Source: Peptococcaceae bacterium
Lineage (GTDB): Bacteria > Bacillota > Dehalobacteriia > UBA4068 > JAAVYR01
Length of the DNA: 46,088 nucleotides
Reading direction: 5' to 3'
NCBI GenBank assembly: GCA_022791255.1
Contig: JAAVYR010000022.1
Coordinates: 1-46,088 of the forward strand
In this document: one piece after another, positions 1 to 46,088 of the stretch
How positions within the stretch are numbered: the first letter of the stretch is position 1
Layout: each line of letters opens with the position of its first letter
Program-made: the position numbers and the translations under genes
Notes under the pieces: generated by a model
What the model was told of the DNA's origin: nothing
The model's input: the letters and a program-made list of their open reading frames with translations, nothing else
Databases searched by the model: none

Positions 1-1
1 C

Positions 2-1276
2 CAGCTGGAAAACGGCAAGACGTACACATTAAGTGCGGCTAGCGTTTCCAACACAGTTATTGAAGTGGCTAGCGGCAGAACGGCTACAGTGGTAGTACCG
101 AAGAATGTAGCTGTTACCATTGACGACTACAATAACGGCTGCAGTCCTATTTCTCTTTTGGGCAGTGGGAAACTGAACTTGGTAGTAGACGGCACATTGA
201 CGGTGACTGGGGGAAAGGCTGAGGATGGACAGTATGATGCAGTTCAGTATACTGCTGTGGGCGGTGCTGGTGGCTATCCTGGGATAGGGGTGCCAGTTGG
301 TACGAGTCTTATTATTAGCGGTAGTGGTACAGTGACGGCGGCAGGCGGTGATGCTGGCCGAGGTGGCAATGCAAATAACGGTTCTCATAATGCTTCCGGC
401 GGCGGCGGAGCCGGCGCTGGTATCGGTGGTATTGGTGGTAAAGGCGGAGATGCTGGGGCTCCATATCGGGATAAGGTTAGCGGTACCGGTGGTTCAATGG
501 GGTCGGTTATGATTTATGAAACGGTTGTAGTTAACGCATACGGTGGTGGTGGCGCTGGGAACACTGCTGATGGTATTGGTGCGGCTGGTGGTTATCCTGC
601 TGCAGGGGTCGGCGGTGGTGGCGCTGGTGGTGGCGGTGCCGGTAACTCAGCAGGTGCTGGTGGCTTCTGTGGCGCTGGTGGTGGTTCATCTGGTGTGGAT
701 GGCGGTCCTGCAACGCCTTTTATAAAGCCTAATTACCATACTGGTGGTGGTGGTTACTTTGCTGGCAGTACGATTTCAAACTATGCAGATAAATTATATA
801 AGTATTACCATGGTGGTGCCATAGGTGGCGGTGGTGCTTGGGATACCAACACTGACGATACCAATACTTGGGAAAAGGCGTCTTGGAAAGGCGGCCATGG
901 TGGCACAGCAGGTGCTGGCGGTACCGTGGTAAAAGGGGAACTGGCAACTTTGCAAGCAGCTAATGGCAGTTACCAGACGAATATTCCACGAAATTACGGA
1001 AAAACACCAACGCCTATCTATGCCCAAAGCGGTTATGACTTAGAGCTATTACGGACCGCAGGCGTGACGAAGGTAGACGCTGGTTTAACGGCTAAAGGCG
1101 TTCGCAGCAAAGGAGATTTAGAAAATGAATTAGGTGCTACTGGTAAAAGTAGTACTATCCAAGCTACAGCACTTGCCGGGGTTGGTTCCGGGGCTGGTTA
1201 TCTAGAAAGCCGCAATGGTTCCTTTACCATCCAAAAGGTTCCGGAATATTGCCACGCTGTACATGAGAGATACTGA
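2..1276 (+). CDS. Glycine-rich surface-type protein, 5' partial
   Basis: The open frame runs in from the left edge, so the true start lies upstream of the window; the GTG at 65 is only an internal candidate. The visible part is about 424 residues. It opens with a beta-rich stretch of alternating hydrophobic residues, then has a long middle of Gly/Ala-rich short repeats (many GGAG, GGGGAG and GGxGG units, roughly bases 390-960). A less biased C-terminal part of about 100 residues follows. There is no LPXTG, transmembrane segment or S-layer domain at the C-terminus. The composition resembles glycine-rich repeats of secreted or cell-surface proteins, but I recognise no named family. The frame stops abruptly just after a return to ordinary sequence, so the protein may be truncated. 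The strongly biased GGT/GGC codons create long spurious frames on both strands. Function unknown; a surface location is inference. Confidence 0.7.
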   Translation, partial: QLENGKTYTLSAASVSNTVIEVASGRTATVVVPKNVAVTIDDYNNGCSPISLLGSGKLNLVVDGTLTVTGGKAEDGQYDAVQYTAVGGAGGYPGIGVPVGTSLIISGSGTVTAAGGDAGRGGNANNGSHNASGGGGAGAGIGGIGGKGGDAGAPYRDKVSGTGGSMGSVMIYETVVVNAYGGGGAGNTADGIGAAGGYPAAGVGGGGAGGGGAGNSAGAGGFCGAGGGSSGVDGGPATPFIKPNYHTGGGGYFAGSTISNYADKLYKYYHGGAIGGGGAWDTNTDDTNTWEKASWKGGHGGTAGAGGTVVKGELATLQAANGSYQTNIPRNYGKTPTPIYAQSGYDLELLRTAGVTKVDAGLTAKGVRSKGDLENELGATGKSSTIQATALAGVGSGAGYLESRNGSFTIQKVPEYCHAVHERY

Positions 1277-1343
1277 GTACTTCTGACAGATGATAGGCAT
1301 TTGGCGGAAGTAGGGGGTAATGCTTCCGTAATCTGTGGCATCA

Positions 1344-1380
1344 TCCTGTCATGCTGAGGAGCAAAGTGACGAAGCATCTT
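1344..1380 (+). repeat. Short dispersed repeat, copy A
   Basis: This intergenic element begins TGTCATGCTGAGGAGC and ends GACGAAGCATCTT. A related copy lies on the other strand at 8757-8790. The two share TGTCATnCTGA, then GTGA and GAAGnATCTT, with an internal length difference. It lies between the end of the glycine-rich gene and the ymxH gene. Similar TGTCATnCTGAG...GAAGnATCT words occur between genes in many bacteria, as far as I recall. No transposase is nearby. Confidence 0.5.
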
Positions 1381-1465
1381 AAAGATTTCCTTATTTAGAA
1401 AAAGTTTTAAGAAACAGGCTTATTTTTCTTTTTGGGACATATATTGTTCTATGGGAGGGATGACG

Positions 1466-1795
1466 ATGTTTAAAATTTCCGATTTACGGAGTAAAGATAT
1501 TATCAATACACAGGATGGTAAAAAGTTAGGTGCTATTAAGGATATTGAGTTGGATTTATCTGAAGGGAGGATCCAGGCGATTATTTTGCCTGGACCTGGA
1601 AAATTTTTACGGTTATTTGGACGCAGTGATGATATTATCGTGCCATGGGAGCAAATAAAAAAAATCGGTAGAGATGTGGTCCTGGTGGAGTTAGATGATT
1701 TTCACAGTCCCTCTAATCATGGGGCAAGACCAGGACCAGGACGAAACAATAGTCGAAACGACCTTGCGCCTATTGATGATTACCAATGGAAATAA
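1466..1795 (+). CDS. YlmC/YmxH family PRC-barrel sporulation protein
   Basis: This small protein of about 109 residues starts MFKISDLRSKDIIN and continues with a PRC-barrel fold: a 'DGKKLG' turn, then 'DIELDLSEGRIQAIILPG', then 'IIVPWEQIKKIG'. This is the usual layout of the YlmC/YmxH family, which is found next to sporulation and division genes in Firmicutes and has no established biochemical role. The ATG at 1466 is preferred over those at 1451 and 1460 because GGGAGGG (1453-1459) sits at normal Shine-Dalgarno distance. The tail after residue 85 (Pro/Gly/Arg/Asn-rich) is poorly conserved in type and probably disordered. nrdR follows after a promoter. Confidence 0.85.
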   Translation: MFKISDLRSKDIINTQDGKKLGAIKDIELDLSEGRIQAIILPGPGKFLRLFGRSDDIIVPWEQIKKIGRDVVLVELDDFHSPSNHGARPGPGRNNSRNDLAPIDDYQWK

Positions 1796-1829
1796 ACAGA
1801 TATTTTCTGCCAAAATAAGGAAACAACCG

Positions 1830-1859
1830 TTGACAGCTTTTTACTAAAAAAGGTATACT
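1830..1859 (+). promoter_or_regulatory. Candidate sigma-A promoter for nrdR
   Basis: TTGACA at 1830-1835 and TATACT at 1854-1859 are separated by 18 bases, about 65 bases upstream of the nrdR ATG. This was recognised by eye. I saw no clear NrdR box. Confidence 0.55.
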
Positions 1860-1924
1860 CTTCTTATGTGAATATATTAGTGTAAATGTATAGGGAATGT
1901 ATCTTTAGGGAGGGTTACAAAAAT

Positions 1925-2407
1925 ATGCGCTGTACTTTTTGTGGATTTGCAGACTCCAAAGTATTAGACTCCCGTCCGGTGGAAGATGGCAGAAGTATTC
2001 GCCGTCGCAGAGAGTGTCTGGCTTGCGGCAAACGGTTTACTACTTATGAACGGGTGGAAGATATGACCTTAGTTGTGGTAAAACGGGATAAACGCCGGGA
2101 AGTATTTGATGGTACGAAAATTTTAAATGGTTTGATTAAGGCTTGTGATAAACGGCCAGTTCCTATTGGCATCTTAGAGCAAATGGTGCGGGATATCGAA
2201 CGAGAACTCCGCAATAACCTAGACCAGGAAGTTGACTCTCTGGCCATTGGCGAAATGGTAATGGACAGGCTTCGACATATTGATGAAGTTGCCTATGTGC
2301 GGTTTGCTTCTGTTTATCGGAAATTTGAAGATATCCAAACCTTTATGGAAGAATTGCGGCAATTGCAAAAAGACGATACCAATAACAATGGTGCAGTGGA
2401 AAAATAG
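1925..2407 (+). CDS. nrdR: Transcriptional repressor NrdR
   Basis: NrdR is the ATP/dATP-sensing repressor of ribonucleotide reductase genes. The 160-residue protein has the N-terminal zinc ribbon with Cys3/Cys6 and Cys31/Cys34, the characteristic 'DSRPVEDGRSIRRRRECL' stretch, and an ATP-cone from about residue 46 ('LVVVKRDKRREVFDG') to 140 ('VRFASVYRKFEDI'). The ATG at 1925 is preferred over a longer frame from 1886 because the zinc ribbon begins at the very N-terminus in this family and AGGGAGGG lies at 1907-1914. The gene is single, with its own promoter and a terminator-like hairpin after it. Ribonucleotide reductase targets are not in the window. Confidence 0.96.
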   Translation: MRCTFCGFADSKVLDSRPVEDGRSIRRRRECLACGKRFTTYERVEDMTLVVVKRDKRREVFDGTKILNGLIKACDKRPVPIGILEQMVRDIERELRNNLDQEVDSLAIGEMVMDRLRHIDEVAYVRFASVYRKFEDIQTFMEELRQLQKDDTNNNGAVEK

Positions 2408-2422
2408 TCTATAGTCGTTATA

Positions 2423-2463
2423 AAAAGACAGAGTGTAAATGGACACGCTGTCTTTTCACTTTT
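2423..2463 (+). terminator. Intrinsic terminator after nrdR
   Basis: The stem AAAAGACAG-a-GTGT pairs with ACAC-g-CTGTCTTTT around a six-base loop. The T-tract is interrupted (TTTTCACTTTT), so termination may be partial. Confidence 0.6.
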
Positions 2464-2629
2464 AAAAATGTCAAAATTTCACAAATGATGTATTTTACTG
2501 TTTTTTTGTTTTCTTTCAGGTTATTAAATGATATAATACATATATTATTGTTTATGAGAAATGAACAGCATAACAATCAAACAGCTTTTATGATAAAAGG
2601 AAAACTGTATATGGTGAGGTGGTTAGCTT

Positions 2630-3691
2630 ATGCCTGGTGGAAACCGGACAGATCATAAAGCTATACATAAAAAAAGAAAAGTACAACGAAATAGAACCTT
2701 AGATTTGCTTGCTTTTTTATTATTGATTATATTAGGTACCATGTTTTTTATTCCTCTGAAAGAGTTCTTTGCGGCAAAAATGCTGAACTATGCTACAGTA
2801 ACAGATGGTATTTTGGAGGATAAGATAACAGCAGAAGGTATTATTATTTATGATGCCAAAGTAGTACAAGCCTCTGCCAGTGGTGAATTTGTACCGGTGG
2901 TTCCAGAGGGGGAGCGTGTAGCAGAAGGCGCTCTTGTGGGGTATTTTGTTACTGCCGCTGGTAAAAAGCCAATGTATGCAAGTGCTTCTGGGGCTGTTTC
3001 TTATCAGATAGATGGGTTGGAGGCAGTTCTGACGCCTGTGCAAGCAGATGGGATTGATTTGAATAAAATTTTAACCTTGTTAGATGGGGATGAACATCAA
3101 ATTGCCACACCGGATGAAGGGCAGCCTGTAAAAGATGGACAAGCTCCGGAAGAGTCAGTTCTTGGTGCAGGGAAAGGATTGTTCAAAATTGTGGATAATC
3201 TTTCGGATGTTTACTTTTTAGTGCAGGTAAAAGATGCTGATAAGGCGGCGGCTCTAGAACCAGAGCAGCGCATTCGCATTCGCTTACCAGAAGGTCAGCA
3301 GCAAAAAGAGACTAGTAGCATTGGGGCGGTAGAGGTGATAGATAGCCGCATTACGGCGACAGTTGCTTCGGTGACGCAAACTTCTAATGGAGCTCAAGTC
3401 TTATTAAAAATAAAAAGAAATGATATTGTGCTTTCTGGTGCACGGAAAATAACAATAGATATGCTTTTGGATACAATAAAAGGAAATATTTTGCCGAATA
3501 AAGCAATTTTTTATAATGAAGCAGGAAAACCATGTGTCTATGTCGTAAAGAAGAGTAGACTTGCCATTGCAGGAGTAGAGGTTATGGGGACGATAGATGA
3601 TATGTCTGTTATCGAGGGCCTTTCTATTGGCACGGCAGTGGTGACCAACCCTTCTCTTGCTAAAGCGCAACAAAAGGTATACTTCAAATAG
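2630..3691 (+). CDS. HlyD-like membrane-anchored periplasmic adaptor-type protein
   Basis: The protein has 353 residues. A very basic N-terminus (KKRKVQRNR) is followed by one transmembrane helix at about residues 25-43. An extracytoplasmic region then begins with a lipoyl/barrel-sandwich-like strand set ('ITAEGIIIYDAKVVQASASGEFVPVVPEGERV', broken here by role rather than position). C-terminal beta domains end 'TAVVTNPSLAKAQQKVYF'. The architecture matches HlyD-type membrane fusion proteins that sit beside yggS-sepF in several Firmicutes. No ABC or RND partner is adjacent, so a role in efflux is unproven. The ATG at 2630 has GGTGAGGTGG upstream, and a TATAAT at 2532-2537 may be part of its promoter. 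The stop lies just upstream of yggS, so the two are probably co-transcribed. Confidence 0.75.
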   Translation: MPGGNRTDHKAIHKKRKVQRNRTLDLLAFLLLIILGTMFFIPLKEFFAAKMLNYATVTDGILEDKITAEGIIIYDAKVVQASASGEFVPVVPEGERVAEGALVGYFVTAAGKKPMYASASGAVSYQIDGLEAVLTPVQADGIDLNKILTLLDGDEHQIATPDEGQPVKDGQAPEESVLGAGKGLFKIVDNLSDVYFLVQVKDADKAAALEPEQRIRIRLPEGQQQKETSSIGAVEVIDSRITATVASVTQTSNGAQVLLKIKRNDIVLSGARKITIDMLLDTIKGNILPNKAIFYNEAGKPCVYVVKKSRLAIAGVEVMGTIDDMSVIEGLSIGTAVVTNPSLAKAQQKVYFK

Positions 3692-3719
3692 AAAAGCTAT
3701 GATTGCGGAGGTAATGGGG

Positions 3720-4427
3720 ATGGCAGCAGATATGCAAACTTCTATCGCTACAGGCTTAGAACAGGTGCGGCGAGAAATGGAGCAGGCGGGGAAGCTTTCT
3801 CCTTATGGGAATAAACCCCAGCTGGTAGCTGTTACGAAAACAGTAGATGTGAGCCGAATAGAGGAAGCTATTGCTTGTGGTGTGCAGGCGGTGGGCGAAA
3901 ACCGTGTCCAAGAGCTGCTGGAAAAGTATGCAGTTATCGGCAATAAGGTGGACTGGCATCTGATTGGCTCTCTGCAGACCAATAAAGTGAAGTATATCGT
4001 GGACAAGGTGGCCATGGTTCATTCTCTGGATAGAGAAGAATTGGCGCAAGAATTGCAAAAGCGTTGTGCAGCTATTGGTCGGACTTTACCTGTATTGGTA
4101 CAGGTAAATCTTACAAGAGAAGAAAGTAAGTCTGGATTTTATGAGGAAGATGTGATACCCTTTTTGCAAAAGGCTATAGCTTATCCAAATCTTGCAATCA
4201 TGGGGCTGATGACCATTGGGCTCCCTTCTATAGACCCAGAAGAAACAAGACCTGTCTTTCGGCGGCTGCGGGAGCTAAAAGAAGAAATCAGCCAGCTAGC
4301 CCTTCCTGGTGTAGAAATGAAATATCTCTCTATGGGGATGAGTCATGACTATCCTGTGGCTATTACGGAGGGTGCAAATTTTGTGCGAGTGGGCAGCGCT
4401 ATTTTTGGTAAGCGGTTTTATCCATAA
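3720..4427 (+). CDS. yggS: YggS family pyridoxal phosphate homeostasis protein
   Basis: This is a PLP-binding protein (YggS/PROSC/YlmE family) that buffers free pyridoxal phosphate and affects amino-acid pools; it is a single-domain alanine-racemase-like barrel. The 235-residue product shows the PLP lysine in 'LVAVTKTVDV' (Lys40), 'GENRVQELLEKY', 'WHLIGSLQTNKVKY', 'HSLDR', 'VQVNLTREESKSGF', 'GLMTIGLPS', 'LSMGMSHDYPVAI' and 'VRVGSAIFGKR'. The ATG at 3720 is chosen because GGAGGT at 3707-3712 sits seven bases upstream; frames starting at 3657 or 3714 overlap the upstream gene or the ribosome site. The gene precedes sepF as in the Firmicutes division cluster. Confidence 0.95.
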   Translation: MAADMQTSIATGLEQVRREMEQAGKLSPYGNKPQLVAVTKTVDVSRIEEAIACGVQAVGENRVQELLEKYAVIGNKVDWHLIGSLQTNKVKYIVDKVAMVHSLDREELAQELQKRCAAIGRTLPVLVQVNLTREESKSGFYEEDVIPFLQKAIAYPNLAIMGLMTIGLPSIDPEETRPVFRRLRELKEEISQLALPGVEMKYLSMGMSHDYPVAITEGANFVRVGSAIFGKRFYP

Positions 4428-4495
4428 GTGTTTCAGATAAAAATTATTTTATATAAAGGGATAAAAATTTAAGGAATATTTTAGGGGGTAAAAAA

Positions 4496-5041
4496 ATGAG
4501 CGGATTTATGGACAAGATGAGTAATATTTTCTTCAAAACAGTGGAAGATGATGAAGATGAAATGGAAATGGAAAGCCCAATGCAAAACCGAGGCATTGAG
4601 CGTCCTACGCTGCCCATGACCAGCAGCAAGGCTAGCGCTAGAGACCCACGGGATATTTGGGGAGAACCAGAACCGAAGAAAAACAAGAAAAGCAACTTGA
4701 TGTCTATCCCAACCCAAAATAAGGTGCTGGATATGGTATTGGTAAAGGCTGAGTCTTATGATGATATGCAGACCATTGCCCAGCATATCAAGGAAGAACG
4801 GGTTGTGATTGTCAACTTTGAAGATATGTCTAAAGATGTAGCCCAAAGAATGGTAGACTTCTTAAGCGGCGCTGTCTTTGCCTTGGATGGGGTACCAAAG
4901 AAAGTTTCTGGCGGTACATTCCTTTTTAGTTCCCGCAATGTGGATTTAACAGGGAAGATTATGGATGGCGAACAGGAATTTAGTTCTGCTTTTAATTTTG
5001 GTTCTAACTTAAAAAATGAAAGCAAAGGCTTTAAATGGTAA
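4496..5041 (+). CDS. sepF: Cell division protein SepF
   Basis: SepF polymerises into rings, binds the FtsZ C-terminus and anchors Z-rings to the membrane. The 181-residue product starts with an amphipathic membrane-targeting helix (MSGFMDKMSNIFF), has an acidic linker (about residues 18-85), and ends with the conserved globular domain: 'MVLVKAESYDDMQTIAQHI', 'VVIVNFEDMSKDVAQRMVDFLSG' (quoted in pieces for the family motif), and 'LSGAVFALDG'. AGGGGG precedes the ATG. It lies between yggS and yggT, the usual position in the dcw-distal cluster. About 130 bases before yggT hold no recognisable gene. Confidence 0.95.
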   Translation: MSGFMDKMSNIFFKTVEDDEDEMEMESPMQNRGIERPTLPMTSSKASARDPRDIWGEPEPKKNKKSNLMSIPTQNKVLDMVLVKAESYDDMQTIAQHIKEERVVIVNFEDMSKDVAQRMVDFLSGAVFALDGVPKKVSGGTFLFSSRNVDLTGKIMDGEQEFSSAFNFGSNLKNESKGFKW

Positions 5042-5170
5042 GCAGAAGTTTCGGGCATGTTTGTGGCATAAATGAAAAGCTTACATCATAATTTAAGGAA
5101 ACAGTGGTAATATCAAGGCATTAAGAAATGATTGATGAGCAATAACGGACTATCAGGGGAGGGAAACGGA

Positions 5171-5443
5171 GTGCATTTTTCAGTTATTCAGGTAGTGCAG
5201 GCAGCATTTGAAGTATATAGCTGGTTAATTCTTGTGCGGGTATTATTATCCTGGTTCCCGGTAAATCCCTATAATCCGATTATGAAGTTTATTTATGAAG
5301 TCACAGAGCCTTTTATGGCGCCAATGCGTAGGATATTGCCGCCTTCTCCCGCTATGCCTATTGATTTTTCACCAGTGTTGGCTATTTTTGTGCTGCAGCT
5401 ATTAGAGCGTGTGGTATTGGGGTTACTTGTTAAATTTCTCTAA
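5171..5443 (+). CDS. YggT family membrane protein
   Basis: This is a small integral membrane protein (90 residues) of the YggT family, encoded next to sepF in many bacteria and of uncertain function, with proposed roles in division or osmotic tolerance. It has two hydrophobic segments, with 'YSWLILVRVLLSWFPVNPYNP' in the first half and 'FSPVLAIFVLQLLERVV' in the second, joined by 'VTEPFMAPMRRILPP'. These are family signatures. The GTG at 5171 is chosen because AGGGGAGGG at 5155-5163 is correctly spaced; the longer frame from 5132 would include that ribosome site. The usual ylmH and divIVA neighbours are absent, and ileS follows directly after its leader. Confidence 0.9.
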   Translation: MHFSVIQVVQAAFEVYSWLILVRVLLSWFPVNPYNPIMKFIYEVTEPFMAPMRRILPPSPAMPIDFSPVLAIFVLQLLERVVLGLLVKFL

Positions 5444-5468
5444 AAAGAAAGTGTTTGGAAGAGAATGC

Positions 5469-5496
5469 TTGACATTTTATTCGTGTTTAGTATAAT
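5469..5496 (+). promoter_or_regulatory. Sigma-A promoter of the ileS leader
   Basis: TTGACA at 5469-5474 and TATAAT at 5491-5496, with a 16-base spacer, lie directly upstream of the T-box leader. Transcription would start near 5503. Confidence 0.75.
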
Positions 5497-5509
5497 TTAA
5501 TCAAATATC

Positions 5510-5783
5510 ATATCTGTAAAAGCAATGACCAGGACAAGTATTTTATACAGATAGCAAAGCGAGCTGGGGAGGGTGAGAGCCCAGTCTGGTGTATAAAAGA
5601 AAACATCACCTGGGAGTGTTTAGCTGAACCTATTTTATTCTTTCTCTAAAATAGCAAGTAGGTTAAAACGAAGATGCCTCGTTACGGCAAAGAGTGATAT
5701 CAGTTATCCGGAAGGACGCTGCTATCAATAGGGTGGTACCGCGGAGACTTTCGCCCCTAGATGGGGAGGAAGTCCTTTTTTTA
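5510..5783 (+). promoter_or_regulatory. T-box leader of ileS
   Basis: This 5' leader senses uncharged tRNA and controls ileS by antitermination. Visible parts: a stem-I region with the GACAAGTA word near 5535 and the local hairpin CTGGG-GAGGGTGAGAG-CCCAG at about 5562-5585; the T-box core AATAGGGTGGTACCGCG at 5727-5743, which base-pairs with the tRNA acceptor end; then a terminator with arms GGAGACTTTCGCCCC and GGGGAGGAAGTCC followed by TTTTTTT (about 5743-5783). I did not assign the specifier triplet. Around the likely position (GGGAGTGTTTAGCTGAAC) I do not see an Ile codon. Confidence 0.92.
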
Positions 5784-5830
5784 TTTAAAATCAAAAAGAA
5801 AATAAATCAAGATAGAGAGGAGTCTATGAG

Positions 5831-8614
5831 ATGGCAACAAAAGATTACGGAAAAACATTAAACTTACCTCAGACAGAATTTCCTATGCGGGCGAACTTAC
5901 CACAGCGGGAAGGGGAATATTTAAAATATTGGCAAGATATTGATTTGTATCATGAAATCTTAAAACAAAATGCGGACAAGCCGAAATTTATCCTTCATGA
6001 CGGTCCGCCTTATGCCAATGGCAATATTCACTTGGGCCATGTACTGAATAAAGTATTAAAGGATATGGTTTGCAAATTTAAATCTATGGACGGTTATAAT
6101 GCGCCTTATGTGCCTGGCTGGGATACCCATGGGCTGCCTATTGAGCAAAAAGCCATTAAAGAGTTAGGCATTAATCGTCATCAGGTGAGCAAAAATGAAT
6201 TTCGTGATAAATGTAAAGAGTTTGCTTTGGGCTTCGTTGACACCCAGAGAGAACAATTCAAACGGGTAGGGGTACGAGCCGACTGGGACCATCCTTATGT
6301 TACCTTACTGCCAGAATATGAAGCAGAACAAGTAAAAGCCTTTGGGGAGATGTGTAAGAAGGGCTATGTTTATAAGGGATTAAAGCCTGTTTACTGGTGT
6401 ATGGAATGTGAAACAGCTCTTGCTGAAGCGGAAATCGAGTATGCAGACCATACATCCCCATCTATCTATGTGAAATTCCCTGTAAAAGACGGTAAGGGCA
6501 TTGTGCCGGAAGACGCTTATTTTGTGATTTGGACCACGACGCCGTGGACCATTCCGGCTAATGTTGGTATCTGTTTAAATGAAAGCTTCACTTATTGTCT
6601 GGCTGAAATTGCCGGCAGTAAATTAGTGGTGGCTAAAGACTTGCTGGAACAGTTTGCAAAGGCAATTGAGGCGGAAGATTATCAAGTATTAGCAGAATAC
6701 CAAGGAAAAGACCTGGAAAGGATTGTTTGCAGTCATCCGCTCTTTGACCGGGACTCTTTGGTTATTTTAGGTGACCATGTTACCTTGGAAGCTGGTACTG
6801 GTTGTGTACATACGGCGCCTGGTCATGGGGTAGACGACTTTATGGTAGGCAAAAAGTATGATTTGCCAGTGATTGCACCAGTAGATGATAAAGGGTGCTT
6901 TACAGAAGAAGCCGGTCCTTTTGCGGGCTTGAAAACTATTACCGATGGTAATAAAGCCGTACTTGCGGCCTTAACCGAAGCTGGTGTGCTCTTAAAAACA
7001 GAGCATATCCGTCACCAATATCCTCACTGCTGGCGTTGTAAGCACCCCATTATTTTCCGGGCGACAGAACAATGGTTTGCTTCTATTGACGGCTTCCGTG
7101 AAAAAGCGCTGGAAGAAATTGATAAAGTGAAATTCATCCCTGCCTGGGGCCATGACCGTATCTATAACATGGTGCGGGACAGAGGCGACTGGTGTATTTC
7201 CCGTCAGCGGAGCTGGGGGGTGCCTATTCCTATTTTCTATTGTGAGAAATGCGGCAAAGATATTATCAACGACGCTACCATTGAAAAGACGGCAAAACTC
7301 TTTGGTGAATACGGCTCTAACATTTGGTATGAAAAAGAAGCTGATGAGCTAGTACCGGAAGGTTTCGTTTGTCCAGAATGTGGTCATAACCACTTCCGGA
7401 AAGAAATGGATATTATGGATGTTTGGTTTGACTCTGGTTCTAGTAGCTTTAGCGTGCTGGAACAACGACCGGAGTTACAAGTGCCGGCTGACCTTTATCT
7501 AGAAGGTAGCGACCAGCACAGAGGTTGGTTTAACTCTTCTCTTTCTATTTCTACGGCAGTGCGGGGCTATGCGCCATACCGCCAAGTATTAACCCATGGC
7601 TTTTTAGTAGATGAAAAGGGCCGGAAGATGTCCAAGTCTTTGGGGAATTTTGTTGACCCACTAGAAACCATTGAGCAAATGGGGGCAGATGTCTTGCGGC
7701 TGTGGGTAGCTTCTGCGGACTATCGTAATGACCTGGCCGTATCTCCCGGCATTATGAAGCAAGTAGGGGAAGCTTATCGGAAAATCCGTAACACCATGCG
7801 TTTCTTAATTGGTAACACTTATGATTACGATAACAAAACCAATCGGGTGGCTTACAATGATTTAATGGAAATTGACCGTTTGGCAGAACACAAGTTGCAG
7901 CAGCTCATTGAAAAAGTCTTAGAGGCTTATCGCAACTACGAATTTCATGTGGTATATCATGCCATTCATAAATTCTGTGTGGTTGATATGAGTGCTTCTT
8001 ACTTAGATATCGTCAAAGACCGTCTCTATGTAGAATGTGCCGATGATGTAAAACGTCGCTCTGCACAAACTGTCATGTATGATATCCTGCAGGTACTATT
8101 GCGGCTGATGACACCTATCCTTGCCTTTACCTCAGAAGAAATTTATTCCTTCTTGCCAAAGGATGCAGACGCACCAAAGAGCGTGCAGATGCTTTCTATG
8201 CCACAGGTAAAAGAAGATTACAAAGACGATACTTTGGCGGCAAAATGGGATACGATTTTTGCAGTCAAAGAAAAGGTTGCCAAAGAATTAGAAGCGGCAA
8301 GAACGGCAAAGACTATTGGCCACTCTCTAGATGCAGCCGTTACCATTTATTGTGATGATGATATTTATGATATTTGTGCTTCTCTGGGGGACTATCTTCC
8401 TTATGTACTCATTGTCAGTCAAGCAAGACTGCGGAAACTTAAGGATATGCCTCACGGTATGGTGGCAGAAGACGGTGTAGCTGTAGGGGTAGAAGCAGCT
8501 GCTGGCATCAAATGTACCAGATGTTGGATTTATAGTGAAACAGTAGGGGAAAATGCGGCCCATCCTGAACTATGTCACCGTTGTGCTACTGTTATGGAAA
8601 AGCTGGATAAATAA
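5831..8614 (+). CDS. ileS: Isoleucyl-tRNA synthetase
   Basis: This cytoplasmic class I aminoacyl-tRNA synthetase charges tRNA-Ile. The 927-residue length is normal. The HIGH-type signature is 'YANGNIHLGH' (residues 61-70). The CP1 editing domain follows ('WTTTPWTIPAN', 'GTGCVHTAPGHGVDDF'). KMSKS lies at 599-603, then the anticodon-binding domain, and a C-terminal zinc-binding tail with 'CTRCW' and 'CHRC'. This is the eubacterial type with the terminal zinc finger. The ATG at 5831 follows a GAGAGGAG site. Expression is controlled by the T-box leader upstream, and a strong terminator follows, so the gene is monocistronic. Confidence 0.98.
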   Translation: MATKDYGKTLNLPQTEFPMRANLPQREGEYLKYWQDIDLYHEILKQNADKPKFILHDGPPYANGNIHLGHVLNKVLKDMVCKFKSMDGYNAPYVPGWDTHGLPIEQKAIKELGINRHQVSKNEFRDKCKEFALGFVDTQREQFKRVGVRADWDHPYVTLLPEYEAEQVKAFGEMCKKGYVYKGLKPVYWCMECETALAEAEIEYADHTSPSIYVKFPVKDGKGIVPEDAYFVIWTTTPWTIPANVGICLNESFTYCLAEIAGSKLVVAKDLLEQFAKAIEAEDYQVLAEYQGKDLERIVCSHPLFDRDSLVILGDHVTLEAGTGCVHTAPGHGVDDFMVGKKYDLPVIAPVDDKGCFTEEAGPFAGLKTITDGNKAVLAALTEAGVLLKTEHIRHQYPHCWRCKHPIIFRATEQWFASIDGFREKALEEIDKVKFIPAWGHDRIYNMVRDRGDWCISRQRSWGVPIPIFYCEKCGKDIINDATIEKTAKLFGEYGSNIWYEKEADELVPEGFVCPECGHNHFRKEMDIMDVWFDSGSSSFSVLEQRPELQVPADLYLEGSDQHRGWFNSSLSISTAVRGYAPYRQVLTHGFLVDEKGRKMSKSLGNFVDPLETIEQMGADVLRLWVASADYRNDLAVSPGIMKQVGEAYRKIRNTMRFLIGNTYDYDNKTNRVAYNDLMEIDRLAEHKLQQLIEKVLEAYRNYEFHVVYHAIHKFCVVDMSASYLDIVKDRLYVECADDVKRRSAQTVMYDILQVLLRLMTPILAFTSEEIYSFLPKDADAPKSVQMLSMPQVKEDYKDDTLAAKWDTIFAVKEKVAKELEAARTAKTIGHSLDAAVTIYCDDDIYDICASLGDYLPYVLIVSQARLRKLKDMPHGMVAEDGVAVGVEAAAGIKCTRCWIYSETVGENAAHPELCHRCATVMEKLDK

Positions 8615-8618
8615 TAAA

Positions 8619-8660
8619 AAAGGACCTGCTCTCAACAGTAAAGGAGCAGGTTCTTTTTTT
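8619..8660 (+). terminator. Intrinsic terminator of ileS
   Basis: The stem GGACCTGCTC pairs with GAGCAGGTTC around an 11-base loop and is followed by a run of T residues. It starts five bases after the ileS stop. Confidence 0.9.
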
Positions 8661-8756
8661 GAAGATAGTAAAGTAAGAAAAGGGAATTTGCAAGAATTGA
8701 CGAATAAAAGAATGGATATGTTTTGTCGTTCTCTGGAAAGCAATGACGAAAAAATT

Positions 8757-8790
8757 AAAAGATCCTTCACATTCGTTCAGGATGACAGTA
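8757..8790 (-). repeat. Short dispersed repeat, copy B
   Basis: On the minus strand this reads TGTCATCCTGAACGAATG then TGAAGGATCTT. It is the relative of copy A at 1344-1380, in opposite orientation. It sits in the 255-base gap between ileS and pyrB, at the boundary where the housekeeping order is interrupted. The rest of that gap holds the ileS terminator and no gene I can support. Confidence 0.5.
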
Positions 8791-8869
8791 ATACGAAAAA
8801 ATATATGTAGTTGTTCGGAAAAAGGGGATAACATAAGCAAAGCCAGAATTGAAAAGGAGTGTTTGTAGC

Positions 8870-9850
8870 ATGGGCAAGTTTTACAGCAAGAAACCGACAG
8901 AAGCAGAGATGGATTTATTCTTGGGTAAAGATATCCTGACTTCCTATCAATTTACCAAGGAAGAGTTAGAAATCATTATGCATACTGCGGCTTATTATGA
9001 AGAGGCGTTGGCAGGAAAAAAGCGTCTCTATGATATGGATGGAAAAATCATGGCTTCTTTATTCTTTGAGCCCAGTACGAGGACGCGACTTTCTTTTGAA
9101 ACGGCGATGAACCGTTTAGGCGGCAGCTGTATTACAGTGGCGGAGTCTGTAGATGCCCACACTTCTTCTCTTGCAAAAGGGGAAAGCATTTATGACTCTA
9201 TGCGCGTTATTGATACATATGCAGATGTCATCGTCTGCCGTAGCCCGGAAAAGGGTACTTTGAAGATTGCAGCAGAAGCGGCAGAAGTCCCGGTTATCAA
9301 TGCAGGGGATGGTCCGGGGCAGCATCCGACCCAAGCACTTCTAGATATTTATACCATCTTTAAGGAAAAAGAAGATTTAGATGGCCTTACCATAGCACTG
9401 GTGGGAGATTTGAAACATGGCAGGACGGTACATTCGCTGGTGGACTTCTTGGCTATGTATCATACCAAGCTGATTTTCTGTTCGCCTAGCTCTTTGCCTA
9501 TGCCAGAAATCATCACCCAAAAAGTGCGGGAACGGGGCGTTGATATCGAGGAAAGCAACAACCTGGCTGAAGCATGCAGCAAAGCAGATGTTATCTATAT
9601 GACCAGAGTGCAGCGGGAACGGTTTGAGGATGTTTCTGACTATGAAGCGGTAAAGGATGAATTTATTATTAACGAGGAAATGGTGCAGAAATTCAAATCA
9701 GGTGCCATCATCCTTCATCCGTTGCCGAGAGTCAATGAAATCACTGTAGGGGTAGACCAGTATCCCGGTGCTGCCTACTTTCGTCAGGTAGGCAATGGGG
9801 TGCCGGTGCGCATGGCGCTCTTGGCTCTTGTAACCGGTTCTGTAAAATAA
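8870..9850 (+). CDS. pyrB: Aspartate carbamoyltransferase, catalytic subunit
   Basis: PyrB condenses aspartate and carbamoyl phosphate in pyrimidine synthesis. The 326-residue product has the carbamoyl-phosphate motif 'FFEPSTRTRLSFE', 'DGPGQHPTQALLD', 'VGDLKHGRTVHSL', 'MTRVQRERF' and 'LHPLPRVNEI', all normal. The ATG at 8870 (MGKFYSKKPT) is chosen over a TTG at 8849 because AAAAGGAG lies between them at ribosome-binding distance. No pyrI, pyrC or pyrR is adjacent, so it is a detached pyr gene. I could not find a PyrR attenuator in its leader. The extra N-terminal 20 residues before the usual 'LLGKDIL' start are slightly long. Confidence 0.97.
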   Translation: MGKFYSKKPTEAEMDLFLGKDILTSYQFTKEELEIIMHTAAYYEEALAGKKRLYDMDGKIMASLFFEPSTRTRLSFETAMNRLGGSCITVAESVDAHTSSLAKGESIYDSMRVIDTYADVIVCRSPEKGTLKIAAEAAEVPVINAGDGPGQHPTQALLDIYTIFKEKEDLDGLTIALVGDLKHGRTVHSLVDFLAMYHTKLIFCSPSSLPMPEIITQKVRERGVDIEESNNLAEACSKADVIYMTRVQRERFEDVSDYEAVKDEFIINEEMVQKFKSGAIILHPLPRVNEITVGVDQYPGAAYFRQVGNGVPVRMALLALVTGSVK

Positions 9851-9856
9851 ATAAAA

Positions 9857-9890
9857 AAGAGATAGGCGATAAACGCTTATCTCTTTTTTT
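9857..9890. terminator. Bidirectional terminator between pyrB and the mmcQ-type gene
   Basis: AGAGATA-g-GCG and CGC-t-TATCTCT form a hairpin flanked by A-runs on one side and T-runs on the other. It can terminate pyrB on the plus strand and the convergent gene on the minus strand. Confidence 0.85.
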
Positions 9891-9900
9891 ATGGTGTGGT

Positions 9901-10284
9901 TTATTTCTTAGTTAGTTGATAGCTTTCGTTAAGGAGGTAATAGATTTCGTCTTCTGGAATGGTACCATCTAAGCGAAGGGAAATCCAGTGGGTTTTATTC
10001 ATATGGTAGGCTGGGTGGTAGCCGTCGTTATTTAATAAAGTGGGGATGGCGGCAGGGTCAGCTTTGATGACCAATAAATCTATACAACCATTGGGATCGC
10101 TTGGATGAGAAAGATTTAATTTCGTGTAGGGTAAATCGACGATGATACCAAACCATTTTTGATTATGTGTATGCTTGAATACTGCATAGTTTGGGTACTT
10201 TTCCCAGAGATATTGGGGCGTTGTGTCAAAATTTTCTTTAGCATATTGGAAAATTTTTTGTCTAGAAACAGATTGTTTATTCAT
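9901..10284 (-). CDS. MmcQ/YjbR family protein
   Basis: This small protein (127 residues) of the MmcQ/YjbR superfamily has a CyaY-like DNA-binding-type fold and no defined function. Recognisable elements are 'TPQYLWEKYPNYAVFKH', 'KWFGIIVDLPY' (start of the central beta-sheet), 'DLLVIKADP', 'GYHPAYHMNKTHWISLRLDG' and 'IPEDEIYYLLNESYQL', the standard C-terminal pattern. AGGAG precedes the start. It follows the GLUG surface-protein gene by 45 bases on the same strand, so it could be the last gene of that transcript, though no functional link is evident. Confidence 0.9.
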   Translation of the reverse strand: MNKQSVSRQKIFQYAKENFDTTPQYLWEKYPNYAVFKHTHNQKWFGIIVDLPYTKLNLSHPSDPNGCIDLLVIKADPAAIPTLLNNDGYHPAYHMNKTHWISLRLDGTIPEDEIYYLLNESYQLTKK

Positions 10285-10329
10285 TCAGCCTAATCTCCTA
10301 AAGAGTCTTTTTATTGGTTTAAATTTATT

Positions 10330-13300
10330 TTAACGGATGATGTTGTTTGAGGCAATGTCTTTTTTTGGGGGCTTGTTTTGCCTTTTTCGTTTTATTAGAT
10401 ATACTCCATAACTACTGGATAGCAGCAATAAGGCAATGACAGCATAAAGCCACAGAGGTGCGCTCTTTGGTACTTCATATAGGGTGAAAACTGGTCCCGG
10501 CGCGCTGCACTCTAAGTAACGGCCAAAAGGTTTGGTTTGGGCTGTTTGGATAGTATCGCCGCTGGCAATGATAATCTGACTGTTCTTTTTGAGTGGCAGA
10601 TAACGCACCTGATAGCTGGTCTTAGGAGCTTCATTGGTTATGGTTACTTGATAGCTGGCTAGGATAGTTTTTCCTTGGATTTTGGTTTTCTCGGCATTCT
10701 CAGAAATGGCGATTTGCCCGTTGTCATCAAAGGCACCGCAAACCAAGAGAATGGCTTTGCCATCTCGCTTTAATGCAGCAGGGAGGATTTCGATGGCGCG
10801 CTCGTATTCTGCTGTAAGGATAGCATCGTAAAGTGGCATGGTATAGTCATAGCTAGTCCAGGTGCCAAAGTAGCCTTTTTTTTCAGGGACTGTAGGGATA
10901 AGATTTGCGTCAATAGGCTGTCCGTAGGTATAGGGTAGGGTTGCAATAACTTGATCATCTGCTATGTAGGTAAGGCTGAAGGTGGCCTGATGTTGAAAAG
11001 TTTTTTCGATGAAGCGGCAATAATCTTCTATGGAAGCAGCTTCTGCCCGACCCTGATAGGAAATGCCATCAATACCGCCTAATTCCTTGCTGACAAAATA
11101 GTTTTGACTGATATCTTGCCTGTTTTCGCTATCAGCGCCACTGATAGCACCTTTGTTTTCATCGGCACGGGAGATATGTACTACTGCATAGCAATTGGTT
11201 ATGGTCTTACTTTGTCCGGCAATGCCCCCAACAAAATCATCTCCAGCTAGGGTGCATTTAGCAGCGCTATTGCGGATGAAACCATCTGAACTTCCTGCAA
11301 TACCACCTACAAAGCTGCCGTCAGTGCTTTCTATAGTTCCATAACCTTCACAGAGAAGTGCCGTACCCAAATCCATTTTGCCAACGATAGCACCGACATA
11401 ATGTTTTTTTCCGGTAATCATGCCATGGTTTTGGCATCCTTCAATGATGGCTTTGGTCTGATAAGTGAACCGGAGAGAGTCTTTGCCTTGTTTTACCACA
11501 TCATCTTCTGGGTCAAAGTCGTATTCTATGGCCATGGCGCCGGCAATACCGCCTGTATTGATATCTGCTTGGACATTGCCCTTATTACAGGACGCATAGA
11601 TTTTTCCTTGGGTAATGGAGGCTGTATTTTTGTCTGATACATCTTCGATAAAATCTTCTTTGGTTTCGGCTTGATTGCGGTCATAGGTATCCGAGAGTAT
11701 GTTAAGGATTTGCAAGAATTGTCCATTAACAGTCGTAAAGTCATTCATTAAGTCATCTTGAGTATCAGATATGTTCTGGTTGAGTTGAGAAACTTGGTCT
11801 TGTATGTTATCAAGAGAGGTGCGCAGGTCATCAATATTTCCCCGGAATTCTTGGTCTATTTCAGGGATTTGCAAGGTATCTCCACTATTGATGGTTCTGA
11901 TAGCGCGAGTTAATTCTGTAGCGCCTAAGGTTAGATAATCCATGCCGCGTTCCATATCGTATAGGCCGTCGGATAGTGAGTCTAGGCATTTTGCTAGTTC
12001 GGGGGCATGTTTTTTCATTTCTTGGAGGATCGCAGAGGTTTTCGCTAAAGTGGTTTTTAATGCTTCTAGCTGTTGTTGTAGCTGCCCGAAGGCTGCTTGC
12101 AGTTTTTGGATAGCTGCTTGGATAGCTGCAGGATCCAAGTCTTTGCCTAAATCAGGCAGTTGGTTTTGGATGGTGTCAATGGTTGCCCTGATGGCGGCAA
12201 TCTGTTCTGCAGTGAGACCTAGTTGGGTAATGAATTCTTGAATGGTGGCATCATCCGGCAAATAGCCTTGTTGTTGAAGAAACCGTAATATATCTTCGGC
12301 ATTGGTCAAATAGCTTTCTGAAACGGCAAGCTGTTGTTCGATGTTGCCGATGTCTTCTTTGATTGGCTCGGTATCTACAGGGGTAACGGTGCCATTATCA
12401 ATACTTGCTTGTAAATCGTCAATATGTTGTTCCAGATTGATTTGACCTTCCGGCAGAGAAGAGAGGACGGTTTGCTGTTCTCTTTGTGCGGCCTCTGCTT
12501 GTTGTAGTTTTGCTTCTATCTGATTTTGATTTGGCGTGGTCTGTTCTTCTTTATCGGAGGTGTCTGGTTGGGGACTATCTGCATCATTTTTTTTCACAGC
12601 GGCAGCAACATCACGAAGATATTTGACTAGTGCATCTCCCGCTTCCTCTAATTCAACAATGCCGGAACCTAGTTTTACGGTAGCAGTGGATATTTGTTGC
12701 AGACCTTTTTCCATATGGTCAAGACTTCTTGATACCCGCCGAAGTAGGTCATTGGTATCGGTAATGACTGTATCGGCATAATCCAGGGCGCTATCTGTCA
12801 TGGAGTCAGCTGCGTTAGCTGCGCTATCTAGTTGTTGGTTGATGTTATTTAAGGTATCAGTGATTTCATGGTCAGAACGATTTAATGTTTTGGTAATGGT
12901 AGATTGGGTAGCTCGTAAGGTATCGTTTAATTGTTGCAAGGCGTCTTTGCTGTATGCTTGGACGATGTAGGGTTCTGCTTGCCCGCAAATGCCGCCTACA
13001 TCCTTTCGACCGAAAATTTCACCGTTATTTTCGCAGTTTGCAATGACGCCGCTTTGTCTGCCGCAAATACCGCCTGTATTATACCCCACATGTTGATAGC
13101 CGATGGTACCGTCATTTTTGCAGCTATCGATTTTGCCTTTAGAAAAGCCTGCGATACCGCCGGTGTCTGTGGTTGCGTTAAAGTTTTCGGTGGAACGAAT
13201 AGCTGATAAATCTATTTCGCCATCGGGTGTCAAGTCTGATAAAGATTTTTTATTGGTGATGGTAGTGGTATTAACATTGGCATGGTTTTGGCAATTTGCA

Positions 13301-13944
13301 ATAGTACCAAAGTTTTGTCCGGTGATACCGCCGGTATAGCTTTCGCCTAAAAAGGCACCTTGGGCAGTGCAATAGGTGATAGTACCTGTTTCTGAGGTGT
13401 AGCCTGCGATGCCGCCAACATTGCTTTTCCCGGTTATGGTGCCGTTAAAGGTGCAATAGGTGATAGTGCCGTCATTGTTGCCGGCAATGCCGCCTAAGTA
13501 TTTTGGGTTGCCTTCTGGGGCAATAAGGCCTGTTACTGTTAAGTTTTCTATCTTGCCGCTGGACTGTACATAACGGAATAAACCTTGATAGGAGCCTTTG
13601 TCTGTAAGGTGAAGCCCGGATATGGTGTGTCCGTTGCCCCGGAAAGTGCCGCCGAAAGAAGGAATGGGCGTAAAGTCCATGGCGGATAAATCAATATCAC
13701 TGGTGAGCTCTACAATTTTATTTTGGGACCAGGTATCTAGGGTGCAGTTCTTGCCCAAGTCTATCAGGTCCGAACCATTGCGGATATAAATTTTATTTTC
13801 ATTTTGGGTTGTGGTTTTTGTATTCTCCGAAGTGACGGCAAGGGCTGGTACTGGAATACAATTTACCCAGAAAAAGGAGACCAGTAACAGGCTGGATAAG
13901 ATTTTCTGAAATATCTTCTTATTGATTGTTGTTTTTGTTATCAT
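10330..13944 (-). CDS. Large GLUG-repeat and coiled-coil surface protein, C-terminal membrane anchor
   Basis: The protein has 1204 residues. A signal peptide (about 1-37, ending PALA) leads. Next comes a beta-helical region (about 50-325) with GLUG-type repeats such as 'YLGGIAGNNDGTITYC', 'VGGIAGYTSETGTITYC' and 'TGGICGRQSGVIANC'. A very long Gln/Leu/Asp-rich coiled coil runs from about 330 to 770. More GLUG repeats follow (about 790-980, 'FVGGIAGSSDGFIRNS'), then two beta domains ('LTYIADDQVIATLPYTYGQPI' begins the first), and one transmembrane helix (about 1164-1184) before a basic tail. The start overlaps the end of the MMPL gene by 26 bases, so the two are translationally coupled and probably act together. 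GLUG proteins are surface or adhesive proteins. The coiled-coil plus single-anchor layout recalls the extracellular part of YhgE/Pip-like proteins, but that is inference. Confidence 0.8.
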   Translation of the reverse strand: MITKTTINKKIFQKILSSLLLVSFFWVNCIPVPALAVTSENTKTTTQNENKIYIRNGSDLIDLGKNCTLDTWSQNKIVELTSDIDLSAMDFTPIPSFGGTFRGNGHTISGLHLTDKGSYQGLFRYVQSSGKIENLTVTGLIAPEGNPKYLGGIAGNNDGTITYCTFNGTITGKSNVGGIAGYTSETGTITYCTAQGAFLGESYTGGITGQNFGTIANCQNHANVNTTTITNKKSLSDLTPDGEIDLSAIRSTENFNATTDTGGIAGFSKGKIDSCKNDGTIGYQHVGYNTGGICGRQSGVIANCENNGEIFGRKDVGGICGQAEPYIVQAYSKDALQQLNDTLRATQSTITKTLNRSDHEITDTLNNINQQLDSAANAADSMTDSALDYADTVITDTNDLLRRVSRSLDHMEKGLQQISTATVKLGSGIVELEEAGDALVKYLRDVAAAVKKNDADSPQPDTSDKEEQTTPNQNQIEAKLQQAEAAQREQQTVLSSLPEGQINLEQHIDDLQASIDNGTVTPVDTEPIKEDIGNIEQQLAVSESYLTNAEDILRFLQQQGYLPDDATIQEFITQLGLTAEQIAAIRATIDTIQNQLPDLGKDLDPAAIQAAIQKLQAAFGQLQQQLEALKTTLAKTSAILQEMKKHAPELAKCLDSLSDGLYDMERGMDYLTLGATELTRAIRTINSGDTLQIPEIDQEFRGNIDDLRTSLDNIQDQVSQLNQNISDTQDDLMNDFTTVNGQFLQILNILSDTYDRNQAETKEDFIEDVSDKNTASITQGKIYASCNKGNVQADINTGGIAGAMAIEYDFDPEDDVVKQGKDSLRFTYQTKAIIEGCQNHGMITGKKHYVGAIVGKMDLGTALLCEGYGTIESTDGSFVGGIAGSSDGFIRNSAAKCTLAGDDFVGGIAGQSKTITNCYAVVHISRADENKGAISGADSENRQDISQNYFVSKELGGIDGISYQGRAEAASIEDYCRFIEKTFQHQATFSLTYIADDQVIATLPYTYGQPIDANLIPTVPEKKGYFGTWTSYDYTMPLYDAILTAEYERAIEILPAALKRDGKAILLVCGAFDDNGQIAISENAEKTKIQGKTILASYQVTITNEAPKTSYQVRYLPLKKNSQIIIASGDTIQTAQTKPFGRYLECSAPGPVFTLYEVPKSAPLWLYAVIALLLLSSSYGVYLIKRKRQNKPPKKDIASNNIIR

Positions 13945-16453
13945 CTGTTATTGCTCCTTTCTGCTCATTTTCTTGTGTTGCGGGGTATTGTTCTGATATT
14001 TGTTCAGGTGCCAAAGGAACTGTATCTGATCCGTTATCAGGCTGTAGTTTTGTGTTGGTATCAATATGGATTTGTCCTTTTACATTGCCTTTGACGATAC
14101 CATGAATATCAGCATCTACAAAGCCGTTAATATAGCCGCGAACTCTGCCATTGACGACAAATATGCCAGTATCGTTTTTAATGGCGTCTGGTCTTTTCAG
14201 GTCGAAGCTGGTTCGCTCGATAAGAATATCACCTAAAAGTAAAATCTCAGGGAGAACGCACATAACTAAGAACATGGAGATAATGGTACCTCTGCCTAGA
14301 TTTGCACCGATAGAAACAATGCTAGGGTCTGTAGATAATTTACTGATAAGGAAGCCTGCCGCAGCTAGAATACTGCCAGAAGTCAGTACTGTGGGAAAGG
14401 CGAAGTTCAGGGCTTCTGTTATGGCTTCTTTTAAGGGTAGCTCTTTTTTTAGTTCTAGGTAACGATTAGAAATTACAATCGCATAGTCGATGTTTGCCCC
14501 CATCTGGATGGAACTAACAATCAGATAGCTTAAAAAGAAAAGGGGTGCATTGGTCAGGTAGGGGAAGGAAAAGTTAATCCAGACGCTGCCCTGAATGACG
14601 GCAATGAGGAGGATGGGTAGTCCTGCGCTTTTAAAGGTGAAAAATAACACGATGATAACAAACAGTACGGATAAAATGCTGATAATGGTATTGTCACGGT
14701 CGAAGGAGGCAGATAAATCATAGTCACTGGTGGAGTTGCCTACGACATAAACGGTATCATAGTATTTCCCAGCGATGGTATGTACGCGGTCGATAAAGCG
14801 AAACGTTTCTTCTCCTTCTTCCGGCATATCCAGGTGTAGCAGTATTCTGGTGTAATTTTCCCCGGAAAGCTGTAGCCGAGCGTCTTCTAATTTAATGTGC
14901 ATATCATCTAAGTCTGCTGCCAAGTCGTCATCTAAGTCCAAATAACCATCTTCCTTTAAATCATATACATACATGAAAATATCGATTAAAGGGATGCCGT
15001 ATTCATCAATGCCGCGGATAAGCTTGGCATAATCTTCGTTTTCTGTGGTGTAGAGGGTATAGAGCAGTTTTGCCAGCTCTACATCAATATCGCATAATTC
15101 GGAAAATTGCCGCGGATTTAATTTATCTGTGAGCATATAATCGTCTTTGGCTTCAATATTAGCAAGGGCAGTAATATCTTTTATCTCTTGATAACTGAGA
15201 AGCTCTCCGATAAGAGCCTTTTCCTTTTCATAATCGCCCTTTGGCACTAGAAGTGCTGCTACATTGGTGGTACCAAAGTTTTCTTCAATACGGTCGCTGG
15301 CGATTTGGACATCATTTCGTTTATCTGTTTTTAAGGAGTGTTCTCCATAGACAAAAGGACATAGTGAGGAGAAATGATAGGCAATCAGAATGACAACAAC
15401 AAAAATCACCGGCACGATATTTTTTAGCTTTACGACGATTTTCCCTAGCAGGGATATTCTAGGTACGAAGCTCTTGTGGGGTGTTTTATCGATGTATTTG
15501 CCAAATATCATCAGGAGACAAGGCATTAATGTAAATACAGATAGTAAGCTGAACAAGATAGATTTAATTAATACCATGCCCATATCAAAACCGATTTGGA
15601 ACTGCATGAACATCAGGGCTGCTAGGCCTGAAATGGTAGTCAGAGAGCTAGCGGAAATTTCTGGAATGGCCTTACTAAGGGCTACAACGACGGCATCATG
15701 AATATCATGAGTTTTTCGTTCTTCGCTGTAGCGGTGTATCATGATGATGGCATAGTCGATAGATAGTGCCAGCTGCAGTACTGCTGTAACAGAATTTGAT
15801 ACAAAGGAGATTTCACCAAAGATAAAGTTGGTGCCTTTATTTAAAATAGCAGCAGCGACAAAGGTTAGCAGCATAACGGGAATTTCCATATAAGTGCGAG
15901 AAGTAAAAAGCAATACGCCAACAATGATGACGGCTGCGACGGCTAGTACTACATTCATTTCGCTGGCTAGCTGTTGAGAGTTATCTGTTTTACTTCTGGT
16001 GATATAGGTGTCATAATCTTGCAGTAGGTTTTCGATTTCTCCATAGCTTTCATCCAGAAGTGCGTCGTCTTCCTCTTGGACTAGGGTAACAGAAAAAAGA
16101 GCGCAGGTATTGGTATAGTGGTCCGTGCTATCGTCAAACTCTACCATACTGACAGAAGGAAGCGCTTCCAGTTCTTCGCTGATAATTTCTGCCTCTTGAT
16201 AAGAAATATTCATTACCATTACTTTTGCTGTGGCATAGGTAACAAATTCCTCTTCCATGATGGTAAGGCCTTGGCGCGTCTCTGTCGTATCAGGCAAATA
16301 TTCCGTCAAATCGTTACAGACTTCTACCCAACCAGAGGAAAAGGCAGAGAAAATCATCGCAGCAATATATAATAGAAAAAATAAATTTCGCTTATCAATG
16401 ATAAATTCAGCGATTTTTTCCATAATAGATGTGGTAGGTTTTTCTTTTTTCAT
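13919..16453 (-). CDS. MMPL/RND family exporter with glycine-periodic C-terminal tail
   Basis: This 844-residue integral membrane transporter has two repeated halves. Each half has one helix (first at about 20-42), a large extracytoplasmic domain and a five-to-six-helix bundle. Family signatures are 'LALSIDYAIIMIHRYSEE' in the first bundle and 'MGANIDYAIVISNRYLE' in the second. MMPL/RND proteins export lipids, drugs or peptides using the proton gradient. After the last helix the cytoplasmic tail has an unusual stretch (about 745-785) of the type G.V.G.I.G.V.A.I.G.V.G.V, like a bactofilin beta-helix, then a disordered Gln/Asn/Glu tail. The ATG at 16453 is preferred over the GTG at 16504 because GGAG lies seven bases upstream and the longer version would begin inside the operator. 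It is co-oriented and overlapping with the GLUG gene, and divergent from a TetR regulator. Confidence 0.88.
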   Translation of the reverse strand: MKKEKPTTSIMEKIAEFIIDKRNLFFLLYIAAMIFSAFSSGWVEVCNDLTEYLPDTTETRQGLTIMEEEFVTYATAKVMVMNISYQEAEIISEELEALPSVSMVEFDDSTDHYTNTCALFSVTLVQEEDDALLDESYGEIENLLQDYDTYITRSKTDNSQQLASEMNVVLAVAAVIIVGVLLFTSRTYMEIPVMLLTFVAAAILNKGTNFIFGEISFVSNSVTAVLQLALSIDYAIIMIHRYSEERKTHDIHDAVVVALSKAIPEISASSLTTISGLAALMFMQFQIGFDMGMVLIKSILFSLLSVFTLMPCLLMIFGKYIDKTPHKSFVPRISLLGKIVVKLKNIVPVIFVVVILIAYHFSSLCPFVYGEHSLKTDKRNDVQIASDRIEENFGTTNVAALLVPKGDYEKEKALIGELLSYQEIKDITALANIEAKDDYMLTDKLNPRQFSELCDIDVELAKLLYTLYTTENEDYAKLIRGIDEYGIPLIDIFMYVYDLKEDGYLDLDDDLAADLDDMHIKLEDARLQLSGENYTRILLHLDMPEEGEETFRFIDRVHTIAGKYYDTVYVVGNSTSDYDLSASFDRDNTIISILSVLFVIIVLFFTFKSAGLPILLIAVIQGSVWINFSFPYLTNAPLFFLSYLIVSSIQMGANIDYAIVISNRYLELKKELPLKEAITEALNFAFPTVLTSGSILAAAGFLISKLSTDPSIVSIGANLGRGTIISMFLVMCVLPEILLLGDILIERTSFDLKRPDAIKNDTGIFVVNGRVRGYINGFVDADIHGIVKGNVKGQIHIDTNTKLQPDNGSDTVPLAPEQISEQYPATQENEQKGAITDDNKNNNQ

Positions 16454-16481
16454 GGTAACACTCCAATATGTTAGTTTGTAG

Positions 16482-16508
16482 ACAAGTGTATTTTTTATTG
16501 ACACTTGT
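16482..16508. promoter_or_regulatory. Inverted repeat, probable operator of the TetR regulator
   Basis: ACAAGTGT (16482-16489) and ACACTTGT (16501-16508) form a perfect 8-base inverted repeat with an 11-base spacer in the divergent intergenic region. It overlaps the -35 of the rightward promoter and lies at the start point of the leftward one, so one bound dimer could repress both. Confidence 0.6.
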
Positions 16509-16526
16509 TATTTTACACTATATGAT
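16498..16526 (+). promoter_or_regulatory. Candidate promoter of the tetR-type gene
   Basis: TTGACA at 16498-16503, a 17-base spacer and TATGAT at 16521-16526. The -35 box overlaps the right arm of the inverted repeat. Confidence 0.55.
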
Positions 16527-16538
16527 GTAGGTAGGCAA
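16510..16538 (-). promoter_or_regulatory. Candidate promoter of the MMPL-GLUG operon
   Basis: Read on the minus strand: TTGCCT (16538-16533), a 17-base spacer and TAAAAT (16515-16510). The predicted start is near 16503, inside the inverted repeat. Confidence 0.45.
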
Positions 16539-16628
16539 GAAAAAGCCTGGTATCAATTTATACATTTTGTTTGTTATGCGACAATTAATGATATTTGTCT
16601 GATAAAATGAAAGAGATGAGGCATTTCT

Positions 16629-17198
16629 ATGAAAGAAGATTTAAGGATTAAACGAACCCACAAGCTGTTATCTGAGGCATTAGTTTTGCTTATGAGTGAA
16701 AAGCCTTTTGAGAAAATTACAGTGGTGGATATTTGTGAACGGGCCATGGTGCACCGGGCTACCTTTTACGCCCATTTTGCAGATAAATATGAATTACTAA
16801 AGTTTGTTTTGCAAACCTTTGAAGCAGCATTTGATAATGAAGATGTGACTACCCATGATATTGCAGGTTATCGTTCCTATTATCTATCTGTAGCGTCGGA
16901 TATCATTGATGAGATAGCCAAGCGAAAAGATCTGATGGCAACCATCATTCATAAAAACCAGGAAGAGTCCTTTTTAGCGGGTATCCGTTATCGTTTAACA
17001 GATAAAATATTAGAAAAGCTGCTGAAATGTAATGATAACGGTATGGTATTGCCGGTGCCAGCAGAAGTATTAGCGCGGTTTTATGCCGGAGCGTGCATGA
17101 GCATCTTGGAATGGTGGATTGTAGATGGGCAGGATATTTCTAAAGAACAGTTGGTATCCTATTTAAATCGTTTAATCTTAAACGAACATCTTTCTTAA
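16629..17198 (+). CDS. TetR/AcrR family transcriptional regulator
   Basis: The protein has 189 residues. The N-terminal helix-turn-helix reads 'KRTHKLLSEALVLLMSEKPF', then 'ITVVDICERAMVHRATFYAHFADKYELL', the classic TetR DNA-binding signature with 'RATFYAHF' in the recognition region. The C-terminal ligand domain (about 75-185) ends 'FYAGACMSILEWWIVDG', which is like the TetR_C_8 type seen in regulators of MMPL and YhgE-like envelope genes. GAGG precedes the ATG. The gene is divergent from the exporter operon, with a shared operator between them, so it most likely represses that operon and itself. The ligand is unknown. Confidence 0.93.
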   Translation: MKEDLRIKRTHKLLSEALVLLMSEKPFEKITVVDICERAMVHRATFYAHFADKYELLKFVLQTFEAAFDNEDVTTHDIAGYRSYYLSVASDIIDEIAKRKDLMATIIHKNQEESFLAGIRYRLTDKILEKLLKCNDNGMVLPVPAEVLARFYAGACMSILEWWIVDGQDISKEQLVSYLNRLILNEHLS

Positions 17199-17299
17199 AT
17201 AGTTTGATTAGTAGAAGCCTTTGTTCAAAAGAATTTAATTACGCATAATAAATATGTTTTCTAATAAAAAGATAGACGAGAAAGAAAGGGGGAAGACAG

Positions 17300-17719
17300 G
17301 TGAAGAAAAAAGATGCAGAACATCTAACGCATCCAGAAAAAGAACAGGCAATACTTTCTCCAGAAGAATTGGAAAAGTTATTTTATGAAACGCCCCTTTC
17401 TATAGAAAAACTAGAGGCTATCGACAGCCAGCTAAATGCAGTTGAAAAAAAGCTTTTATGGATTTTAGCCTATCTGCAAAAACTAAAACTGCGAGATTAT
17501 TTGCTATTAATGGAGCGGCCAGCATATCTGATGTGGGTAAATTTTCTTGGTGGTATTGCTCGGGGAGTAGGGATTGCCATTGGCTTTACAGTGCTAGGCG
17601 CTGTTGCTGTCATTATCCTGCAGCGGATGGAAGTATTAAATCTGCCTTTTATCGGTCACTTTATTTCTGAGCTACTGACCTATATTGATGTAAATACAGG
17701 TATCAATGTTATCCGATAG
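17300..17719 (+). CDS. DUF5665 domain membrane protein
   Basis: The protein has 139 residues. A charged N-terminal half (1-75) ends with 'LQKLKLRDYLLLMERPAYLMWVNF' (family motif, shown only in part by role), followed by 'GGIARGVGIAIGFTVLGAVA' as a transmembrane helix and 'LNLPFIGHFISEL' at the C-terminus. This matches DUF5665, a family of unknown function encoded near lspA in Firmicutes. The start is GTG at 17300 with AAAGGGGGAAG upstream. lspA follows after about 100 bases. Confidence 0.88.
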   Translation: MKKKDAEHLTHPEKEQAILSPEELEKLFYETPLSIEKLEAIDSQLNAVEKKLLWILAYLQKLKLRDYLLLMERPAYLMWVNFLGGIARGVGIAIGFTVLGAVAVIILQRMEVLNLPFIGHFISELLTYIDVNTGINVIR

Positions 17720-17819
17720 CAACATCTGATAGTGAAAATTATAGTTTTTTCTTTCAGGAAAATATGGTAAAATATGCCCATATAAAAATCAGGTTTTTAG
17801 AAGATAGAGGGTGCTGCAT

Positions 17820-18299
17820 TTGTTTGGGATGATTATGGCGGTCGGCGTTTTATTAGACCAGCTTAGTAAATATTGGATTATGGGGCATTTTTCTTATGGA
17901 CAGTCTTTACCCATTATTCCCAATGTATTTCATCTTACTTATATTTTAAATACAGGGGCTGCCTTTAGCATTTTATCTGCCCATACCTGGCTTTTAGTGG
18001 TGATTTCTCTCGTAGCGCTTGCCGGTATTTTTTGGTATTATCATAAAACTCCCAAAAGTCAGAGTATCAAACGGTTGGCGCTGGCTTGCATTGCCAGTGG
18101 TGCTGTTGGTAACTTAATCGACCGGGTATATTATGGTTCCGTACGGGATTTTTTAGATTTTCGTATTTGGCCGATTTTTAATATTGCCGATTGCTTTGTT
18201 GTAGTGGGGGTCGTTATCCTCATTAGTTGTTTGGTAAGAGAAATCTATATTGAGGCAAAAGCAGAAAAAGCTGAGAAAAATAAAGCAGAGAAAGAATAA
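17820..18299 (+). CDS. lspA: Lipoprotein signal peptidase (signal peptidase II)
   Basis: LspA is an inner-membrane aspartyl protease that removes signal peptides from diacylglyceryl-modified prolipoproteins. The roughly 160-residue product has four hydrophobic segments and the conserved blocks 'DQLSKYWI', 'NTGAAFSIL', 'GAVGNLIDRVYYGSVRDFLDF' (catalytic Asp in the first part) and 'FNIADCFVVVG' (second catalytic Asp). The start is uncertain. A TTG at 17820 is suggested by GAGGGTG six bases upstream; a GTG at 17811 overlaps that site, and an ATG lies at 17829. The C-terminal tail is Lys/Glu/Ala-rich. rluD follows within 15 bases. Confidence 0.95.
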   Translation: MFGMIMAVGVLLDQLSKYWIMGHFSYGQSLPIIPNVFHLTYILNTGAAFSILSAHTWLLVVISLVALAGIFWYYHKTPKSQSIKRLALACIASGAVGNLIDRVYYGSVRDFLDFRIWPIFNIADCFVVVGVVILISCLVREIYIEAKAEKAEKNKAEKE

Positions 18300-18313
18300 T
18301 AGGTATCGTGCAC

Positions 18314-19270
18314 ATGGTAGATGATAAAAAGTTATTATTAGCAGACGGTGACGAAGCTGATAATTGGGAAGAAATGACGGTAGAAACTGAGGGGGAGCGT
18401 CTAGATAGCTATCTGGCTGGTTTGCCCCTGGAATATAGTCGCGCCCGTTGGCAAAAAATGATTAAAGATGAACAGGTGTTGCGGAATGGCAAACCAACAA
18501 AGTCCAGTGTCGTGCTGCAAAAGGATGATGTTATCGCTTATCAAATCCCGCCGGTAGAAATGTTAGAACTAACACCGGAAAATATCCCCTTAGACATTGT
18601 TTATGAAGATAGTGATTTATTGGTAGTAAATAAGCCTCAGGGCATGGTGGTCCATCCAGCTGCTGGTAACTATCATGGTACCTTAGTTAATGCCCTTCTT
18701 TATGCTATATCAGATTTATCTGGGATTAATGGTGTTATTCGTCCAGGTATTGTTCATCGTATCGATAAAGATACCTCCGGACTTTTGGTGGTTGCAAAAA
18801 ATGATAAAGCCCATCTGGCGCTATCTGAGCAGTTAAAAGACCATACCATGGCAAGGGTATATTATGCCATTGTCCATGGCGTCATGGGGGAGCCAGGCGG
18901 CGTTATTGACGCACCCATTGGTAGGCATGCTGTGCAGCGAAAAAAAATGGCTGTGGATACCAAAAACGGCAAGCCCGCTATTACCCATTATCGGGTATTG
19001 GAGCGTTTTACGAACTATTCGTTGTTAGAATTAAAGCTGGAAACCGGCAGAACTCATCAAATCCGCGTTCATCTGAGTTACTTAGGAAATCCAGTTGCAG
19101 GGGACCCTTTATATGGACCAAAGAAAAATCCTTTAGGATTAGCTGGACAAGCACTTCATGCCAAAGAGATTTCCTTTATCCATCCTACCAGCAAGGAAAA
19201 AATGACAGTTACCTGTGATTTACCAGATTACTTTATGGAAGCACTAGAACAGTTGCGGAAGGAACGATAG
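18314..19270 (+). CDS. rluD: Ribosomal large subunit pseudouridine synthase, RluD type
   Basis: This RluA/RluD-family enzyme isomerises uridines of 23S rRNA (RluD: helix 69). An N-terminal S4 domain (about 20-80) precedes the catalytic domain with 'NKPQGMVVHPAAGNYHGTLVNALL', 'IVHRIDKDTSGLLVVAKND' (catalytic Asp151), 'GRTHQIRVHLSYLGNPVAGDPLYG' and 'ALHAKEISFIHPTS' (each a standard family block). ATG 18314 is chosen, and GTG 18308 is possible. The lspA-rluD pair is a conserved Firmicutes neighbourhood. The exact uridine target is inferred from the family. Confidence 0.93.
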   Translation: MVDDKKLLLADGDEADNWEEMTVETEGERLDSYLAGLPLEYSRARWQKMIKDEQVLRNGKPTKSSVVLQKDDVIAYQIPPVEMLELTPENIPLDIVYEDSDLLVVNKPQGMVVHPAAGNYHGTLVNALLYAISDLSGINGVIRPGIVHRIDKDTSGLLVVAKNDKAHLALSEQLKDHTMARVYYAIVHGVMGEPGGVIDAPIGRHAVQRKKMAVDTKNGKPAITHYRVLERFTNYSLLELKLETGRTHQIRVHLSYLGNPVAGDPLYGPKKNPLGLAGQALHAKEISFIHPTSKEKMTVTCDLPDYFMEALEQLRKER

Positions 19271-19273
19271 TCG

Positions 19274-19999
19274 ATGATGGAGTTGGCACGACGGACGCGG
19301 ACGGAAAAAATAATCGGGAAAGCCGGTTGTGAAAAACTAGCCTTATCCACTGTGGCTATTTGTGGCTTAGGTGGGGTGGGCTCCTATGTGGTAGAAGCTC
19401 TTGCTCGGGCTGGTGTAGGGCATTTTATCCTGATTGATTTTGATACTGTTTCTATCAGCAATATCAATCGACAGATTGAAGCTACAACAGAAACAGTAGG
19501 CCAGGCAAAGACCATTGCTTTAAAACAGCGTATTGCTGCGATTAATCCAGAAGCTTCGGTGGCCATTTGTTCAGAACGGCTTACCGCCAAAAATATTTCA
19601 AAACTTGTCTTTGCGGAAACGCCGGATTTTTTGGTAGATGCTATTGATGATGTACCAGCGAAAATCAGTTTATTAGCGCAGGCAAAGACGGGCCAAGTGC
19701 CAGTGATTTCTGTAATGGGAACCGGTAACAAGCTCCACCCGGAACAGCTGGAAATCGCGGATATCTGCAAAACAGAAGTATGTCCTCTGGCGCGTAAAGT
19801 GCGCAAGGCTTTAAAAGCGCAAGGTATTACCAAAGGTATCCCGGTGGTATATTCTAAAGAAATCCCTGTGCATAAAGAAAAGAAGGCAGGAGAAACTAAA
19901 GAGGAAGACCGGGCGCCGGGTAGTATCAGCTTTGTTCCTGGTGCTGCCGGACTGATTGCAGCTGGCTTTGTAGTGCGGTCTTTATTAAAGATTGATTAG
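19274..19999 (+). CDS. tcdA: tRNA threonylcarbamoyladenosine dehydratase (TcdA, ThiF/HesA family)
   Basis: This E1-like enzyme uses ATP to cyclise t6A37 of tRNA to ct6A. The 241-residue product has the nucleotide motif 'CGLGGVGSYVVEALARAG' (31-36 core), 'DFDTVSISNINRQI', 'ATTETVGQAKT', 'DAIDDVPAKISLL' and 'SVMGTGNKLHPEQLEIADI'. The C-terminal part 'TEVCPLARKVRKALK' matches TcdA rather than MoeB or ThiF. It starts four bases after rluD and shares its transcript. Thiamine and molybdenum-cofactor genes are absent nearby, which supports the tRNA role. Confidence 0.9.
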   Translation: MMELARRTRTEKIIGKAGCEKLALSTVAICGLGGVGSYVVEALARAGVGHFILIDFDTVSISNINRQIEATTETVGQAKTIALKQRIAAINPEASVAICSERLTAKNISKLVFAETPDFLVDAIDDVPAKISLLAQAKTGQVPVISVMGTGNKLHPEQLEIADICKTEVCPLARKVRKALKAQGITKGIPVVYSKEIPVHKEKKAGETKEEDRAPGSISFVPGAAGLIAAGFVVRSLLKID

Positions 20000-20060
20000 T
20001 AAAATGCTGGAACTAGGCTATATAGTAGATGAAACAGTAAAAATTAGAAAAGAAAATATT

Positions 20061-20137
20061 TGTAATTTTTAGGAAATCATATTAAAATAGTAGTGTTAGC
20101 AATTAAATGAACAAAGGTGAGAGCGAAAGACCTTTGT
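20061..20137 (+). promoter_or_regulatory. trxA promoter and leader hairpin
   Basis: TTGTAA (20061-20066), a 17-base spacer and TAAAAT (20084-20089) form a plausible promoter. Downstream, ACAAAGGT (20111-20118) and ACCTTTGT (20130-20137) are a perfect inverted repeat in the 5' untranslated region without a following T-run, so it is not a terminator. Its role is unknown. Confidence 0.5.
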
Positions 20138-20162
20138 AAAAGTAATAAGGGAGTGGATTATC

Positions 20163-20480
20163 ATGGAATTATTAAATAAAGAAAATTTTAATGAAAAGGT
20201 GTTAGAAAGCGACCAACCTGTATTGGTAGATTTTTTTGCTACTTGGTGTGGACCTTGCAAAATGTTGGCACCTGTTTTAGAAGATGTGGCAGCTTCTTAT
20301 GCAGGGCAAGCCGAAATCTATAAAGTAGATATTGATGAAAATGACGCTCTTACCAGTGCGTATGGCATAGAAGTGGTCCCAACTCTGATTTTATTTCACA
20401 AAGGTGAAATCATTACCCGGACCAGTGGTTTCCGCTCCAAAGGCGATATCTGCAAAATGATTGACCAGCTGCTAGCGTAA
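20163..20480 (+). CDS. trxA: Thioredoxin
   Basis: This 105-residue cytoplasmic thiol-disulphide reductant has the canonical active site 'WCGPC' (Cys29 and Cys32), 'LVDFFATWCGPCKMLAPVL', the cis-proline in 'VVPTLILFHKG' and a final helix 'GDICKMIDQLL'. The length is exactly normal. GGGAG precedes the ATG. It has its own promoter region with a leader hairpin, and rarA follows after 60 bases without a clear terminator. No trxB is nearby. Confidence 0.97.
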   Translation: MELLNKENFNEKVLESDQPVLVDFFATWCGPCKMLAPVLEDVAASYAGQAEIYKVDIDENDALTSAYGIEVVPTLILFHKGEIITRTSGFRSKGDICKMIDQLLA

Positions 20481-20539
20481 GAATATGGTCGATATCTGTT
20501 AAATTGTCCACTTAAAAACTAGATAGGTAGAGGATTGTT

Positions 20540-21883
20540 ATGGATTTATTTACCCAGTCTCAAGATATGCAGATGAAAAAAGCAGCGCCTCTTGCTGCTC
20601 GTATGCGTCCAAGAAATCTTGATGAATTTGTGGGGCAATCCCATATTATTGGCAAAGGAAAGCTATTGCGTCGTGCTATAGAGGCAGACCAGCTTTCCTC
20701 TGTTATTTTTTATGGTCCGCCCGGTGTGGGAAAGACGACGCTGGCCCGAATTATTGCCCAAACAACAAAAAGTGAATTTTATCAGCTATCTGCTATCACA
20801 GCAGGGGTGGGGGATATTCGAGATATTATTAAAAAGTCCCAGGATAACTTAGGTTTTTATGGCAAGAAGTCTGTTTTGTTTATTGATGAAATTCATCGCT
20901 TTAATAAAGGTCAGCAAGACGCGCTTTTGCCGGCAGTGGAAGATGGCCTGGTGGTGTTGATTGGTGCGACTACTGAAAATCCTTATTTTCAGGTCAATGG
21001 AGCACTTCTTTCCCGTTCTCGTATTTTCCAGTTAAAAGAATTGACGGAAGCAGATATTTTATCTTTGCTGCAAATGGCTCTAGCGGATAAAGAACGCGGG
21101 CTGGGAAATTATCAAGTGCATATGACGGATGAGGCTTTTGCGCATATTGCGGCTATGGCAGGCGGTGATGCGCGTAATGCATTGAATGCGTTAGAGCTGG
21201 CGGTGGTTACTACACCTGTGGGCGAGGATGGTTTCCGTCATATTGATTTAGCAGTAGCAGAGGACAGTATCCAGCAAAAGGCTATTGATTATGATAAGGA
21301 TGGGGACCATCATTATGATGTGATTTCGGCGTTTATTAAAAGTATGCGTGGCAGTGACCCGGACGCAGCGCTTCATTGGTTGGCTAGGATGATAGAAGCC
21401 GGAGAAAAGCCGGAATTTATCATGCGGCGTATTGTGATTTGCGCAGCAGAAGACGTGGGCCTTGCCGATCCTCAGTGCTTACAGGTAGCAGTAGCCGCCA
21501 TGCAAGCGGCAAACTATGTTGGCTGGCCGGAGGCGCGCATTCCTCTCGCTATGGCAGCGGTCTATGTAGCGACAGCGCCTAAATCTAATGCAGCTTATAT
21601 GGGGATCAATCAGGCCATCCATGATGTAAAAACAAAAAATTGCGGCAATGTACCCATTCATCTGAAGGATGCAAATTACCCCGGTGCAAAAAATTTCGGA
21701 CATGGTAAAGGGTACAAATATCCTCATGAGTTTGGCGGCTATGTACAGCAACAATACCTACCAGATGAATTAAAGGGCGTTTCTTATTATCAGCCGACGG
21801 GACACGGCTATGAAAAAGAAATAGAAACATATCTTACCTGGCTGGAACAGATGAAAAATAGTAAAACCGACAAAAAAACTTAA
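20540..21883 (+). CDS. rarA: Replication-associated recombination protein A (RarA/MgsA AAA+ ATPase)
   Basis: RarA is a clamp-loader-related AAA+ ATPase acting at stalled replication forks. The 447-residue product shows 'MRPRNLDEFVGQSHIIG', Walker A 'GPPGVGKTT' (59-67), Walker B 'VLFIDEIHRFNKGQQDALLP', sensor 1 'IGATTENPYF', arginine finger region 'LLSRSRIF' and the C-terminal tetramerisation domain with 'GSDPDAALHWLARMIEAGE' and 'PIHLKDANYPGAKNFGHG'. The length is normal. The stop lies five bases before the promoter of the lysine-riboswitch transcript. Confidence 0.97.
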   Translation: MDLFTQSQDMQMKKAAPLAARMRPRNLDEFVGQSHIIGKGKLLRRAIEADQLSSVIFYGPPGVGKTTLARIIAQTTKSEFYQLSAITAGVGDIRDIIKKSQDNLGFYGKKSVLFIDEIHRFNKGQQDALLPAVEDGLVVLIGATTENPYFQVNGALLSRSRIFQLKELTEADILSLLQMALADKERGLGNYQVHMTDEAFAHIAAMAGGDARNALNALELAVVTTPVGEDGFRHIDLAVAEDSIQQKAIDYDKDGDHHYDVISAFIKSMRGSDPDAALHWLARMIEAGEKPEFIMRRIVICAAEDVGLADPQCLQVAVAAMQAANYVGWPEARIPLAMAAVYVATAPKSNAAYMGINQAIHDVKTKNCGNVPIHLKDANYPGAKNFGHGKGYKYPHEFGGYVQQQYLPDELKGVSYYQPTGHGYEKEIETYLTWLEQMKNSKTDKKT

Positions 21884-21888
21884 AATCC

Positions 21889-21917
21889 TTGACGATAAGA
21901 TAAAAAGAGACTATGAT
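21889..21917 (+). promoter_or_regulatory. Promoter of the lysine-riboswitch transcript
   Basis: TTGACG at 21889-21894, a 17-base spacer and TATGAT at 21912-21917. This places the start shortly before the aptamer. Confidence 0.65.
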
Positions 21918-21940
21918 GATACTAGATAACAAAATAAGGT

Positions 21941-22102
21941 GGTAGAGGTGCAGATTTTATCAGTAGCTGTAAGCAGGATGGGCCCGAATGCCCGCATGCA
22001 GCGAAAGGAAAATCTGCCGAAGGAATGGTTTTGGTTCGGCAAGATATTTCTGGGGTGCTGCAAAATATGCAGCACACTGTCACGGTTTCGTGGAGCGCTA
22101 TC
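21941..22102 (+). promoter_or_regulatory. Lysine riboswitch (L-box) aptamer
   Basis: The P1 arms GGTAG (21941) and CTATC (22098-22102) pair. Conserved core words follow in the right order: AGAGGTGC after P1, the GCCGAAGG word closing the second helix, a long CTGGGGTGCTG...CAGCACACTGTCA helix, and GGAGCGCTATC at the 3' end. The layout matches the five-helix L-box next to lysC in B. subtilis as I remember it. L-boxes repress lysine synthesis or transport genes when lysine is bound. Confidence 0.9.
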
Positions 22103-22134
22103 AACGGTTTGACTCAGTATCTGAAAAATGCAGA

Positions 22135-22193
22135 CCATGAGCGCTTTTGCGTCTATGCAGAAGAAATAGACAAGCGTTCATGGTTTTTGTTTT
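22135..22193 (+). terminator. Riboswitch expression-platform terminator
   Basis: CCATGAGCGCTT pairs with AAGCGTTCATGG over 12 positions (one G-T), enclosing a small inner GTCTAT/ATAGAC stem, and is followed by TTTTTGTTTT. It lies between the L-box and the transporter start, so lysine binding is expected to stop transcription here. Confidence 0.88.
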
Positions 22194-22270
22194 ATTTCGG
22201 AAGTAATCAGAAAAGTGGCAAAAACTACTTGTTTTGTTCCGCATAAAAGAGAAAGAGAGAGGTGTTGCAA

Positions 22271-24460
22271 ATGCGCAAAAAAGGATATGGCGTATTTGGC
22301 TTATCCCTGGCCCTATGTGCAGTGGCCGTCATGTTTTTACCGATGGCAGCTCTTGCAGAGGGAGAAGAATATGTTCCTGCAATGTACCAAACATTCTGGT
22401 CATTGGTGCCACCAGTTGTGGCCATTGCCTTGGCGCTCATCACGAAGGAAGTATATAGTTCTCTATTTATTGGTATTTTAGTTGGTGCTTTGTTTTATTC
22501 GGATTTTGCTTTTGAGGGGACAATCCAACATTTGGTAAACGATGGTTTCCTTGCGGTACTGACCGATGGCGATAATATGGGTATTGTTATCTTTCTGGTG
22601 ATTTTAGGAGCCATGGTATGCTTGATGAATAGAGCCGGTGGTTCTGCCGCCTTTGGCCGCTGGGCTTCTGTCAGGATTAAAAGTCGGGTAGGCGCGCAAC
22701 TGTCTACAGTACTTTTAGGGTCTATGATTTTTATTGACGACTATTTCAATTGTCTGACGGTAGGGAGTGTTATGCGTCCTGTTACGGACAAGCACTACAT
22801 TTCTCGGGCAAAGCTTGCTTATCTGATTGACGCCACGGCAGCGCCTATTTGTATTATTGCGCCTATTTCTTCTTGGGCGGCAGCAGTTTCTGGTTTTGTG
22901 CCGGGACAAGACGCGATTGCTCTTTTTGTTCAATCCATTCCGTATAATTTTTACGCATTGCTTACCATTGTTATGATGATTGGCCTTGCTGTGATGAAAG
23001 TAGATTTCGGCCCCATGGCTATCCATGAGCGAAATGCAGTGCAGGGAGATTTATTTACTGTAAAAAATGCGCTCTATGCAGAAGTCAAAGAGGAAGAAGT
23101 CAATAGCAAAGGCCGGGTAATGGACTTGGTGGTGCCTATTTTTGCTTTGATTGTTTGTTGTGTCATTGGGATGATTTATACAGGCGGCTTTTTCTCTGGT
23201 GTGGATTTTATCACTGCTTTTTCTGATTGCAGTGCATCTCAAGGCTTGGTGCTTGGTAGTCTTTTTGCTCTTGCCATTACTATCGTGTTTTATGTATGCA
23301 GACGGGTACTGTCTTTCAAAGACTGCATGGGATGCTTGCCAGACGGTTTTAAGTCTATGGTACCGGCAATTTTAATTCTCTCTATGGCTTGGTCCCTGAA
23401 GGCTATGACTGATAGCCTGGGGGCAAAATATTATGTAGAAGCTTTGGTAAAAGGAACCTCTGCTAGTTTTATTAGCTTCTTGCCGGCGATTGTGTTCTTA
23501 GTAGGATGTTTTCTTGCCTTTGCTACTGGTACTTCTTGGGGAACATTTGGTATCCTCATTCCCATTGTAGTAGAAGCCTTCCAGTTTGAACCAACGCTGA
23601 TGATTATTTCTATTTCGGCTTGCATGGCTGGGGCTGTTTGTGGTGACCACTGTTCGCCTATTTCGGATACGACGATTATGGCGTCGGCTGGTGCCCAGTG
23701 CGACCATGTGACTCATGTCTCGACCCAGTTGCCTTATGCTGTGAGTGTTGCAGCTATTTCCTTTGTGGTTTATCTTTTAGCTGGTTTTGTACAGAGCGCT
23801 TGGATTTGTTTACCTATCGGTATTTTACTGACATTGGGATTTCTCTTTATTGTTAAAAAAACACAAGGTCATTCTGTAAAAGCTGGGGCAGAACCTGCTG
23901 CTGCTTTTTGTGGGGCAGTTAGTGGAGCAGTCGCAGCGGAAGAAAAAGAAGAGCACGGTTATGCATTAGCAAAACATTTCCAGCAGCAAGCCGCCATGGA
24001 TTTAATGACAGGGGTGTATAATCGTACTTATTTTGAGCAACATGTGGACGAGCTTTTAGCGGAGCAAGCGTCTGGATATTTTTATCTCATTGATTTAGAT
24101 GATTTAAAGCAATTTAATGATACAAAAGGTCATCAGTACGGAGATGAAATGATTTGCTCTTTGGCGAAAGCATTAAAAGAAATCTATGGGAAAGGTGATT
24201 GCATTGGCCGCATTGGCGGAGATGAGTTTGCTGTCTATGCAGCAGGGGAGCTGGGCAGTGAACAAGCTATCGTCAAAGCCGAACAAATCCATACGGTATT
24301 AAAAGCAAATGGTTGGGATTGCTCTATTGGCATTGTAGAAGTAACGCCGGAACAAAGAACATTTGATAAGTTATATCGTAAAGGGGATAAAGCTCTTTAT
24401 TTTGTAAAGCGAAATGGGAAAGGTGGCACGCATTTTTTCTCAGATGAATTAGAACAATAA
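22271..24460 (+). CDS. NhaC-superfamily (probable lysine) transporter fused to a GGDEF diguanylate cyclase domain
   Basis: The protein has 729 residues in one open frame. Residues 1-30 hold a hydrophobic signal-like helix (PMAALAEGEE). From about 35 to 530 there are 11-12 membrane helices of the NhaC type, with 'MIFIDDYFNCLTVGSVMRPV', 'DATAAPICIIAPISSWAAA', 'FATGTSWGTFGILIPI' and 'GAVCGDHCSPISDTTIMAS'. A basic linker (about 535-565) leads to a complete GGDEF domain: 'DLMTGVYNRTYFEQ', metal Asp in 'IDLDDLKQFND' (Asp608 on), 'GHQYGDEM', active loop 'RIGGDEFAVYAAG' (GGDEF 649-653) and 'ALYFVKRNGKGG'. The usual RxxD inhibitory site is replaced by GKGD. ATG 22271 is chosen because GAGAGGTG is six bases upstream. 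The L-box upstream argues that lysine, not only Na+/H+, is the substrate. mnmA follows without a terminator. Confidence 0.9.
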   Translation: MRKKGYGVFGLSLALCAVAVMFLPMAALAEGEEYVPAMYQTFWSLVPPVVAIALALITKEVYSSLFIGILVGALFYSDFAFEGTIQHLVNDGFLAVLTDGDNMGIVIFLVILGAMVCLMNRAGGSAAFGRWASVRIKSRVGAQLSTVLLGSMIFIDDYFNCLTVGSVMRPVTDKHYISRAKLAYLIDATAAPICIIAPISSWAAAVSGFVPGQDAIALFVQSIPYNFYALLTIVMMIGLAVMKVDFGPMAIHERNAVQGDLFTVKNALYAEVKEEEVNSKGRVMDLVVPIFALIVCCVIGMIYTGGFFSGVDFITAFSDCSASQGLVLGSLFALAITIVFYVCRRVLSFKDCMGCLPDGFKSMVPAILILSMAWSLKAMTDSLGAKYYVEALVKGTSASFISFLPAIVFLVGCFLAFATGTSWGTFGILIPIVVEAFQFEPTLMIISISACMAGAVCGDHCSPISDTTIMASAGAQCDHVTHVSTQLPYAVSVAAISFVVYLLAGFVQSAWICLPIGILLTLGFLFIVKKTQGHSVKAGAEPAAAFCGAVSGAVAAEEKEEHGYALAKHFQQQAAMDLMTGVYNRTYFEQHVDELLAEQASGYFYLIDLDDLKQFNDTKGHQYGDEMICSLAKALKEIYGKGDCIGRIGGDEFAVYAAGELGSEQAIVKAEQIHTVLKANGWDCSIGIVEVTPEQRTFDKLYRKGDKALYFVKRNGKGGTHFFSDELEQ

Positions 24461-24490
24461 AAATAAATGAAAATAGGAAATCAAAAGTCA

Positions 24491-25534
24491 ATGAAGAAAA
24501 AAGTGTTAGTGGCTATCAGTGGGGGCGTAGACTCTGCTGTAACCATGGCCTTATTACAGGAACAGGGCTATGAAGTGGTGGGCGTTACTATGATAGCTGA
24601 TAGTGAGGAACCTGCAAAAGAAGGGGCTGCTTTAAGTGCAGCCATGGGCTGGGAACATCACATTGTTGATGTACGGAAGGAATTTAAGACTTGTGTGCAG
24701 GATTACTTTTTACATCAATATGAGCGGGGTCTGACGCCTAATCCATGTATTGCTTGTAATAAATATATTAAGTTTGGTCTTTTATTTGATTATATGAAAA
24801 AGGTTGGTGCGGACTATTTTGCTACTGGTCATTATGCGCGCGTAACATTTTCTGACGATTATAATCGTTATGTGCTGAGAAAGGCGGTTTACCAGCCCAA
24901 AGACCAATCTTATGTATTGTTTAATTTATCCCAGCAGGTTTTATCTCACTTACTGTTGCCGTTGGGGAATTACAAGAAAGAGGATATCCGGGAAATGGCG
25001 CGGAATATGGGCATCCCGGTTGCAGAAAAAAAAGAAAGCCAAGACATTTGCTTTATTCCGGATGGGGATTATCGGGGATACTTGGCAAGGGCTGGTCTTC
25101 GAGCTCAGCCTGGAGATTTTGTAACGCCAGAAGGTCTGGTAATCGGTAAGCACAAGGGGATTTCTTCTTATACCATTGGTCAGCGGCGAGGCTTAGGGTT
25201 GGCATTGGGGTATCCTGCTTTTGTGGTAGATATCAATGCAGAGAAAAACCAAGTGGTTGTTGGTGCGGAAGGCTATCTTTATCAAAAAGATTGTATGGTG
25301 GACGAGGTAAACTGGATAGCTATCCCGGAACTTACCGAGCCTATGCAGGTAGAGGTGAAAATCCGTTATAAAAGCGCACCGGCAAAGGCTGTGATAGAAC
25401 CAGAAGACCAGCAGGTGCGGGTGGTCTTTGACACTCCGCAAGCGGGTATCACACCTGGGCAGGGCGGTGTGTTTTATCAGGGGGATACGGTTATCGGCGG
25501 TGGTATTATCACAAAAAAATCATCAATAAATTAG
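24491..25534 (+). CDS. mnmA: tRNA-specific 2-thiouridylase MnmA
   Basis: MnmA adenylates U34 of tRNA-Lys, -Glu and -Gln and inserts sulphur to give s2U34. The roughly 347-residue product has the PP-loop 'AISGGVDSAVTMALL', the catalytic-cysteine block 'GLTPNPCIACNKYIKFG', 'ADYFATGHYARV', 'PKDQSYVLFNLSQ', 'SQDICFIPDGDYRGYL' with the second cysteine, and a C-terminal beta-barrel 'GKHKGISSYTIGQRRGLG'. ATG 24491 is preferred because an AGGAAA lies upstream; ATG 24467 lacks a ribosome site. The N-terminal 'VGVTMIADSEEPAKEGAALSAAMG' is shorter than the common long insertion of this family. It lies 30 bases after the transporter-GGDEF gene and probably shares its transcript, so lysine may also influence it. 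Confidence 0.95.
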   Translation: MKKKVLVAISGGVDSAVTMALLQEQGYEVVGVTMIADSEEPAKEGAALSAAMGWEHHIVDVRKEFKTCVQDYFLHQYERGLTPNPCIACNKYIKFGLLFDYMKKVGADYFATGHYARVTFSDDYNRYVLRKAVYQPKDQSYVLFNLSQQVLSHLLLPLGNYKKEDIREMARNMGIPVAEKKESQDICFIPDGDYRGYLARAGLRAQPGDFVTPEGLVIGKHKGISSYTIGQRRGLGLALGYPAFVVDINAEKNQVVVGAEGYLYQKDCMVDEVNWIAIPELTEPMQVEVKIRYKSAPAKAVIEPEDQQVRVVFDTPQAGITPGQGGVFYQGDTVIGGGIITKKSSIN

Positions 25535-25550
25535 TTAAAAAATAACAAAA

Positions 25551-25580
25551 AAAACGCTTTGTAAAAAAGCGTTTTTTTTT
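25551..25580 (+). terminator. Intrinsic terminator after mnmA
   Basis: AAAACGCTTT pairs with AAAGCGTTTT around a short loop and runs into a T-tract, just after the mnmA stop. Confidence 0.85.
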
Positions 25581-25625
25581 ATTTTCAGGCAATAATAAAC
25601 ATAGTCTTGATTAAGGAGGACGATA

Positions 25626-26180
25626 ATGTTGAAAGGCAGAGAAATCAAAGGTTTGTGGGTTTTTGTACCTAAAAACGAAGAGAGTCTTCTGTCTCAAAAC
25701 AAGGAAAAAGAAGACGATAAAGAATATGGTTGCATAGAAACAGATGGTTCTTTAAAATGTTTGGGCCGCATTGAGGATTTGGTATTTAATTGCTTTGGTG
25801 TGATAGAAGGTTTTCTTGTTGCAACCAATGGTATCTGGAAAAGCGTACGATTTTTACCTGTTACGGAAATTATTGGTATGAACGAGGGATTTTTTTGTAT
25901 TAAAGAAGCGGCATCTTTAACTAAAATAAAAAAAGAAATGCTTGCCCGTGGTTGTAAAAATTGGATTGGGGCTAAAGTTTTTACAGCAGATGGGGAAGAT
26001 TTTGGTACTGTTACAGATGTGATTTTATCGCCAACTTGTTCGGCGCTAACGGGCCTTGAGATATCCCAAGGTTTTATGGCGGATTTGCAGTCCGGAAGAA
26101 AATTTTTGCCATGGGGCGAAATCATTACTGTGGAAGACCGCGCTGTTCTTACCAATAAAGAAAATGGACAACAGCAATAA
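25626..26180 (+). CDS. PRC-barrel domain protein
   Basis: The protein has 184 residues with two PRC-barrel-like units. A degenerate N-terminal unit has 'GCIETDGSLKCLGRIEDLVFN' and 'SVRFLPVTEIIGMNEGFFCI'. A clearer C-terminal unit has 'NWIGAKVFTADGEDFGTVTDVILSP', 'LTGLEISQGF' and 'LPWGEIITVEDRAVLT' (family elements named piecewise). PRC-barrels mediate protein or RNA contacts in ribosome maturation, photosynthesis and sporulation factors. No function is established for this one. TAAGGAGG is a strong ribosome site before ATG 25626. It is followed by the YtxH-like gene after about 75 bases. Confidence 0.8.
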   Translation: MLKGREIKGLWVFVPKNEESLLSQNKEKEDDKEYGCIETDGSLKCLGRIEDLVFNCFGVIEGFLVATNGIWKSVRFLPVTEIIGMNEGFFCIKEAASLTKIKKEMLARGCKNWIGAKVFTADGEDFGTVTDVILSPTCSALTGLEISQGFMADLQSGRKFLPWGEIITVEDRAVLTNKENGQQQ

Positions 26181-26256
26181 GCTATCTTAAAAACCGTATT
26201 TTCCTATCGTTTAAAACTTCTATGATCGGGACAATCTATAGGAGGAGGTGAGGATC

Positions 26257-26439
26257 ATGAACAACTATAAATGGATGATGTTAGGTGGTACCATTGGTAT
26301 GGCTGTGGCAAGTATGGGTATGCGGATGAACAAAACAAAGAAGGCAACAAAAAGATTGGCACGAGAAGCTACCAGAACCATGGAAGATGCTGGGGAAATG
26401 ATTAGTGAAATTGGACAAAAGGTAAAAGCTCATTTTTAA
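26257..26439 (+). CDS. Small YtxH-like membrane-associated protein
   Basis: The product has 60 residues starting MNNYKWMMLGGTIGMAVASMG, one short hydrophobic helix, followed by a basic amphipathic helix ('KKATKRLAREATRTMEDAGEM', quoted in part). The size and pattern resemble YtxH-like general-stress proteins, but the match is loose. GGAGGAGGTG at 26241-26250 fixes ATG 26257 instead of the GTG at 26248. Its transcript probably includes the PRC-barrel gene upstream. Confidence 0.65.
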   Translation: MNNYKWMMLGGTIGMAVASMGMRMNKTKKATKRLAREATRTMEDAGEMISEIGQKVKAHF

Positions 26440-26554
26440 TGGTGATTTTCAAGAAATGTAAGTGATGCAATAATTTAAACAATGTAAACAATGATACTGT
26501 AGACAGACAGAAACTAAAATCATTAGGTGAAGTTAATCTTTTAAATCTTTTAAG

Positions 26555-26616
26555 AAATCTGCTGTTTTCTTTCGATATTACGAAACATATACGAAATGAT
26601 GACAGCAGATTTTTTT
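26555..26616 (+). terminator. Terminator with inner hairpin after the YtxH-like gene
   Basis: AAATCTGCTGT (26555) and ACAGCAGATTT (26602) pair over 11 bases and are followed by T residues. The loop contains a second hairpin TTTCG...CGAAA. The gap 26440-26704 otherwise shows only a short AAACAATG direct repeat and no gene. Confidence 0.75.
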
Positions 26617-26704
26617 AGGTCTGTGTAATCTGTAAAGTATTGTTATCCATATTATTCATATTGCTGTAAAAAGAAGGAATAAGAAAGGGGGGAAGTCATA
26701 AACG

Positions 26705-27769
26705 ATGCAAGGAAGAAAAATTTTACTATATGGTTTGCTGATACTTATCTTACTGGTAGTCGTGTGGCTTGTGATAGATTTACGCCGTGTATTACAGCCC
26801 TTATTTTGGGGCGCTTGTCTTGCTTATCTCATATATCCGCTGGTGGTCTATCTGACAAATAAAAAAATCCCCTTAGGCCTTAGTATTCTATTGATTTATC
26901 TAGGGATAGGGGCACTGGTTGCATTTAGCATTGTTTGGGCAATTCCTCGGCTTTTAGGAGAAATGGAGTCTTTCTTGGAGTTAATTCCTCAATATATCTT
27001 AGCAGCTAAAGCTGTTTGGCAGAGTATTTTTGAAAAACTGCCAGTAGGGTTATTGCCGCAAAGCGTCCAAGATGTTTTTGAGCAATTTCACGGTAATATA
27101 GAAGCGTCTTTGATGAATGGGATAAATAAAGCGACGGAAAAACTCCTTTCACTGCTTCGTAATTTATTTTCTGCAGCGCTAGCACCTATCTTTGCCTATT
27201 ATTTTGTGAAAGACAGAGAATTAATCAGTAAGAAAATACAAGCCTATTTACCTCCAAAATGGCGACAAAAAAGCTTTGTTTTGTTTCAAGAAATCAATGT
27301 ATTATTACGCCAATTTTTGCAGGGCTATTTAATGGTTTCTTTACTGGTGGGCGTATTATCCGTTATCGGATATTCTTTGGTAGGGATGCCCTATGGTTTT
27401 GCGTTAGGGGTGCTTGCAGGACTTTTGGATTTAATTCCTTATTTTGGACCTTTTATTGCAGCGGTACCGGCAGTGCTTTTAGCGTTGATGGAAGGGAAAC
27501 GGATGTTCTTTGCAGTACTTTTTGTTTGTCTAGGTGTGCAGCAAATAGAAAATTTAGCTTCTCCTAAAATTATTGGTGAAAAAATCGGACTGCATCCGGT
27601 ATTTATTCTTTTAGCAGTACTCATTGGCGGATATTGGTTTGGGGTACCGGGGATGATCCTTGCCGTGCCAGTTTTTGCAGTGCTAGGTAAAGTATTTTCT
27701 TTGCTTTACGGAGAAAAGGTCGCTTATGAAAAATATTTGCCTGAAAATGAAAAATGTGATAAAGTATAA
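26705..27769 (+). CDS. AI-2E family transporter (PerM/YtvI-type permease)
   Basis: The 354-residue integral membrane protein has about eight helices. The first spans about 8-26; a pair follows; the central 'LLPQYILAAKAVWQSI' soluble region comes next; and 'APIFAYYFVKDRELISKK' is typical of the family. Late motifs 'GFALGVLAGLLDLIPYFGPFIAAVP' (family block) and 'IIGEKIGLHPVFILLAVLIGG' are strong signatures. The family includes AI-2 exporter TqsA and sodium/proton antiporters, so the substrate cannot be set from sequence. GGGGGGAAG precedes the ATG. The gene is monocistronic, with a terminator three bases after the stop. Confidence 0.92.
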   Translation: MQGRKILLYGLLILILLVVVWLVIDLRRVLQPLFWGACLAYLIYPLVVYLTNKKIPLGLSILLIYLGIGALVAFSIVWAIPRLLGEMESFLELIPQYILAAKAVWQSIFEKLPVGLLPQSVQDVFEQFHGNIEASLMNGINKATEKLLSLLRNLFSAALAPIFAYYFVKDRELISKKIQAYLPPKWRQKSFVLFQEINVLLRQFLQGYLMVSLLVGVLSVIGYSLVGMPYGFALGVLAGLLDLIPYFGPFIAAVPAVLLALMEGKRMFFAVLFVCLGVQQIENLASPKIIGEKIGLHPVFILLAVLIGGYWFGVPGMILAVPVFAVLGKVFSLLYGEKVAYEKYLPENEKCDKV

Positions 27770-27771
27770 AA

Positions 27772-27802
27772 GTCCGATAATGTATTCGTTATCGGATTTT
27801 TT
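27772..27802 (+). terminator. Intrinsic terminator after the AI-2E permease
   Basis: GTCCGATAA pairs with TTATCGGAT around an 8-base loop and is followed by TTTTTT. Confidence 0.88.
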
Positions 27803-27898
27803 ATGACTATTTTCAGAAAGATTTTCTAATATTTTTTAGTATAGTCATGTTTAATTTAAATAGATTATGGAAACTTTTTTGATGTTTTCAAAGATAGG

Positions 27899-29059
27899 AT
27901 GAAGGAATTGTTGCAAAAAAATTTCTATCAGAGTTGGTTGAAATGTTTTGGGTTTACTTTGCTGTTAGGCTATTTCTCTTTGGGATTTGCTGCTTCTACT
28001 TTTGCACTGGAGTGTAGTGCAAAGGGTGCGGTGCTGATTGATGCAGAAACGGGACAAATACTCTGGGAACAAAATAGTCATGTGCATTTACCGCCTGCCA
28101 GCACTACAAAAGTATTGACGGCGTTACTTGCTTTAGAAAATGGTTATCTGACTGAAGTGTATACTGTACCAGAAGATTTCGTCAATGACGGTGAAGCTAG
28201 TATTTGGCTGGAACCGGGCGAACGGCAGTCTCTAGAAAATCTGATGTATGCCATGCTTTTGCGTTCTGCTAATGACTCCGCTCAAATAATTGCCATAGGC
28301 ATTGCCGGCAGCCAGGAAAAATTTGTAGATATGATGAACGAGAAAGCTGCTTCATTAGGTCTTGCTGACAGCCATTTTGTAACACCCAATGGTCTGCATC
28401 ACGACGACCACTATACCAGCGCTTATGATTTAGCTATGATTACGAGAGAAGCGATAAAATATCCCTTATTTAATCAGATTGTTGTTACCAATCGTTGGCA
28501 GCTGCCTTGGGCTGATAATGATTATGACAGAGTGGTTTATAATCGTAATCAACTTTTGGATATCTATGAATATGCAGATGGTATAAAAAATGGTTATACC
28601 AAGGAAGCTGGTAATTGTTTGGTGAGCTCTGCTACCAAAGATGGCATGCGTCTCATTGCCGTGGTTTTGAATTGCCCAAATATGTATGAGGAAAGTAAAA
28701 GTATCTTTGAATATGGCTTTGCAACCTATGAACGGCAGGAGGTTGCTATGGCCAATGCAGAATATGGCAATATTTCAGTGGTTCAAGGCAAGCAAAAAGA
28801 AATCCCTCTATTGATAGGTGAAAATGCTTATTTACCTGTGAAAAAGGGGATGAAGACGGATATTGTGACTTCTGTGGAGTTATCGGAAGTATTATCCGCT
28901 CCCATAAAAAAGGGAGATGTTATCGGCAGCATTACTTATGAGAATAAAGCAGATGGCGCTAAAGTAACGGTATCGCTCTTGGCGGGAGAACATGTATTAA
29001 AACATACTTTTTGGGGAAACATCAAAGAAATGTTTTTGCGGATACTACGGTTTATATAA
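27899..29059 (+). CDS. dacB: D-alanyl-D-alanine carboxypeptidase, DacB/DacF type, with KNG instead of KTG
   Basis: This penicillin-binding carboxypeptidase (386 residues) trims pentapeptides. In spore formers DacB works on cortex peptidoglycan. The signal peptide spans about 1-37. The catalytic tetrad is 'STTK' (Ser68, Lys71), then 'SAN' at 123-125 and 'GIKNGYTKEAG', where the usual KTG is K230-N231-G232. A C-terminal beta domain (about 290-360) ends in a membrane-anchoring amphipathic helix ('MFLRILRFI'). The placement directly before spmA-spmB reproduces the B. subtilis dacB-spmA-spmB order, which supports the sporulation assignment. ATG 27899 has only a weak AGG upstream. The Asn replaces a Thr that is nearly invariant in the family, so activity needs testing. 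Confidence 0.88.
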   Translation: MKELLQKNFYQSWLKCFGFTLLLGYFSLGFAASTFALECSAKGAVLIDAETGQILWEQNSHVHLPPASTTKVLTALLALENGYLTEVYTVPEDFVNDGEASIWLEPGERQSLENLMYAMLLRSANDSAQIIAIGIAGSQEKFVDMMNEKAASLGLADSHFVTPNGLHHDDHYTSAYDLAMITREAIKYPLFNQIVVTNRWQLPWADNDYDRVVYNRNQLLDIYEYADGIKNGYTKEAGNCLVSSATKDGMRLIAVVLNCPNMYEESKSIFEYGFATYERQEVAMANAEYGNISVVQGKQKEIPLLIGENAYLPVKKGMKTDIVTSVELSEVLSAPIKKGDVIGSITYENKADGAKVTVSLLAGEHVLKHTFWGNIKEMFLRILRFI

Positions 29060-29094
29060 AAAAACAGATAGCTAGATTGCTATCTGTTTTTTTG
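29059..29094 (+). terminator. Intrinsic terminator after dacB
   Basis: AAACAGATAGC pairs with GCTATCTGTTT around a 6-base loop and runs into T residues. It would partly uncouple dacB from spmAB. Confidence 0.85.
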
Positions 29095-29157
29095 CATATT
29101 TTATGATTTACCTGCGTAAAGATAAGCAGACACTGTCTTTTATAGGGAGACGATTTT

Positions 29158-29739
29158 GTGGCATTAAATCTGATTTGGCTGGGTATGGTGGTTATCGGGG
29201 TGCTGTATGCAGGATTTTCCGGGCAGATTGAGGTGATTTCTCCGGCAGCTTTTGCAGCTGCTGAACAAAGCGTGGGTATTTTCCTAGAAATGGCCGGTAT
29301 TCTTGGCTTATGGATGGGGCTGTTAAATCTGGCGGAAAAATCTGGTTTTGTGAATATTTTAGCCCGGGGAATTTCACCGATTGCAGTGCGGCTTTTCCCC
29401 GATATTCCACGGAATGACCCAGCTATGGGTGCTATCGTGATGAATATGTCAGCGAACCTTTTAGGCTTGGGCAATGCTGCTACACCTTTTGGCATCAAGG
29501 CCATGGAAGAAATGGCGCGATTAAATGGTCATCAGCCTGTGGCCAGCAATAGTATGATTACTTTTTTGGTGTTGAATACATCATCGGTTACCCTTATTCC
29601 TGCCACTGTCATCGGCCTACGGACAAAAGCAGGTGCTGCTAATGGGGTGGACATCGTGCTGCCGACTTTTTTAGCGACAGTCATTGCTTGCACGGTGGGA
29701 CTTTTGGCTGATCGTTTTTATAGAAGATGGTTTTCTTAA
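29158..29739 (+). CDS. spmA: Spore maturation protein A
   Basis: SpmA is a membrane protein needed, with SpmB, for spore core dehydration. The 193-residue product has five or so helices and the nucleoside-recognition (Gate) pattern: 'MALNLIWLGMVVIGVLYAGF', 'GLWMGLLNLAEKSGF', 'GAIVMNMSANLLGLGNAATPFG' and 'MITFLVLNTSSVTLIPATVIGLR' (family blocks). The start is GTG at 29158 with AGGGAG upstream. spmB follows after 54 bases. Confidence 0.96.
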   Translation: MALNLIWLGMVVIGVLYAGFSGQIEVISPAAFAAAEQSVGIFLEMAGILGLWMGLLNLAEKSGFVNILARGISPIAVRLFPDIPRNDPAMGAIVMNMSANLLGLGNAATPFGIKAMEEMARLNGHQPVASNSMITFLVLNTSSVTLIPATVIGLRTKAGAANGVDIVLPTFLATVIACTVGLLADRFYRRWFS

Positions 29740-29793
29740 AAGTAAATCAAAAAGTAAAAGTATTGCATGTAAGCAAGGAAAGGTGAATAGGCA

Positions 29794-30330
29794 ATGGCTG
29801 TCTTATATGGAATTTCTCAATGGGTAATCCCCTTTCTTCTACTGATTATTCCTCTTTGGGCTTGGTTGAAACAGGTATCTGTTTATGATTGTTTTGTAGA
29901 AGGAGCAGCAGAAGGGGTAAAAACAGCTATTCATATTTTCCCATATATTCTGGGAATGTTGGTAGCCATTGGTATTTTTCGCAGTTCTGGTGCGTTAGAC
30001 GCTATGATAGACATCTTATCTCCTATCCTAGATAAGCTGGGCTTTCCCGCTGAGGTACTACCTTTGGCTATGATACGGCCTTTGTCCGGCAGTGGAGCAT
30101 TGGGGGTTACAGCAGAGCTTATTCATACTTATGGGCCGGACTCATTTATCGGGCATTTGGCCGCTATGATGCAAGGGAGTACCGATACGACATTTTATAT
30201 TTTAGCTGTTTATTTTGGCTCTGTAGGAATAAAAAAATATCGTCATGCTGTTTGGACCGGGCTTACAGCAGATTGTGCCGGGTTTCTTGCGGCGATTTTC
30301 ATGTGTCATCTTTTTTTCCCTATTGGCTAA
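29794..30330 (+). CDS. spmB: Spore maturation protein B
   Basis: SpmB is the partner of SpmA in spore core dehydration. The 178-residue multi-pass protein has 'VYDCFVEGAAEGVKTAIHIFPYILGMLVAIGIFR' as the opening Gate segment (only part quoted), 'MIRPLSGSGALGVTAELI' and 'MMQGSTDTTFYILAVYFGSVGI', all typical. AAGGAAAGG precedes the ATG. The gene ends about 25 bases before the rluB promoter. Confidence 0.96.
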   Translation: MAVLYGISQWVIPFLLLIIPLWAWLKQVSVYDCFVEGAAEGVKTAIHIFPYILGMLVAIGIFRSSGALDAMIDILSPILDKLGFPAEVLPLAMIRPLSGSGALGVTAELIHTYGPDSFIGHLAAMMQGSTDTTFYILAVYFGSVGIKKYRHAVWTGLTADCAGFLAAIFMCHLFFPIG

Positions 30331-30354
30331 CAGTAAAAAGATATCAGAAGACAT

Positions 30355-30383
30355 TTGATAAACAAGACCAATCTTGCTATACT
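30355..30383 (+). promoter_or_regulatory. Sigma-A promoter before rluB
   Basis: TTGATA at 30355-30360, a 17-base spacer and TATACT at 30378-30383, about 38 bases before the rluB ATG. This starts the rluB-to-plsC gene run. Confidence 0.6.
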
Positions 30384-30420
30384 ATAAAGTACGATAAAAT
30401 ATAGTAGTAAGGGTAAGCGT

Positions 30421-31188
30421 ATGACAGAGGAAATGAGCCAAACTGCTGCAGGTAGCGCTGCTATACGGCTACAAAAGTATTTGGCAGAAGCGGGTGTTGC
30501 TTCTCGGCGCAGCTGTGAGCAGTTGATATTAGATGGTCGCGTTCAAGTAAATGGTACAGTAGTAACTCAGTTAGGCACTAAAGTAGTGCCTGAAAAAGAT
30601 GAAATTACACTAGATGGCAAGTTGGTACTTCTGGAAGAAGGAAAGCAGTATCTCTTGTTGTACAAGCCGGTAGGCGTTCTTTCTAGTGTGTCGGATGATA
30701 GAGGCAGAAAAACGGTAATTGATTTGCTGCCTGGGGTAGCAGAACGGGTCTATCCGGTAGGGCGCCTTGACTATGATACGGAGGGGCTCTTGCTTTTAAC
30801 CAATGATGGAGCGCTCACTAATCTGTTAATTCATCCTCGTCATGAAATCAAAAAAACATACTTAGCTACCATAGAAGGAACACCTTCTGCAGAGGATTTG
30901 CACCAGCTGACCAAAGGCATCCTGCTAAGTGATGGGATGACGGCGCCGGCAAAAGTAAAATTAGCAAAATCTCGAGGGGCGCATACTTTATTGGAAATTA
31001 CCATCCATGAAGGGCGAAATCGTCAAGTGCGGCGGATGTGTGCGGCTATCGGTCATCCTGTACAGGCATTGAAACGAGTGCAGATGGGACCTATCACCTT
31101 AGGTGATTTGCAGGTGGGACAGTGGCGCCATCTTACGGCAGCAGAGGTTGCTGCTCTATGGAGTAGTGGGAAAAGAAAAAGAGGCTAA
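30421..31188 (+). CDS. rluB: Pseudouridine synthase RluB
   Basis: RluB-family enzymes make pseudouridine at position 2605 of 23S rRNA (E. coli numbering). The 255-residue protein has an S4 domain ('IRLQKYLAEAGVASRRSCEQLI', quoted in part), 'YLLLYKPVGVLSSVSDDRGR', 'YPVGRLDYDTEGLLLLTNDG' with catalytic Asp117, and 'EGRNRQVRRMCAAIGHPV'. It follows spmB as in B. subtilis, and the next gene starts four bases later. A conserved operon is therefore likely. Confidence 0.95.
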   Translation: MTEEMSQTAAGSAAIRLQKYLAEAGVASRRSCEQLILDGRVQVNGTVVTQLGTKVVPEKDEITLDGKLVLLEEGKQYLLLYKPVGVLSSVSDDRGRKTVIDLLPGVAERVYPVGRLDYDTEGLLLLTNDGALTNLLIHPRHEIKKTYLATIEGTPSAEDLHQLTKGILLSDGMTAPAKVKLAKSRGAHTLLEITIHEGRNRQVRRMCAAIGHPVQALKRVQMGPITLGDLQVGQWRHLTAAEVAALWSSGKRKRG

Positions 31189-31191
31189 ACG

Positions 31192-32475
31192 ATGAATAAA
31201 GAGCAAGAACAGAAAGACGTTATCGTTATTGGCGGTGGGGCGGCCGGCATCTTTGCGGCTATCGCTGCTGCAGAAGCTGGTGCGTCTGTTACCATCTGGG
31301 AAAAAAATAACCGTCTTGGTAAAAAAATGATGATTACCGGAAAAGGTCGCTGTAATATTACCAATGCTGGGACCATCCAAGATATTATCAAAAATATGAC
31401 CGGTAATGGTAAGTTTCTCTATAGTGCATTAAACCAGCTGGATAATGAGGCTGTCATGGTTTATTTTGAAGAAATTGGGGTGCCTGTCAAAGTGGAACGG
31501 GGACGGCGGGTATTTCCTGTCTCTGATAAGGCCTCAGATGTGGTAGAGGCATTAGAACGAGAATTAAAACGATTGCAGGTAAAAATCTGCTATGAGCGAA
31601 GCGCAAAAGAATTATTAGTAGAAAATGGCTGTATTAAAGGGCTGAAAGACCAAACGGGGCAGATTACGACTTGCAGCTGTGTTATTTTGGCAACAGGCGG
31701 CAATACTTATCCTGCTACGGGTTCTACAGGGGATGGCTATGTGATGGCAGAAAAGGTCGGGCATACCATAACAGCGTTACTGCCTTCTCTGGTACCATTG
31801 GAAACCAAAGAAACCTGGGTGGCAGATTGTGCCGGACTCTCTTTAAAAAATGCAGCATTAACCGTATATCAAGGTGAAAAGAAAATCGATCAAGGCTTTG
31901 GGGAGATGCTTTTTACCCACTGGGGGATTTCTGGACCGGTAGTACTGTCTTTCAGTCGGTCTGTATGTAAATGTCTGCGGCAGCATCCGGAACAGATCGT
32001 AACCATAGAAATCAACTTAAAGCCGGCGCTGGATAAAGAACAATTGGACAAGCGTGTAATTCGGGACTTTACCAAGTTTAGTCGAAAAAATTTTTCTAAT
32101 TCCTTAAATGAATTACTTCCCCAATCCTTAATTCCGATTATCATCAAGCTAAGCGGTATTGAACCGACTAGAGAAACCAACGCTATCCGTAAAGAAGAAC
32201 GAGAGCGTTTGGTGGATTTGTTGCAGCATTTGACTTTGCAGGTATCTGGTGTGCGGCCCATAACAGAGGCTATCGTTACTGCTGGTGGCGTCAGTGTAAA
32301 AGAAGTGAACCCCAAAACCATGGCCTCTAAAGTGGTGGAAGGCTTATTCTTTGCTGGAGAGGTATTGGACATTGACGGTTATACAGGCGGATATAATTTG
32401 CAGGCAGCTTTTTCTACCGGGCACTGCGCCGGGACGGCTGCTGCTGCATATTTCCGGGGAGATGGCGCAAACTAA
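31192..32475 (+). CDS. FAD/NAD(P)-binding flavoprotein, YhiN/HI0933 (BaiN-like) family
   Basis: The protein has 427 residues. The N-terminal FAD-binding Rossmann motif is 'VIVIGGGAAGIFAAIAAAEAG'. It is followed by 'KMMITGKGRCNITNAG', 'GRRVFPVSDKASDVV', 'ATGGNTYPATGSTGDGY', 'MLFTHWGISGPVVLSFSR' and 'GLFFAGEVLDIDGYTGGYNLQAAFSTG' (opening of the C-terminal FAD block). This is the HI0933/YhiN family. Some gut clostridial members (BaiN) reduce bile-acid intermediates, but most have no known substrate, and this gene lies in a housekeeping context without bai genes. It is four bases after rluB and likely co-transcribed. Confidence 0.92.
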   Translation: MNKEQEQKDVIVIGGGAAGIFAAIAAAEAGASVTIWEKNNRLGKKMMITGKGRCNITNAGTIQDIIKNMTGNGKFLYSALNQLDNEAVMVYFEEIGVPVKVERGRRVFPVSDKASDVVEALERELKRLQVKICYERSAKELLVENGCIKGLKDQTGQITTCSCVILATGGNTYPATGSTGDGYVMAEKVGHTITALLPSLVPLETKETWVADCAGLSLKNAALTVYQGEKKIDQGFGEMLFTHWGISGPVVLSFSRSVCKCLRQHPEQIVTIEINLKPALDKEQLDKRVIRDFTKFSRKNFSNSLNELLPQSLIPIIIKLSGIEPTRETNAIRKEERERLVDLLQHLTLQVSGVRPITEAIVTAGGVSVKEVNPKTMASKVVEGLFFAGEVLDIDGYTGGYNLQAAFSTGHCAGTAAAAYFRGDGAN

Positions 32476-32499
32476 GAAAAAATCTTAGGAGCGCCTACC

Positions 32500-33099
32500 A
32501 TGAAAAAGCGATACTGGAAGAAAAAGAAAAAACAATCAGAACAAACAGAACCATCTTTAACCTTGTATCTGACTGAAGAAACAGCAGAAGAATTTATTGA
32601 TGAAGGGGCTATCTCTAGAAAAGAAAATAATCCTGAGGTTATCGTGGATTATGGTCATAGTTTGCGATGGGGGAGTAATATGTTGGCGGTGGTGATTAGC
32701 GGTCTTTTGATAGGCAGCTGCTATCTACAATATGCGCTACCGCCAATGGCGCTGCAATATGCAGAAATACCTGGTGAAGACAGTCTGGACCAGCCCTTAG
32801 CTGTAGATGTAAAAAATGAGGGTTTATTTGCTAGTCTCACTATAGAGGTTTGTGATTATGATAATTTAAAAGAAGCTCATTTACTGGTAAACGGAGAGGT
32901 GGCGGGCACCTTTCATGGTAAACAATTAGTGGTGCGGGTGTATCCTGGGGATATGTTAGAAATAGATACGTCTGCTTATTTAAATACCTGTCGTTTTCGT
33001 ATCACGAAAAAATCATCTCACATCCGGGAGGAAACGATAGCAGAAGAAATCATCACCGAAAACGGCTATGGGTGGATAGGAAAAATATCCTTTAAATAA
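32500..33099 (+). CDS. Unknown single-pass membrane protein
   Basis: I do not recognise a family. The 199-residue product starts with a strongly basic segment (MKKRYWKKKKKQ), then an acidic region, one transmembrane helix at about residues 59-80, and a C-terminal extracytoplasmic domain of about 115 residues. That domain has a beta-rich pattern ('LVVRVYPGDMLEIDTSAYLN'), which might be a small Ig-like or barrel fold. TAGGAG precedes the ATG. It lies between the flavoprotein and the HutP-family gene, 25 bases after the former, and looks like part of the same transcript. No function can be stated. Confidence 0.75.
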   Translation: MKKRYWKKKKKQSEQTEPSLTLYLTEETAEEFIDEGAISRKENNPEVIVDYGHSLRWGSNMLAVVISGLLIGSCYLQYALPPMALQYAEIPGEDSLDQPLAVDVKNEGLFASLTIEVCDYDNLKEAHLLVNGEVAGTFHGKQLVVRVYPGDMLEIDTSAYLNTCRFRITKKSSHIREETIAEEIITENGYGWIGKISFK

Positions 33100-33141
33100 A
33101 AACAGCTAAGGAGAGATGTACGGTAGAAAGGAAGGTTGTAT

Positions 33142-33555
33142 ATGTTGAATAGTAAAAAAGTTGCTTCGGCAGCATTAGAAATCGCCATGACGGAAACAAG
33201 AGAAGAAGAAAAGCAATGTCAGGAACATTTTTCTGCCCATGGCATAAAAGCAGTGGCAGTAGATTATGGTGGGGAAGGTATTCACTCTGTCTCTAAAATC
33301 ATAGAACGGGCAGTAGTAGCAGCAAAAAGAGAAGGGGTTATTGCGGATACTCACGCAGAGCAGGGAGCTGTAGCCGGAGCTACTCATGAAGCCGTCTCTC
33401 AGATTATGCTGAAAATCATTGGCTTAAATATTGGCGGGAAAATCGGCATTGCTCGTTCTGACGACCATATCAGCGTGGCCATTTTCTTTGGTGTGGGGAT
33501 GCTGCATTTAGATGAGATTGCCGTAGCTGTTGCTCATCGGGCAGTGCATAATTGA
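33142..33555 (+). CDS. hutP: HutP-family RNA-binding regulator
   Basis: The 137-residue protein carries the HutP pattern: 'SAALEIAMTETREEE' at the start, 'GGEGIHSVSKIIERAVVAAKREGVI', 'HAEQGAVAGATHEAV', 'IGGKIGIARSDDHISVAIFFGVGMLHLDE' (opening and closing parts). B. subtilis HutP binds L-histidine and metal ions, then RNA, to antiterminate the hut operon. No histidine-utilisation genes are present here, so the target may be different; this genomic position upstream of cmk is common in clostridia as far as I recall. ATG 33142 is chosen because AAAGGAAGG lies six bases upstream. Its histidines His71 and His82 could bind metal, but I did not compare them with the structure. Confidence 0.88.
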   Translation: MLNSKKVASAALEIAMTETREEEKQCQEHFSAHGIKAVAVDYGGEGIHSVSKIIERAVVAAKREGVIADTHAEQGAVAGATHEAVSQIMLKIIGLNIGGKIGIARSDDHISVAIFFGVGMLHLDEIAVAVAHRAVHN

Positions 33556-33576
33556 TGATAAGAAAAGAGGACGGAG

Positions 33577-34239
33577 ATGAAACATATCATTGCCATAGAC
33601 GGCCCGGCAGCGGCAGGAAAAAGCACTGTTGCGAGGCAACTAGCGGCGGATTTAGGTTATACTTACATAGATACTGGCGCCATGTATCGGGCAGTAGCTT
33701 TGGCTTGTATGCAGCAGCATATTCCCTTTACAGATGAAAGCGGTTGCGGAGAGATTGCAATACATAGTGATATTCAATTAGAAGCAGTTGATGGCGGCTG
33801 CATTGTTTTATTAAATGGTGCTGATGTAACAGCGGAAATCCGTACTCCTTTGGTAGCCCAAGGAGCTTCAAAAGTCTCTGTTATTCCTAAAGTGCGAGAG
33901 GCACTGGTGGCAAAGCAACGGCAGCTGGCAGAGCACTGTAATGTGGTGATGGAAGGCAGAGATATTGGTACGGTAGTTTTTCCAGAGGCAGATTGTAAAA
34001 TCTTCCTGTCGGCTTCTCTTGAAAAACGGGCCCAGCGAAGATATGCGGATATGCTAGCAAAGGGAAATGCAATTAGCTTAGATGAGATCCGGGCTGAGAT
34101 GGCGGAACGGGATGAGCGGGACAGTAGCAGGACCCATTCCCCCTTAAAGCAAGCAGCAGACGCCCATTATCTGGATAGCACTGATTTGACTATGGAGGCT
34201 GTCCTTGCCTTCATTGAAAAACAGATGATAGGAGAATAA
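33577..34239 (+). CDS. cmk: Cytidylate kinase
   Basis: Cmk phosphorylates CMP and dCMP. The 220-residue product has the P-loop 'GPAAAGKST' (9-17), 'YIDTGAMYRAVALACM', 'VVMEGRDIGTVVFPEADCKIFL', 'RAQRRY' and 'ERDERDSSRTHSPLKQA' in the lid region, with length as usual. GAGGACGGAG lies upstream. It is followed by plsC after four bases, and the cmk-plsC-ispH-rpsA order is a common Firmicutes cluster. Confidence 0.97.
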   Translation: MKHIIAIDGPAAAGKSTVARQLAADLGYTYIDTGAMYRAVALACMQQHIPFTDESGCGEIAIHSDIQLEAVDGGCIVLLNGADVTAEIRTPLVAQGASKVSVIPKVREALVAKQRQLAEHCNVVMEGRDIGTVVFPEADCKIFLSASLEKRAQRRYADMLAKGNAISLDEIRAEMAERDERDSSRTHSPLKQAADAHYLDSTDLTMEAVLAFIEKQMIGE

Positions 34240-34243
34240 TGAA

Positions 34244-34894
34244 ATGTTTACATATCGTTTTTTTGCAGTTATTTTTCGCTGCATTCTCTTTCTTTGCGGT
34301 ACGAAAATTAACGGTAGGGAAAATGTACCAATGGAAGGGCCGGTGGTGCTTATCGGCAACCACAAGACCAATGCAGACCCCATCTTACTGGGAGTGGCTT
34401 CGCCACGGCCGGTGAATTTTGTAGCAAAGGCGGAACTATTTCAAAATCCAGTAGTTGGTTGGTTCTTAAAAGTATTAGGCGGCATCCCTATTCATCGAGG
34501 TGAACAAGATGTAGGCGCTATGCGGGAGTCCTTGCGGGTATTAAAAAATCAAGGGGCGTTAGGGCTTTTTCCGGAGGGGACTCGTATTCCCCAGCAACAT
34601 TGCCTAGGCGAATTTAAAAACGGGGCGGTAATGATAGCCTTGCGCGGTGGTGCAACTATGGTACCGGTAGCTATAAAAAATTCTCATCATTTTTGTTCTT
34701 TTTTTCATCGAGATGTAACTGTCACAATTGGGAAACCAATCCAATTGCCAGAGACAAAATCTTTGCCGGCGGAGGAATTAGATAAAATTTCGCAAAACTT
34801 AAGAACAGAAATTTGCCAAATGTTGGGGTTAGAAGACTGCTTATACCCTGGAAAAGTGAGCATAGCAGCTATGCAGCAGGAAGAAAAGGGCTAA
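34244..34894 (+). CDS. plsC: 1-acyl-sn-glycerol-3-phosphate acyltransferase
   Basis: PlsC converts lysophosphatidic acid to phosphatidic acid at the membrane. The 216-residue protein has a short N-terminal hydrophobic segment, the catalytic HX4D 'NHKTNAD' (His40, Asp45), 'FVAKAELFQNPVVGWFLKVLGG', 'IPIHRG' and the substrate motif 'LFPEGTR' (108-114). ATG 34244 overlaps the region just after cmk (GGAG six bases upstream). plsY and gpsA, the other steps of the pathway, are 6 kb downstream. Confidence 0.96.
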   Translation: MFTYRFFAVIFRCILFLCGTKINGRENVPMEGPVVLIGNHKTNADPILLGVASPRPVNFVAKAELFQNPVVGWFLKVLGGIPIHRGEQDVGAMRESLRVLKNQGALGLFPEGTRIPQQHCLGEFKNGAVMIALRGGATMVPVAIKNSHHFCSFFHRDVTVTIGKPIQLPETKSLPAEELDKISQNLRTEICQMLGLEDCLYPGKVSIAAMQQEEKG

Positions 34895-34941
34895 TTCTCG
34901 CAGAAAACAGGAAAAATCTTAGATTTTTCTGAAAATAGTGG

Positions 34942-34971
34942 TTGTTTCTTATTAGCAGAAGGTGGTACAAT
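34942..34971 (+). promoter_or_regulatory. Candidate promoter and upstream hairpin of ispH-rpsA
   Basis: TTGTTT (34942-34947), an 18-base spacer and TACAAT (34966-34971) with a TG one base upstream resemble an extended -10 promoter. Just upstream, GAAAAATC (34911-34918) pairs with GATTTTTC (34922-34929) but lacks a T-tract, so it is not a strong terminator. Confidence 0.5.
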
Positions 34972-35002
34972 AGAGTGTATTCTTTTTTATGGATGTGATT
35001 TT

Positions 35003-37051
35003 TTGGCAATTTTTCGTGCAAATCATGCCGGCTTTTGCTTTGGTGTGAAACGAGCCATTGGACTTGCTGTTGATAGAGATAATAAAGCACCTATCTATGC
35101 AGTGGGTCCCTTAATCCATAATAGCCGAGAGATGCAGCGCTTGAAGGAACATGGTGTTGTTCAAGTTCAAGCCTTAACAGAAGTACCGGTAGGCGGTACA
35201 GTCTTGGTGCGTTCTCATGGGGTTGGTCCTGATTTTTTAAGACAGGCTGCTGCCAGAAGCTTAACAGTTGTTGATGCTACTTGTCCTTTTGTAAAAAAAA
35301 ATCAAGAGTTTGCAACGAAGCTTTCTCATGAGGGCAAGCAGGTGATTATTTTCGGTGATAAAGAACACCCTGAAGTGCAGGCAATCCTTGCTTGGACGGA
35401 AGGAACAGCCTGGGTTATCAAAAACAGTGATGAGGTAATAGATTTGCCTCTTACTGAAAAACCTGTTGTTTTCATGTCGCAAACGACCCAGCAAAAACAG
35501 GAGTTTCTGACGGTGGCAGCTGCCATCAAAGGGAAATATCCTGATGGGAAAGTAGAGGATACTATTTGTGCGGCGACGAATTTACGGCAACAGGGCGTAC
35601 GAGATTTAAGCAGGCAGGTGTCTCTAATCTTGGTAGTAGGTGGTAAGGATAGCGCCAACACCAAAAACTTAGCAAGAATAGCTGAGGAAATGGGTGTGGT
35701 TACCTATCTGATAGAAAGTGCAGCAGAAATCATATCTGATATGGTAAAAGGCCATACTCAAGTTGGTATTGCTGCTGGCGCATCTACTCCCTTGTGGATT
35801 ATAGAGGAAATTGAGGAGGTATTGTTGAAGATGTTAGACATGGAAAATCAAGTAGAAGGTACACAAGCAGATTGCGAATTAGGCGCAGATCCTTATGGTG
35901 AAGGGTTAAAAGAAGTACACAGAGGTTCTCGGGTAAAAGGGGTTGTCGTTCAAGTAAGCGACAGCGAAGTATTGGTAGACATCGGCGGAAAATCTGAAGG
36001 TGTTTTGCCATATACTGAAATTTCTGATAGTGAAGCCAGCGATATTCGCAAGCATTTTGCTGTTGGTGATGAAATAGAAGTTTTGGTTATCCGCAAAGAA
36101 AACAAAGAAGGCTATCCTGTTCTTTCTAAAAAAAGAATTGACCAGGAATTATACTGGACAAAACTTGCTGAAATGAAAGAAAAGGATGAAGTCGTAACTG
36201 GGAAAATCGTAGAAGTAGTAAAAGGCGGGGTACTGGCTGATGTAGGGGTACGGGGCTTTATCCCTGCTTCTTTGGTGGATATTGGTTTTGTAGAAGATTT
36301 ATCTGCTTATAAAGGCAAAGAAATCACTGCTAAAATCTTAGAATGTGAAAGAAAGAATAATAAATTATTGCTCTCTCCAAAAGCTGTTTTATTAGAACAA
36401 GCTGAAAAGCAAAAAGCTGCTACTTGGGCTAGCTTAGAAGAAGGGCAAACCAGAAAAGGGATTGTTCGTCGTTTGACTTCCTTTGGTGCTTTTGTAGAAA
36501 TTGATGGTGTAGACGGTTTATTGCATGTTTCTGAAATGGCTTGGCACAGAGTAAACAAACCAAGCGATATCTTAAAAGAAGGCGATGAAGTAGAAGTTTA
36601 CATCTTGGCTGTTGATAAAGAAAAGCAAAAATTGTCTTTGGGGTTAAAACAATTAGTTGTAAATCCATGGACCGTTGCCAAAGAAAAATATGTAGAAGGC
36701 AGTGTATGGGATGCATTGGTTTTGCGTACAGCTCCATTTGGTGCTTTCTTGCAATTGGAACCAGGTGTAGAAGGCTTGGTACACATTTCCCAAATTTCCT
36801 GGAGTCGGGTAGAAAAAACAGAAGACGTTTTGAAACCTGGCGATCAAGTAAAAGTAAAAATCTTGTCTGTAGATGAAGAAAACAGACGGATTAGCCTAAG
36901 CATTAAAGAAACAACAGAACGGCCTGCTGCACCTGTAAAACAAGAAGCTGAAACAGTAGCAGAAGAAACGCCTGCTGAAGAACAAATTCCTACTGAAAAT
37001 GTGGAAGAATTAGGCGTAACCATCGGTGACGCTATCAGCGAAAATGAATAA
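35003..37051 (+). CDS. ispH: IspH (HMBPP reductase) fused to ribosomal protein S1
   Basis: This is one frame of 682 residues. Residues 1-280 are IspH, the last enzyme of the MEP isoprenoid pathway, with the three iron-sulphur cysteines at Cys12 ('GFCFGVKRAIG'), Cys94 ('DATCPFVKK') and Cys189 ('ICAATNLRQQG'), plus 'VVGGKDSANT'. Residues about 308-635 are four S1 RNA-binding domains (about 308-375, 393-460, 480-547, 565-634), such as 'GIVRRLTSFGAFVEIDGVDGLLHVSE', then an acidic tail (640-682). The fusion is known in several clostridial lineages. The start is TTG at 35003 with GGATGTGA upstream. It is transcribed from its own promoter and ends at a strong terminator. Confidence 0.95.
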   Translation: MAIFRANHAGFCFGVKRAIGLAVDRDNKAPIYAVGPLIHNSREMQRLKEHGVVQVQALTEVPVGGTVLVRSHGVGPDFLRQAAARSLTVVDATCPFVKKNQEFATKLSHEGKQVIIFGDKEHPEVQAILAWTEGTAWVIKNSDEVIDLPLTEKPVVFMSQTTQQKQEFLTVAAAIKGKYPDGKVEDTICAATNLRQQGVRDLSRQVSLILVVGGKDSANTKNLARIAEEMGVVTYLIESAAEIISDMVKGHTQVGIAAGASTPLWIIEEIEEVLLKMLDMENQVEGTQADCELGADPYGEGLKEVHRGSRVKGVVVQVSDSEVLVDIGGKSEGVLPYTEISDSEASDIRKHFAVGDEIEVLVIRKENKEGYPVLSKKRIDQELYWTKLAEMKEKDEVVTGKIVEVVKGGVLADVGVRGFIPASLVDIGFVEDLSAYKGKEITAKILECERKNNKLLLSPKAVLLEQAEKQKAATWASLEEGQTRKGIVRRLTSFGAFVEIDGVDGLLHVSEMAWHRVNKPSDILKEGDEVEVYILAVDKEKQKLSLGLKQLVVNPWTVAKEKYVEGSVWDALVLRTAPFGAFLQLEPGVEGLVHISQISWSRVEKTEDVLKPGDQVKVKILSVDEENRRISLSIKETTERPAAPVKQEAETVAEETPAEEQIPTENVEELGVTIGDAISENE

Positions 37052-37062
37052 GATTTCTATTA

Positions 37063-37097
37063 AAAGGACTGATGCAAGAAGCATCAGTCCTTTTTTA
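37063..37097 (+). terminator. Intrinsic terminator after ispH-rpsA
   Basis: AAAGGACTGATGC pairs with GCATCAGTCCTTT around a 4-base loop and is followed by T residues. Confidence 0.92.
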
Positions 37098-37179
37098 TTT
37101 GGCATTTCATAAAATCATAAAAAACGGACAATCTATTTGTAGAATTTTATGAAAAAATGCTGAGGAGCGTACCATAACA

Positions 37180-37818
37180 ATGGAATTATTTGAGATGATA
37201 ATTGGCAATCTTTCTTTTTTACTGCTAGGTATATGGCTATTTCTACTGCCGGATGAAACGGTTGTGGAAAAAACTGGCCTTTCTGCAAAAGTAATTTTTC
37301 CGGGGCTTTTTTGTTTGATAGTTGGTGATTGGACTTCTGTACCGCTGGATATCGGTAATAGTCAAATCCATGTAAAGGTCGGTAGCATTGCGGCTCCAAT
37401 TCTTTTAGGGTGTTTCTTTTTATTTTCTTTAAGAGATGGTGCTTTGCGTTGGCGGAGTTTTTTTGTGCTGGGTGCAGAATTTATCTTGCTCTTATTTGGA
37501 GATAGTTTTTTTGCTGGACAAATTACCTGGAATGAGACATATTTATTCTGGGGATTATTGGTCTTTACCACTGGTATGACAGCGTTGCTTTTACAAGATT
37601 ATGGCGCTTTTTGCGGGGTTCATCTTATTGCATTACCTTTGGTTTTTGTGGTGCAGGGGCTATGGCGTGCAAAGATTACTAGCATTGTGCATATCGGGGG
37701 TGGTGCAGTTTTTGGTATGTTAGGCATTAGTAGCCTTTTAGGAATTGGGCTTATTTATCTTCTCCAGCAGCATGAGCGACGGCATTTTACAGAGCAAGTA
37801 TTATCGGCAGATAAATAA
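37180..37818 (+). CDS. Unknown multi-pass membrane protein
   Basis: I recognise no family. The 212-residue product has six to seven hydrophobic helices: about 8-24, 36-50, 68-84, 92-108, 118-135, 144-160 and 168-195. Few charged residues lie between them, and a short basic/acidic tail is present ('LLQQHERRHFTEQVLSADK'). TGAGGAG is upstream. It lies between the S1 gene and the DUF512 gene, each with separate signals, so context says little. Possible roles as a small transporter or channel are speculation. Confidence 0.75.
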   Translation: MELFEMIIGNLSFLLLGIWLFLLPDETVVEKTGLSAKVIFPGLFCLIVGDWTSVPLDIGNSQIHVKVGSIAAPILLGCFFLFSLRDGALRWRSFFVLGAEFILLLFGDSFFAGQITWNETYLFWGLLVFTTGMTALLLQDYGAFCGVHLIALPLVFVVQGLWRAKITSIVHIGGGAVFGMLGISSLLGIGLIYLLQQHERRHFTEQVLSADK

Positions 37819-37915
37819 TGCCAGCCACATTGTATTTTCTCAAAATAGATGTATAATATAAATTGAGGCAGAGAATGCCATCGTAAATCGTAAAGAGAAG
37901 GATTGTGGTGTTCCT

Positions 37916-39247
37916 TTGGCTGGTTTGATTAGTGAAATCATTCCCGGTTCTATTGCAGAGGGCTTAAAGCTTGCGGCAGGAGACCTGGTGCTAACCATTA
38001 ATGGTAAAGCACCTATGGATATGATAGATTATCAATATTTAACGACGGACCGTTTTGTAAAATTAGAAATAGAAAAGGCTGATGGCAGAAAGAAAGCTTA
38101 CTTGGTGAAAAAAGCATATGATGAAGATTTGGGCATTGTTTTTACTGTTAATGTCTTTGATCGTATCCGGGAATGTGCTAACAAGTGTCTCTTTTGCTTT
38201 GTCCGGCAGATGCCAGAGGGCTGCAGGTCATCCCTCTATGTGCGGGACGATGATTATCGGATGTCCTTCATGCAGGGGAATTTTATTACCGGAACCAATT
38301 TAAGTCAAAAGGATTTACAGCGTATTAAAGAACGTAAATTAAGTCCCTTATATTTTTCTGTTCACACTACTGACCCAGCTCAAAGAGAATACTTACTACA
38401 AAACAAGCGAGCCGGGAATATTCTACCCTTGCTTCAGGATTTGGTAGAAAACGGTATTCAGTTGCATACGCAGATAGTCCTTTGCCCTGGTATCAATGAT
38501 GGAGTGTATTTGGAACGGACAATCAGAGATTTATCAGCTCTTTTCCCTGGTGTGGAAAGTGTGGCAGTAGTGCCAGTAGGCCTGACTAAGTTCCAGGTAC
38601 ATGAAGAGCTAAGATGTTTTACCAAAGAAGAATGCGGGCAGGTCTTAGACTATCTAGAAGCACAGCAAAATCTCTTTTTAAGAAAGTTTGGCACGCGTTT
38701 CATCTTTCCTTCTGATGAGTTTTATATTGCTGCTGGGCGAGAGATACCTTCTGATGAAACATATGAGGAATTTGCTCATTTAGAAAATGGAGTAGGGCTG
38801 ACCCGTTATTTGCATACTTCCTTTGACCTGTCCTGGCCAGATTACGCAGATATTGTATTAGAGAAGCCACGTCATGTAACCATTGTCACAGGGAAAAGTG
38901 GCTATCCTGCCATCTTTCCTTTGGTCGAGAAGATGAATACCATCGAAAACTTGCAGATAGACATCATCACAGCAGAAAATCGATTTTTTGGTCCATCGGT
39001 AACAGTAACCGGTCTTTTAACGGGAAGTTGTCTTCTGGCAGCGCTTACCGACTGGCGCGAGCTGCAATCTGATAGATTTCCCATTGTATTTATTTCCCAG
39101 TCTATGTTAAAATTTGAAACAGACTTATTCTTGGACGATATGACTGTTGCGCAAATAGAAGAAAGACTAAATATAAAACTTATTCCCATTGATTTAAACG
39201 GCGAGGAGTTTATCTGTAAAATTTTGGGAATAGATCCAATGGTCTAA
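37916..39247 (+). CDS. DUF512 radical SAM protein with N-terminal PDZ domain
   Basis: The protein has 443 residues. A PDZ-like N-terminus (about 1-65, 'EIIPGSIAEGLKLAAGDLVLTING') is followed by a radical SAM cluster 'CANKCLFC' (Cys87, Cys91, Cys94; CxxxCxxC), 'YVRDDDYRMSFMQGNFI', 'SPLYFSVHTTDP' and 'QIVLCPGINDG'. The C-terminal DUF512 domain has 'TGKSGYPAIFPLVEKMN', 'ENRFFGPSVTVTGLLTG' and 'FLDDMTVAQIEERLN'. The family is conserved next to der in clostridia and has no confirmed reaction. The start is TTG at 37916, with only a distant AAGGA, so it is less certain. Confidence 0.9.
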   Translation: MAGLISEIIPGSIAEGLKLAAGDLVLTINGKAPMDMIDYQYLTTDRFVKLEIEKADGRKKAYLVKKAYDEDLGIVFTVNVFDRIRECANKCLFCFVRQMPEGCRSSLYVRDDDYRMSFMQGNFITGTNLSQKDLQRIKERKLSPLYFSVHTTDPAQREYLLQNKRAGNILPLLQDLVENGIQLHTQIVLCPGINDGVYLERTIRDLSALFPGVESVAVVPVGLTKFQVHEELRCFTKEECGQVLDYLEAQQNLFLRKFGTRFIFPSDEFYIAAGREIPSDETYEEFAHLENGVGLTRYLHTSFDLSWPDYADIVLEKPRHVTIVTGKSGYPAIFPLVEKMNTIENLQIDIITAENRFFGPSVTVTGLLTGSCLLAALTDWRELQSDRFPIVFISQSMLKFETDLFLDDMTVAQIEERLNIKLIPIDLNGEEFICKILGIDPMV

Positions 39248-39286
39248 AAAAAGAAAATTTCCATAGTAATAGAAAGAGGTAACAAT

Positions 39287-40609
39287 ATGAAACCAATTGT
39301 GGCTATTGTAGGCCGCCCGAATGTGGGAAAATCCACATTATTTAATCGACTGGCAGGGGGGCGTCATGCCATTGTAGAGGATAAACCAGGAGTGACGCGC
39401 GATCGTCTTTATCGCGATGCTACCTGGCTAGATCATGATTTTACGGTGATAGATACCGGTGGTATTGAGTTTAACACGCCGGATGGTCTCATCCCTCATC
39501 AAGTAAAGGCCCAGGCTGAAATTGCTATCGAAGAAGCCAATGTGGTTATCTTTGTGGTGGATGGACAAAGCGGTTTGACTGATGATGATGAGGAAGCTGC
39601 TCATCTTTTGCGGAAATGTGGAAAACCTGTGGTACTGGCTGTCAACAAGCTGGATAATTTTGACGATGACTCTCTTGTCTATGAATTTTACAGTTTAGGG
39701 TTAGGTGATCCAGTGGGCATATCTGCTGGTCATGGTATGAATATTGGGGATTTATTAGACGAAGTGGTCAAGTATTTTCCTGATGGCGATGGGGAAGACT
39801 ACGACCCTGATACCATCAAAATTGCAGTAATTGGCCGGCCAAATGTAGGAAAATCTTCCTTGGTCAATAAAATCTTAGGCTCAGAACGGGTGATTGTCTC
39901 CAATATTCCTGGAACTACTAGAGACGCTATCGATACAGTCTTTGAACGAGAAGGTCAGGAATATGTAATTATTGATACTGCTGGTATGCGTCGGCGAGGC
40001 AAAGTCAATGAACCTACTGAAAAATACAGTGTAGCTCGTTCTATGAAAGCCATTGACCGTTGCGATGTGGTGCTCATGGTGTTAGATGCAGTAGATGGTA
40101 TTACCGAACAAGATAAGCATGTCGCCGGCTATGCTCATGAAGCAGGCAAGGGTATGCTTATCGTGGTGAATAAATGGGATTTGCCAGTCAAAGATGACAA
40201 AACCATGAATAAGTTTGAAAAGAAAATCAAAGAAGAAATGGCCTTTTTAGACTATGCACTTTCTATTTTTGTTTCGGCCAAGACGGGGCAGCGGGTGGAT
40301 AAAATCTTGCCCATTGTAAACTTCATTACGGAACAACAAAATCACCGTGTGCCAACGGCAAGAATTAATGAACTACTGGTAGAGGCGGCCATGCTCAATC
40401 CGCCGCCACAGGATAAAGGCAAAAGACTCAAGTTGTTATATGGTACCCAAGTAGGGGTAAAGCCGCCAAAGTTTGTGATTTTTGTTAATGAACCAGAAGC
40501 CATGCATTTTTCCTATGAACGGTACCTGATTAATCAAATCAGGGAAAACTTCGGTTTTGCAGGAACGCCGGTATGGCTCTTAATCCGAAAACGGGAAAAG
40601 GAGGAATAG
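39287..40609 (+). CDS. der: Ribosome-associated GTPase Der (EngA)
   Basis: Der assists 50S ribosome assembly. The 440-residue product has two G domains, each with a P-loop: 'GRPNVGKST' (8-16) and 'GRPNVGKSS' (about 185). The matching G3 blocks are 'VIDTGG' and 'IIDTAGMRRRGKV', the G4 blocks 'NKLD' and 'NKWD', and a KH-like C-terminal domain has 'FVIFVNEPEAMHFSYERYL'. The length is typical. AGAGG precedes the ATG, and it leads into plsY after eight bases. Confidence 0.98.
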   Translation: MKPIVAIVGRPNVGKSTLFNRLAGGRHAIVEDKPGVTRDRLYRDATWLDHDFTVIDTGGIEFNTPDGLIPHQVKAQAEIAIEEANVVIFVVDGQSGLTDDDEEAAHLLRKCGKPVVLAVNKLDNFDDDSLVYEFYSLGLGDPVGISAGHGMNIGDLLDEVVKYFPDGDGEDYDPDTIKIAVIGRPNVGKSSLVNKILGSERVIVSNIPGTTRDAIDTVFEREGQEYVIIDTAGMRRRGKVNEPTEKYSVARSMKAIDRCDVVLMVLDAVDGITEQDKHVAGYAHEAGKGMLIVVNKWDLPVKDDKTMNKFEKKIKEEMAFLDYALSIFVSAKTGQRVDKILPIVNFITEQQNHRVPTARINELLVEAAMLNPPPQDKGKRLKLLYGTQVGVKPPKFVIFVNEPEAMHFSYERYLINQIRENFGFAGTPVWLLIRKREKEE

Positions 40610-40616
40610 ATTTCCT

Positions 40617-41225
40617 ATGGATTTATTTTGGTGCTTGATTTCTATTCTCATCGGTTATTTTCTTGGTTCCGTTCCCTTTGGTTTACTCATTGGTAAATAT
40701 GTGAAGGGTGTGGATATCCGGGAACATGGCAGCGGCAATGTAGGCGCTACCAATGTTACGCGCGTGCAGGGAAAAGAATGGGGGATTACGGTCTTTTGCT
40801 TAGATGCGCTGAAAGGATTTTTAGCAGCGCAAATTGGCTTGCGTTTAGGAGGACCCATGTGTGGTCTTGCTGGTGGTGTGGCGGCTGTGGCTGGACATAT
40901 GCTGCCAGTGTGGCTAAACTTCAAAGGTGGTAAAGGCATTGCTACTGGTTTTGGGTTTCTCATGGCTTTAATGCCTGTAACAGGTTTGTTGGGCATTGGG
41001 ACTTGGGCTATTGTTACATTCTTAAGCGGTTATGTTTCTCTAGGCAGCATTGCAGCGGTGATTGTAGTTTTTTTCTTTGCTTTGTTTTATGAGGAATATT
41101 TTATTTACAAGCTACTTTTGTTTATTTTTGTTTCTTTTATTATCTATAAACATCGTTCTAATATTCAGCGGATATTAAATCATACAGAAAGTAAAATTAA
41201 CCGTAAGAAATTTTTTGATATTTAG
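40617..41225 (+). CDS. plsY: Glycerol-3-phosphate acyltransferase PlsY
   Basis: PlsY is the membrane enzyme that transfers acyl groups from acyl phosphate to glycerol-3-phosphate. The 202-residue product has five helices with the conserved loops 'GSVPFGLLIGKYVKGVDIREHGSGNVGATNVTR' (opening segment only), 'AVAGHMLPVWLNFKGGKGIATG' and the final 'KHRSNIQRIL'. The der-plsY-gpsA order is a common Firmicutes arrangement. AAAGGAGG lies upstream of ATG 40617. Confidence 0.97.
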   Translation: MDLFWCLISILIGYFLGSVPFGLLIGKYVKGVDIREHGSGNVGATNVTRVQGKEWGITVFCLDALKGFLAAQIGLRLGGPMCGLAGGVAAVAGHMLPVWLNFKGGKGIATGFGFLMALMPVTGLLGIGTWAIVTFLSGYVSLGSIAAVIVVFFFALFYEEYFIYKLLLFIFVSFIIYKHRSNIQRILNHTESKINRKKFFDI

Positions 41226-41305
41226 TGTTTGAGAACCTATAAAACATATTAGAAAATAGAGAGAAGTCATGTGCGTTGACAATAACGAGGGTAAAGGGGC
41301 GTCTT

Positions 41306-42298
41306 ATGAAAAATATTACCATTTTAGGTGCTGGTAGTTGGGGCACGGCTTTATATTTATTACTGCGGGACAACGGACATCAGGTAAGGCTATGGTCTTG
41401 GCAACAATCTCATGTAGCAGAAGTGTTAGCTGAACATGAAAATCGACAATTTTTACCTGGAGTGCCATTGCCAGGTGATGTAGAAATCAGCAGCGATATG
41501 GCAGTGGCTTTAGTTGAAGCTGAAGTGGTAGTCTTTGCTGTGCCTTCTCATGTGGTGCGTTCCGTTGCGCAAGAAGCGTCATCTTTTATCCCCCAAGAAG
41601 CAATCATCGTGAATGTAGCAAAAGGTTTTGAAAAAGATACGCTGCTGCGGCTTTCTCAAGTATTGGCGGAGGAATTGCCTACTCATGATGTGGTTGTGCT
41701 CTCTGGTCCCAGTCATGCAGAGGAAGTGGCAAAGAAATTGCCTACAACTGTGGTGGTATCTTCCCTTGCTATGGAAGCTGCAACGGAAATCCAATCTGTC
41801 TTTATGTCTGATTATTTCCGCATCTATACCAATGATGATATTATCGGGGTAGAGTTAGGGGGCGCACTAAAAAATATTATCGCTCTGGGGGCCGGCATCG
41901 TAGATGGCTTAGGAATGGGCGATAATACTAAAGCGGCTCTTATGACGCGGGGTCTTGCTGAAATGGCTCGCTTAGGCGAAGCCATGGGGGCGAAAGTATT
42001 TACTTTTGCTGGGCTTACAGGCATTGGTGATTTAATCGTTACTTGCGGCAGTATGCACAGCCGTAATCGCCGGGCAGGCATTCTCCTGGGCAAAGGGCAT
42101 TCTTTAGAAGACACTTTAAAAGAAGTGGGCATGGTAGTGGAAGGCGTCAATGCAGTAGCCAATGTCCATATGCTGCGGCAGAAATACAATGTGTCTATGC
42201 CTATCAGCGAGATGATTTATCGGGTACTCTTTGAAGGCATGGATGCTAAAGAAGCTATCCTTACTTTGATGACCAGGGATAAAGCTAGTGAGTCTTAA
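41306..42298 (+). CDS. gpsA: Glycerol-3-phosphate dehydrogenase [NAD(P)+]
   Basis: GpsA reduces dihydroxyacetone phosphate to glycerol-3-phosphate, the substrate of PlsY. The 330-residue product has the dinucleotide motif 'GAGSWGTAL' (8-16), 'AVPSHVVRSVAQEA', 'VNVAKGFE', 'SGPSHAEEVAKKLPT', 'GVELGGALKNIIALGAGIVDGLGMGDNTKAAL' (opening of the catalytic block) and 'GLTGIGDLIVTCGSMHSRNRR'. ATG 41306 is chosen because AAAGGGG lies upstream; a TTG at 41276 lengthens it without a ribosome site. Confidence 0.97.
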   Translation: MKNITILGAGSWGTALYLLLRDNGHQVRLWSWQQSHVAEVLAEHENRQFLPGVPLPGDVEISSDMAVALVEAEVVVFAVPSHVVRSVAQEASSFIPQEAIIVNVAKGFEKDTLLRLSQVLAEELPTHDVVVLSGPSHAEEVAKKLPTTVVVSSLAMEAATEIQSVFMSDYFRIYTNDDIIGVELGGALKNIIALGAGIVDGLGMGDNTKAALMTRGLAEMARLGEAMGAKVFTFAGLTGIGDLIVTCGSMHSRNRRAGILLGKGHSLEDTLKEVGMVVEGVNAVANVHMLRQKYNVSMPISEMIYRVLFEGMDAKEAILTLMTRDKASES

Positions 42299-42330
42299 TA
42301 GATCCTATCAAGTTAAAGCGAGTAAGTAAC

Positions 42331-43053
42331 ATGGAGCGCAATTATATTCTTGGCGTGAAGTTGAAGACTATACCTACAGAAAATTCTTATCTGCGAGAAT
42401 TGCCGCTGGTAAAATATTTGGCTTCTGTAGAACAGTTATCCTTTTCTGCGCCGGTTACCTTTTTGGTTGGGGAAAATGGTACCGGAAAATCCACCCTTCT
42501 TGAAGCAATAGCTGTTGCAGCCGGGTTTAATGCGGAAGGAGGTTCTCGGGAGTTTGCATTTTCTACCTGTGATACTCATTCAGATTTACATGAATATATA
42601 ACTGTGGTGAAAACGCTTCCGCCGAATGACGGTTTTTTCCTGAGGGCAGAGAGCTTTTATAATACAGCAAGCTATCTTGACGCAAATGGCAATTTGCAGC
42701 GATATGGCGGCATTTCCTTTCATAAGCAATCTCATGGAGAAGCTTTTTTGTCGTTGGTGATAAATCGTTTTGAGGGAAATGGACTGTATCTTTTGGATGA
42801 ACCGGAAGCTGCCCTTTCTCCACAAAGGGTTCTTTCTTTACTTTGCGCGATTGATAATTTGGTGAAGAAGCAGTCTCAGTTTATTATAGCAACCCATTCG
42901 CCTATGCTCATGGCGTATCCCAAAGGGCAGGTATTGCAATTTACCGAAAAAGGGATAGCGCCAACGCTTTATCAGGAAACGGAGCATTATCAATTGATGA
43001 AACGATTTTTAAACGCACCAGAACAGCTATTGGAATATTTGTTAAAAGAATAA
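42331..43053 (+). CDS. Predicted ABC-type ATPase (COG3910-like)
   Basis: The protein has 240 residues. Walker A is 'GENGTGKST' (47-55); Walker B and the adjoining signature are 'YLLDEPEAALSPQR' (about 157-170); and the H-loop is 'IATHSPML' (about 190). There is no membrane domain or substrate-binding partner, and the Q-loop insertion is short. It matches soluble SMC/RecF-like predicted ATPases of COG3910, of unknown role. It lies between gpsA and spoIVA but has its own terminator, so it need not be part of sporulation. Confidence 0.85.
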   Translation: MERNYILGVKLKTIPTENSYLRELPLVKYLASVEQLSFSAPVTFLVGENGTGKSTLLEAIAVAAGFNAEGGSREFAFSTCDTHSDLHEYITVVKTLPPNDGFFLRAESFYNTASYLDANGNLQRYGGISFHKQSHGEAFLSLVINRFEGNGLYLLDEPEAALSPQRVLSLLCAIDNLVKKQSQFIIATHSPMLMAYPKGQVLQFTEKGIAPTLYQETEHYQLMKRFLNAPEQLLEYLLKE

Positions 43054-43069
43054 TATAATTTAATATTTT

Positions 43070-43103
43070 AAAGAGATAACGATAAATTCGTTGTCTCTTT
43101 TTT
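43070..43103 (+). terminator. Intrinsic terminator after the COG3910-like ATPase
   Basis: AAAGAGATAACG pairs with the mirrored CGTTGTCTCTTT (one G-T) around a short loop and is followed by T residues. It separates the ATPase from spoIVA. Confidence 0.88.
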
Positions 43104-43190
43104 ATTTTGTGGATATATTTTATAAATCTATTGCATAGAATGGGGGTACAAGAGGAGAGAAGCCTGAAAAAGAAATTTATAAAATAGTTA

Positions 43191-43218
43191 TCATAAAAAA
43201 TCTCCTTGCGCATAAAAA
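43191..43218 (+). promoter_or_regulatory. Possible sigma-E promoter of spoIVA
   Basis: TCATAAA (43191-43197) and CATAAAAA (43211-43218), 13 bases apart, resemble sigma-E -35 and -10 elements of mother-cell genes. spoIVA is sigma-E controlled in B. subtilis. The match is imperfect and judged by eye. Confidence 0.35.
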
Positions 43219-43299
43219 CAATAGTAAGAAATATTTATTTTGTAGCATTGCTGAGAAATTATCAAAATCGGCAACAACAAATGAGGGAGGGAAACTTTT

Positions 43300-44778
43300 G
43301 TGGAAAAGTTTGATGTCATGCAAGACATTGCAGAACGGACCGGAGGCGATATATATTTAGGCGTGGTAGGTCCAGTACGAACAGGGAAGTCCACCTTTAT
43401 TAAAAGGTTCATGGAATTATTGGTCCTTCCCAATATTATCGAATTCCATGAACGGGAACGGGCTCAAGATGAATTGCCTCAAAGTGGTGCAGGACGGACG
43501 GTGACTACTACCGAACCAAAATTTATCCCGTCTGACGCCGTAGAAGTAGAAGTGCGGGAAGGCTTATCTGTAAGGGTACGGCTAGTAGACTGTGTGGGCT
43601 ATGCTGTGCCGGGAGCTTTAGGCTTTGAGGAAGAAGCAGGTCCTAGAATGGTACATACGCCATGGTTTGACGACCCTATTCCTTTTCAGGAAGCAGCGGA
43701 AATCGGCACCCGTAAAGTGATTACAGACCATTCTACTATTGGTTTTATCATTACCACAGACGGCAGCATTACCGACATTGCTCGCGACAGCTACGTAGAA
43801 GCGGAAGAACGAGTGGTAAATGAGCTAAAAGAATTAAATAAACCCTTTGTGATTTTATTAAACTCCATTCATCCTACTGACCCCGAAACAGTAGCATTAT
43901 CTCAAGAATTGTCTGCAAAATATGGGGTATGTGTATTGGCTATTAACGCTTCTACCATGAGTTATGATGATGTGATGGCTGTGTTACAGGAAGCGTTGTA
44001 TGAATTCCCGGTAACAGAAGTCAATGTCAATTTGCCTCGCTGGGTAGAAGAGTTGGAAAACGACCACTGGTTGCGGAAGCAATTTGAGGACTGCGTGCGG
44101 GAAGGGGTATCCGGCGTGCGCCGTATCCGGGATATTGACCAATTGCTGACAAAATTAGAAATTCCTGGAATTGTAGGGGAAGTACAGCTCAAAGAAATGG
44201 TGCTGGGTACTGGTGTTGCATCTATTTCCTTAATTGCTGATAAAGATTTGTTTACCAAAATCCTGGAAGAATACACCAATCGGAAAATCGAAGGGGAACA
44301 TTCTATCCTCAAGTTGGTACGAGAATACAGCTATGCTTATAAAGAATGGGATAAACTCTCCGAAGCTATGGCAGAAGTACGCTCCAGCGGTTATGGGGTG
44401 GTGACGCCAAGACTGGAAGAAATGTATCTGGAAGAACCAGAACTCATCAAGCAGGGCGGTCGTTTTGGGGTAAAACTTCGGGCCAATGCTTCTAGCTTCC
44501 ATATTATCCGTGCTAATATCTCTACAGAAATTACTCCATTAATCGGCACGGAAAAACAATGTGAAGAACTGGTAAGATATATCTTAAGTGAATTTGAAGA
44601 CGACCCGCAAAAAATCTGGAGTACCAATATTTTCGGTAAATCTCTCCATGAATTAATGCAAGAAGGCATTCAAGGCAAACTCTACCGTATGCCAGAAAAT
44701 GCCCAGGCAAAATTACAAGAAACTTTACAGCGTATTGTCAACGAAGGCGGCGGCGGTCTTATCTGCATCGTGTTATAG
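43300..44778 (+). CDS. spoIVA: Stage IV sporulation protein A
   Basis: SpoIVA is the coat-morphogenesis ATPase that polymerises on the forespore surface. The 492-residue product has an N-terminal Walker A 'GPVRTGKST' (24-32), 'ERERAQDELPQSGAGRTVTTTEPKF' (opening part as switch), 'VRLVDCVGYAVPGALGFEEEAGPRMV' (family block), and a C-terminal domain ending 'GGGGLICIVL', the invariant tail used in membrane/coat assembly. The start is GTG at 43300 after GAGGGAGGG. The length is standard. It confirms a spore former. Confidence 0.98.
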   Translation: MEKFDVMQDIAERTGGDIYLGVVGPVRTGKSTFIKRFMELLVLPNIIEFHERERAQDELPQSGAGRTVTTTEPKFIPSDAVEVEVREGLSVRVRLVDCVGYAVPGALGFEEEAGPRMVHTPWFDDPIPFQEAAEIGTRKVITDHSTIGFIITTDGSITDIARDSYVEAEERVVNELKELNKPFVILLNSIHPTDPETVALSQELSAKYGVCVLAINASTMSYDDVMAVLQEALYEFPVTEVNVNLPRWVEELENDHWLRKQFEDCVREGVSGVRRIRDIDQLLTKLEIPGIVGEVQLKEMVLGTGVASISLIADKDLFTKILEEYTNRKIEGEHSILKLVREYSYAYKEWDKLSEAMAEVRSSGYGVVTPRLEEMYLEEPELIKQGGRFGVKLRANASSFHIIRANISTEITPLIGTEKQCEELVRYILSEFEDDPQKIWSTNIFGKSLHELMQEGIQGKLYRMPENAQAKLQETLQRIVNEGGGGLICIVL

Positions 44779-44788
44779 GAGGCCTGCT

Positions 44789-45307
44789 ATGATAGATATT
44801 GTTTCACCCTATGAGGAATTTGCAGTAAAAACGCCCTATCCAGAGGTGAAAATTACCCAGCCAAATCCAGTCTATGGACAGATGATGTTAGATAATATGG
44901 GCGGCAGTGTATCGGAAATGTCTGCTGTAGCGTTATACTTTTACAGTCAGCTGATGACAGAAAAGGAACCAGTTGTTGCCCAGACTTTTCATCAAATCTC
45001 TATTACGGAAATGCGGCATTTGGCGATTTTTGGGGAGTATGCCAAACTGCAAGGAGAGAGTCCTCGTCTTTGGACGCAAACGAATAATGGTAGGTACTAT
45101 TGGACTCCAGGATATTTAAATTATTTTTACGACTTGAAAGACATTCTGCGTAATGCACTTACTGGGGAAGAGAATGCCATTCGAAAATATCAAAGTCAGC
45201 TGGATATGATAACAGACCCTTACATGATAGATAGTTTACAGCGGATTATTGCTGATGAAGAGTCTCATGTGAAGATGTTCAAATGGTTGATATATAAATA
45301 TGCCTAA
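44789..45307 (+). CDS. Ferritin-like (rubrerythrin-type) protein
   Basis: This 172-residue four-helix bundle has di-iron ligand patterns: Glu43 in 'GGSVSEMSAVALYFYSQL', 'ITEMRHLAIFGEYAKLQG' with Glu74-x-x-His77, 'TGEENAIRKY' (Glu127 with Tyr134) and 'ADEESHVKMF' (Glu157-x-x-His160). The tail of the helical core is 'FKWLIYKYA'. This is the Clostridia ferritin-like domain, seen in oxidative-stress and spore-coat proteins. ATG 44789 is fixed by TAGGAGG (about 44776-44782). It begins ten bases after spoIVA, so co-expression in the mother cell is likely. Confidence 0.88.
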   Translation: MIDIVSPYEEFAVKTPYPEVKITQPNPVYGQMMLDNMGGSVSEMSAVALYFYSQLMTEKEPVVAQTFHQISITEMRHLAIFGEYAKLQGESPRLWTQTNNGRYYWTPGYLNYFYDLKDILRNALTGEENAIRKYQSQLDMITDPYMIDSLQRIIADEESHVKMFKWLIYKYA

Positions 45308-45371
45308 AAAAGAAAATTTTAAAAAGATGGTGAAAAAAGGCACCAAATTCTGTGGTAAAATGGTAATGTAA
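45300..45371 (+). CDS. Possible 23-residue basic peptide overlapping the ferritin-like gene
   Basis: The frame MPKKENFKKMVKKGTKFC... ends at a TAA at 45369-45371. Its ATG overlaps the stop of the ferritin-like gene, which suggests translational coupling, but no separate ribosome site is visible. It is strongly basic (nine Lys) with one Cys. It may be chance in an AT-rich region. Confidence 0.35.
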   Translation: MPKKENFKKMVKKGTKFCGKMVM

Positions 45372-45390
45372 AAAAGAATAGATAAAAGAA

Positions 45391-45428
45391 AAAGCACAAA
45401 GGTTCGGAAGAACCCACGTGCTTTTTTT
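45391..45428 (+). terminator. Intrinsic terminator after the spoIVA-ferritin-like genes
   Basis: AAAGCAC-aaa-GGTTC pairs with GAACC-cac-GTGCTTT and is followed by TTTTTTT. Confidence 0.9.
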
Positions 45429-45596
45429 ATGCCCCAAAGGAGGTGAATAGGACTACTGGAAGGGTGATAAAACTTGCTGCCGCTAGCATGAGAGGAAAAG
45501 AGGACAGGGAGTTTTTTTATATTTCTACAGCGGCTAGGGCACAGATTATTCTTTTTTTCAGAAAAACAAATTTTATAACAGAAGGAGTAATGTACA

Positions 45597-46088
45597 ATGA
45601 AATGTTTTAGTAATGCAAAAGAAATGTTAGACTTTATCAGACCTTATGACTATGAGAGAATCCTGAAATATGATTTAGATCCTTGGATGGAGTATGATTT
45701 GTGGGATTGGGTGCGGCAAGACCGTTACTTTGATAACACCTATATTCGTAGCCTGGTAGAGGAAGGTGACAGAGATTACCAGTCTATCCTGGAACGAAAA
45801 GAAATCCTAGCTAATAACTATTTTAGTGTGAACCCGGAAGAGTATTGGAGATTTTTAAAAGAGAAGCGAATTATCTCTCTGCCGAAATTTTGGCAAGATG
45901 AATACAATTTGACATTGTCGAGAGCTGTCGAATTATTAACGCCAGTGCAACCGCCCAGCGGTATTGTTTTCGGGTTTGGAAACTCTTATAATAATGATAG
46001 ATACCAAACGGCTATGAAGCTGCTCCAGTCTAAACTAGGCGGCCAGCCAAACGGCGTCTATGATGAAGATATGGCAGAATGGCTCTAC
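45597..46088 (+). CDS. Unknown protein, 3' partial, with a possible peptidoglycan-binding-like C-terminal domain
   Basis: The open frame starts MKCFSNAKEMLDFIRPYDYE after GAAGGAG and runs out of the window at 164 residues. It is acidic and rich in Tyr, Trp and Asp ('WMEYDLWDWVRQDRYFD'), with no signal peptide at the start. The last visible stretch 'RYQTAMKLLQSKLGGQPNGVYDEDM' (quoted in part) looks like a PG_binding_1 helical repeat (AVxxLQxxLG...GxxD), suggesting a cell-wall or spore-cortex role. I recognise no full-length family. A GTG-started frame from 45443 overlaps its 5' end but is not well supported. Confidence 0.6.
   Translation, partial: MKCFSNAKEMLDFIRPYDYERILKYDLDPWMEYDLWDWVRQDRYFDNTYIRSLVEEGDRDYQSILERKEILANNYFSVNPEEYWRFLKEKRIISLPKFWQDEYNLTLSRAVELLTPVQPPSGIVFGFGNSYNNDRYQTAMKLLQSKLGGQPNGVYDEDMAEWLY

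Follow-up and report, generated by a model that had tools for sequence, protein, structure and literature searches.

A TetR-associated MMPL exporter and its GLUG-domain neighbour: a possible two-subunit MmpL-type exporter of monoderm bacteria

Results

The window, which is the whole stretch of 46,088 nucleotides that was analysed (contig JAAVYR010000022.1 of a Peptococcaceae bacterium), carries a divergent tetR gene facing the gene for an MMPL exporter, followed by an overlapping gene for a GLUG-domain protein, hereafter the partner (Table 1). The ORF calls confirm this layout, including the short overlap with the gene for a 1204-residue protein, much as a reading made from the sequence alone had described it. 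The ATG of the exporter gene, preceded by TTGGAG, is a likelier start than the upstream GTG, although residues are numbered here on the 861-residue form. For the partner gene, a separate AAAGGAG motif lies within the MMPL gene, nine bases ahead of the partner's ATG. The candidate TetR operator overlaps the -35 element (TTGACA at 16498) of a promoter-like site of tetR; the repeat is kept with one change at the locus of a sibling species (L004) and may be a chance match. Promoter-like sites are individually weak, since 28 were found in the region where 18.1 were expected.

Table 1. Features of the exporter-partner locus, in positions of the window
Feature	Position	Strand	Details
YjbR/MmcQ-like protein	9901..10284	-	Pfam; downstream of the pair
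GLUG partner	10330..13944	-	1204 aa; ORF call, Pfam, predicted model, sequence analysis
C-terminal transmembrane helix of partner	10387..10455	-	Mature residues 1127-1149; model and sequence
Second GLUG zone	11095..11649	-	Mature residues 729-913; stacks on the first zone in the model
Helical insert of partner	11689..12942	-	Mature residues 298-715; model, sequence
First GLUG zone, predicted β-helix	12952..13794	-	Mature residues 14-294; model
Exporter/partner gene overlap	13919..13944	-	26 bases
MMPL/RND exporter	13919..16453	-	844 aa from ATG 16453; 861 aa from GTG 16504
C-terminal Gly-rich β-strand tail of exporter	14045..14179	-	Residues 776-820; expected to be cytoplasmic
Exporter insert, ~90 residues	14888..15157	-	Residues ~450-539 of 861; second extracytoplasmic domain
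Candidate TetR operator	16482..16508		Perfect 8-base inverted repeat, 11-base spacer
Promoter-like site, exporter operon	16510..16538	-	TTGCCT-17-TAAAAT; weak consensus match
TetR-family regulator	16629..17198	+	189 aa; Pfam TetR_N and TetR_C_8; divergent from exporter

The exporter belongs to the MMPL family of the RND superfamily by its domain score (PF03176, E 8.9e-38, 130.5 bits against a cut-off of 20.5), by its predicted fold and by two Asp-Tyr pairs, D250-Y251 and D673-Y674, which are invariant across 79 aligned exporter sequences and which we take to be the RND proton relay. Modelled as a single chain, as was the partner, its fold is nearest to MmpL5 and MmpL4 in the VIA comparison (Z 44.2, rmsd 4.7, 650 residues aligned), with AcrB-type structures tied or only slightly below. 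Two elements set the paired form apart. The insert in the second extracytoplasmic domain is 91 residues long in 76 of 79 paired exporters, in which its conservation equals that of the surrounding domain; it is missing from all 25 of the unpaired exporters examined (out of 34 found), whose alignment columns are empty there except at residues ~458-469. In the model, it consists of short helices between strands, none longer than ~21 residues, and it is probably the docking site for the partner. Sequence alignment with MmpL5 stopped short of the second extracytoplasmic domain, so that the site of the insert is not equated with that of the MmpL5 coiled coil. The second element, the Gly-rich β-tail, was likewise seen only in the paired form, by alignment with the same 25 proteins and in the model. 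Its likeness to bactofilins, noticed by eye, found no support, as no Pfam family was matched by any of 10 tails scanned.

The partner matches the Glug family in three stretches (PF07581, E 2.7e-14, 52.9 bits against a cut-off of 20.5), and its GGxxG motifs fall into two zones, residues 151-321 and 798-910. The N-terminus reads by eye as a signal peptide; at the other end, the model places β-domains close to the membrane, followed by the transmembrane helix and a basic tail. The two zones, the signal peptide and the membrane anchor are in line with the sequence-only reading. The β-helix of the first zone resembles those of IgA1 proteases (Z 25.7, rmsd 3.2, 261 aligned; VIA). Because a chondroitinase B match of 327 residues spans positions 15-948 of the model, both zones appear to form a single β-helix, out of which a helical stalk and an antiparallel bundle loop. 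A coiled coil of about 440 residues had been proposed between the zones. The region is indeed helical and heptad-like overall (period 3.56, power 4.48, against 1.91 for the 99th percentile of shuffles; in one of four sub-stretches, mature residues 489-558, periodicity does not exceed that of shuffles), but the model divides it into many helices that match antiparallel bundles, not a plain coiled coil. One such match is to a 6-helix barrel of antiparallel type (Z 13.7, rmsd 3.7, 209 aligned). Many unrelated bundles resemble the helical part, for which the best Foldseek E is 5.3e-3; with the whole partner model, Foldseek returned nothing at E ≤ 0.001. Confidence in the model is limited (pTM 0.61 overall, pLDDT about 60-75 at the base of the stalk).

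Among relatives, β-helix lengths of the partner are constant and its helical part ranges from 325 to 852 residues, mainly in classes of 331-342, 410-417, 497-505 and 563-569, with outliers and in-between values. These classes, and 15 changes of class on the tree, may reflect growth by whole hairpins. A fixed long-spacing internal repeat was not supported by self-comparison of the helical part, in which heptad lags dominate and only weak peaks occur near 78-85. No peptidase family and no MmpS family occurs among the best 25 of 36 Pfam matches (E ≤ 1), and no peptidase occurs among the 13 NCBIfam matches. MmpS is also not among the VIA matches listed for the partner model, which does not speak firmly against a likeness. 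MmpS proteins have a single N-terminal transmembrane helix and a β-sandwich; the partner has a C-terminal membrane helix and a β-domain near the membrane. A relation to YhgE/Pip proteins, which have several transmembrane helices, was rejected: they are absent among the same best 25 Pfam matches and the NCBIfam matches listed, and the partner has one C-terminal membrane helix. The idea that the MMPL protein exports its GLUG neighbour was rejected as needless, because the latter carries a signal peptide.

The pairing of the two genes was followed in 80 loci of named genomes, the closest to the window's and the top scorers among at least 582 relatives. In all 78 judgeable loci (the contigs of the other two end at this point) the GLUG protein is encoded by the next gene after the exporter. 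The adjacency is not due to chance. Wide separation of the two genes in relatives, which the sequence-only reading had named as refuting its idea of one machine, was not observed. Apart from the partner, no flanking gene is constant in the 80 loci, and a relative of the window's TetR lies divergently upstream, within 2 kb, in only 20 of them; the regulator is an optional companion of the pair. Among 119 upstream flanking genes (of 121 listed, one each from L081 and L082 having been left out) only TetR_C_8 (12) and TetR_N (9) recur more than three times, and no metabolic neighbour recurs that might name the cargo. Of 398 genomes of the phylum, 39 have an exporter match at E ≤ 1e-60; the partner was found in five, the same five that hold the long exporter form (in one, G353, as a contig-end fragment). 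No GLUG relative was found in the flanks of the 25 unpaired exporters. The trees of exporter and partner correlate, with an r of 0.89 that is confounded by shared descent; they share only 29 of 67 splits, and some loci, such as L011, do not have the same nearest neighbours in both. Records of paired exporters include strains of Oscillibacter, Flavonifractor, Hungatella, Enterocloster and Anaerotignum.

All three members of the window's genus carry the module between pyrB and DUF5665-lspA, where relatives have an empty site; the module was gained as an island. The tetR gene is present in all three members, as is the YjbR/MmcQ-like gene; the latter occurs in none of the 80 other loci and was dismissed as a third member of the conserved pair. 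Between sibling species, identity is 62.5 and 76.1% for the GLUG protein as against 92.3 and 84.1% for the exporter. Omp85 was not found in the genome, which is 96.76% complete (the control was positive in 7 of 14 genomes), as expected in a monoderm; the outer membrane that a tripartite RND efflux system of the AcrAB-TolC type crosses is not a feature of this host.

Discussion

Constant adjacency, co-occurrence in the 398 genomes and an insert limited to the paired form strongly support the idea, first raised from the gene overlap, that exporter and partner belong to one machine. We give an even chance to the reading that the two genes encode a single two-subunit MmpL-type exporter of monoderms, with its outer extension encoded in trans. 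The MMPL protein would be a proton-driven RND/MmpL-type transporter that picks up its cargo, a hydrophobic or amphipathic molecule, out of the membrane, and the GLUG protein its dedicated extracytoplasmic subunit, secreted via its signal peptide and held by its one C-terminal membrane helix. The partner would dock on the insert; its β-helix may be a rigid platform, with the helical stalk and antiparallel bundle reaching out into the cell wall. It would thereby give in trans what MmpL4 and MmpL5 build from their own coiled-coil domain and MmpS. The membrane-tethered stalk would keep the assembly, whose stoichiometry is likewise putative, together and lead the cargo off the membrane. TetR might sense the cargo or stress and control the operon at the shared intergenic operator.

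The closest parallels are MmpS4-MmpL4 and MmpS5-MmpL5, which, as far as the excerpted texts describe them, share with our locus an RND/MMPL fold, co-transcription with a partner that crosses the membrane once, an extended second extracytoplasmic domain and a helical structure that reaches outward. There, the 196-residue coiled-coil insertion lies inside MmpL5 and the partner MmpS is small (PMC12501195, PMC12803245); here the insert has only ~90 residues in short helices, the exporter model contains no long coiled coil in its second domain, and the helical part resides in a large β-helix partner. In the part of PMC12501195 that describes MmpS5L5, the coiled coil is required for efflux and the complex forms a coiled-coil tube, which makes the earlier suggestion of an exit duct or stabiliser more plausible for the partner. 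The FarE-FarR system of Staphylococcus aureus similarly combines a divergent TetR with an RND/MmpL pump in a monoderm, but the excerpted text names no outer partner (PMC10019231). ApeX of Bacillus anthracis is also an MmpL4-related RND exporter of a Gram-positive; in the excerpt it is said to be without a docking domain, and no GLUG partner is named (PMC5596346). The unpaired MMPL proteins of other Bacillota, of ~700 residues, have the same core (best matches to the family profile, E 1.8e-61 to 1.5e-103) but lack the second-domain insert, the β-tail and the GLUG neighbour in 25 of 25 cases.

Other roles for the partner have to be weighed against the same data. As a scaffold or anchor, it would bind wall glycan through its β-helix and place or cluster the exporter, the cargo leaving into the wall. 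Its β-helix resembles glycan-handling folds (chondroitinase B, pectate lyases, tailspikes), the β-tail of the paired exporter could cluster it from inside, and the helical part tolerates large changes in length. Likeness of a β-helix is, however, no proof of glycan binding, and a pure anchor has no obvious need for a conserved extracytoplasmic insert of constant length; we regard this role as rather unlikely. The insert, which goes strictly with the partner, also weighs against a surface adhesin or shield whose lipid or glycolipid, modifying or co-displayed, is brought by the exporter, a shared pathway that would need no stable complex. IgA1 proteases and further surface proteins do have the β-helix fold seen in the GLUG zones, and between sibling species divergence is faster in the partner than in the exporter, but no modifying enzyme is constant in the 80 loci, and this explanation seems quite improbable.

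A third role would be that of a sensor or gate, in which a chemoreceptor-like helical domain opens or inhibits the exporter in response to a compound or envelope stress. The helical part matches the chemoreceptor ligand domain 8f7n weakly (Z 8.5, rmsd 11.7, 244 aligned), a likeness that common helical arrangements would also give, and its length is not conserved, contrary to expectation for a ligand site; we consider this role very unlikely. With regard to the two-subunit exporter, we doubt the strongest form that it could take, namely a true outer RND adaptor in Clostridia without an outer membrane, in which a β-helix platform and a helical conduit through the thick wall dock on a purpose-built insert and reach is tuned by whole hairpins of ~65-90 residues per step.

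RND pumps of monoderms are less understood than those of Gram-negative bacteria, and descriptions of them usually include no outer partner. In many gut Clostridia, one form of RND pump contains an insert and is constantly accompanied by a large neighbour that may be its outer subunit, making it testable whether monoderms extend RND pumps outward and providing a separate case with which to compare the role of the MmpL coiled-coil tube. It also suggests what GLUG surface proteins, a large family otherwise called adhesins, are likely to do. Literature searches on GLUG with MMPL, and broader ones, yielded no description of this pump-and-partner pairing. The IgA1 proteases 7uvk, 6xjb and 3n6z share the GLUG β-helix (Z 24.6-25.7, rmsd 2.6-3.2, 245-261 aligned); unlike them, the partner has no peptidase among the matches listed, a β-helix split by a helical insert of ~420 residues, and a paired exporter. 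In the excerpted text of PMC8480279, where a link to an exporter is not stated, a GLUG-domain protein from an infant gut metagenome activates NF-kB.

The exporter and the GLUG protein form a constant pair

By computation, the MMPL exporter of the window and the GLUG protein encoded after it (the partner) are a pair. At 78 of 80 loci a GLUG relative is the next same-strand ORF after the exporter, and at the remaining two (L045 and L079) the contig stops just past it. The pairing proposed in the sequence-only reading is thus borne out in relatives, and the ORF check agrees with that reading's description of the three genes of the module (see the table). These loci are the best 80 of at least 582 exporter relatives found by scanning named genomes of bacteria and archaea and, being the closest relatives, are a biased sample. 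Two loci (L009 and L014) have a partner ORF broken into two or three frames, perhaps by sequencing error, or decay could be the cause. Grouping of all flanking ORFs of the 80 loci, with the exporter and GLUG ORFs forced into the gene list, gave no other constant neighbor. A small protein of about 107 residues (cluster 44) lies near the exporter in five loci (L054, 7635-7958, and four others), immediately preceding it in four.

Features of the module (nucleotide positions in the window; model residues are those of the mature partner)
Feature	Position	Strand	Basis or remark
YjbR/MmcQ-like gene	9901-10284	-	45 bases downstream of the partner gene
GLUG protein (partner) gene	10330-13944	-	ORF check; Pfam Glug, three stretches
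MMPL exporter gene	13919-16504	-	ORF check; Pfam MMPL
Gly-rich β-strand tail (exporter residues 776-820)	14045-14179	-	sequence VNGRVRGYINGFVDADIHG...
Inverted repeat, candidate operator	16482-16508		perfect 8-base arms, 11-base spacer
TetR gene	16629-17198	+	ORF check; Pfam TetR_N and TetR_C_8
Predicted partner layout (model residues)	β-helix 14-294; helices 298-715; β-helix 729-913; further β-domains
Predicted partner membrane helix (model residues)	1127-1149		single, with basic tail

The exporter and GLUG genes share 26 overlapping bases, and a ribosome-binding AAAGGAG for the GLUG gene sits inside the exporter gene. The ATG at 16453, preceded by TTGGAG, is the more likely exporter start.

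Among 398 genomes across the phylum, the partner profile (E ≤ 1e-40) matched five and the exporter profile (E ≤ 1e-60) matched 39. The long exporter was present at full score in four of the 39 and as a contig-end fragment in a fifth (G353); these are exactly the five genomes with the partner. The other 34 exporters are mostly of about 700 residues, and the flanks (up to 1.5 kb) of the 25 that were fetched held no GLUG relative. The exporter and partner trees are correlated (r 0.89, against at most 0.16 in 2000 permutations), which fits joint inheritance, although correlation alone does not imply contact.

Structural features of the two proteins

When the window's exporter is aligned with the 25 unpaired exporters, its residues from about 450 to 539 are unfilled, except for about 458-469, as is everything past residue ~780. 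The insert measures 91 residues in 76 of 79 paired exporters; two have 96 residues and one has 92. Its mean majority-residue frequency is 0.71, where the parts of the domain preceding and following it have 0.64 and 0.69. The exporter model (pLDDT 82.9, pTM 0.75) shows it as short helices set between strands in the second extracytoplasmic domain. The Gly-rich tail is conserved among paired exporters and missing in unpaired ones; to the eye it resembles a bactofilin, but Pfam gives no match. In the exporter alignment two Asp-Tyr pairs never vary. Among solved structures, MmpL5 and MmpL4 are closest to the exporter model. According to the excerpted text of PMC12501195, the MmpL5 coiled coil is also an insertion in the second extracytoplasmic domain; the likeness to the paired exporters' insert is at the level of the domain.

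The mature partner was folded together with 71 relatives (model: pLDDT 83.1, pTM 0.61). In VIA alignments its β-helix matches those of IgA1 proteases (7uvk, Z 25.7, rmsd 3.2, 261 residues aligned), and single continuous β-helices such as chondroitinase B align over 327 residues (model 15-948, rmsd 3.4). Because this exceeds the first GLUG zone, of about 281 residues, the model appears to have both zones stacked into a single β-helix, which the helical part would have to exit and re-enter at one point. The one long coiled coil of the earlier reading does not hold in the model, in which the helical part loops from a β-helix and residues 368-651 resemble a designed barrel of six antiparallel helices (Z 13.7, rmsd 3.7, 209 aligned); helical bundles that are unrelated can attain scores close to this.

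Over the 72 partners the β-helix zones are constant in length (interquartile ranges 252-261 for the first and 275-277 for the second), and the helical part spans 325 to 852 residues. Its lengths cluster at about 331-342, 410-417, 497-505 and 563-569, with intermediates and with outliers up to 852; some outliers contain non-helical stretches. In one of these (L061) long acidic Gly/Ser/Asp-rich stretches lie mid-way and bring the helical part to 760 residues. Increments of about 65-90 residues would each correspond to a single helical hairpin. On the exporter tree the four length classes need 15 changes versus 30.9 with shuffled labels; the classes thus group by descent yet also recur.

A possible outer subunit

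The exporter and its partner quite probably form a dedicated complex. Judged by its family, the exporter would be proton-driven; the partner would be tethered next to it and docked on the insert, its β-helix base bearing a stalk and bundle that point outward. We give this mechanism as a whole an even chance. Computation shows the pairing, the insert, the predicted folds and the island; we infer docking, the partner's role as conduit or scaffold, the cargo and the regulation, and hold the conduit to be somewhat less likely than not. Labor is divided otherwise in the MmpS-MmpL systems, in which the pump itself contributes the coil and has a small partner, whereas here the helical part lies in the large partner. 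Full-text searching of a library that mostly excludes subscription papers found no paper on GLUG with MMPL, and broader searching listed none on this pair. The component parts are of known kinds; new, on our reading, is the kind of outer subunit that accompanies this MmpL-type exporter. We regard the host as monoderm, since an Omp85 search of its genome gave no match while the control search was positive in 7 of 14 genomes.

Probable gain and possible regulation of the module

The module is most simply an acquired island. In all three members of the genus, as far as the contigs reach, a YjbR-GLUG-MMPL-TetR group lies between pyrB and DUF5665-lspA. In the window's order but outside the genus (27 of 29 matched genomes fetched), pyrB directly precedes DUF5665-lspA-rluD, or DUF5665 alone at a contig end, in 14 of 27 loci; ileS takes that place in two, and the rest lack pyrB in the stretch examined. 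Within the class the partner occurs in 3 of 43 genomes, every one from the window's genus. It is this filled site, the junction of pyrB with DUF5665 elsewhere and the restriction of the partner that argue for acquisition. The YjbR/MmcQ-like gene is a member of the island in the genus and not elsewhere. The window's exporter is the sole match to itself in its 1.56 Mb genome (G000). This genome has a second GLUG protein (contig C15, about 3059-3400; L124 and L125; open frame of 1589 residues).

At 20 of the 80 loci a relative of the window's TetR lies no more than 2 kb upstream in divergent orientation, and a Pfam scan found TetR_C_8 in 12 of 119 upstream genes. The inverted repeat overlaps the -35 element of the best promoter-like site, which belongs to tetR, and a sibling species retains it with a single change; on its sequence, it is a good candidate for the operator through which the module may be regulated.

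Follow-up and report, generated by a model that had tools for sequence, protein, structure and literature searches.

The window, a 46,088-nucleotide stretch of DNA from a gut Peptococcaceae bacterium with a genome of 1.56 Mb, contains a single open frame in which an NhaC/LysW-family transporter is joined to a C-terminal GGDEF domain, downstream of a lysine riboswitch (Table 1). The reading tentatively favored here is that of a lysine-repressed, probably working LysW/NhaC-type transporter carrying a probable diguanylate cyclase. It was preferred to a GGDEF domain that regulates the transporter and to a cyclase that is not coupled to transport.

Table 1. Features of the fusion locus (window positions) and of the degenerate proteins found in the genus (positions within the named loci)
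Feature	Position	Strand	Basis and remarks
Promoter-like site TTGACG-17-TATGAT	21889-21917	+	10/12 consensus matches, of a quality not commoner in the region than in shuffles; directly before leader
Lysine riboswitch aptamer (L-box)	21935-22108	+	RF00168, E 4e-26, model 1-182/182
Antiterminator	22093-22146	+	Folding of truncated transcripts
Intrinsic terminator	22132-22193	+	Folding; outer stem, inner hairpin, T-rich tail
Transporter-GGDEF fusion gene, 729 aa	22271-24460	+	Open frame, 729 codons, no internal stop
Signal-peptide-like hydrophobic N-terminal segment, residues 1-29	22271-22357	+	Hydropathy; inferred
NhaC/LysW-family transporter domain, residues about 37-530	22379-23860	+	PF03553; AlphaFold2 model; family columns
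Linker, residues 531-573	23861-23989	+	Low-confidence stretch, then helix into GGDEF
GGDEF (diguanylate cyclase) domain	23990-24421	+	PF00990, alignment, domain model; intact active-site motifs, no RxxD
Degenerate GGDEF-HD protein, three species	L112 1537-2760; L115 907-1977; L117 1471-2541		WQGNC for GGDEF, QD for HD
Second HD-GYP-like protein, window's genome	L118 1189-2028		YD for HD, GQL for GYP

The preliminary description of this DNA had placed an L-box at 21941 to 22102 and a 12-bp terminator at 22135 to 22193. The aptamer was confirmed by a covariance-model match to RF00168 that scored 101.9 bits, where the gathering threshold is 30, and the terminator proved close to the one described, with an outer stem of 15 bp (22132 to 22146 with 22172 to 22186). 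The fold of the whole leader gave a z score of -3.5, and 0/200 shuffles folded equally well. A simple terminator scan, admitting loops of 3 to 8 bases only, did not list the real terminator. When the transcript was folded as far as the terminator loop, an antiterminator was seen in which GAGCGC..UCA..GGUUUG (22093 to 22111) pairs with CAGACC.UGA.GCGCUU (22131 to 22146). This pairing occupies the 3′ strand of P1 (strands 21940 to 21945 and 22098 to 22103) together with the terminator's 5′ arm, so that antiterminator and terminator are mutually exclusive. By folding, the RF00168 match is thus followed by an expression platform of a terminator with an overlapping antiterminator, and the layout of the leader is classical lysine-OFF. 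From these competing RNA structures, the transporter-GGDEF fusion is very probably expressed under the control of lysine sensing in the window's species. High intracellular lysine would stabilize P1, leaving the terminator free to form and to shut off synthesis of the transporter; in the absence of lysine, the antiterminator would instead capture P1's 3′ strand. TTGACG and most of the second promoter-like hexamer were found at the same place in a third species of the genus (G002, locus L058), where an equivalent terminator stem is retained with sequence changes.

An mnmA-like gene (24467 to 25534) starts only 6 bases after the fusion gene, and because of this spacing it may come under the lysine riboswitch as well; tRNA-Lys is one of the tRNAs that MnmA modifies. 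A conserved operon link between the two genes was rejected, as a cysteine-synthase-like gene lies between them in the sister species. Elsewhere in the genome, a lysA-like gene scored 285 bits, just below the family cutoff of 298, and in the window a T-box leader (RF00230, 115.3 bits) at 5516 to 5761 stands before a gene (5831 to 8614) for an IleRS-like class I tRNA synthetase.

The uninterrupted 729-residue frame that had been claimed was borne out, with no stop in the gene and with matches to both PF03553 and PF00990. A Shine-Dalgarno-like GAGAGAGGTG lies just upstream, and the start region is conserved in the two related loci, L002 and L058. PF03553 (Na_H_antiporter) matched residues 199 to 506 (E = 7.7e-55, 186.7 bits versus a cutoff of 23), AlphaFold2 modeled the transporter domain with pLDDT mostly of 80 to 97, and the modeled half resembled elevator proteins of the ion transporter superfamily (the MleN model, INDY, TRAP, and ArsB). 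No PDB sequence match was obtained for the transporter half. Because the equivalog for the Na+/H+ antiporter NhaC proper, TIGR00931, gave 40 bits against a cutoff of 370, the fusion protein was not filed as NhaC proper. The model for Tet(35) tetracycline efflux (NF000013) gave 204.7 bits against a curated cutoff of 750, and the likeness to Tet(35) appears to be a family resemblance only. All 65 of the near-invariant family columns, taken as those with conservation of 97% or more across 32 unfused relatives, were retained in the fused proteins of both species. Because of this complete retention, the transporter half probably still transports and is probably not a sensor that has lost transport; its substrate would most likely be lysine or another basic amino acid, or Na+/H+.

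The GGDEF domain, which the preliminary description had called intact, does not appear catalytically degenerate. PF00990 matched residues 574 to 717 in the protein search (E = 1.5e-28, 100 bits versus 23.8), and the fused domain gave an E value of 5.8e-30 in the whole-genome search. When the GGDEF sequences were aligned, separately from those of the transporter, the metal and GTP motifs DLDDLK, FND, GH, GD, and GGDEF were found to be kept in both species' fused proteins; the late lysine is kept as well. The RxxD inhibitory site was not present in the alignment, its place being taken by GKGD in the window protein and GENA in the sister protein; this site is common in diguanylate cyclases and is not required. 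Modeled alone, the domain reached a pLDDT of 93.7. By its motifs it is a probable diguanylate cyclase; it is most likely cytoplasmic. The linker before it is the least conserved part between the two fused species. In the full-length model, pLDDT was 25 to 45 over residues 531 to 570, and a helix was predicted at residues 558 to 580. The GGDEF part of that model was poor, probably owing to an alignment with only two such sequences, and the relative placement of the two domains is for that reason not readable from it.

The same fusion was present in a sister species (locus L002, matched to genome G001 by coordinates and identity), 88% identical over 728 residues. Rough Nei-Gojobori dN/dS values for the two species were lowest in the transporter (0.034), intermediate in the GGDEF domain (0.07), and highest in the linker (0.23); they are approximate only, synonymous sites being near saturation. 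By this comparison, the fused GGDEF domain is under purifying selection. In the third species, the L-box and the start of the gene are present, as far as residue 231, where the contig ends. No L-box was found before the fusion in the sister species or elsewhere in its 75%-complete genome (the window's genome is 96.8% complete and that of the third species 87%); about 60 bases (L002 2941 to 3001) separate the stop codon of a rarA-like gene from the start codon of the fusion. The absence of the riboswitch there may reflect loss or an assembly fault. Since the sister species keeps the fusion without an L-box, the cyclase is not invariably tied to control by lysine.

The preliminary description had presented the L-box, the transporter, and the GGDEF domain as three things not normally found together. 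For the first two this did not stand, since they form a known and common pair: an NhaC-like gene lies under an L-box in Clostridioides difficile, where lysine transport or Na+/H+ exchange has been proposed (PMC11477304), and lysW/COG1757 genes are found under lysine riboswitches across several groups (PMC5584792). Among the loci scanned here, 21/60 had an L-box just upstream of an NhaC/LysW-family transporter gene, or 20/58 without the two loci of the genus. L-box presence was scattered over the transporter tree, with at least seven changes forced by well-supported branches, so the tree says little about the time of gain or loss in this case. One locus (L056) carried the NhaC-family transporter gene in two tandem copies (1038 to 2699 and 2836 to 4560).

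Only for the GGDEF domain did the claim of novelty hold. Some 70 relatives of the transporter in other genera, mostly 50 to 73% identical to the window protein, end after the transporter with no GGDEF domain. In an even sample of the phylum (398 genomes, 94 with a transporter match), an open frame of more than 650 codons was found only in the window's genome. A search for the NhaC-plus-GGDEF architecture thus placed the fusion in two species of this genus and in no transporter relative found outside it. In three other loci (L006, L030, and L032), apparent partial matches to GGDEF downstream of the transporter were rejected as spurious, as they extend through stop codons into unrelated sequence. 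A literature search found no description of GGDEF-antiporter or GGDEF-transceptor fusions. On the sequences compared, then, the L-box and the transporter are ordinary together, and the GGDEF domain is what is new, seen so far in one genus.

Other parts of c-di-GMP signaling were sought in the three genomes of the genus. No EAL, PilZ, or MshEN domain was found in them, and no c-di-GMP-I riboswitch, for which the same search was positive in 31/61 genomes; the receptors covered were PilZ, MshEN, and c-di-GMP-I. The only other GGDEF domain of the genus belongs to a GGDEF-HD protein, present in all three species with WQGNC in place of GGDEF. Since both of its domains are degenerate and it is nevertheless kept in all three species, a non-enzymatic role may be supposed for it. 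The search for a phosphodiesterase likewise yielded no EAL domain and two HD_5 proteins that read QD and YD for HD. With catalytic residues missing from the other GGDEF domain and from both HD-GYP-like domains, the only apparently active diguanylate cyclase found in the three genomes is that of the fusion, accompanied by no recognized reader or eraser. The proposed chain from lysine supply through c-di-GMP to a lifestyle switch therefore survived in its first link only, the control of expression. Its remainder is not supported, in view of the sister fusion without an L-box, the absence of EAL, PilZ, MshEN, and c-di-GMP-I, and the degeneracy of the other GGDEF and HD-GYP-like proteins. As separate observations in the window, a single frame of 682 aa (35003 to 37051) joins IspH (LytB) to S1 RNA-binding repeats, and SpoIVA (43300 to 44778) and two spmA/spmB-like genes (29158 to 30330, the first matching Pfam Gate) suggest that the organism, with its 1.56-Mb genome, forms spores.

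In the favored reading, a transporter of the genus would have gained a C-terminal GGDEF domain able to make c-di-GMP. Transporters of this fold are usually dimers. A transporter dimer would bring two GGDEF domains side by side, the arrangement required for diguanylate cyclase activity, and the transport cycle might then alter that activity through the linker. Coupling is the weakest of the steps that we infer, and a stretch of low confidence and poor conservation in the linker would loosen it mechanically. A fuller form of the proposal, a "transceptor" in which lysine-type transport through a lysine-repressed transporter directly sets the c-di-GMP made by the only intact cyclase and other receptors read it, so forming a minimal c-di-GMP circuit, is unlikely. 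The GGDEF domain might instead regulate the transporter, by binding GTP or c-di-GMP or as a dimer tether, and so tune transport rather than signal elsewhere. We consider this rather unlikely, although it would suit the only intact GGDEF domain of a genus in which no c-di-GMP receptor or phosphodiesterase was recognized, as well as the full conservation of the transporter, and although in staphylococci the reported biofilm effect of GdpS, a single GGDEF protein, seems to be independent of c-di-GMP (PMC9714401). Against it, the intact motifs include catalytic ones beyond those for GTP binding, and with no RxxD site, binding of c-di-GMP there is unlikely.

The low-confidence, poorly conserved linker stretch would also suit an active cyclase that transport does not control, for which the fusion would provide only membrane placement and co-expression, with lysine acting at most via the amount of protein. 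CbrA offers a parallel, in that it transports histidine and none of its activities was significantly affected by L-histidine (PMC7096432). However, the helix at residues 558 to 580 runs straight into the GGDEF domain, the usual place of signal input, and such an uncoupled cyclase appears unlikely. That the domain is a decaying remnant of a lost c-di-GMP network might be supposed from the small genome and from the degenerate GGDEF-HD protein and second HD protein, but purifying selection (rough dN/dS, 0.07) and the retention of all catalytic motifs in two species make it highly improbable. The genomes compared are draft assemblies, and an artifact of assembly was considered as the source of the fusion; it was rejected because the fusion of the sister species, 88% identical, agrees in junction and length in a separate assembly and with its GGDEF domain under purifying selection. 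Such an artifact is very unlikely, the least probable of the explanations weighed.

The lysine-repressed transporter with its probable cyclase invites comparison with several known systems. The LysW/NhaC-superfamily genes under the lysine riboswitch (COG1757, and CD1655 of C. difficile) belong to the same superfamily and share the position of the L-box (PMC11477304, PMC5584792). The substrate of the NhaC-like family is unproven (PMC11477304), equally so for the CD1655/COG1757 genes (PMC11477304, PMC5584792). Their descriptions include no GGDEF domain, whereas the window protein has one. Lysine riboswitches precede NhaC/LysW genes widely; in the fusion, c-di-GMP would be a built-in enzymatic readout that could report the state of such a transporter. 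GdpS, to our knowledge, is not fused to an NhaC-family transporter and is not reported under a lysine riboswitch. It resembles the fused domain in being the only conserved-GGDEF protein of its genome (PMC9714401), and an organism with almost no other recognized c-di-GMP parts would be a simple place to study a lone GGDEF domain. CbrA, an SLC5 transporter-histidine kinase (PMC7096432), and the Kuenenia Amt-histidine kinase (PMC5764959) are likewise transporters fused to a signaling output, but that output is a histidine kinase, and in the window protein it is a GGDEF domain. The nearest architectural precedent appears to be a 644-aa "Ammonium transporter" with GGDEF at residues 464 to 631 (PDB 8qj3 and 8qj4; also 8qpf), on which no paper was found in the literature search. 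Its single chain combines a transporter fold with a diguanylate cyclase domain at the C terminus. It is of the Amt family, whereas the window protein is PF03553, so the latter may work like it without being a member. If the favored reading is true, the protein would add to the ammonium transporter a second transporter fold that is fused to a diguanylate cyclase.
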